In this document: piece after piece, positions 1 to 33,299 of the stretch | Numbering within the stretch: position 1 is the first letter of the stretch | How the letters are laid out: every line of letters starts with the position of its first letter | Assembly: GCA_902767275.1 (NCBI GenBank) | Contig: CACXGY010000081.1 | Span: 1 to 33,299, forward strand | Direction of reading: 5' to 3' | DNA from: an uncultured bacterium | GTDB taxonomy: Bacteria; Cyanobacteriota; Vampirovibrionia; Gastranaerophilales; Gastranaerophilaceae | DNA length: 33,299 bases | Notes under the pieces: generated by a model | Told to the model about the DNA's origin: nothing | Seen by the model: only the letters and a program-made list of their open reading frames with translations | The model's database searches: none | Made by a program: the position numbers and the translations under genes

Positions 1-890
1 GGTATATTGTATGTTCCGGGAGATGCTTCGGCTATATTAGAATATGCTGTTGCAAATTCTTCTAAAGATGGCTGAAACATAAAATGAGATCTGTCTTGTC
101 CCTGCATCATCAGCGTTTCTTGAAGATCGTCTACGGCAGAAAACTTATTAGATAAAGCCGTGCTCTTTTTTCTGATAAAATCAAGTTTTTTTGTTGTATT
201 TGAGTTCTCGGATATATCCTCTAAAATTGCTTTAGTTATTTCTCTTGCTTCTTTTTCTGTCGCAACTTCTTCCGCTTTAGAATTAAGAGTATCTGTTTCA
301 AGAGTATGTCGTAATTCGTGCAGAAGCGTTTGAAGCAGATATTCAGGGGTAAGGTTGTTTATACTGTCGTGATTGTCGATAAGTATTTCATCGCATTCGT
401 CTAAATTTGGGTATGCTCTGCCTGCAACACCTTGTCTTCTAATATCCGTTAGAACGATTTTATTATTGTCGACTAATTCCTGAAGTTTATTAGCATATTT
501 TTGAATTCTTTCATCGTCCGGATGTTTTGTTGCGTATTCGATAATTTGATTGATTACTGTTTTTAAATTGTTTTCAATGATTTGTTCGCTAACGGTTTTA
601 GATGAGGTTTTATCTGTTTTAGATGCAGCTTCTGTATAAGATTTTCCAAAATGAATTTCAGCATAAAAAGAATCATTCTCAACAGATTTTTTAATATATG
701 AATCAAGATTTTGCATCCCTGCATCAATTTCTGCCTGTGTTAAACCATTACTTTTATCGGTATTAACACAATCAAATATTGTTTTAGACATCAAATCCCC
801 GCCAAAATCCGTAGTTCCGACTTTCATCAGACCTGAATAGTGAGTTTTCATATTTGCTAATATTTGCGAATCTATATTATTAGAGCTCAT
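1..890 (-). CDS. Incomplete HELRH zinc-metallopeptidase-like protein with EF-hand-like loop (C-terminus outside window)
   Basis: The frame is open from an ATG at 890 to the window edge, giving 296 complete codons and no stop. An AGAGGTG ribosome-binding site lies a few bases upstream, so the start looks firm. Residues 43-54 read as a calcium-loop-like stretch (N43, D45, S47, N48, L50, E54), with Asn where the usual Gly sits. H191-E192-L193-R194-H195 is an HExxH zinc motif inside a hydrophobic helix. A downstream Glu-rich helix (AEEVATEKEA) could supply the third ligand. There is no signal peptide. HExxH zincins are normally peptidases, but the family is not recognised here and activity is inferred. 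The same HELRH pentapeptide occurs in the product of 21429-22349, with little other obvious similarity. It is divergent from tyrA. Confidence 0.8.
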   Translation of the reverse strand, partial: MSSNNIDSQILANMKTHYSGLMKVGTTDFGGDLMSKTIFDCVNTDKSNGLTQAEIDAGMQNLDSYIKKSVENDSFYAEIHFGKSYTEAASKTDKTSSKTVSEQIIENNLKTVINQIIEYATKHPDDERIQKYANKLQELVDNNKIVLTDIRRQGVAGRAYPNLDECDEILIDNHDSINNLTPEYLLQTLLHELRHTLETDTLNSKAEEVATEKEAREITKAILEDISENSNTTKKLDFIRKKSTALSNKFSAVDDLQETLMMQGQDRSHFMFQPSLEEFATAYSNIAEASPGTYNI

Positions 891-1021
891 AACACCTCTT
901 ATATATAAAAAATTTTTTATTATTATGATTTTAGGAAAACTAAATTTTGTAACAATTGTACATATAAATAGCATTATTTTTATTAAAATGCCATAATACA
1001 GAATAGACTAAGGAGAACTTT

Positions 1022-1801
1022 ATGACTAAAATCGGTGTAGTAGGTTTAGGGTTAATAGGCGGTTCAATTTTTAAAGATTTAATAAAAATGGGTTTTGATG
1101 TTATAGGGGTTTCCGCTTCTCAAAGCGGCGGAAATTTAAAAAATGTATTTGATACATATTCTGTCCTGTGTGATTGCGACCTGATTTTTGTATGCAAAGA
1201 GATGAGCAAAACATTAGAAGTACTTGATGACTTAGAAAATTATTTAAAGCAAGAAACTGTTGTCTGCGATGTTTGTTCATTAAAAGAGTTTGTGTCAAAG
1301 AAAGAATATAAATATAACTTTATTCCTACACATCCAATGGCAGGGACAGAATTCAGCGGATGGAACGCTGCAAAAGAAGGACTGTTCAAAGGTGCAAAAT
1401 GGGTTATAACTTCTGATAAAAAATCAGAGTTATTAGAAAAATTGATTAAAGAAATGGGTGCAGAGATAGTGAAAACAACCCCTCAAAAACACGATGAAGC
1501 AGTAGCGTTGATTTCACATACTCCAATGGTTATTGCTCAAGCACTTTTTAAATCAATTGAAAATAATGATTTGGCGAAAAAACTTGCATCAAGCGGGTTC
1601 AGAGATATGACAAGACTTGCTCTTTCAAGTATCAATATGGCTTGTGATATGGTTAACCTAAATTCTAAAAATATTGAAAAATCTATTCTTAAATTATATT
1701 CTTCTCTGGGTGATTTAACACACGGAGATTACAGAAAAGAAATAGAAAAGATTAAAGAAGAACGTAATAAAATGTTCAAAGACGGAATAAATATTTTGTA
1801 A
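1022..1801 (+). CDS. tyrA: Prephenate/arogenate dehydrogenase (tyrosine biosynthesis)
   Basis: NAD(P)-dependent oxidative decarboxylation of prephenate (or arogenate) in tyrosine synthesis, cytosolic. The N-terminus has the dinucleotide-binding turn G8-L-G10-L-I-G13-G14-S. The family signature H104-P-M-A-G-T-E110 follows, then the ISHTPMVIAQAL helix around residues 163-174 typical of the C-terminal dimerisation domain. At 259 residues it is a minimal TyrA without chorismate mutase or ACT domain. AAGGAG sits just upstream of the ATG. The 12-base gap to the secreted WG-repeat gene suggests co-transcription, although the two have no obvious functional link. Cofactor and substrate preference cannot be read from the sequence; cyanobacterial relatives often prefer arogenate and NADP. 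Confidence 0.93.
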   Translation: MTKIGVVGLGLIGGSIFKDLIKMGFDVIGVSASQSGGNLKNVFDTYSVLCDCDLIFVCKEMSKTLEVLDDLENYLKQETVVCDVCSLKEFVSKKEYKYNFIPTHPMAGTEFSGWNAAKEGLFKGAKWVITSDKKSELLEKLIKEMGAEIVKTTPQKHDEAVALISHTPMVIAQALFKSIENNDLAKKLASSGFRDMTRLALSSINMACDMVNLNSKNIEKSILKLYSSLGDLTHGDYRKEIEKIKEERNKMFKDGINIL

Positions 1802-1813
1802 AATGGAGTATAT

Positions 1814-2311
1814 ATGAAAAAGACTTTTTCTTTAATATTGTTAATTATATTTATAAATCTTCCTGTTTATTCTTCTGTTATATATAAAACAGGGTCATTA
1901 TACGGTATGAAAAATGATAATGGGAAAGTTATATTGAAACCTGAATACCAATCTATAGAACAACTTTCTTACACTCCGTCAAAAAAAGTTATTATACCGA
2001 TGCATTCTATGGATGAAATCAAATCAAAAAAATTAAATTTGTATAAAATCAAAAAAAATGGTTTATACGGAGTTTCAAATTCTCAAGGTCATATATTAAA
2101 CAAATGTGACTATAAAGACATACAGACAGAAGATAATGGGGAAATAAAATTAGTATTAAAAGACGGCAGTATTGAATATGCTCATCCCGTTAAAAACACA
2201 ATGAAAACAATTAGCAATGCAGCAACATCAATTGTCGGACTGCCCGTAACAATAGTTGGTGTTATGATGATGCCTATTGAAGCAATTTCTAAAGTCGGTC
2301 AAAAAAGATAG
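1814..2311 (+). CDS. Secreted WG-repeat-like small protein
   Basis: 165 residues. The N-terminus is a clear signal peptide: M-KK, a hydrophobic stretch to about residue 17, then PVYS-S as a likely cleavage site near residue 20. Two WG-repeat-like units follow: a degenerate one near residues 28-45 (LYGMKNDNGKVILKPEY) and a better one near 79-100 (KKNGLYGVSNSQGHILNKCDY). Both show the G-L-Y-G...G...Y spacing of that family. The C-terminal third has a hydrophobic segment around 140-158 (IVGLPVTIVGVMMMPIEA) that could be a membrane anchor or an amphipathic helix. WG repeats are common in secreted proteins of uncertain role, so no function is proposed. It is probably in one transcript with tyrA. 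Confidence 0.8.
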   Translation: MKKTFSLILLIIFINLPVYSSVIYKTGSLYGMKNDNGKVILKPEYQSIEQLSYTPSKKVIIPMHSMDEIKSKKLNLYKIKKNGLYGVSNSQGHILNKCDYKDIQTEDNGEIKLVLKDGSIEYAHPVKNTMKTISNAATSIVGLPVTIVGVMMMPIEAISKVGQKR

Positions 2312-2404
2312 TATATAAAAATGTTTCAGAACTTAACTTAATATTTTGTTATAAATCGTGACATCAAGTTCTCTTTAGTATTACAATAATTGTACAAATC
2401 AATT

Positions 2405-2434
2405 TTGCAGACTGAGATAATTATTGTTTAGATT
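2405..2434 (+). promoter_or_regulatory. Candidate sigma-70-type promoter for prs
   Basis: TTGCAG at 2405-2410 and TAGATT at 2429-2434 are separated by 18 bases. They lie about 35 bases before the prs start. The match is moderate and the region is AT-rich, so chance is possible. Confidence 0.35.
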
Positions 2435-2469
2435 ATCTTAAAAGAGAATACGAAAGGGATTAACGAATA

Positions 2470-3480
2470 ATGGTACTTGAAATGTCATATCCTGAGTTGG
2501 AAAGGGCGGTAAATCCAACACATGATATAAAATTATTTGCGGGAAGATCAAACCCTAAACTTGCACAAGAAATTGCTAATCATCTCGGAACTACTGTAGG
2601 TCCGATGGTTGTGAAAAATTTTGCTGACGGCGAAATTTATGTACAAGTAAAAGAAAGTGTCAGAGGAGACGACGTATTTATTATTCAACCATTATGTAAT
2701 CCTGTAAACGAAAACCTTATGGAATTATTGATTATAATTGATGCTTTTAAAAGAGCAAGTGCAAAGACTATTACAACAGTAATTCCTTATTACGGATATG
2801 CAAGACAAGACCGAAAAACATCAGGTCGTGAAGCAATTACAGCAAAATTAGTTGCGGATTTGTTGACTACAGCCGGAACGGACAGGGTTCTTGCAATGGA
2901 CTTACATACAGGACAAATTCAGGGCTTCTTCAACATTCTTGTTGACCATATATACGCAACTACTGTTATTACCGATTATTTAAAAGGTTTAGACATCAAT
3001 CCTGATGATATGGTTGCAGTTAGCCCTGATACAGGCGGTGTACAAAGAACAAGAGTATTCGCAAAAAGATTGGGGTGCCCTCTGGCAATTATTGATAAAA
3101 GAAGGGATAAACACAATGAAGCAATTGCTGCTCATATCATAGGTGATGTTGAAGGTAAAGTTTGTATGATGTTTGACGATTTAATTGATACTGCGGGTAC
3201 AATTACGGAAGCGGCTAAACTACTTAAATCTCACGGTGCAAAAGCAATATACGTTGCAGCGACTCACGCAGTATTTTCAGGACCTGCAAAAGAAAGAATA
3301 CAAAACGCTCCAATAGAAGAATGTATTGTTACGAATACTATTCCTTGGAATAAAGAAGATTTACCGTCTAATGTAACTCAATTATCGGTTGCACCGTTGC
3401 TTGCACAAGCAATTTCTCGTATTCATGATGATGAATCCGTAAGTTCTTTATTTGGATTTGAAAAAGAGATGCAAGTTTAA
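2470..3480 (+). CDS. prs: Ribose-phosphate pyrophosphokinase (PRPP synthase)
   Basis: Makes PRPP from ribose 5-phosphate and ATP, feeding nucleotide, His and Trp synthesis and the apt reaction encoded later in the window. The family blocks are in order: KLFAGRSNPKLA from residue 21, FADGEIYVQ from 51, the YYGYARQDRK segment near 107-116, the DKRRDKHNE flexible-loop region near 209, and the PRPP-binding loop MMFDDLIDTAGTI with D236, D237 and T244. At 336 residues it is about 16 longer than E. coli Prs at the N-terminus. An internal Met at residue 5 is a possible start, but AAAGGG upstream fits the ATG at 2470. A hairpin terminator follows. Confidence 0.96.
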   Translation: MVLEMSYPELERAVNPTHDIKLFAGRSNPKLAQEIANHLGTTVGPMVVKNFADGEIYVQVKESVRGDDVFIIQPLCNPVNENLMELLIIIDAFKRASAKTITTVIPYYGYARQDRKTSGREAITAKLVADLLTTAGTDRVLAMDLHTGQIQGFFNILVDHIYATTVITDYLKGLDINPDDMVAVSPDTGGVQRTRVFAKRLGCPLAIIDKRRDKHNEAIAAHIIGDVEGKVCMMFDDLIDTAGTITEAAKLLKSHGAKAIYVAATHAVFSGPAKERIQNAPIEECIVTNTIPWNKEDLPSNVTQLSVAPLLAQAISRIHDDESVSSLFGFEKEMQV

Positions 3481-3503
3481 AAATTTTATAAATATTTGTA
3501 AAA

Positions 3504-3548
3504 AAAACTCTTAAAATTGGCAAAAAGGCTTTTTTAGGAGTTTTCTTG
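3504..3548 (+). terminator. Hairpin terminator after prs
   Basis: Bases 3504-3516 pair with 3532-3544 (13 pairs, one G-T wobble) around a 15-base loop, followed by a short pyrimidine run. It lies 24 bases after the prs stop. The 3' T-run is partly inside the stem, so strength is uncertain. Confidence 0.6.
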
Positions 3549-3580
3549 CTAAACAAATAGACAACTAAAAAGGAATGTGT

Positions 3581-4510
3581 ATGGTTAACGGTGTATCTTC
3601 TTCTAATGTATCAACAAAAAAGTATGAATCTAAAAAGCGTAATGTTATAGCAAATGCTATTGGAATAACAGCAGGTCTTGCTCTACCTGCTTATCAAATA
3701 TATGATACTTTTCAAAAAGTTACTCCGAATGCAGCACAAGATATAAGCAAATCGATGTATTCATTTATTCCTGATTGTATTGATTTGGATAAGGCAAAAG
3801 ATGCCGCACAAAAAATAATGAAAGATACCGCTTTGAAAGATAAAGGTGTGGAACTTTTATTCATCAATGAAAATAAACCTGAAACTATTAATAAATTAAA
3901 AGAAATAATGGATGCTGCAATTCCGCCTACTAAAAAGGCAGGAAAAAGATTGAATAATAACTTTTTTAATATATTCAAAGAAGGTGCTAATGCTGCGTAT
4001 ATAGAAGGCGGAAATAAAAAAGCAGTTCTGGTAAGTGATAAACAATTTTACAGTAATGTATTCCATGAAATAGGTCATGCAATGGATGCAAATAAAGGAT
4101 TTTTAACAAGAACTTTGGTTAAAGCAAGAGGAATTACTCCTTACGGTGTATCATTGGTTGCTCCTATCGCATTAGGCGTTGCATTAATGCATAAGGTTGA
4201 TGATAAAAAACCAAAGGAAGAAAAAGGATTTGTTGAAAAATCTCTTGATTTTATTTCAAAACATGCAGTAGGTTTAACCGCACTAAGTTATCTGCCTATG
4301 ACAATGGAAGAAGGTTTAGCAAGCATTAGAGGCTTGAAACAAGCAAAGAAATATTTACCAAAAGAAGATGTCACTAAATTAGCAGTAAATTATGCAAAAG
4401 CATGGTCAACCTACGGAATTCTTGCGGCGGGTTCTGTTCTCGGTGTAGCAGCAGGTATTGGGATTGCTAAGCATATTAAGGCAAAAAATAATAATTCACA
4501 GAATGCGTAA
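3581..4510 (+). CDS. Membrane-associated HEIGH zinc-metallopeptidase-like protein
   Basis: The ATG at 3581 is preferred because the AAGGA box at 3570-3574 is 6 bases away. The ATG at 3575 would touch the box. The product is 309 residues. H162-E163-I164-G165-H166 is an HExxH motif, and E243/E244 in the MEEGLAS segment is a good candidate third ligand, as in gluzincins. Hydrophobic segments are seen near residues 24-40, 188-208 and 274-296, so the protein is probably membrane-bound. A linker rich in Lys/Glu (about 210-222) separates the second segment from the rest. The short N-terminal leader before the first segment is Ser/Lys-rich and lacks a classical signal peptide. Family not recognised; peptidase activity is inferred from the motif only. 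Confidence 0.75.
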   Translation: MVNGVSSSNVSTKKYESKKRNVIANAIGITAGLALPAYQIYDTFQKVTPNAAQDISKSMYSFIPDCIDLDKAKDAAQKIMKDTALKDKGVELLFINENKPETINKLKEIMDAAIPPTKKAGKRLNNNFFNIFKEGANAAYIEGGNKKAVLVSDKQFYSNVFHEIGHAMDANKGFLTRTLVKARGITPYGVSLVAPIALGVALMHKVDDKKPKEEKGFVEKSLDFISKHAVGLTALSYLPMTMEEGLASIRGLKQAKKYLPKEDVTKLAVNYAKAWSTYGILAAGSVLGVAAGIGIAKHIKAKNNNSQNA

Positions 4511-4535
4511 TATTAGCCACATGAGTGATAAAAAT

Positions 4536-4541
4536 TATAAT
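4536..4541 (+). promoter_or_regulatory. TATAAT box upstream of the histidine kinase
   Basis: A perfect -10 hexamer stands 22 bases before the ATG at 4564. The matching -35 region (near 4513-4518, TTAGCC) is weak. Its place argues that translation starts at 4564 and not at the upstream GTG at 4525. Confidence 0.35.
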
Positions 4542-4563
4542 GTTCTTAGTCTACTATCTAAGA

Positions 4564-5331
4564 ATGGATTTTAATGCGAAGAATGAAAAAGAGTCAATAT
4601 CTTATAGTATTGACGAATTAAAAAAAGAAAATATCAAACTTAAACAAGAACTGGATGCCTTACCTGAAAAGGTAAAAATTCTTATTACAAAAGTTTCTCA
4701 CGATTTTAAAACTCCTTTGAATTCTATTATAGGGTATTCAGAACTTTTAAAAAGTGATTTAGATAACGAAAAACACTTAAAATATACAAGCAATATTCTT
4801 TTGAATTCGGAACACATGTTAGAACTTGTTCAAAATATTATTGATGTAACTTGTTCACAACAAAAACCGTTAAAATTAGAATTTAGTATTTTTAATACAA
4901 AAGAGGTCATTGAAAATATTATAAACAGTTATAAAGGAGCAAATATTGTTTATACATTGATAAATCAAAGTATATGTGCGGATTATACAAGATTTAAGCA
5001 ACTCGTATACAACCTTATTTCTAATGCAAAGAAATTTAGTCCGGAAAATAGTTTAGTAGAGGTAATGACTTATGTAGAAGATTCTTTTTTTTGTTTTGAA
5101 ATATCGGATAATGGAGAGGGAATATCTGAGGAGAATCAACTAAAAATATTTGATTTTTTTGCTCAAGTATCTGATGACAAACAAAAAAGAGAAATAGGTT
5201 CAGGTATAGGTTTAGCACTCTGTAAAACAATAACAGATGCACATTCAGGTTTTATAAATGTATCCTCGACTCCAAATGTCGGTTCGACTTTTACTTTTAA
5301 ATTGCCGATTGATAATAGAATTCATTCATAA
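4564..5331 (+). CDS. Soluble histidine kinase (HisKA-HATPase, no sensor domain)
   Basis: 255 residues from the ATG at 4564; a GTG at 4525 would add 13 hydrophobic residues but overlaps a TATAAT box. After a short coiled coil comes the H-box S-H46-D-F-K-T-P-L, then the catalytic domain: N-box NLISNAKKF, G1 box SDNGEGI, F-box FDFFAQV and G2 box GSGIGLAL. All motifs needed for autophosphorylation are present. There is no transmembrane segment and no recognisable sensor domain, so the input must come through a partner or the coiled coil. No response regulator is adjacent; the nearest is at 24136. It is an orphan kinase of unknown target. Confidence 0.88.
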   Translation: MDFNAKNEKESISYSIDELKKENIKLKQELDALPEKVKILITKVSHDFKTPLNSIIGYSELLKSDLDNEKHLKYTSNILLNSEHMLELVQNIIDVTCSQQKPLKLEFSIFNTKEVIENIINSYKGANIVYTLINQSICADYTRFKQLVYNLISNAKKFSPENSLVEVMTYVEDSFFCFEISDNGEGISEENQLKIFDFFAQVSDDKQKREIGSGIGLALCKTITDAHSGFINVSSTPNVGSTFTFKLPIDNRIHS

Positions 5332-5369
5332 TAAAATATTTAAGGAAACAGATTTAAAGCATAGGTTTT

Positions 5370-6527
5370 ATGGTGAACAGACGACAAATTCTAAACGGTT
5401 TAACTATACTGGGTATATTGTGTTGCATTGAACTTGCAATAGTATATTATCAAGCGAATTATAATCCTTATGCTTTTCCGAGTTTTTGTAATATAAACGG
5501 ATTTGTTGATTGTGACGGAGTCGCACAAACCTCAAAAGCCGTATTTTTAGGAGTACCGCTAACATATTGGGGTTTATTTTTGTATATGTTTGTTTTAATG
5601 CTCCTTCATGTAGACAAACTTAAAAAATACAAGTTTCTATGGTTTTTAAACGTGTTCAAAAATCCTCTTTCATATATATCTGTTCTGGGTGTAGTTTCTT
5701 TTTTGATATCAATTACCCTTGCTTGTATAAGCATTTTCCAGATAAAAAAAATATGCCTTTTATGTTTTGTTACTTATTTTATTAACCTTGCAATAGGAAT
5801 AATATCTACTGATTTTAGTAATGGGGGGTTGTTAAAGAGTATAAAAGACAGTTTTTTTGATTTTATTGAAGGTGTAAAAAATTATACAAAGCCCTTTATT
5901 ATTGCAATGCTGATTATTGCTTCCTTTTTGACGTATACGACTTGCGAAATGCCATTTGCATCAAAAAAACAATCTATAAAACATTATATGTTTATGAAAA
6001 AAAATCCATATAAAACAAGCGGAAATGTATTGGGTAATCCAAGCGGGAAATATATTGTGCATTTATATACTGATTTTAAATGTCCTGTTTGTTTTTCATA
6101 CAATATAATGCTTCAAAAACTTGTGAAAGAGAATAATGAAATTATGATATATCATCATAATCTTCCTTTAGATATCAAATACAACAAGTATTTAACTCGA
6201 CAAATCCATGATGGCTCCGGAGAAATGGCAAAATATGCTATTGCTGCTGAAAACCAAGGAAAATATTGGGATATGGCTAATGAATTGTTTGAAAATCCTC
6301 CTGAAAATTATAATGATGTTATAAATATTGCAAAAAAAATCAATTTGAATCTTGAACAATTTGAAAAAGATATTGTTTCTAAAGAAACTGATTTAAAATT
6401 ATCTGTTGAAATTGATTCTGCAATAAAAAGGGGAGTAGACGGTACTCCAACTATAATAGTAGAAGATAACCTGTATTATGGCGCAAAACCGTATTATGAG
6501 TTAAAAAGGATAATAATTAAAAAATGA
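5370..6527 (+). CDS. VKOR-thioredoxin (DsbA-like) fusion, disulfide-forming membrane protein
   Basis: 385 residues. The N-terminal half is a vitamin K epoxide reductase-type membrane domain with the loop cysteines C40 and C48 and the quinone-proximal pair C129-LL-C132. Its membrane segments lie near 9-27, 60-80, 101-122, 129-147 and 173-191. The C-terminal half is a DsbA-like thioredoxin fold with the active pair C238-PV-C241 and the cis-Pro P360 (GTPT). VKOR with a fused thioredoxin domain is known from cyanobacteria and others. It makes disulfides in exported proteins and passes electrons to quinones, replacing DsbB and DsbA. It overlaps queH by 4 bases, so translation is likely coupled. 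Confidence 0.92.
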   Translation: MVNRRQILNGLTILGILCCIELAIVYYQANYNPYAFPSFCNINGFVDCDGVAQTSKAVFLGVPLTYWGLFLYMFVLMLLHVDKLKKYKFLWFLNVFKNPLSYISVLGVVSFLISITLACISIFQIKKICLLCFVTYFINLAIGIISTDFSNGGLLKSIKDSFFDFIEGVKNYTKPFIIAMLIIASFLTYTTCEMPFASKKQSIKHYMFMKKNPYKTSGNVLGNPSGKYIVHLYTDFKCPVCFSYNIMLQKLVKENNEIMIYHHNLPLDIKYNKYLTRQIHDGSGEMAKYAIAAENQGKYWDMANELFENPPENYNDVINIAKKINLNLEQFEKDIVSKETDLKLSVEIDSAIKRGVDGTPTIIVEDNLYYGAKPYYELKRIIIKK

Positions 6528-7066
6528 GAGAAAAAGTATTATTACATGCATGTTGTGCAATATGTTCAGGATATCCTATCACCTTATTAAAAGATATGGG
6601 ATATGAAGTTGTTGTATATTTTTGTAATAATAATTTTGACTCTGAAGATGAATACAACAGACGTTTAGAAGCAGAAAAGATTCTATGTGACCATTTAGAC
6701 GTATCTCTTATTGTTGAATCATTTCAACCGGACAGATATTTGAATTATGTCAAAGGATTGGAATCAGAACCGGAAGGCGGAAAACGATGCATAAAATGTT
6801 TTGAACTAAGACTGAGTGATACCGCAAAAAAAGCAAGAGAACTTGGTGTAAAATATTTCACTACTTCTATGATAATAAGTCCGCATAAAAATTTTAAAAA
6901 CTTATGTGAAGTAGGAGAAAACATAGGGGAAACTTTTGGGATTGAATTTTTAGGAATTGATTTTAAAAAGAAAGACGGGTTTTTAAAAACTAATCAAATA
7001 TCCAAATCATTAGGATTATACCGTCAGAATTATTGCGGTTGTATCTTTGCCCGAGCAAAGGGGTAA
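6524..7066 (+). CDS. queH: Epoxyqueuosine reductase QueH
   Basis: QueH reduces epoxyqueuosine to queuosine in tRNA anticodons, replacing the unrelated QueG. The 180-residue protein has the family cysteines: HAC10-C11-AIC14 at the N-terminus, RC89-IKC92 in the middle and YC171-GC173 at the end. These fit the iron-sulfur and catalytic Cys set of the family (formerly DUF208). The start ATG overlaps the TGA of the VKOR gene (ATGA at 6524-6527). The stop lies inside a tandem 8-base repeat. No other queuosine genes are in the window. Confidence 0.92.
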   Translation: MREKVLLHACCAICSGYPITLLKDMGYEVVVYFCNNNFDSEDEYNRRLEAEKILCDHLDVSLIVESFQPDRYLNYVKGLESEPEGGKRCIKCFELRLSDTAKKARELGVKYFTTSMIISPHKNFKNLCEVGENIGETFGIEFLGIDFKKKDGFLKTNQISKSLGLYRQNYCGCIFARAKG

Positions 7067-7080
7067 AGGGGAAAAGGGGT
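7057..7080 (+). repeat. Three tandem 8-base units AAAGGGG(T/A) at the queH stop
   Basis: Units at 7057-7064, 7065-7072 and 7073-7080 read AAAGGGGT, AAAGGGGA and AAAGGGGT. The queH stop codon (7064-7066) spans the junction of the first two units. The units are purine-rich and resemble ribosome-binding sites, but the next gene has its own AAAGGAG. Confidence 0.85.
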
Positions 7081-7115
7081 AAATGTAATGTATAAATGTG
7101 AAAAGGAGTTATAAA

Positions 7116-7322
7116 ATGGAATGTAAACATGATGAAAATAAAATCGGATGCACCTGTTCATACACCTCCTGTCAAAACAGAGGTTACTGTTGTGATTGCG
7201 TTAGACATCACAGAGAAAAAAATGAAATTCCGGGATGTTTCTTTTCTGCTGCGGGAGAAAGAACTTATGATCGCTCGATAAAAAATTTTATTCAAATTAT
7301 GAGAAGTAAATACGGATTATAA
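7116..7322 (+). CDS. Small Cys-rich protein, DUF6485-like
   Basis: The ATG at 7116 is preferred because AAAAGGAG at 7101-7108 is 7 bases upstream. An in-frame ATG at 7098 would place that box inside the gene. The product is 68 residues with eight cysteines in the first 41 (MECKHDEN..., CTCSYTSC, YCCDC, GCFF), several in CxC or CxxC spacing, plus an RHH segment that could help bind metal. This matches my memory of the DUF6485 family of small bacterial proteins, whose function I do not know. A zinc or iron-sulfur site is plausible. It follows queH closely and may be in the same transcript. Confidence 0.75.
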   Translation: MECKHDENKIGCTCSYTSCQNRGYCCDCVRHHREKNEIPGCFFSAAGERTYDRSIKNFIQIMRSKYGL

Positions 7323-7351
7323 ATTTCATCAGATAATAAATACTATATTTG

Positions 7352-7384
7352 TATAATGTTAAACTATACCAGATGACTTATAAT
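7352..7384 (+). promoter_or_regulatory. Two TATAAT boxes upstream of pepA
   Basis: TATAAT occurs at 7352-7357 and again at 7379-7384, the second 30 bases before the pepA ATG. TGTTAA at 7357-7362 could act as a weak -35 for the second with a 16-base spacer. pepA probably has its own promoter. Confidence 0.4.
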
Positions 7385-7413
7385 CTATTTATATAAGTTG
7401 AAAGGAGAAAAAT

Positions 7414-8808
7414 ATGGAGATAAAATTAATTTCCAATTTAAAAGAACAAGAATGCGATGTTCTTGTAGTAAATCAGTTTGAAGGAGAAAAAACAACAGAA
7501 GAAATTGCAAATAAATATGCAATAGACGAAGATAAATTTGAAGGCAAATTCGGACAAACATATCTGTTACCGACTTATGGAAAACAACTTGCAAGAAAAA
7601 TACTTGTAGTAGGGTTTGGTAAAAAAGAAGAATTTAATCCGGATAAATTAAGACAAGCAACAGGCAAAGCACTTAAAAAGGCAATGTCCATCGAAGCAAA
7701 AACAGTTGGATATGATTATAGCGGTGTTGATTTTGACTGGGCAGAACAGTTTACTTATGGCATAGGTATCGCTGATTATAAGTTTGATAAATACAAAACA
7801 AAAAAAGATTCAAAAGTTGAAACCGTATACGTTAATGCTTCTAAAGAATCAATTGAGAAAGCAGAAAAAATTGTCAAAGCAATGAAGTTCTCAAGAGATT
7901 TAGCCAATGAGCCTGCACAATATGCAACTCCGAGTAAACTTGCGGAGATTGCACAAAGTTTTGGACTTGATACAAAAATATATGATAAAGAAGAATGTGA
8001 AAAAATGGGTATGGGTGCGTATTTAGCAGTTGCAAAAGGTAGTTCTCAGCCACCGAAATTTATTCACATGAAATATACTCCTCAAAATCCTAAAAAGCGT
8101 ATAGCGATAATAGGTAAAGGTATTTGCTTTGATAGCGGCGGATTAGATATAAAACCTGCATCATCAATGTTAACAATGAAAGATGACATGTCAGGTGCTG
8201 CTTGTGTTTTAGGTGTTATGAGCGTAATAAAGGAATTTAGTCCGGAAGTAGAAGTTCACGGAATAATTGCGGCCTGCGAAAACATGCCGGGATGTTCTGC
8301 ATATAAACCCGGCGATATACTTACAGCGAAGAACGGTAAGACAATCGAGGTGGATAACACAGATGCAGAGGGAAGATTAACTTTGGCTGATGCATTATGT
8401 TATGCTGATGAACTCGGAGTTGATGAAATTATTGACCTTGCTACTCTTACAGGTGCGTGTATGGTTGCACTTGGTACTGTTGCCGCAGGTATTGTCGGTA
8501 ATAATGACGAATTGGTTAAAGATATCATTAATACTGCAAAAATATGCGGGGAAAGATATTGGGAACTTCCGATGTATGAAGAATATAAAGAAAGCCTTAA
8601 AAGTGATATCGCCGATATGCAAAATACAGGTTCTCGCTGGGGTGGGGCATCAACTGCCGGCTTATTCTTAAAAGAATTTGTGGATAAATCAAAATGGGCA
8701 CATATTGATATTGCAGGTGTCGCTTATTATGACAAACCACAAGGAGAATTTGTTAAAGGTTCAACAGGAGCAGGTGTTAGAGCCATTCTCAATTACATAC
8801 TAAAATAG
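7414..8808 (+). CDS. pepA: Leucyl aminopeptidase, M17 family
   Basis: A cytosolic two-metal aminopeptidase that removes N-terminal residues from peptides. The C-terminal catalytic domain carries the family signatures K235-GICF-D240-SGG and N315-T-D317-A-E319-G-R321-L. These supply the metal ligands and the catalytic Arg. The N-terminal 150 residues form the smaller alpha/beta domain. The length of 464 is close to the family's usual 480-500. AAAGGAG lies 8 bases before the ATG, and two TATAAT boxes precede it. A strong terminator follows directly. No sign of truncation. Confidence 0.95.
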   Translation: MEIKLISNLKEQECDVLVVNQFEGEKTTEEIANKYAIDEDKFEGKFGQTYLLPTYGKQLARKILVVGFGKKEEFNPDKLRQATGKALKKAMSIEAKTVGYDYSGVDFDWAEQFTYGIGIADYKFDKYKTKKDSKVETVYVNASKESIEKAEKIVKAMKFSRDLANEPAQYATPSKLAEIAQSFGLDTKIYDKEECEKMGMGAYLAVAKGSSQPPKFIHMKYTPQNPKKRIAIIGKGICFDSGGLDIKPASSMLTMKDDMSGAACVLGVMSVIKEFSPEVEVHGIIAACENMPGCSAYKPGDILTAKNGKTIEVDNTDAEGRLTLADALCYADELGVDEIIDLATLTGACMVALGTVAAGIVGNNDELVKDIINTAKICGERYWELPMYEEYKESLKSDIADMQNTGSRWGGASTAGLFLKEFVDKSKWAHIDIAGVAYYDKPQGEFVKGSTGAGVRAILNYILK

Positions 8809-8825
8809 AACTTTTTAATCTAAAC

Positions 8826-8866
8826 AAAAACGAGAACTTCTGAAAAGAGGTTCTCGTTTTTATTTA
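8826..8866. terminator. Bidirectional terminator between pepA and the 8879-9979 gene
   Basis: Bases 8826-8841 pair with 8846-8861 across a GAAA loop, 16 pairs with wobble positions, with A-tract and T-tract on either side. It serves the convergent genes on both strands. Confidence 0.9.
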
Positions 8867-8878
8867 GTGTTGATGAAT

Positions 8879-9979
8879 TTATGCGTTGAAACTCTTAAAT
8901 GATCTGTCTATATTTTTACTTACAATTTGTTTGACAGAATCGTATTCTGTTTTTAATGCATTGTGCTGCGAATCAATTCGAGCGAGTTGTAAATCGAGTT
9001 TAGTTTCTTTTGCATCAATATCGCTTAAGACTTTTTCATATTTAGCCGATGCTTTTGCAATCAATTCTGTGTTTGAAACTTCCTGTAATTCGGTATCAGT
9101 TGCGACACTGGATTCTGCAAAAATGTTTACTTTGTTTTGATTAAATAATGTACTTTCTTTTGTAAATTTAAAGAGTTGAACTTCGCCGCTGTTTAACTTA
9201 TCTGTCAACCAATCTCTGTCAGTAGCATTTTGTGCACTGATAGGACAGAAACCTCTGCCTGTTATAATATTATCGTTATCATCTTTATAACCGATTATTT
9301 GGTAATAAATTGCTTTCCAGTAATCGTGATTACCGTCTTTTTTCATTTGTGCGATGTATTCATCGTCTTCATTAATATCTATTCTTGCCGAATATAAATA
9401 ATTCTTTGCAACTGTTAATAAGAAATCTTGTTCTGACGGCATTTCAGAATAGTATTGAGTTCTCCAATAACTTTCTTTGCCATCATCTTTTAATGCTTGA
9501 ATGATTGCATCATCACTCAAATTACGTTTTTCATCATCATTTACATATACTCTTTCTCTTGCTACAGTAACCAAATACTGTTTTAATTTTTCTTCATCAG
9601 AAAGACTTGTATTTGATTTAATGGCATCACGAACTGAATCAGAATGATGCGGATCAAAACCGAGTTTTGATGCAACTTGTTCAGGTAAATAAATTTGACC
9701 TGTAGAAGAATTTGTAATTGTATACAAAGAGTGTAATGCTCCTGTATTTGCCATAATCATATTTGTATAGGTAATATCTTGGAATTCTTTACCGCTTGTT
9801 GTAACAACAGCCATTTGTAATTTTGTAGAATCCAAAGCGTCTTCATATTCCTCAAAAGCATTGTTTTTGAGGTTTACTAAATCAAGTTTAGAGTATTGTA
9901 GTCCCTGTGCTTGGAACTCCAAGTCATGCATTCTTGATGTTAATGACAGCAAACGTGCCTGTGACGCTGACATACCCAT
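8879..9979 (-). CDS. Coiled-coil protein with conserved ends, MGxSxSQARLL family (paralogue of 31141-33087)
   Basis: 366 residues, with AAGGAGA before the ATG. Residues 1-55 (start MGMSASQARLLSLTSRMH) and about 256-366 (WLTDKLNSGE..., then a long helical tail ending SFKSFNA) match the ends of the protein from 31141-33087. The central part does not. Between them lies an internal duplication: residues about 136-178 and 187-227 both run L-x-TVA...Y...DD...ALK/MKKDG...YW...YY. No signal peptide or membrane segment is seen. The layout of conserved terminal helices around a variable centre resembles flagellin-type and other axial proteins, but no homology to flagellin is claimed. I recall this N-terminus from Gastranaerophilales proteins, unchecked. 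A sigma-28-like element lies upstream. Confidence 0.8.
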   Translation of the reverse strand: MGMSASQARLLSLTSRMHDLEFQAQGLQYSKLDLVNLKNNAFEEYEDALDSTKLQMAVVTTSGKEFQDITYTNMIMANTGALHSLYTITNSSTGQIYLPEQVASKLGFDPHHSDSVRDAIKSNTSLSDEEKLKQYLVTVARERVYVNDDEKRNLSDDAIIQALKDDGKESYWRTQYYSEMPSEQDFLLTVAKNYLYSARIDINEDDEYIAQMKKDGNHDYWKAIYYQIIGYKDDNDNIITGRGFCPISAQNATDRDWLTDKLNSGEVQLFKFTKESTLFNQNKVNIFAESSVATDTELQEVSNTELIAKASAKYEKVLSDIDAKETKLDLQLARIDSQHNALKTEYDSVKQIVSKNIDRSFKSFNA

Positions 9980-10014
9980 AATGTAGTCTCCTTAGATTTA
10001 TTCCCTTTGCATGT

Positions 10015-10043
10015 GTTTACGGCTCTTTAAGGCTTAATCTTTA
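10015..10043 (-). promoter_or_regulatory. Sigma-28-like promoter element upstream of the 8879-9979 gene
   Basis: On the minus strand TAAAGATT (10043-10036) is followed after 12 bases by GCCGTAAAC (10023-10015), 35 bases before the ATG. The sigma-28 consensus is TAAAGTTT-N11-GCCGATAA. The same element with the same spacing precedes the paralogue at 31141. Confidence 0.55.
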
Positions 10044-10123
10044 ATTTTTAAGGTAATATTGTTACAAAAGTTTACACTTTTTTTGACAGAAAAATATTTT
10101 ACAAAACAAATGAGGGGTATTTG

Positions 10124-11431
10124 TTATCTAAATAAAATTACTCCTATAAGAGCAAACAAAATCAAAGAAATATTATAGTGTAAAAATGTCGGAATACACG
10201 TATCCCAAATATGATTATGTTGACCGTCAACATTCAATCCTGAGGTTGGACCTAGAGTTGTATCAGAAGCAGGAGAGCCTGCATCTCCCAAAGCGGCGGC
10301 GGCAGCAAGTACAATGACAGTCTGTCCGACATTAAATCCCATTTTTATAAAAACAGGAATAAATACAACTGCTAAAATCGGAATCGTACCAAATGAGGTT
10401 CCGATTCCCATAGTTATTATTAATCCTACAAATAACATTATAAATGCAGTGACAATATGACTTTCAGGTAAAACAGACGTTACTGTATTTACGAAGGCTT
10501 CAATACCGCCTGTAGATTTTAGAACTGTTGCGAATCCTGATGCAACAAGCATAATAAATGCGACATAACCCATTAGATATATACCTTCATCCATCAGTTT
10601 ATCCATTTTAGAGTGTTTTACCGCACCGAGGGAGAATATTATACCTAATCCGCATAATGCACCAAGAGGAAGTGAATGAGTTATTATTTGCACTCCAAAT
10701 GTAATTAATGCGGCAAGTATTGTTATATAATGTTTATAATTCAGTTTAGAATTTTTAGGTAAATCGTCTTTCACATATATATCTTTGTATTCTCGAGGTT
10801 TTTTGTATGAAATAAAAATAGCGACCAATAACCCGAAAAGCATTCCAAATCCGAGAATCCATGTATATTTCCAAACATCAGTTTTTGCCATAATCATTCC
10901 GTTTTGTACCATATTTTCAGCAATCAAATTTTGAAATATAAGCCCAAATCCTGCAGGAATAGCAATATATGGCATCTTTAAACCGAATGCCAGCACACAA
11001 GAAATTGCCCTTCTATCTATTTTCATTATATTCATTGTATGCAAAAGCGGCGGTATTAAAATGGGTATAAACGCTATATGAATTGGAATTATATTCTGTG
11101 ATGCCATTGATATAAGAATAAGAATTGTGAACAAAATACGTTTCTTTCCATTCACAAATTTTATTATTCCTTCAGATAATATATCGGTTAAACCGGTGTG
11201 ATTCATTGCTGCCGCAAACGCCCCTAATAAAATATAACTTAGTGCTGTTTCGGAATTCCCACCCATTCCTGATATAAATGTATTCATTATGTTAGTTATA
11301 TTCATTCCGGAAATTAGTCCGGCAAGAATTGTTGATACAATTATAGATAACAGAACATTTATTCTGCATAAACATAATATGAACAAAAATATAATTGATA
11401 TTATAACAGGGTTAAAGAAAATATCTGTCAT
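10124..11431 (-). CDS. Na+/H+ antiporter family (NhaC-like) membrane transporter
   Basis: 435 residues with about ten or more hydrophobic segments. It resembles the NhaC-type antiporter families of the ion-transporter superfamily, with an N-terminal half (SGMGGNSETALSYILLGAF, then ASQNIIPIHIAFIPILIPPLL) and a second half containing GIGTSFGTIPILAVVFIPVF and ALGDAGSPASDTTLGPTSGL. Some members with this layout are thought to carry amino acids, so the substrate is open. The ATG overlaps the TAA of the upstream 101-residue gene by one base (TAATG), which indicates translational coupling. It is the last gene of a four-gene operon running leftwards from about 13230. Confidence 0.85.
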   Translation of the reverse strand: MTDIFFNPVIISIIFLFILCLCRINVLLSIIVSTILAGLISGMNITNIMNTFISGMGGNSETALSYILLGAFAAAMNHTGLTDILSEGIIKFVNGKKRILFTILILISMASQNIIPIHIAFIPILIPPLLHTMNIMKIDRRAISCVLAFGLKMPYIAIPAGFGLIFQNLIAENMVQNGMIMAKTDVWKYTWILGFGMLFGLLVAIFISYKKPREYKDIYVKDDLPKNSKLNYKHYITILAALITFGVQIITHSLPLGALCGLGIIFSLGAVKHSKMDKLMDEGIYLMGYVAFIMLVASGFATVLKSTGGIEAFVNTVTSVLPESHIVTAFIMLFVGLIITMGIGTSFGTIPILAVVFIPVFIKMGFNVGQTVIVLAAAAALGDAGSPASDTTLGPTSGLNVDGQHNHIWDTCIPTFLHYNISLILFALIGVILFR

Positions 11432-11736
11432 TATGATTGCTCTAATTTTTCAATAATTTCTAAAGAAACTTCTTTTTGAAGTTCAAACGGCATAATCTTA
11501 AGATATTGAAAAGCATCCGCAAGTTCTTTATCTTTGTCATACCAACGTTTACAAAAGTAATTAAATGCTTCTTCTAATTTATTTTGCGGAATATGTATGT
11601 TAAAATCGTGAGCCTTTCTGATAATTAACTTTGCACATTCAATTTGTCGTTCGGAAGGAGCATCGTGCATAAGACTAACTGCCAAACTCATTGTAGGATC
11701 AATATCATACCAGCGTTGTTTTAAATTACTTTCCAT
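11431..11736 (-). CDS. Small protein of unknown function in the TPR-antiporter operon
   Basis: 101 residues from the ATG at 11736. A TTG at 11772 would give 113 residues, and neither start has a clear ribosome-binding site. It is soluble and helical, with RWYDIDPTMSLAVSLMHDAP near the start and FCKRWYDKDKELADAFQYLK in the second half. The two RWYD-D segments hint at an internal repeat. Its TAA overlaps the antiporter ATG by one base, and the TPR gene ends 44 bases upstream of the ATG. I do not recognise the family. The tight coupling suggests expression with the transporter. Confidence 0.7.
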   Translation of the reverse strand: MESNLKQRWYDIDPTMSLAVSLMHDAPSERQIECAKLIIRKAHDFNIHIPQNKLEEAFNYFCKRWYDKDKELADAFQYLKIMPFELQKEVSLEIIEKLEQS

Positions 11737-11780
11737 AGTATTAAGGATAAGACATTTTGAAATTGATGTCAATATTTTAG

Positions 11781-12365
11781 TTATATCGACATCAATTCAT
11801 TAAGAGTCTTTTTCGCCGGATAATAATCAGGATTAATTTTTATACAATTTTCTGCAGCACGTTTTGCATTTGTAAAATCTTTCATATACAGATAATATTC
11901 AACAAATAAATAGTGAAGTTCTACATCATTATAATATTGGTTTAAACTTCTGTCTAAAAACATTTTTGCCTGATAAGGATAATCATTTTTGAGTAAAACT
12001 CTGCCCAGAAACTTGTAACTTTCAGAATTTATTTCTTGAAATATATCTGCTTCGTTTAGAATACATTGTATATATTCTTTTTTATTTGCTTTGAATAACA
12101 TAGAAATATCTATTTCCAAAAAATTTCTGATTTGAAAATATGTAGGATATTCTTTTAGTTTACCTTGCATTATGGGTATGAGTTTCAAAACCCAATCAGC
12201 ACGGACTGAATCAATTTGTTCAGAGAGTTTCTCTGCTTCTTCTAAATTATCTGTCATTATTAGAGCGTAAATATATTCAATTAAATAATTATTATTTTTA
12301 AAATAATCTATACACTCTTTTACTTTTCCGTTTTCTAATAAATTTAAAGCCTCAATATAATTCAT
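11781..12365 (-). CDS. Cytosolic TPR-like protein
   Basis: 194 residues, all helical, without signal peptide. The C-terminal part reads as tetratricopeptide-like helix pairs: YKFLGRVLLKNDYPYQAKMFLDRSL, then LHYLFVEYYLYMKDFTNAKRAAENCIKINPDYYPAKKTL. The second closely follows the TPR pattern with the A20-type Ala and P32-type Pro. The N-terminal part (EALNLLENGKVKECIDYFKNNN) could be a further degenerate unit. Its ATG lies one base after the stop of the upstream secreted TPR gene, so the two are surely co-translated. It is probably a scaffold for protein contacts; partner unknown. Confidence 0.75.
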   Translation of the reverse strand: MNYIEALNLLENGKVKECIDYFKNNNYLIEYIYALIMTDNLEEAEKLSEQIDSVRADWVLKLIPIMQGKLKEYPTYFQIRNFLEIDISMLFKANKKEYIQCILNEADIFQEINSESYKFLGRVLLKNDYPYQAKMFLDRSLNQYYNDVELHYLFVEYYLYMKDFTNAKRAAENCIKINPDYYPAKKTLNELMSI

Positions 12366-12366
12366 A

Positions 12367-13230
12367 TTAATAACCGTTATTGCCGTTTCCTGAAGAAAAG
12401 TTTGGCATCATTTGATTCATAAGCATCATTTGCATAACCTGCGGATCAACTTTACCTCCGTTATTCAAATATGGAAGCATTTGCATCATATTCATATTGT
12501 TTCCGCCATTGTTTCCGTTCATCATCATTAGCATAGAATTCAATTGCTGGGTTCTTGCATCTATTGGAACATTATTATTCCCCATTCCTCCTGTCAAACC
12601 TGCTGCTCCGTTTTGAAGTAACCCTGCTTTTTGAAGGATTCTGATTGCATTTACAATATCATCGTTTGTAGGTTCGGCATTATGATTAGTTTGAGTTTGT
12701 TTTGCATAATCACTCGCTTTTATAACCTGAGTAGTTTTTATCGAATTTACATTTTGTGTATCATTATTTTTAACTTGTTCTGTTTTTACAATATTATCTT
12801 CGTATTTTGCTTTTAGTTCTTCAGGGGATAATTTTTCATTTGAAAAAGATTCAGTTGCTCTGATATCTTCTTCTATATCATCAAGTTGTGATTCTATAGC
12901 GGTTACTTTTTTCTCCCCAAGATTATTTTTACCTTGTTTCGCAAGTTTTACAAGAGTAGAATCCGAGTTTAAATTTATAACCTTGTTATAGTTTTGCACA
13001 GCAAGTATTTTTTTGCCTTGCTGTGTATAGGCAAGTCCCAAATAATAATACCCTATAGCAGTTGTAGGATCATCTTTTACTACTGATTTCATTATTTCTA
13101 CACAGTTAGAATAGTTGCCGTTTTTATATGCTTCAATTCCTGATATGATATCTGTATTGGAAGCCATAGCAATATTACTACTCAAAATAAATATAAATAA
13201 TAAGAATATTTTTTTTATCGTACTCACCAT
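12367..13230 (-). CDS. Exported TPR protein with Met/Asn/Gly-rich tail
   Basis: 287 residues from the ATG at 13230; a GTG at 13236 is also possible, and neither has a strong ribosome-binding site. A signal peptide covers about residues 1-24 (IKKIFLLFIFILSSNIAMAS). Two TPR-like units follow: GIEAYKNGNYSNCVEIMKSVV and AIGYYYLGLAYTQQGKKILAVQNYNKVINLN. A charged helical stretch and a Gln/Asn/Thr-rich linker lead to a tail of about 80 residues. The tail is dominated by Met, Asn and Gly (for example MLMMMNGNNGGNNMNMMQM), which is unusual. It heads the operon with a second TPR protein, a small unknown and an NhaC-like antiporter. Confidence 0.8.
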   Translation of the reverse strand: MVSTIKKIFLLFIFILSSNIAMASNTDIISGIEAYKNGNYSNCVEIMKSVVKDDPTTAIGYYYLGLAYTQQGKKILAVQNYNKVINLNSDSTLVKLAKQGKNNLGEKKVTAIESQLDDIEEDIRATESFSNEKLSPEELKAKYEDNIVKTEQVKNNDTQNVNSIKTTQVIKASDYAKQTQTNHNAEPTNDDIVNAIRILQKAGLLQNGAAGLTGGMGNNNVPIDARTQQLNSMLMMMNGNNGGNNMNMMQMLPYLNNGGKVDPQVMQMMLMNQMMPNFSSGNGNNGY

Positions 13231-13327
13231 ATTCACTTTTTAATGATATATTTAAAGATTTCAACCAATTATATTATAACCCATTTTTATGATTATTTCT
13301 TAATTTATTTGGTCGATTTAAAAAGGA

Positions 13328-13350
13328 AAACGGTACACAAGGTACCGTTT
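13328..13350 (-). terminator. Terminator after the 13376-15325 gene
   Basis: AAACGGTAC at 13328-13336 and GTACCGTTT at 13342-13350 form a perfect 9-base stem with a 5-base loop. On the minus strand it is followed by a T-rich run (TCCTTTTT). It separates the 649-residue gene from the TPR operon. Confidence 0.8.
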
Positions 13351-13375
13351 GAATGTTTTTATGTCTGTTATTAAA

Positions 13376-15325
13376 TTATTGTCTTTCAACTGCTCCGGGA
13401 ATTTCTTCTCCGGGATATAGCATGATTTCAGGTTTTCTTAGTGTTCCCATATACATATCATTCGGGAAATATCTTTGTCCTGATTCTATTTTATGATATG
13501 TAACTTTTGATCCAAGCGTAACTTTTATTGCTCGGCTTCCGTCTTGAAGAATTACTCCGGTTCCGTAACTAGAAATCATGTATGGATCTTCTCCGTCTTT
13601 TGGATTATCTTTGTATACAAATGAAGCACCAAAGCCTTTGCCTATCCATTTGTTTTCAGGGATTTCTTGTGCATCAACAAGTGCTAATTGTCTGTCTATT
13701 TGTGCTTTACGAGCATAGATAGGTCTTAAAGTCTCAACGTTTTCTCTTTCCATTTGGTAACCGTATTTGATAATTTTTCCTTTTTTGTCACGTTGATCAG
13801 AGGTTAATTCTTTTATTCTAGCATTAAGTTTTGCACTTTCATCTCTTAATGCTGCTGTAGTTGGCGGAGTATCCGCAGGCTTCAGTTCAGTTTTGACTTC
13901 TTTTTCAGCAACTGACGGTTCGGTTGCCGAAGTTAGTTCTGTCACTGCTGACGGAGTTGGTTTGCTCTGAGCCTTTGTAGCATCTTCTACAGGAACAGTT
14001 CCGTTACCAAATGCGGCTGCAAAGAGTTCAGGATGTTCTTTTGCTACTTGTAAGGTTGCATCATTATATATTCGTCCTACTTGTGTTGCGGACATACCTT
14101 TGAATGGGTCATTGTTTGAAGCAGGTTCTTCTTTTTTTGTTGCCGGTGTTGGTTGTTCAGGTTTAACTTTTTCTGTTACAACAGGCTTTTCAACTGCAGC
14201 AGGTTGTGCCTGTGTTAATACTGCAGGTGGTTCGGATTCTTCTATTGGATTTCTTTTCATTTCTATAACAGGAACCGAATCCATAGGTTTATCCGTTAAT
14301 GGTGCATCATATTTTGGATCAGGATCAACTGCTGGCTTTGGCTTATGTATTTCTGTTGCAATTTCCGCATAATCACGTTTATAATTTTCAATAATTTGTT
14401 CGTCAGTTAATCCTCTCATTCGTTCTCGACGCATATATGCTTTCGGAATGCCGTCAGACGTTGTATCTTCAGGATTAAATCTTTGTTCTGCGGTAATAGC
14501 CCAGGTGTCAAAGGCTTGTTTTTCTTCTGAATCAGGTGAAGAATTTTTATATTCATCACTTGATGTAACTTCTCTTTGTATTTTATAAAATTCTTCTTGT
14601 GTCATAGTTGAAACATCAACATTTTTATATGATTCAAAAACAGAAGGTGTTACAACAGGCTCAGCGGTATCCTCAGATACTTCTTTAGGACTATCCGCTG
14701 TTTTCGGAGTTGTTGCTTCGACTGTAGGAATATCAACATGAATATCCGGAACTTTTGTGTCAAACGGGTTTGGAGTATTTACAACGGAAACACCTTTTGT
14801 GTTAAGATCTGATAATCTTGCTGCTGGAATGTTAGTAGTAGTAACAGTTTCTGTATTCGGATCTGTTGGAGCAGGTTCATTTTCAACAACTGAAGGAGTT
14901 TCTGCGGCTAATTGATCCGCATTATGTGCTACTGTATCGGCTACTCTTAAGGTATCTGAATTTCCTTGTACCGGTTTACCGCTTATTTTATATCCGCCTG
15001 CTTCTGCAAGTCGTGTTAATTCTTCTTTTGTATAATAAATGCTTTCTCCCAAACGAACTCTGTTTATATTACGATTGTCGCCACGTTCTTTGTGAATTTG
15101 AACAAGTTCATTGTACATATTTTTAGTATCCGGTTTGCCGTTTTCGTTTGTATTGACAAATACACCTGCTTCATTATCAGATAATGTAATATCGTTTGTC
15201 GAGTTTCCGCTAAAAAAGTCATCTAATGCTTGAACAAGACCTTCTCCTTTTTTATTTATACTAATTTTGCATTGTCCGCCGTCTTGAATACTGTTCCATT
15301 GAGAACGGGTAATTTTGTCAGTCAT
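13376..15325 (-). CDS. 649-residue protein with small folded ends and long Pro/Thr/Glu-rich linkers
   Basis: GAGGAT lies just upstream of the ATG. Residues 1 to about 115 look folded (LVQALDDFFSGNSTNDITLSDNEAG and a KEELTRLAEAGGYKI helix), with Asp/Asn-rich turns that could bind calcium. From about 120 to 490 the chain is mostly low complexity, rich in Pro, Thr, Val, Glu and Ala. Small helical islands interrupt it, such as MTQEEFYKIQREVTSSDEYK and MRRERMRGLTDEQIIENYKR. The last ~140 residues are folded again: a coiled coil (LRDESAKLNARIKELTSDQR) and a beta-rich end with GTGVILQDGSRAIKVTLGSK and IMLYPGEEIPGAVERQ. There is no signal peptide. It resembles a tethering or surface-type protein by composition only; family not recognised. 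Confidence 0.75.
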   Translation of the reverse strand: MTDKITRSQWNSIQDGGQCKISINKKGEGLVQALDDFFSGNSTNDITLSDNEAGVFVNTNENGKPDTKNMYNELVQIHKERGDNRNINRVRLGESIYYTKEELTRLAEAGGYKISGKPVQGNSDTLRVADTVAHNADQLAAETPSVVENEPAPTDPNTETVTTTNIPAARLSDLNTKGVSVVNTPNPFDTKVPDIHVDIPTVEATTPKTADSPKEVSEDTAEPVVTPSVFESYKNVDVSTMTQEEFYKIQREVTSSDEYKNSSPDSEEKQAFDTWAITAEQRFNPEDTTSDGIPKAYMRRERMRGLTDEQIIENYKRDYAEIATEIHKPKPAVDPDPKYDAPLTDKPMDSVPVIEMKRNPIEESEPPAVLTQAQPAAVEKPVVTEKVKPEQPTPATKKEEPASNNDPFKGMSATQVGRIYNDATLQVAKEHPELFAAAFGNGTVPVEDATKAQSKPTPSAVTELTSATEPSVAEKEVKTELKPADTPPTTAALRDESAKLNARIKELTSDQRDKKGKIIKYGYQMERENVETLRPIYARKAQIDRQLALVDAQEIPENKWIGKGFGASFVYKDNPKDGEDPYMISSYGTGVILQDGSRAIKVTLGSKVTYHKIESGQRYFPNDMYMGTLRKPEIMLYPGEEIPGAVERQ

Positions 15326-15497
15326 AATAAATCCTCATCGTTCAACTACTCTTCATGAATATAAAGTCTTTTAAAAAATGCTAATTTCAAAACAAAAAAA
15401 ACATGTTTACAAAAGTTAATGTTTATTTGTTTAATTGTTAAACCCTTCCTTTTATTATTTATAAACGCATTATTTCGTTAAGTTTATTAACAATTCT

Positions 15498-15526
15498 TTG
15501 CTAAAAAAACTAGTTTTTGATATGAT
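15498..15526 (+). promoter_or_regulatory. Promoter for the glycosyltransferase-apt operon
   Basis: TTGCTA at 15498-15503 and TATGAT at 15521-15526 are spaced by exactly 17 bases. They lie 20 bases before the ATG at 15547, which has GGGGAG as ribosome-binding site. Confidence 0.6.
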
Positions 15527-15546
15527 TTCTCTGTATTGGGGAGTTT

Positions 15547-16908
15547 ATGAGAGAGAGAATACTTTTATTTTCAATTTTAATAGCCTTATGGACATTTTTG
15601 TATGTATTTCAGTATCATGTAAATACTATTTGGGGATTGGTTATTCTTTTGTGTTTTATGGCTTTATACGGAGTATATACTTCGCTTGCTCTCCAACACA
15701 AAAAGCGTAAGTTAAAAAAACAACCGATAGAGATTAATGAGGGATATAAACCGTTTATATCAATAATGATTCCTGCTCATAATGAAGAATCTGTTATCAT
15801 ACATACAGTTGAAAATATACAAAAACTTGATTATCCAAAGTTTGAAATTATTCTTATTGATGACAGAAGTGAAGATAATACGCTATCTGTAATAAAGACA
15901 TTATCCGAGAAGTACGAAAATGTAAAATACTTAACAAGAGAGCGAGATGCTTTTCCGGGAAAATCTGCCGTATTGAATGATGGCTTTCCTCTTTGTTACG
16001 GAGATGCAGTATTAATTTTTGATGCGGATGCAACAGTAGAACCTGACTTTTTAAATAAGATTGTTCCGAATTTGGAACCTGATGATGTCGGGGCAGTACA
16101 GGCACGGAAGGTTATTCGTAACCACGAAACGAATATATTAACGAAGTGTCAAAATAATGAATACACTCTCGATACATATTTGCAAGTCGGCAGAGATGCC
16201 GTAAAAGGTGCTGTTGAACTCAGAGGAAATGGAGAATTGATTAAACGAGAAGCACTTGTCGATATTAATGGATGGAACAATTATACAATAACTGATGATT
16301 TGGATATGGCAACAAGGCTTCATATTAAAGGCTGGGATATTCGTTATTGTCTGGATGCAGTTGTATACGAAGAAGGCGTTAAATATCTTGTTCCTTTGTT
16401 CAGACAACGCAGAAGATGGTTAGAAGGAACAATAAGACGTTATCTTGAATATTTCTTTGAAGCGATTTTTTCAAAAAAAATGTCTTTACGTGCAAAATTG
16501 GATATGGTGGTATATATAACAGAGTTTATTATGCCGTTGTGGTTTTTATTTGAAATAATTATAAGAACATTTAAACTTTTGACTCAAAGAGGAGATTTAG
16601 TTATACACAATGAAATTATGTCGTCGGCTATATTATCATTTGCTGTTGCATATGGATTTTTTATTGCTATCAGATACAGTTTAAGAAGATATGATAATAT
16701 GAAACGGTGGGAGGCTTTTGTCCAAGCAAGTTACACTGCGATATATATGCTCATTATATGGTTCCCGATGGTGTTATATATTTGTGGTAAGATATTATTC
16801 TTAAAGAAAGATATGCGTTGGGGAAAAACAACTCACGGATTAATCAAAGAAGAAGAAGAAAATATAGAACAGTTACAAAGTCAAGAAAAAGATTTACACG
16901 AGGTTTAG
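15547..16908 (+). CDS. Membrane glycosyltransferase family 2, processive polysaccharide-synthase type
   Basis: 453 residues. Two membrane segments (about 5-22 and 27-48) precede a GT-A catalytic domain: SIMIPAHNEE at 72-81, IILIDDRSEDNT, metal-binding D159-A-D161, acceptor-site T249-D250-D251 and the Q287-R-R-R-W291 motif. C-terminal membrane segments lie near 305-325, 340-365 and 390-415. The QxxRW motif places it with processive enzymes such as cellulose, hyaluronan and poly-GlcNAc synthases. Sugar and product are unknown, and no polysaccharide cluster is nearby. No c-di-GMP-binding PilZ domain is present. The adjoining apt gene begins 4 bases later. Confidence 0.87.
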   Translation: MRERILLFSILIALWTFLYVFQYHVNTIWGLVILLCFMALYGVYTSLALQHKKRKLKKQPIEINEGYKPFISIMIPAHNEESVIIHTVENIQKLDYPKFEIILIDDRSEDNTLSVIKTLSEKYENVKYLTRERDAFPGKSAVLNDGFPLCYGDAVLIFDADATVEPDFLNKIVPNLEPDDVGAVQARKVIRNHETNILTKCQNNEYTLDTYLQVGRDAVKGAVELRGNGELIKREALVDINGWNNYTITDDLDMATRLHIKGWDIRYCLDAVVYEEGVKYLVPLFRQRRRWLEGTIRRYLEYFFEAIFSKKMSLRAKLDMVVYITEFIMPLWFLFEIIIRTFKLLTQRGDLVIHNEIMSSAILSFAVAYGFFIAIRYSLRRYDNMKRWEAFVQASYTAIYMLIIWFPMVLYICGKILFLKKDMRWGKTTHGLIKEEEENIEQLQSQEKDLHEV

Positions 16909-16912
16909 AAAT

Positions 16913-17458
16913 ATGAATATGTTAATTGATGAAATTAAAGATACAATCAGACAAGTACCGAATTTCCCTAAAGAAGGAATTCAGTTTCTTGATATAACAA
17001 CAGGGGTAAAGCATCCTCAAGCATTTAAAGATATGATAGATTATCTTTATGAACAATTTAAAGATAAACATATTGACTATGTTGCAGGAATTGAATCAAG
17101 GGGTTTCGTATTTGGAGCACCTTTGGCATTAAGATTAAATGCCGGTTTTGTAATGATAAGAAAACCTAATAAGTTACCTGCTGAAACAATCAGTGAGTCT
17201 TATGAACTTGAGTATGGTACAGATACAATTCAAATGCATGCAGATGCTATAGAAAAAGGTTCAAATGTTGTTGTAATAGATGATTTGTTGGCGACAGGCG
17301 GAACCGCTACTGCTGCTTGTAATTTGATTAAAAAAGCAGGCGGAAAAGTTGAAGCGGCTGCATTTATAATTGAACTTACACCTCTTAGAGGGGCTGAAAA
17401 AATCAAATCTCAAACAGGGGTTAATGTCGTTTCAATGTTAAAATATGATTTGGACTAA
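16913..17458 (+). CDS. apt: Adenine phosphoribosyltransferase
   Basis: Converts adenine and PRPP to AMP in purine salvage; prs, which makes PRPP, is about 13 kb away in the same window. The 181-residue protein shows the family order: VPNFPKEGIQFLDITT at 15-30, GIESRGFVFG at 59-68, RKPNKLPAET at 83-92 and the PRPP loop VVVIDDLLATGGTA at 119-132 with D123, D124 and T131. GAGG within the end of the glycosyltransferase gene serves as ribosome-binding site, so it is co-transcribed. Its stop codon overlaps, on the other strand, the stop of the convergent 17455-18819 gene. Confidence 0.95.
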   Translation: MNMLIDEIKDTIRQVPNFPKEGIQFLDITTGVKHPQAFKDMIDYLYEQFKDKHIDYVAGIESRGFVFGAPLALRLNAGFVMIRKPNKLPAETISESYELEYGTDTIQMHADAIEKGSNVVVIDDLLATGGTATAACNLIKKAGGKVEAAAFIIELTPLRGAEKIKSQTGVNVVSMLKYDLD

Positions 17459-18819
17459 TTTGGTTGTTGTCCGTTAAAATCTCTCACTCCGAGAACCCAA
17501 TTTTCTGTTTGTTGCATATTCTTTTCGGCGATATCTGTCGGGATTCCGGCATGGTGTATCATTGGGATTAAATATGATGCAGGGTATTCAATCGGCTCAA
17601 ATCTATCATCATCAGTGTCGTTACAAATGAATGACAATTCGCCGTTAGCATCAGTTCTTGCTCCGACAATTGTTATTTCATGACCGCCTTTTATATAATT
17701 ATTTTCATCAGTCATTGTGTATCCGATAATTATATTTTTACCGCTTTTAAGGGTTTCTAAAAGTTGTTCTTTCACAGAATTGTAATCTGTTTCGTATCCG
17801 ACTACTCTTTGATTCTCATCAACTTTTTGATATGTTACCGAAGTAATATTTTTATCTTCAACAACAGATTCAAGGAAGGTTTTTTCAAAATCTATAAGAC
17901 CTCTGTCATCATTTGAAAATTTTCCGCCACGTTTGTCGTTCAGGGTATTATAAGACTGTTGTGAGCCTATATTCATAAAAGTTGATTGCATTAGAACATC
18001 AATTGGTGAACGTTCTAATTCGTCTTGATTACGTTCTTGAATTTGTTCTCTTACTATTGCATATTTATCAGGAGCAATTGTAAGAGTAGCAGTATTAAAA
18101 TCTTTTGCTTCATAAGGGATTTCAAAAGCATTTAATAACCAGATAGCATCCAGTGTTTTTTCGGATAAACTATCTAATTTAATCTCTTTTTTTACAGCCA
18201 TTTGAGGGGATGTTAAACCTTCTGCAAATCTTGCAAACTCTGCAGGATTTCTTGAAGCAAGATTAAATTCTTCGCTCGCTGCAACGCAACACCCTGAAAA
18301 CATATCTGTTAATTCAATATCTGCAACTTTCCTGTCAATTAAATTCTTTGAGTTGTTTGTAATACTGTCTATTACTGATTGCTTGTATTCATCCGGAACA
18401 TCTCCGAATCGTTGAGTTATTGTGAACGGATCTGCTATTGTTTTAAGGGTATGTTTCAACAATATATCAGGATTCATTCCTTCTGCTCTCGGGGTTGAAA
18501 CCATTTTGTACAAATTCTCTAATGTGGTGGATTTGTCATTGGAATCATTTTTTAGTAATGTTCCGTTTTTAAGCACCATATTAAGCATTTTCCTTCCTTC
18601 TTTATCCAGATGTTTTGTTAAGTAATTGTATTCTTTCTTCTCTTCTTTTGTGGATAAAGAGGTTCTAATCCCCATATCAGGAGTTACCCCCTTGAAGGTT
18701 GGAGCAGATGTATAGTGAGTAGTGTGTTCGCTAACAGCAGGTGTTGAGACCTGTTTCTTGATTGTAACAGGATTAACATAAATATTTGGAGTTATGCTGC
18801 TAGAATACCCACTTAACAT
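17455..18819 (-). CDS. Candidate papain-like cysteine peptidase with disordered leader
   Basis: 454 residues. The first ~50 are polar and probably disordered, ending in P40-T-F-K-G44. The rest looks globular. C177/C178 in MFSGCCVAASEEFNLAS, H380 in GGHEITIVGA and N400/D401 in LSFICNDTDDD occur in the Cys, His, Asn order and local pattern of papain-fold peptidases (compare C-x-A-F-S; GHAVxIVGY; NSW). The ~200-residue spacing between Cys and His is normal for that fold. No signal peptide or membrane segment is seen. Family not recognised; the active-site assignment is inference. The gene ends by overlapping the apt stop codon and is divergent from the TOPRIM gene across a 77-base gap. Confidence 0.75.
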   Translation of the reverse strand: MLSGYSSSITPNIYVNPVTIKKQVSTPAVSEHTTHYTSAPTFKGVTPDMGIRTSLSTKEEKKEYNYLTKHLDKEGRKMLNMVLKNGTLLKNDSNDKSTTLENLYKMVSTPRAEGMNPDILLKHTLKTIADPFTITQRFGDVPDEYKQSVIDSITNNSKNLIDRKVADIELTDMFSGCCVAASEEFNLASRNPAEFARFAEGLTSPQMAVKKEIKLDSLSEKTLDAIWLLNAFEIPYEAKDFNTATLTIAPDKYAIVREQIQERNQDELERSPIDVLMQSTFMNIGSQQSYNTLNDKRGGKFSNDDRGLIDFEKTFLESVVEDKNITSVTYQKVDENQRVVGYETDYNSVKEQLLETLKSGKNIIIGYTMTDENNYIKGGHEITIVGARTDANGELSFICNDTDDDRFEPIEYPASYLIPMIHHAGIPTDIAEKNMQQTENWVLGVRDFNGQQPN

Positions 18820-18896
18820 ACCTTTATAAAAACATCGGACTTTAAAAATTTGCCTTTTTGTCGTATATTTATTAATATTTATTAACAGTGGGCGAG

Positions 18897-19868
18897 ATGA
18901 AATTTAAAAAATTATCAAAAGATCAAATAATTATTTCAATAGATAGATTAACTCGATTTAAACCGACGGGGGAGAAGTATTACAGGGTTTTTGAAGATAT
19001 TTTGACAACCGCTTTAACAGAACCTCAATATAAAAAAAGTGATATAAAAAAACTTGAACCTTCTCTTTTAAGAGATATGGCAGTTGAGATTTTTAATTCC
19101 TCATTAAATAGTTGCAAGAATGATGATTTTTCTGTTAACAAAAAATTGTATGAATATGAAAACAGTCTTTTTAAAAATAGTGATGATGTAAAAATTTTGT
19201 TAGATAATAAATTGGATTTTGTATCCGCAGTAATGATGGTTTCAGATGATACAAAAGTTCTTAATTTGAAATGGTTAAAGCATCTTGTATCAGGGGAATC
19301 TTTGTGTGAGTCAAGAGAAATTGACAAATTGCAATTCCCGATTGAAAAAGTTGTTATTGCTGAAGGTATAACAGAAGAAATACTACTTCCGGAGTTTGCA
19401 CGTTTGTGCGGATTTGATTTTGATGAAAATGGTGTAAAGATAATTGCTGCCGGAGGAAAAAATCAAGTCGTAAAATTGTATTATAAACTTTGTGATGAAT
19501 TAAAGTGTCCGATTTTTGTTTTATTGGATAAAGATGCACAAACAAATGAATATTCCATAAACTCAAAACTCAGGCAATGCGATAAAGTTTATTTGCTGGA
19601 TAGCGGAGAATTTGAAGATTTACTTCCTTCTGATTTAATAATAAGAACGATAAATAATGAATTTAAAAATTTTATTACAGTTAATTCTTCTGATTTAAAT
19701 ACAGGAGAATCGACTGTAAAAACATTGGAAGAAATATATAAAGAAAAAGGGTTGCATGAATTTAAAAAAGCCGAATTTGCACAGCGAATAAAACAACAGT
19801 TATTCTCCTTGTCTGATGTTTCTTCTGAATTGTGTAAAATAATAGAAGAAATAAAAACTTTTCAATAA
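18897..19868 (+). CDS. Stand-alone OLD-like TOPRIM domain protein
   Basis: 323 residues from the ATG at 18897; a GTG at 18888 would add MGE, the numbering used here. The N-terminal ~150 residues are helical and unfamiliar. From about 152 a TOPRIM fold follows: VVIAE159-GITE163 (first acidic strand), IIAAGGK191 and IFVLLD214-KD216-A (DxD), then EFEDLLP as seen in OLD-family nucleases. OLD proteins normally join this domain to an ABC ATPase, and none is present in this chain or next door. TOPRIM domains cut or join nucleic acids with Mg2+. A DNA-processing or defence role is possible but not shown. A strong terminator follows. Confidence 0.8.
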   Translation: MKFKKLSKDQIIISIDRLTRFKPTGEKYYRVFEDILTTALTEPQYKKSDIKKLEPSLLRDMAVEIFNSSLNSCKNDDFSVNKKLYEYENSLFKNSDDVKILLDNKLDFVSAVMMVSDDTKVLNLKWLKHLVSGESLCESREIDKLQFPIEKVVIAEGITEEILLPEFARLCGFDFDENGVKIIAAGGKNQVVKLYYKLCDELKCPIFVLLDKDAQTNEYSINSKLRQCDKVYLLDSGEFEDLLPSDLIIRTINNEFKNFITVNSSDLNTGESTVKTLEEIYKEKGLHEFKKAEFAQRIKQQLFSLSDVSSELCKIIEEIKTFQ

Positions 19869-19892
19869 AAAAGGCTCTCCTATGAGCCTTTT
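19869..19892. terminator. Bidirectional terminator between convergent genes
   Basis: AAAAGGCTC at 19869-19877 and GAGCCTTTT at 19884-19892 form a perfect 9-base stem with a 6-base loop, flanked by A and T runs. It can end transcription of both the TOPRIM gene and the 19911-20171 gene. Confidence 0.85.
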
Positions 19893-19910
19893 AGTATATT
19901 GTTTATTTAT

Positions 19911-20171
19911 CTAATCCTGAAAAATTCCGAATACTCTTTCAAATTCTTCTTTTTCCAGTTCTTTATCTTGATCGTACATCATTCCTGATATTTCATATTC
20001 GAGTTCGTCTTTTTCAATATTAGTGACGGATGAAATATCTTTTTGTGTTAATGCTCTAAGATCAGACTCACTGGATGAACCGCTTCCTGAACGGATACGG
20101 CTTGTTATATCTCCTGCATTTGAGAATATGTTGTTGGCACTGCTGTGATGTGAACTGATGTTTTGAACCAT
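19911..20171 (-). CDS. Small Ser-rich protein with degenerate EF-hand-like end
   Basis: 86 residues with AAGGAG before the ATG. The first half is rich in Ser, Asn and Gly and is probably disordered (RSGSGSSSESD). The second half is helical and acidic. The segment MMYDQDKELEKEEF fits an EF-hand loop at positions 3, 5, 8 and 12 but lacks the first Asp, so calcium binding is doubtful. No signal peptide. I do not recognise it. A clear terminator, a good ribosome-binding site and a conserved-looking acidic helix support a real gene. Confidence 0.65.
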   Translation of the reverse strand: MVQNISSHHSSANNIFSNAGDITSRIRSGSGSSSESDLRALTQKDISSVTNIEKDELEYEISGMMYDQDKELEKEEFERVFGIFQD

Positions 20172-20369
20172 TAAGGTTTAAACTCCTTTGCTAAAGCATT
20201 AATATTCATCTCATCTTATATTTACATGAAGTGAATTTATATCTTTGAATTTCAGACAATCTATTTTATTTTACATGTCTTAATATTTTGTGTAAAAATT
20301 TAAAAAAAACGCAAACTTTTTTATTTCAAGATTTATATTATTATGGAATTTAACTTGTAATAATAAAAT

Positions 20370-21371
20370 ATGTTAATACAACCAACAAACAGTTCTATTT
20401 CTAAGCATCCGGCATATAATTATCAAAAAACAAATTATATGCAAAATTCTTATGTGCCGGTTTTTACAGGACATGCAAGGACTGAAAAAGTGTTTAAAAA
20501 AGGAATTAAGCAACTTATAAATCAGACTGCTTTTAACAGAAACCCGCAAACAAAAGATTTTGTTTGTGACTATATTCATAAATATTTTGGTAATAAGGAT
20601 ACAATAAAAATCGTATCGGGCGGTTGTTCTACCGGAGAAGAAGCGGTTACATATTCAATGAAACTTTATGATAGTAGAAAGAAAGTAGAAATTTTAGGGA
20701 TAGACTTGGGTAAAAAGGCGATTGAGAGTGCAAAAAGCAGAAGGTATGTTTTTGAAATCCCATCTAAAAGAGTACGGGTTTTAGACTTTTTTGACACAAT
20801 AGAGGTGTCTCCTTTTTCAGATTCATATTTGGTTTCTGATTCCCCGAAAGGTTTAAATGCGAATGAAAAAATGTTTAAAGCATTATTTAATGAATTTTTC
20901 GAACCAACGTATGAAAAAATTAAAACCCCTTTAATAGAGCGGCTTCAAAATATGTATATACGGCGCACAGGAGCAGAACCTTTGGAAGTAGAAAGAATTG
21001 CGTGTAAATTAAAAGACGGAATGGCTGAAAATTGTCATTTTGTTCAAGGTGATATTCAAGATATAGATAAAATTCTTAACGGAGAAAAAGTGGATGTAAT
21101 ATCTTTTAGTAATGCACTGTATCATTTGACTACACAAACTTATCCGGGAGGATTTCGTATTCCGAAGGATAATTCTGAATCTATTGTCGAAAGTTTAATG
21201 ATTAAATTTAAAAATTGTTTAAACGAGAACGGACTGGTTGTTTTTGGCGAAAACGAAGAACTTCAAATGCTGGATGATAAAACTGTCCCGAAAGTAATGA
21301 AAAAACTTTGTTTTACTCCATTGAACAAAACTGATAAACACGATGCAAATGTTTGGAAAGTTGTAAAGTAG
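20370..21371 (+). CDS. CheR-like SAM-dependent methyltransferase with disordered leader
   Basis: 333 residues. The first ~40 are polar with P30-V-F-T-G34, matching the leader of the 17455-18819 protein. The methyltransferase core begins near 79: IKIVSGGC86-S-T-G-E-E91 (SAM-binding motif I in the CheR form), ILGIDLGKKAIESAK (motif II) and VDVISFSNALYHLT (motif IV region). The N-terminal CheR helical domain is absent, and a long helical insert separates the motifs (about 145-215). No chemotaxis genes are near. Target unknown; a protein carboxyl methyl ester is possible by analogy. No ribosome-binding site is visible. The stop lies in a tandem repeat. Confidence 0.8.
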   Translation: MLIQPTNSSISKHPAYNYQKTNYMQNSYVPVFTGHARTEKVFKKGIKQLINQTAFNRNPQTKDFVCDYIHKYFGNKDTIKIVSGGCSTGEEAVTYSMKLYDSRKKVEILGIDLGKKAIESAKSRRYVFEIPSKRVRVLDFFDTIEVSPFSDSYLVSDSPKGLNANEKMFKALFNEFFEPTYEKIKTPLIERLQNMYIRRTGAEPLEVERIACKLKDGMAENCHFVQGDIQDIDKILNGEKVDVISFSNALYHLTTQTYPGGFRIPKDNSESIVESLMIKFKNCLNENGLVVFGENEELQMLDDKTVPKVMKKLCFTPLNKTDKHDANVWKVVK

Positions 21372-21394
21372 TAAACTAGTAAAGTAGTAAAGTA
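21363..21394 (+). repeat. Four tandem 8-base units GTAAA(G/C)TA
   Basis: Units at 21363, 21371, 21379 and 21387 read GTAAAGTA, GTAAACTA, GTAAAGTA and GTAAAGTA. The stop of the methyltransferase gene (21369-21371) is inside the first two units. Confidence 0.9.
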
Positions 21395-21428
21395 GCAATT
21401 ATTTTAATAAAAAAGACTTATTATTAAT

Positions 21429-22349
21429 ATGGGAATTAGTGCATTTAATTATCCATATAATAGTATAAATATTCAACAGGTCGGCACCATTGATAATTAC
21501 AGAAAAACAATGAGGCATAATAGTACTGTTTTAAATAATGATGTTTTTATCAGAACAAATGCTTCAACAGTGTATTCAAAAAGAGAACTAGAGCGGTTAT
21601 TCCCAAATGGAGAATTAAATAATATATATAATAATATTATTAATGAATATGGATTGGAAAATGTTCCCCAATTAGAATATATATACGATTCAAAGGGTGA
21701 AAATGACTATGCTTCAGCAAATCATATTACTAACAAAATAAAATTAAATTTGGATAATTTATTATCGCCCAATATGTATAAATTTGCGATTGAAAAGAAC
21801 GGAACAAAAACCTTCTGTTATGATGAAGATTTAGACCGTATAAAGATTATAAGAACGACAGATAAAAATGTGTTGAACGAAATTAATGAATATAACAAAT
21901 ATCAGGGTGCGGACAAATCAGAAGCGATTCCGTTAACGGATGATGATAAAAGAAAACTTGTGATATTTACTTTAGCACATGAACTCCGACATTGTTATCA
22001 AAATCAAATTATAAGACATACAGAGGGGTTAGATGGTTTTAAGATGATTGAACTTCAATTAAAAAATAATCCTAATAAGCCTAAAATGAATATGATTGAT
22101 GAAAAAATTATGTATATTAATCTTGAAAAAGAATATGATAAACACCATTCAAAAGATGAAAATACAAAAATGTATACTCAAAATTCAAAAGAAGGAAAGT
22201 TGGCTATTGAATGGTATAATGCAGTTGTTAATTACGTAGATTTTAATAAGGATTATGAGGGTTATAAAAATAATGCAATAGAACTTGATGCGAATAAAAC
22301 TGCTCATCAATATTTAATTAAAAATTACGGAAATTTTAGTGAAAACTAA
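21429..22349 (+). CDS. HELRH zinc-metallopeptidase-like protein
   Basis: 306 residues, no signal peptide or membrane segment. H184-E185-L186-R187-H188 is the zinc motif within IFTLAHELRHCYQNQ. E285 in NAIELDANKTAHQYL is a good third ligand, as in gluzincins with a downstream E-x-D-A helix. The N-terminal ~55 residues (MGISAFNYPYNS...) are polar and look disordered, with MGIS as in other lineage proteins here. A short hydrophobic strand region IYDSKGENDYASANHI lies before the helix, as in typical zincins. No ribosome-binding site is visible. It follows the CheR-like gene by 57 bases. The family is not recognised, and peptidase activity is inferred. Confidence 0.75.
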   Translation: MGISAFNYPYNSINIQQVGTIDNYRKTMRHNSTVLNNDVFIRTNASTVYSKRELERLFPNGELNNIYNNIINEYGLENVPQLEYIYDSKGENDYASANHITNKIKLNLDNLLSPNMYKFAIEKNGTKTFCYDEDLDRIKIIRTTDKNVLNEINEYNKYQGADKSEAIPLTDDDKRKLVIFTLAHELRHCYQNQIIRHTEGLDGFKMIELQLKNNPNKPKMNMIDEKIMYINLEKEYDKHHSKDENTKMYTQNSKEGKLAIEWYNAVVNYVDFNKDYEGYKNNAIELDANKTAHQYLIKNYGNFSEN

Positions 22350-22411
22350 ATAAAAATTGTTACATTATATTTATCACTTGCCAAAACTGTAATTGTTGTT
22401 ACGATATAATT

Positions 22412-24088
22412 ATGGCGAAGATTTTATTGGTTACTGATAATATAGATGTTAAAACAACCGTTCAAACTTCATTATTAACACACGAGTTTTTAACAGAAAC
22501 AGATGATACAGTAATATTAGATATAATGAAGGTTGAAGCCCCTGACATTGTTATGCTTGAATCTGACAATGATATTGATTTGAAAAATATTTATCGTATA
22601 GTAAAAAACTTTCAAACCATTATTATGCTTATTATGGGAGAGAAAGATTTCCCTCCGGAAGTTATAGCAAATGCTCATTTGTTTGTGTCAAAACCTGTAA
22701 ATTCCGGACTCTTAAAATCAACGGTTGAAGCAGGACTAAAAGCGAGAAAAACTCTGCAAAAATTGGCAAAATCGAATCAAGAACTTGCTAACAGTTTGTA
22801 TCAATTAAATGTTTTGTACAGTACAAGTTCTCAATTAGCAGGAAGTTTTAGCAGAAATAAATTGGTCGACGTTATGAATGAAGGGATTGATAAATCTTTA
22901 AATTCAAATGTGTCATGTACCTTGTCAATAAAAGATGATAAGACTCCTGTCTTATTGATTAATTCTAATTATAAATTATCTGCAAGATTGATTGAAGCAT
23001 TAAAGTTGAGAGCAGTGCTGAATTATAAAAATTCCGGAATAGATACAACGGAAATGTTTACGATTGATGATATTCAGGTTGAAGAAACAGTTAAATATTC
23101 TATTAATGAATATGATTTCGAGATACTTAATTATCACAAATTATTGTCATACATAACGGTAGAAGATAAATGCTATGGATATTCCGAAATATTTAGAGAA
23201 AAAGAGTTTTCATCTGATGATTCAAAGTGTTTTCAAACTCTTGTAAATCAAGTGACATTACCGCTAAAGAGTGCAATTCTGTATCAAGAAATAGCACAAA
23301 AAAATATAGAATTGGCAAAATTAGAGAGATTAAAGTCTGAGTTTATATCAATAGTTTCTCACGAATTAAAAACTCCGCTTACGTCAATAAAAAATTCTCT
23401 TGATATTGTGTCCAGCGGGAAAACCGGCTTGATATCCGAAGGAATGCATAAGTTCCTTGATATGGCAAAACGCAATGTGAAAAAATTATCAAGGATTATT
23501 AATGACTTATTGGATATGTCTAAAATAGAAGCAGGGAAAATGGATTATTCTTTTGAACTAACCTCTGTTGTACCTGTGATAAATGATGTAACAATGAATC
23601 TTTCTCAAATAGCATTACAAAAAGATTTAAAGCTGAATGTGAGGACACCTGATAATTTAAAAAAGGTCTATGCTGATACAGATAGGATTGAACAAGTTTT
23701 GACAAATCTTGTGTCTAATGCTATAAAATTTTCGCCAAATAAGGGTTCGATTGATATTTCCGCAAAATTAATTAATGCAAAAGATATAAACGTAGAAGAT
23801 TGTTTTAAACCGCAAATAGATAAATTATCAGGAGAATATGTTCAAGTGTGTGTTTCGGATCATGGAATCGGAATAGCAAAAGAAGACTTGGTTCATGTAT
23901 TTGATAAGTTTGAACAGATAGAAAATTCTCTCTCTCGTGAGGTGGGCGGTTCCGGTTTAGGGTTGTCTATTGCAAAACAGTTGATTACTGCTCATAAAGG
24001 GGTTATATGGTGTGATAGTGTTTTGAACAATGGGTCGTCTTTTTATTTTGTACTGCCTGTTGCGAAAGATGAAGAAAATAACGATTAG
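22412..24088 (+). CDS. Histidine kinase with degenerate receiver and GAF-like domain
   Basis: 558 residues. Residues 1-115 form a receiver fold, but the phospho-acceptor strand reads DIVMLE50, Glu in place of Asp; K94-P95 is kept. Residues about 130-295 resemble a GAF domain. HisKA has S-H317-E-L-K-T-P-L. The ATPase domain has NLVSNAIKFSPN, SDHGIGI, FDKFEQ and GGSGLGLSIAK, all intact, so kinase activity is expected. No membrane segments. The ATG starts one base after a TATAAT, with no ribosome-binding site; the start is kept because it begins the first receiver strand. The next gene is a single receiver domain and the likely partner. Confidence 0.9.
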   Translation: MAKILLVTDNIDVKTTVQTSLLTHEFLTETDDTVILDIMKVEAPDIVMLESDNDIDLKNIYRIVKNFQTIIMLIMGEKDFPPEVIANAHLFVSKPVNSGLLKSTVEAGLKARKTLQKLAKSNQELANSLYQLNVLYSTSSQLAGSFSRNKLVDVMNEGIDKSLNSNVSCTLSIKDDKTPVLLINSNYKLSARLIEALKLRAVLNYKNSGIDTTEMFTIDDIQVEETVKYSINEYDFEILNYHKLLSYITVEDKCYGYSEIFREKEFSSDDSKCFQTLVNQVTLPLKSAILYQEIAQKNIELAKLERLKSEFISIVSHELKTPLTSIKNSLDIVSSGKTGLISEGMHKFLDMAKRNVKKLSRIINDLLDMSKIEAGKMDYSFELTSVVPVINDVTMNLSQIALQKDLKLNVRTPDNLKKVYADTDRIEQVLTNLVSNAIKFSPNKGSIDISAKLINAKDINVEDCFKPQIDKLSGEYVQVCVSDHGIGIAKEDLVHVFDKFEQIENSLSREVGGSGLGLSIAKQLITAHKGVIWCDSVLNNGSSFYFVLPVAKDEENND

Positions 24089-24100
24089 TAAAAAATGTGT

Positions 24101-24106
24101 TATAAT
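24101..24106 (+). promoter_or_regulatory. TATAAT box before the response regulator gene
   Basis: A perfect -10 hexamer lies between the kinase stop and the regulator ATG (24136), with AGAGGTG as ribosome-binding site. There is no clear -35, so an internal promoter is possible but unsure. Confidence 0.35.
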
Positions 24107-24135
24107 ATTATCGTAGGGGTTATAAGAGGTGTTTA

Positions 24136-24498
24136 ATGAAAAAAGTTTTAATTGTTGATGATGAACAAGATATTGTTGAAAGTTTGCAGTTCGTATTGGA
24201 TAATGAAGGGTATCAGTGTTTTACTGCATATAACGGTGAAGACGGTTTAAAGTCTGCAAAAGAAATTATTCCTGATTTAATAATTTTAGATATAATGATG
24301 CCAAAAATGAACGGCTATAAGATTAGCAGATTATTGAAATTTGATAATAAATATAAGGATATTCCGATTATTATGTTAACAGCCCGTTCTCAAGAGGAAG
24401 ACAAACTAATCGGAGAAGAAACCGGTGCAAACGAGTATATTACAAAACCGTTTGACTTAGATAATGTTGTTAATACAGTAAATAAGTATTTAAAATAG
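24136..24498 (+). CDS. Single-domain response regulator (CheY-like)
   Basis: 120 residues, one complete receiver domain: acidic pair D8-D9, phospho-acceptor D52 in LIILDIMMPKMNG, switch residue T82 in MLTAR and K104-P in YITKPFD. No output domain, so it signals through protein contact. It lies between the histidine kinase and the GspE/PilB-like ATPase. The simplest reading is kinase to regulator to ATPase-like protein, by analogy with other systems where receiver proteins steer pilus motors. That link is inference. Confidence 0.92.
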   Translation: MKKVLIVDDEQDIVESLQFVLDNEGYQCFTAYNGEDGLKSAKEIIPDLIILDIMMPKMNGYKISRLLKFDNKYKDIPIIMLTARSQEEDKLIGEETGANEYITKPFDLDNVVNTVNKYLK

Positions 24499-24516
24499 GT
24501 AGCGTAGAAACAGGTT

Positions 24517-25902
24517 ATGATGGAAACAATTACAAATAAAACCCTTGAAAAATTAAAATATGAACTTGTTCGTGATGGACTTGTTGAGTATGAAACGCTT
24601 GATAAGGCTCAAAAACTTGCTTCTGCCGAAAATATCAACATAGGTCAAGCATTGATATCTGCGGGTGTGTTAGAGGAATCTCAATTATTAAAGTTTTTAG
24701 AAAAAAAATTGCATATCCCTTATGTTAATTTAGAGGATTATTCGTTAGATACAAAGTGTTTAAAATATATTAATTTTGCTGATGCAAGAAAATATAATGT
24801 AATTCCGTTGTTTAAGATTGAAGATGTTCTTACTGTCGCAATGGCTGATCCGTTAGATCTGTTTGTTATCGATAAAATCATAGAATCCGCAGAATGTTCA
24901 ATAGAGCCTGTTATATCTTCCGAAGCAAGTATAGTAGCAAAAATTGATGAATATTATAATACTCCGGCAACCGTTGATAAAATATACACATCGGCAAAGG
25001 ATTCGGGTTTTGATTGGACAGACGAACTTCATAGTGAAGATTTAAGTGAAGAACACATTCAAAAGATTATACGTGCAATTTTGAAACAGGCTATTATTGA
25101 GGATGTGCATGAACTTTATTTTGAGCAATCTGATGAGGGATTGAACCTTTTATTCAAACAACAAAATCGATTTGAGAGTAAAGGAGTTATTCCATATATA
25201 TTAGTTTCATCGTTTGTTTCAAAACTAAAAATGCTTTCTAATCTAGATCCGTCGGTTTGTGAAGTGCCGCAATTAGGAAAACTTTGTTTTAAAGTTGATG
25301 AAATAACTTTGATAGCAAGTATTTCCGCTTTTCCTACTATTATTGGAGAACGTATTGCTCTTAAGATATACAAACCTCCGATGGAATTGAGTAATTTGAT
25401 AAACGACGAGCGTCAAAGACAGACGTTATCGAGAGCATTGGAACAACCGGGGATTATTCTTGTATGTGGTGCTCAATTGAGCGGCAAAACCCATGTGATA
25501 TATTCTCTGCTTCTTGAATCGGCTAAGTATTCAAGAAATATTATGACGATTGAATCTATTTCAAAATATGATTTGAAAAATGTTAACCAATGCGAATTAA
25601 ATGAAAATGTAGGATTTAATCTTGATAAGGCATTGAGATTTATTGAGTTTCAATCTCCTGATATGATATATATCGAAGGTGTTAAGTCAAAACATGCTTT
25701 TGAATATTTTTCAGAACTTGTGTATAACGATAAAACCGTTATTACGGAGTTTTTGGCTAACAATATGACTGATTTAAGAGAAAAGTTATCATACCCTGAT
25801 TTTCAATCGTTTAAGTCGTTAATATCCTGTATGATATTTATACATTCAAAAGATAGCATAGAAGTTTTTGACAGTGAAAAAATTCAAAAATATTTAGTCT
25901 AA
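24517..25902 (+). CDS. Degenerate GspE/PilB-like secretion or pilus ATPase
   Basis: 461 residues. The N-terminal ~150 match the GspE/PilB N-terminal domain (GQALISAGVLEESQLLKFLEKK, then VIPLFKIEDVLTVAMADPLD). After a linker comes the ATPase core: ERIALKIYKP at 278-287 and Walker A G318-AQLS-G323-K-T325, intact. The Walker B region reads SPDMIYIEGVKS (380-391) where active proteins have DPD-IIMVGEIRD, so the GE order, Arg and Asp are changed. The His box (LSTLHTN) is replaced by ITEFLANN. The four-Cys zinc site is missing. It may bind but not cycle ATP well, acting as a regulator. No pilin or PilC gene is near. Confidence 0.82.
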   Translation: MMETITNKTLEKLKYELVRDGLVEYETLDKAQKLASAENINIGQALISAGVLEESQLLKFLEKKLHIPYVNLEDYSLDTKCLKYINFADARKYNVIPLFKIEDVLTVAMADPLDLFVIDKIIESAECSIEPVISSEASIVAKIDEYYNTPATVDKIYTSAKDSGFDWTDELHSEDLSEEHIQKIIRAILKQAIIEDVHELYFEQSDEGLNLLFKQQNRFESKGVIPYILVSSFVSKLKMLSNLDPSVCEVPQLGKLCFKVDEITLIASISAFPTIIGERIALKIYKPPMELSNLINDERQRQTLSRALEQPGIILVCGAQLSGKTHVIYSLLLESAKYSRNIMTIESISKYDLKNVNQCELNENVGFNLDKALRFIEFQSPDMIYIEGVKSKHAFEYFSELVYNDKTVITEFLANNMTDLREKLSYPDFQSFKSLISCMIFIHSKDSIEVFDSEKIQKYLV

Positions 25903-26012
25903 TATTTATAGCATTGATTGTAAATAATAATAGCGGTTGTTCAAGTTCTGTACGGCAACAATAGGTAATTCATTTCTTCTCCTTTAGAAGTCAGTTTATG
26001 GTATTTTTGTAG

Positions 26013-26018
26013 TATAAT
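26013..26018 (+). promoter_or_regulatory. TATAAT box for the exporter gene
   Basis: A perfect -10 hexamer lies 20 bases before the ATG at 26038, with AAAAAGGAAG between as ribosome-binding site. The -35 region is weak. It suggests a separate transcript from the signalling cluster. Confidence 0.45.
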
Positions 26019-26037
26019 TATCAAAAAGGAAGAATAA

Positions 26038-27624
26038 ATGAGCGAAGAAGTACAAGAAAAAGTCGAAGAATGGGTTCCTACAAAAAATCCTTGGTTGATA
26101 TCAGCACCTCTGATGCTTGCAATGTTTATGTTTGTACTTGATGAAACAATCTCGAATGTTGCACTTCCTTTCATGGCGGGTACATTTTCTGTTGCTCATA
26201 ATGAATCAACATGGGTTTTAACAAGTTATTTAATTGCCAGCGGACTTATTATTCCTTCTGTAGATTTTCTATGTAAAAAGTTCGGACGTATAAATTATTA
26301 TATGTTTAGTTTGGCATTGTTTACTATATCTTCTGTTTTATGCGGAATATCTCAATCATTACCTCAGATGATTATTTCAAGGTTTTTACAAGGTATTGGC
26401 GGCGGGGCATTGCTTCCGCTCTCTCAATCAATAATGCTTGAGAGTTTTCCGAAAGAAGATAGAGGTCGAGCAATGGCATTATTCGGATTTGGGATTGTTA
26501 TGGGTCCTATTTTAGGGCCTGTTGTCGGCGGTTGGATTACCGACAATTGGTCATGGCCGTTCATATACTTTATAAATCTTCCGTTCGGAGTTTTTGCATT
26601 ATTTATTTCTAAATTATTATTGGAAGAATCTCCTTATGGTAAAAAGGTAGAAGGAATAAAGTTGGATCATTGGGGTTTTACTTTTCTTGTATTCTGGATT
26701 GTCACCCTTCAAGTTGTACTCGATAAAGGTAATGATGCCGATTGGTTTGGGTCTACCTGGATATGTTGGATGACTGCTATTTCTGTTATTTCTTGTGTAG
26801 CATTTTTTGTTTCTCAGGTTAAAAATAAAGAGAATTCTTTGATTGATTTGAGTATAATGAAAGACCGTAATTTCTTTTTCGGAACAGTTATTCAGATAGT
26901 ATTAATGGCTGTTTTGTTGGCATCTGCCGCAATTTTACCATCTATGCTTCAAAGATTAATGGGATATACATCCTTCTTGAGCGGTTTATCCATGATGCCG
27001 CGAGGGGCGGGATGTTTAACCGGTATTATTGCATCAGCAATTCTTGCAAATAAAATGAGTGAACGTGCAATGGTTATGTTTGGTTTGTTTGCAATAGGTT
27101 GCGGGGGGTTGCTTTTCGGTCAATTAAACTTACAAATAGCGTTAGTTGATATTGCTTTGCCTAATTATCTTTTCGGAGTAGGGTTAACGTTTGCTATGGT
27201 GCCTATTATTAATTTGTCAATGATAACACTTTCAAATTCTCAGTTAACAAATGCAGCCGGTGTTCAAAATATGTTAAAAAATATTGGCGGGGCTGTTGGT
27301 ACATCACTTGTTACAACATTGATTTCAAGATTTTCACAAAAACATCAGATGATGTTGGTAGGATATTTAAGAGATACAAATCAGGCATTTGTTGATAGAG
27401 TTAGTGCCTATGCACAAAGTCTTACTCCTATTACGGTTGATCCTGCATCGGCTCATTATGCCGCACAAGGTTTGATATACAAACAGTTGAACTTACAGTC
27501 TGCACTCTGGGCATATATTGATACTTTCAGAATTTTTGCGGCGGCATCTTTCGTAATAATACCGCTATTGCTTCTTATGAAATCAGTACGCTCACTCAAA
27601 AAAGAAGGTGCTTTGGAAGAATAA
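26038..27624 (+). CDS. DHA2-type MFS exporter, EmrB/QacA family
   Basis: 528 residues with about 14 hydrophobic segments, the number typical of DHA2 exporters. Segment 1 holds LDETISNVALPFM (motif D1), then SRFLQGIGGGALLPLSQ and the antiporter motif C GFGIVMGPILGPVVGGWITDNWSW. Members of this family expel drugs, bile salts or other toxic compounds using the proton gradient. EmrB proteins usually work with an EmrA-type membrane-fusion protein, but none is adjacent, so the outer partner is unknown. Its stop abuts the stop of the convergent 27625-28161 gene with no gap. Confidence 0.9.
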   Translation: MSEEVQEKVEEWVPTKNPWLISAPLMLAMFMFVLDETISNVALPFMAGTFSVAHNESTWVLTSYLIASGLIIPSVDFLCKKFGRINYYMFSLALFTISSVLCGISQSLPQMIISRFLQGIGGGALLPLSQSIMLESFPKEDRGRAMALFGFGIVMGPILGPVVGGWITDNWSWPFIYFINLPFGVFALFISKLLLEESPYGKKVEGIKLDHWGFTFLVFWIVTLQVVLDKGNDADWFGSTWICWMTAISVISCVAFFVSQVKNKENSLIDLSIMKDRNFFFGTVIQIVLMAVLLASAAILPSMLQRLMGYTSFLSGLSMMPRGAGCLTGIIASAILANKMSERAMVMFGLFAIGCGGLLFGQLNLQIALVDIALPNYLFGVGLTFAMVPIINLSMITLSNSQLTNAAGVQNMLKNIGGAVGTSLVTTLISRFSQKHQMMLVGYLRDTNQAFVDRVSAYAQSLTPITVDPASAHYAAQGLIYKQLNLQSALWAYIDTFRIFAAASFVIIPLLLLMKSVRSLKKEGALEE

Positions 27625-28161
27625 TTATCCTAAGTAATCGAAACCTTTTGATTCTGCAATAGCACTTTCTACTATTTGTTGCTGTTTAAGTTTTCCAAGA
27701 AATGCTTGCTCGTCGCCTAAAGAGGAATTAATATTTAAGAAGTTCCATACTTTCGTGAACCATGTTCCTTTTAGAACTCCTCTTTGCGTGATAGCATCTG
27801 TCATTGCTGTTTTTGCAGCAGCAGTTTGCTTGTCATAACTTTCAGTTATTTGAAATCTAATGTTTCCTATTTGAATATTATATTTATTTCTGATGGCATT
27901 TATTTCGGCTTCAGATTTATTTGAACGTTTGGCTTCTGCTATTTCTATATCTCTTTTGTTTTCAAGTTCTTTTATTAGGTTCTCTTGAGCCGTTCGGTTG
28001 TTGTTGCTGCTATAGTATTCACGAATTTTGTTTGAGGCTTCATGGTATCCGGTATCATAATCCGTATATGCCTGTTCGCTTTCTTTATCGGCTTCTGTTT
28101 TCTTTGCGGTTAATTCAGCAATTCTAATTTCGCTGGTTTTCATTGTATCTGAGATACCCAT
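27625..28161 (-). CDS. Coiled-coil protein of unknown function
   Basis: 178 residues, start MGISDTMKTS, with AAAAGGAT before the ATG. Residues 8-135 are almost entirely charged helix (EIRIAELTAKKTEADKE, ENLIKELENKRDIEIAEAKR), typical of a long coiled coil. The last ~45 residues contain a hydrophobic patch (WFTKVWNFLNI) and a short helix ending KGFDYLG. No signal peptide or membrane segment. The MGxS start and coiled coil recall the 8879-9979 and 31141-33087 proteins, but no real alignment is seen, so a common family is only a possibility. An AT-rich hairpin lies in its leader. Confidence 0.75.
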   Translation of the reverse strand: MGISDTMKTSEIRIAELTAKKTEADKESEQAYTDYDTGYHEASNKIREYYSSNNNRTAQENLIKELENKRDIEIAEAKRSNKSEAEINAIRNKYNIQIGNIRFQITESYDKQTAAAKTAMTDAITQRGVLKGTWFTKVWNFLNINSSLGDEQAFLGKLKQQQIVESAIAESKGFDYLG

Positions 28162-28189
28162 AGTTTTATCCTTTTCCTAATATCCTATA

Positions 28190-28206
28190 TATATACTAAG
28201 TATATA
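28190..28206 (-). repeat. AT inverted repeat in the leader of the 27625-28161 gene
   Basis: TATATAC (28190-28196) and GTATATA (28200-28206) flank a 3-base loop. It is a short perfect AT-only stem apart from one C-G pair. It may be an operator or just AT-rich DNA. Confidence 0.4.
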
Positions 28207-28341
28207 AAAATAAAAAAATTGCTTTTAGTGTAAAGAATTGTAACGAAATTTGCTAATTTAAAAAAAAATAAGCAAAAATTAATTATATGAAGTGTTTTTA
28301 TATATGTGTGTAGTAAATAATAATATTAAATGGAGGTTCGT

Positions 28342-28785
28342 ATGTTAAACAGTGTTTCTTTCGGGCAAAAGATGGGGATTTATGACAAGGCAAATGTGGA
28401 TGCGCCACAAGCAAATACAAGAAAAGATGCTCCGATGGCAAATCATCCTCGTTATGAAGAACCTAAGAAAAAACATACTGCATTAAAAGTGATAGCAGGT
28501 TTAGTTGCTGCTGCTGCAGCAACAGTAGGAGCAATTGCGATTGGCAGTAAGATGGGATGGTTATCACCAGACAAAATTAAAAAGATTATTCCGAACAAAT
28601 TATTGAATGCTGAGAAATTGGCTTCATTAAAAGAACCTGTAAAAAATGGTTTAGCAGCAGTTGAAAAATTTGGTAACAACGTAGCAGAAAGAGTTAACGG
28701 TGCTTATGATTCAGTTATCAACTTCGGCAAAGGATTATTCAAAAGAGGTGCTGAAGCAGCAGAAGAAGCATCAACTGCAGCATAG
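28342..28785 (+). CDS. Small single-pass membrane protein with SFG leader
   Basis: The ATG at 28342 is chosen because GGAGG at 28332-28336 is 5 bases upstream; an in-frame ATG at 28330 overlaps that box. 147 residues. The start MLNSVSFGQKMG resembles short leaders I recall from Gastranaerophilales proteins. A polar stretch (about 13-43) is followed by one membrane segment near 45-70, rich in Ala and Gly. A basic, then helical, C-terminal part (NKLLNAEKLASLKEPVKNGL) ends in an Ala/Glu-rich tail. Function unknown. A strong terminator follows. Confidence 0.75.
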   Translation: MLNSVSFGQKMGIYDKANVDAPQANTRKDAPMANHPRYEEPKKKHTALKVIAGLVAAAAATVGAIAIGSKMGWLSPDKIKKIIPNKLLNAEKLASLKEPVKNGLAAVEKFGNNVAERVNGAYDSVINFGKGLFKRGAEAAEEASTAA

Positions 28786-28837
28786 TAATCAATAAAAGAT
28801 TATCATATTATTTTACTACAAATATGCGAACCAATTT

Positions 28838-28869
28838 AAAAAGGGTCAACTTAGGTTGACTCTTTTTTT
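28838..28869 (+). terminator. Terminator after the small membrane protein gene
   Basis: Bases 28838-28850 pair with 28855-28867 (13 pairs, one wobble) across a TTAG loop, followed by a T run. It isolates rseP transcription. Confidence 0.9.
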
Positions 28870-28898
28870 GTGTTTAATTAGTTATAGATTTATTTTTG

Positions 28899-28907
28899 TG
28901 ATAGAAT
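28899..28907 (+). promoter_or_regulatory. Extended -10 element upstream of rseP
   Basis: TG-A-TAGAAT at 28899-28907 fits an extended -10 box, 30 bases before the ATG at 28938. The -35 is poor, as is usual for extended -10 promoters. AAAAGGA precedes the ATG. Confidence 0.5.
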
Positions 28908-28937
28908 TTTAAGTAATAAAAGAAAAGGATTATCACA

Positions 28938-30314
28938 ATGTCTATATTAATAATGTTATTATTACTCAGTTTATTGATTATTGTACACGAAGCGGGGCAT
29001 TTTCTTGCTGCAATATCTTTCGGAATAAAGGTTGATAAATTTGGTTTTGGTTTGCCTTTAGGTCCGACTTTGTATGAGAAAAAAATAGGCGATGTTACAG
29101 TATTAGTACATGCTTTATTGTTGGGCGGATATGTTTCTTTTGCTGAAGATGATAAAGATTGTGATTTACCTGCGGATTCTCCTGAAAGATTTTTAAATAA
29201 ACCTATATGGCAAAGACTTGTTGTGGTGTCAGCAGGTGTAATTGCGAATGTGGTTTGTGCATTCTTTCTGGTTTTGATGTCTGCATTGATTTGGAATTAT
29301 CTTCCGTCAGGAATTTATGATGTGAATGTTGCACAAATTATTGCACCAAAGGATGCATCAGTATGGAAATCCGGTTTGCAATCCGGAGATAGATTGGTTT
29401 CGGTTAATAATACAAAAATAAATAATACATCAACTCTTTTAGCGGTTGTTCAATTAAGTAAAGGTTGTGATTCTCTTGTTGACCCTGATACGGTTCAAAC
29501 TAACTTAGCAAGGCTTAAACGTTTGAATCCCGGATTGGTAAAAGATGAAATTATTCCGCCTGATGTAGTGATAAGATTACCTGAATTTATGTCAGAAAAA
29601 CCTGTTGTATTAGAAAAAAATGTAGCACTGGGTGTTAAACCATATAAAGATAAACAGTATAAGGTTTCTGCTCAAATACAAAAATTAAGAGATGAAATTG
29701 GTAATATTCAAAAAAATTCATATTATGTATCTGATGGACATCATACTATTAATCAAATAGCAGAAGCAATTTCCGATAATGTTAAACCATTAAATTTCGT
29801 AGTTGAGAGAAACGGGAAATATCTGAGATTAAAATCTATTTATCCGACAAAAAGTGGTGCTATAGGGGTGCAATTAGAATCAAAAGAAGTTTTGAAGCCG
29901 ACTAAATCTTTCTTTAATGCTATAACCGGCAGTGCTCATTACTTGTGGGAAAATACATATTTAATGCTTGTGGGGCTAAAACAGGTATTCACAGGAGAAG
30001 TTCCGTTAGGAGATTTGCACGGTATTGTTGCTATTACAAAAGTCGGTGGCGATATAATCAACAATAACGGAATCTTTTACGGTTTGTTGTTGACGGCGAT
30101 TATTTCTATGGATTTGGCTATTGTTAACTTTTTACCTATTCCTGCTTTGGATGGCGGACACGTTATGTTTTTAATTATTGAAAAAATCAGAGGTAAAAGA
30201 GTTTCAGATGAAGTTGTTGAAAAAATTGCGAATATTAGTTTTATGCTTTTAATAGCGTTAATGGTATTTGTAATATTTAATGATATATATGCATTAATAA
30301 CTCAAAAATTATAA
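28938..30314 (+). CDS. rseP: Site-2 intramembrane metalloprotease, RseP/M50 family
   Basis: 458 residues. The first membrane helix holds H17-E18-A-G-H21, the zinc motif of site-2 proteases. The last part has NFLPIPALD405-GGH, which supplies the third ligand. A PDZ-like segment lies near 130-150 (APKDASVWKSGLQSGDRLVSVNN). A large insert of about 100 residues (about 170-290) follows, with little similarity to the standard second PDZ. Four membrane segments are seen: 1-25, 96-118, about 380-400 and 430-450. RseP cuts anti-sigma factors or leftover signal peptides in the membrane. It has its own promoter and precedes rplI by 117 bases. Confidence 0.9.
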   Translation: MSILIMLLLLSLLIIVHEAGHFLAAISFGIKVDKFGFGLPLGPTLYEKKIGDVTVLVHALLLGGYVSFAEDDKDCDLPADSPERFLNKPIWQRLVVVSAGVIANVVCAFFLVLMSALIWNYLPSGIYDVNVAQIIAPKDASVWKSGLQSGDRLVSVNNTKINNTSTLLAVVQLSKGCDSLVDPDTVQTNLARLKRLNPGLVKDEIIPPDVVIRLPEFMSEKPVVLEKNVALGVKPYKDKQYKVSAQIQKLRDEIGNIQKNSYYVSDGHHTINQIAEAISDNVKPLNFVVERNGKYLRLKSIYPTKSGAIGVQLESKEVLKPTKSFFNAITGSAHYLWENTYLMLVGLKQVFTGEVPLGDLHGIVAITKVGGDIINNNGIFYGLLLTAIISMDLAIVNFLPIPALDGGHVMFLIIEKIRGKRVSDEVVEKIANISFMLLIALMVFVIFNDIYALITQKL

Positions 30315-30431
30315 AATTTATTATTTGATTTAATAGTATGGGTAAATAAACTTTACAAATCCTCGACAATTGATAATGTTTGAGGTAGGATATATTCACA
30401 GAAGATATAAATAGCAAAAGGAGAATATAAG

Positions 30432-30935
30432 ATGCAAGTTATATTAAAAAAAGACGTACAAAACCTTGGTGAAACAGGTGATGTTATAAATGTTAAAGAC
30501 GGTTATGCAAGAAACTTTTTAGTACCAAAGAATTTAGCAGAAGTTGCGACAGAAGGTGCTTTGAAGAATAGAGAAAAGAATCTTGCAAGAATCAGAGTTA
30601 AACAAGAAAAATTACACCAAGAAGCACTTGCAAAAGCAGAATTAATCGAAAAAATCGGTACTTTAGAATTGTCTGCAAAAGCAGGTGAAAGTGGCAAATT
30701 GTTTGGTACAATCACTACTAAAAAACTCTGTGAAGAAATTAAAGATAAACATAATATCGAAATTGATAAGAAAACAGTTTCATTGAATCATCCTATAAAT
30801 AGAATTGGTGACTATGTAATGTTAATCAAATTAACTTCAAAAGTTAAAACTGAATTAAATGTTTCTGTTACCGCATCTGAAATTGTTAAAGAATCAATAG
30901 AAGAAGTTGAAGAAGTTGCTTCAGCAGAAGAATAA
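30432..30935 (+). CDS. rplI: 50S ribosomal protein L9
   Basis: 167 residues. The N-terminal domain MQVILKKDVQNLGETGDVINV with DGYARNFLVPKNLA is the L9 signature, followed by the long connecting helix and the C-terminal domain. The usual length is near 148. The extra ~18 residues form an acidic tail (EIVKESIEEVEEVASAEE). rplI usually sits with rpsF, ssb, rpsR or dnaB, none of which is nearby. AAAAGGAG lies 7 bases before the ATG, and a terminator follows. Confidence 0.96.
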   Translation: MQVILKKDVQNLGETGDVINVKDGYARNFLVPKNLAEVATEGALKNREKNLARIRVKQEKLHQEALAKAELIEKIGTLELSAKAGESGKLFGTITTKKLCEEIKDKHNIEIDKKTVSLNHPINRIGDYVMLIKLTSKVKTELNVSVTASEIVKESIEEVEEVASAEE

Positions 30936-30954
30936 AGAAGAAATTTTTAATATA

Positions 30955-30990
30955 AAAAGAGGTGTGTTATTTATATTTCGCACCTCTTTT
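30955..30990 (+). terminator. Terminator after rplI
   Basis: Bases 30955-30966 pair with 30979-30990 (12 pairs, one wobble) around a 12-base loop, followed by T-rich sequence. Confidence 0.85.
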
Positions 30991-31041
30991 ATTTTGTAAA
31001 TTTTATTATGTAAAGATATGTAACAAATATCTTAAAAACTC

Positions 31042-31070
31042 TTAAGATTTTCCCTATATAAACCGTAAAC
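31042..31070 (+). promoter_or_regulatory. Sigma-28-like promoter element upstream of the 31141-33087 gene
   Basis: TTAAGATT at 31042-31049 is followed after 12 bases by ACCGTAAAC at 31062-31070. It equals the element at 10015-10043 (minus) in sequence and spacing. The distance to the ATG is 70 bases here and 35 there. Confidence 0.55.
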
Positions 31071-31140
31071 CATGTTGCTACAATAGGGTTTTTATTTTGT
31101 GCACTCACTTTATTGTATGCGGATAGGGAAAACTAAGAAA

Positions 31141-33087
31141 ATGGGATTATCTTCTTCACAAGCAAGATTATTAAACCTCACAAGCAGAATGCATCAGATT
31201 GAATACAAGGCTGCTAAAATTGAGGCTGAAAAATTGCAGATGGCAAATGAATCTCGCCGTGTGCATGAAGATTATTTATTCGCTTTAGAACAAAGTAAAA
31301 TCCAAGTTAAAGTTTTGAATACAGACGGTTCAATAGATTATATTGATGCAACTTATAATATTCTTACAGAAAGAGGATATCAATTAAAACTTGAAGGCGA
31401 AGATAAAGAGATTGTATCTGAGCAAACCGCACATAATTATGAAACTGCAAATGGCAATCAAGATTATTTTGTTGCCTTAGAAACCGGTAGAGTTACAGAT
31501 ACGGATCAAACGGTAAATGGCTATAAAGAGGTATATACAGCAGATCAACTTGCAGCGGTGTTATCATCTTCAACCATTACAAGTAACGTCAGATTGATGT
31601 CTGATATAAATATGTCTGGTATGAATATTTCTCCTAAGATGTTATACAATGCTGTTTTTGATGGGAACGGACATTCAATTACCGGTTTGAGTAAGGCATT
31701 ATTTTCTTACATATATGGAAATAATGCAGTTGTAAAAAACTTGAATGTATCAGGCAATAGTTCAAGTAACGCTATTTTAGCAAATACACTAAGCGGAGGA
31801 AAAATTGAAAATGTAAAAGTGTCTGGAAGTGTAAATTCTTCACAAGATAACGTTGGTGCATTGGTTGGTACTATGAACAGCGGTACAATAAATTCTTGTT
31901 CTGTTGATGCATCAGTCGTTTCAACTAAGTCTGTAGTAGGTGTATTAGTTGGACAAGTAAAGGGCGGCAGTATTTCTAATTGTTCTGCCAAAGGTACTGT
32001 TCATGGGGATAATAAACTTGGAGGATTTGCAGGTACAATACAAAATGCTACAGTATCAAATTGTTCTTCAAATTCAAATGTAACAGGTACGTATCTTATT
32101 ATAGATAATAAGTGGGGATATGATGCTCAAGTTGGTGGTTTTGCCGCTTCTGTAAGTGCAAGTACCATCAGTTATTGTTCTTCATCAGGTGATACATACG
32201 CAGAGGGATGTTTATCAGGTGGGTTTGTTTCTTATGCTTATGATAATACAATAATTCAAAATTGTGATTCGTATGTAAATGTACATGCTAATACATCCGG
32301 AACTTATGGTAATTATACGTATACAGATCCAAATACAGGACAACAAGTGAATAGAGGCACGGCACCTTTGGTAGCGGGTTTTATTGGTGGTGTGCATGGC
32401 GTAAATATATCAAATTCAAATGCGTATGGCAGCGTTGACATTAATGATACTACAGCAGCACAAAATATTACATATGGTGGATTTGTCGCAGGTGTTACGG
32501 ATAGAAATAGTTCAAATACAATAAGCAATTGTTATACTGCGATTCCTGACTCTGATGCTCATTTTGTCAATAGTCCTACTACAGATATTAGTACTCAAAA
32601 TGTTCAATCAACACCTGTTGGTAACAGTATAAGTGTAGCACCACCTGTGATAAATCCGACCACAACCGTAGATGATTCCGGGTCCGACGAAGCAAGAGAT
32701 CTTTTCAATAGAATGGCTGCAAACGGGTATGCTACAATGGAAGAAGATGACCCTAGAATTGAGTACGGAGATGATAATAAATGGCTTACTAATATGGTAA
32801 ATGAAGGACAGTTATTTATTTATAAACCTGTTGATTTTCAAGAGGAATTATATCAAGTCAGTGTTGCCGTTGATACAAACTTGCAAGAGGTAGAGGACAA
32901 ATCCCTATTACGCAAAGCGGAAGCAAAATACGAAGCGGATATGAAACGTATTGACTTGAAAGACAGAAAGTTTGATTATGACCTTGCTGCTCTTGATAAC
33001 GAAAGAAACGCTATCAAACAAGAGATTGAAACTTTGAAAACAGTAGCAAAAGATAATGTCGAACGTACATTCAAGTTGTTCTCATAA
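31141..33087 (+). CDS. MGxSxSQARLL-family protein with GLUG beta-helix centre
   Basis: The ATG at 31141 (MGLSSSQARLL) is chosen because it aligns with the start of the paralogue at 8879-9979; a GTG at 31099 would add 14 residues. 648 residues. The N-terminal ~60 are helical. About 190-470 form a Ser/Asn/Gly-rich repeat region with GLUG-type turns near residues 238, 266, 293, 331, 360, 411 and 445 (VGALVG, VGVLVG, LGGFAG, VGGFAA, GGFVS, AGFIGG, GGFVAG), roughly 28-residue steps at first. This predicts a beta-helix as in adhesins. From about 540 the chain again matches the paralogue (WLTNMVNEGQ, TNLQEVEDKS, a long helix ending ERTFKLFS). No signal peptide, so export would need a dedicated system. 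Confidence 0.82.
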   Translation: MGLSSSQARLLNLTSRMHQIEYKAAKIEAEKLQMANESRRVHEDYLFALEQSKIQVKVLNTDGSIDYIDATYNILTERGYQLKLEGEDKEIVSEQTAHNYETANGNQDYFVALETGRVTDTDQTVNGYKEVYTADQLAAVLSSSTITSNVRLMSDINMSGMNISPKMLYNAVFDGNGHSITGLSKALFSYIYGNNAVVKNLNVSGNSSSNAILANTLSGGKIENVKVSGSVNSSQDNVGALVGTMNSGTINSCSVDASVVSTKSVVGVLVGQVKGGSISNCSAKGTVHGDNKLGGFAGTIQNATVSNCSSNSNVTGTYLIIDNKWGYDAQVGGFAASVSASTISYCSSSGDTYAEGCLSGGFVSYAYDNTIIQNCDSYVNVHANTSGTYGNYTYTDPNTGQQVNRGTAPLVAGFIGGVHGVNISNSNAYGSVDINDTTAAQNITYGGFVAGVTDRNSSNTISNCYTAIPDSDAHFVNSPTTDISTQNVQSTPVGNSISVAPPVINPTTTVDDSGSDEARDLFNRMAANGYATMEEDDPRIEYGDDNKWLTNMVNEGQLFIYKPVDFQEELYQVSVAVDTNLQEVEDKSLLRKAEAKYEADMKRIDLKDRKFDYDLAALDNERNAIKQEIETLKTVAKDNVERTFKLFS

Positions 33088-33123
33088 GAAATTTAATGTC
33101 TTTTTGACCAGGTAAATATCTTT

Positions 33124-33145
33124 CCTTGTAAATGCAAGGGTTTTT
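33124..33145 (+). terminator. Probable short terminator after the beta-helix gene
   Basis: CCTTG (33124-33128) and CAAGG (33135-33139) form a short stem with a 6-base loop followed by G and five T. The stem is only 5 bases, so it is weak. Confidence 0.5.
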
Positions 33146-33299
33146 ACTTACTTCCATTGACAAGGGAAGGACAGAGGATTGGTTACGACAATATTTGTTC
33201 AGTATTGATATTAGATTTTTGAATAATTTCGAATAATCAATGTTGAGGGTGCAGCCTAAACATCATTCCCGAAGGGAATTGTGTCCGAAGTGTGTCTGA
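33146..33299. other. Window-end stretch with compositional shift, no supported gene
   Basis: The last ~55 bases are clearly richer in G+C than the neighbouring DNA and hold a 6-base perfect stem, ATTCCC-GAA-GGGAAT (33265-33279). A 19-codon plus-strand frame (33240-33299, ending LCPKCV) and a minus-strand frame entering from the right edge and stopping at 33237 both exist. Neither can be judged without the next sequence. Confidence 0.4.

What the first reader, a model, noticed from the sequence alone, without database searches (positions are those of the whole stretch)
8879..9979. Protein family with conserved helical ends and swapped centres, built like flagellin
Seen: the proteins from 8879-9979 (-) and 31141-33087 (+) share the start MG[M/L]S-SQARLL-LTSRMH, a block W-L-T-x-x-x-N-x-G, the segment TDT/TN-LQEV and a long C-terminal helix ending SFKSF or TFKLF. 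The middle parts are unrelated: a short duplicated helical module in one, a GLUG beta-helix in the other. Known: flagellins and related axial proteins have conserved terminal coiled coils and variable centres and are exported without a cleaved signal peptide. Inference: these could be subunits or cargo of a lineage-specific export or surface system.
Basis: partly seen in the sequence, partly recalled or inferred. Interest (0 to 1): 0.75.

Follow-up and report, generated by a model that had tools for sequence, protein, structure and literature searches.

The report
Conserved-end proteins beside an orphan export machine
A gut-dwelling relative of cyanobacteria carries about twenty proteins that share the same two helical ends around very different middles, and the likeliest reading is that they are exported by, or built into, a second flagellum-like secretion machine that is retained by every close relative searched, including those that have lost the flagellum itself.

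Summary
The two window proteins share their first ~72 and last ~100 residues (E 4e-15, 3e-19) with unrelated centres. They belong to a large paralogous family: about 20 copies in this genome and 1-23 in each of 57 order-level relatives (Candidatus Gastranaerophilales by record titles). None was found in the 119 other genomes of the phylum sample. In 113 fetched proteins both ends occur together, at the true termini, while length runs from 108 to 984 aa.

The ends match no Pfam, NCBIfam or PDB entry. Homology to flagellin is not shown.

The new finding is a candidate exporter. The genome has no flagellin and no canonical FlhA, but one full set of a second, divergent flagellar-type export machine (FlhA/FlhB/FliP/Q/R/O, FliF/E/H/I, FliM/N-like ring). 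Flagellated relatives carry this set besides the canonical one; non-flagellated relatives keep only this set. In several genera a family member starts a conserved four-gene cassette 9-16 kb upstream of fliE-fliF-fliG-fliH-flhA2. Published work read the leftover genes as flagellum decay. Some members are encoded at prophage edges.

Best reading: axial-like subunits or displayed cargo of that machine. Export is inferred, not shown.

The parts
8879..9979 (-). family member 1, 366 aa (P0001)
   Evidence: ORF; ends match A1/A2 profiles; closest relatives L082 (47% identity in the best tblastn segment), L083, L084
9833..9979 (-). conserved N-terminal helix (residues 1-49, MGMSASQARLLSLTSRMH...)
   Evidence: alignments A1, A4; AlphaFold2 helix 2-49, pLDDT mostly above 90
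9302..9583 (-). variable centre with weak internal helical duplication (residues 133-177 and 184-226)
   Evidence: 33% identity over 45 residues; low-confidence part of the model around residues 110-180
9185..9211 (-). W-L-T-x-x-x-N-x-G block (residues 257-265), just before the beta strands next to the C helix
   Evidence: strand 267-279 in the model
8885..9070 (-). conserved C-terminal helix (residues 304-365, ends ...NIDRSFKSF)
   Evidence: alignment A2; AlphaFold2 helix 304-365
31141..33087 (+). family member 2, 648 aa (P0002)
31141..31356 (+). conserved N-terminal end (residues 1-72)
31516..32580 (+). GLUG-repeat centre, probable beta-solenoid
   Evidence: Pfam PF07581, E 3e-12, three stretches
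32773..33084 (+). conserved C-terminal end (residues 545-648, W-L-T block to TFKLF)

Best explanation
The two proteins belong to a Gastranaerophilales family of proteins that leave the cell through a second, non-flagellar type III export machine. The machine is flagellum-derived: it has its own FlhA2, FlhB2, FliP2/Q2/R2/O2, FliF2, FliE2, FliH2, FliI2 and a FliM/N-like ring, and in deep-branching relatives also rod proteins. The two conserved end helices would act as the shared export and assembly module, as the terminal helices of axial proteins do. The swapped centre would be what is displayed or delivered (GLUG solenoid, protease-like, RTX-like and others). The ends-only 108-114 aa member would be the bare polymer or needle-like subunit, and the longer members minor, decorated subunits or cargo. 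Shown here: the architecture, the paralogy, the machine genes, their retention after flagellum loss, and the conserved cassette next to the machine operon. Inferred: export, use of this machine, and assembly into a filament.
For: (1) Both ends are invariably paired and sit at the true termini while the centres vary from none to about 850 aa. Export-only substrates would be expected to need mainly the N-end; axial substrates carry export signals in the N-terminal D0 domain and a C-terminal signal (PMC10936197). (2) No signal peptide. Centres are rich in N/T/S/G/Y/D and poor in K/R/I/L against other ORFs, and contain GLUG, calpain-type protease, RTX and M26-N domains in a few members. (3) The genome has no flagellin but one complete second export set. 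Flagellated relatives have two FlhA, FliP, FlhB, FliF and FliI; non-flagellated ones generally keep one, the second type. (4) All 57 order genomes searched have the family, including the 26 without flagellin, so it does not track the flagellum. (5) A same-strand cassette family member - 272 aa protein - 90 aa protein - ends-only member precedes fliE2-fliF2-fliG2-fliH2-flhA2 in several genera (distances about 9-16 kb). The 272 aa gene is single-copy in nearly all order genomes that have it, 53 of 57. (6) AlphaFold2 gives a long N helix, a long C helix and beta strands next to both, with the centre inserted (mean pLDDT 86). The ends-only protein is a helical hairpin.
Against: Family and machine are both universal in the order, so their co-occurrence is confounded with shared ancestry. 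Three same-class genomes (f9) have an FlhA2-clade FlhA but no detectable member. Most members, including both in the window, are lone genes far from machine genes. The cassette linkage is seen only in some genera of one family, and many of those loci were chosen because of it. The linkage could also be inherited from one event. No fold or sequence match to any known axial protein. The FliG-like gene is only a weak match. No proteomics or expression data.
Confidence: 0.58

Rival explanations
1. Exported by the second machine but only as cargo (effectors or adhesins), not built into any filament. The conserved C-helix would be a chaperone- or tether-binding site.
For: Diverse centres with protease-like, RTX and GLUG domains. 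Many copies per genome. Some members are encoded at prophage edges, as effector genes of other systems often are.
Against: Both ends are strictly conserved together and an ends-only member exists, which fits co-assembly better than free cargo.
Confidence: 0.2
2. The leftover flagellar genes are decaying remnants, and the family is an unrelated coiled-coil scaffold family, intracellular or exported another way.
For: Published readings treat the incomplete flagellar set as loss (PMC3787301, PMC4040986). Members are mostly unlinked to the machine genes. End helices resemble generic coiled coils in PDB searches.
Against: A full second set is intact in nearly all order genomes and is a separate old lineage, not a copy of the canonical one. 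Decay would not keep the same set over dozens of genera. Centre composition and domains look extracellular.
Confidence: 0.15
3. True, highly diverged flagellin or hook-type homologues, i.e. the filament of an ordinary but reduced flagellum.
For: Same overall plan: terminal helices with inserted centre.
Against: Flagellated relatives have normal flagellins and the family at the same time. No profile or fold match to flagellin.
Confidence: 0.05

Closest known systems
Flagellin and other flagellar axial proteins (FliC, FlgK/L, FlgE)
   Same: Conserved helical N- and C-termini, variable centre, no signal peptide, proximity to a flagellar-type export gate
   Different: No detectable sequence or fold similarity; up to 23 scattered copies per genome; an ends-only member; present together with true flagellins in motile relatives
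Injectisome substrates (needle, tip and translocator proteins of type III secretion)
   Same: Small helical-hairpin member next to a glycine-rich, hydrophobic 272 aa protein in a conserved cassette; the best PDB fold match of the ends-only model is the IpaB coiled coil (E 0.02)
   Different: The match is not significant and helical hairpins match many proteins. FlhA2 scores below the SctV cut-off (589 against 692 bits). No dedicated secretin was identified or searched for.
Flagellar basal bodies kept without filaments (Buchnera)
   Same: Export gate and basal body retained in a non-motile lineage (PMC8109811, abstract)
   Different: Here it is a second, divergent set beside the canonical one in motile relatives, with a large associated protein family
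Non-flagellar export remnants described as flagellum loss in Melainabacteria (Di Rienzi 2013, Soo 2014)
   Same: The same kind of organisms and apparently the same leftover genes (MEL.A1 lacks filament, cap, hook-filament junction, L and P rings)
   Different: Those papers read them as genome reduction; here they form a coherent second set conserved across the order

Membership tests
Flagellin (PF00669/PF00700) | Flagellin_N / Flagellin_C profile match | tested here: not met
   No match in Pfam or NCBIfam at E up to 1; no Flagellin_N match anywhere in the own genome
Flagellin (PF00669/PF00700) | D0/D1 fold | tested here: not met
   Foldseek against PDB: nothing below E 0.49, no flagellin among the 50 best. 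The model does have two long terminal helices plus beta strands
Flagellar-type III export machine (the second set) | FlhA, FlhB, FliP, FliQ, FliR export gate | tested here: met
   own genome C52, C31, C6
Flagellar-type III export machine (the second set) | MS ring, export ATPase and stator, C-ring protein | tested here: met
   FliF2 and FliH2, FliI2 at C69, FliM/N-like SpoA protein
Canonical flagellum | FlhA over the NCBIfam flagellar cut-off | tested here: not met
   702 bits against cut-off 772 for FlhA2; the canonical FlhA of G044 scores 873
Canonical flagellum | Flagellin filament | tested here: not met
   No flagellin in own genome or genus
Injectisome | SctV over cut-off | tested here: not met
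   589 bits against cut-off 692
Injectisome | Secretin ring in the outer membrane | not tested
   No secretin search was made
Type III export substrate | Export depends on the machine | not testable with these tools
   Needs a secretion assay
Type III export substrate | No cleavable Sec signal | tested here: met
   Hydropathy of the first 35 residues

The most novel reading that the evidence does not exclude
Gastranaerophilales of animal guts run a second, flagellum-derived surface or injection system with its own modular subunit family: fixed polymerisation ends, swappable displayed centres, and new members brought in by prophages. What was published as flagellar decay is a conserved, working apparatus.
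Probability: 0.4. Interest if true: 0.88.

Novelty: new variant of a known kind. Interest (0 to 1): 0.74.

Why it matters
If right, an order of common but largely uncultured gut bacteria has an unrecognised surface or secretion machine with a large, fast-diversifying set of exposed proteins. That bears on how these bacteria touch hosts, protists or neighbours, on how flagella turn into secretion systems, and on how genomes annotated as having lost flagella should be read. It also gives about a dozen machine genes and a cargo family that can be tested directly.

Tried and rejected
Flagellin homology by profile comparison: my hhalign run used the wrong option (global mode), so one search is not relied on. 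An N-terminal FKG motif as a second export signal: only 2.2-fold enriched in one context, dropped. PDB and PHROGs sequence hits of the two proteins: chance level or generic coiled coil. Distance to machine genes in the own genome alone (three members within about 10 kb of a machine gene) is not clearly above chance with about 20 copies in 1.8 Mb. FlhA tree, first two builds: left out FlhA1 rows. The third build includes them but has three wrongly picked ORFs on very long branches, which are ignored.

Full report
Observation. The two ORFs translate as stated. Their ends align with E 4e-15 and 3e-19 and their centres do not align. P0001 has a weak internal repeat and P0002 has GLUG repeats. Neither end matches Pfam, NCBIfam, PHROGs or PDB in a meaningful way.

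Family. A search of the own genome gave 35 matching stretches. ORF extraction gave 17 members besides two partial ones at contig ends, and the N-end profile gives 21 places. Three of those 21 were not resolved into full genes. All invariant N-end residues (M1 G2 S6 Q7 R9 L11 R16) lie in one predicted helix. Among 1,837 ORFs of fetched loci, 113 carry both ends, 108-984 aa long. Centres of 107 of these fall into 7 groups by BLAST, the largest with 75. Few have known domains: Glug 3, Peptidase_C2 2, HemolysinCabind 2, FapA 2, M26_N 1 of 81 scanned. Record titles of the relatives found in genome contigs are mostly Candidatus Gastranaerophilales; a few carry other names such as Fusobacterium or Acinetobacter, most likely misnamed bins.

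Distribution. N-end profile: 57 of 58 relatives, the exception being the one genome outside the order. In a phylum sample of 214 genomes, 95 have it, all in the own family; the other 119 do not, although 20 of those have FHIPEP genes. One order genome of that sample (G112) has no full-length FHIPEP match.

The second machine. FHIPEP searches show up to three types in the order: canonical FlhA (about 860-890 bits) only where flagellin is present, as far as the listed matches show; a second FlhA of about 670-735 bits in nearly all of the 57; and a truncated C-terminal form of about 480-510 aa in nearly all. FliP, FlhB, FliF and the export ATPase behave the same way: two in flagellated genomes, one of the weaker-scoring type in non-flagellated ones, with some gaps in incomplete genomes. 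In the own genome the genes lie at C52 (FlhA2, FliH2; FliE2, FliF2, FliG-like), C6 (FliR2, Q2, P2, O2, FliM/N-like), C31 (FlhB2) and C69 (FliI2). Rod-type matches fall to 1-4 in non-flagellated genomes against mostly 6-9. NCBIfam scores FlhA2 below both the flagellar and the injectisome cut-off. In the tree FlhA2 forms its own clade, next to the FlhA of three f9 genomes and apart from FlhA1.

Linkage. In one search, 19 of the loci that contain flhA2 show family member - p272 - p90 - ends-only gene - a few genes - fliE2-fliF2-fliG2-fliH2-flhA2, all on one strand (in a few, one of the small genes was not labelled by the profile); one more shows only the last part of the cassette because the contig ends there. 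Most of those loci (14, plus the first example) were chosen because searches showed a member near flhA2, so the share is not an unbiased estimate. Among the loci taken without that criterion, four (L188, L189, L204, L205) have the full cassette. In the own genome the cassette sits elsewhere (C51, L041), and a different member lies about 10 kb from flhA2 (C52). p272 is found in 53 of 57 order genomes, single-copy in nearly all, and not in the outsider. Its sequence is very conserved, glycine-rich, with hydrophobic stretches.

Structure. P0001: mean pLDDT 86; helices 2-49 and 304-365; strands 52-60, 63-68, 267-279, 282-290 next to them in sequence; centre inserted between. No significant PDB fold match. 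Ends-only protein: helical hairpin, pLDDT 82; best PDB match IpaB coiled coil at E 0.02 among many other coiled coils, so not diagnostic.

Prophages. In viral contigs L163, L164/L165 and L167-L169 and in MAG loci L144 and L150, a family member follows a terminase large subunit and a 75-96 aa protein, with a portal-like gene upstream where the contig reaches that far (terminase by PHROGs; the portal label rests on gene order and my own reading, not on a profile match). In L150 apparent host genes follow directly on the other side.

Literature. Di Rienzi et al. [quoted passage not shown] Soo et al. 2014 state that the others have only a subset of flagellar genes. A search for Melainabacteria with type III secretion returned three papers, none of whose titles or abstracts concern this (not read in full). 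No report of this family or machine was found in the library held here, which covers open-licence papers only.

Judgement. Architecture, paralogy, machine genes and their retention are results. That the family is exported by this machine is an inference from several independent but indirect lines; co-occurrence alone is confounded by ancestry. Flagellin membership is not supported.

Noticed in passing
L144:3312-8399, L150:3798-9638, L163, L164/L165, L167, L168, L169: Family members (545-773 aa where complete) lie directly downstream of a terminase and a small 75-96 aa protein, with a portal-like gene upstream in several, i.e. at the edge of prophages.
   Followed up: partly
L057:10544-12004; L063:9711-11189: A 486-492 aa protein carrying only the C-terminal (cytosolic) part of FlhA, found in nearly all order genomes searched, lies near an Omp85-family gene and an OmpH/Skp-like gene.
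   Followed up: partly
L041:2972-3823, L081:1847-2665: Very conserved 272-283 aa glycine-rich protein with hydrophobic stretches, single-copy in nearly all order genomes, often the gene after a family member; no Pfam match. Could be a pore or translocator-like part.
   Followed up: partly
L193:11097-13944: Deep-branching genomes keep FlgF/FlgG-like, FlgB-like and FlgC-like rod proteins and a lytic transglycosylase in the same operon as fliE2-flhA2.
   Followed up: partly
window:17455-18819, L053:11920-15397, L056:12426-14699: Several otherwise different proteins begin with a long N/S/Q-rich stretch ending in xFKG. Enrichment over other positions is weak (2.2-fold).
   Followed up: yes
L033:4729-7667: One family gene of the own genome is split into two overlapping frames (232 and 749 aa), a frameshift or assembly error.
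   Followed up: no
G112 (phylum sample): A 99% complete order genome with 7 family members but no full-length FHIPEP match (best 2.8e-48): an exception to FlhA2 universality, or a broken gene.
   Followed up: no
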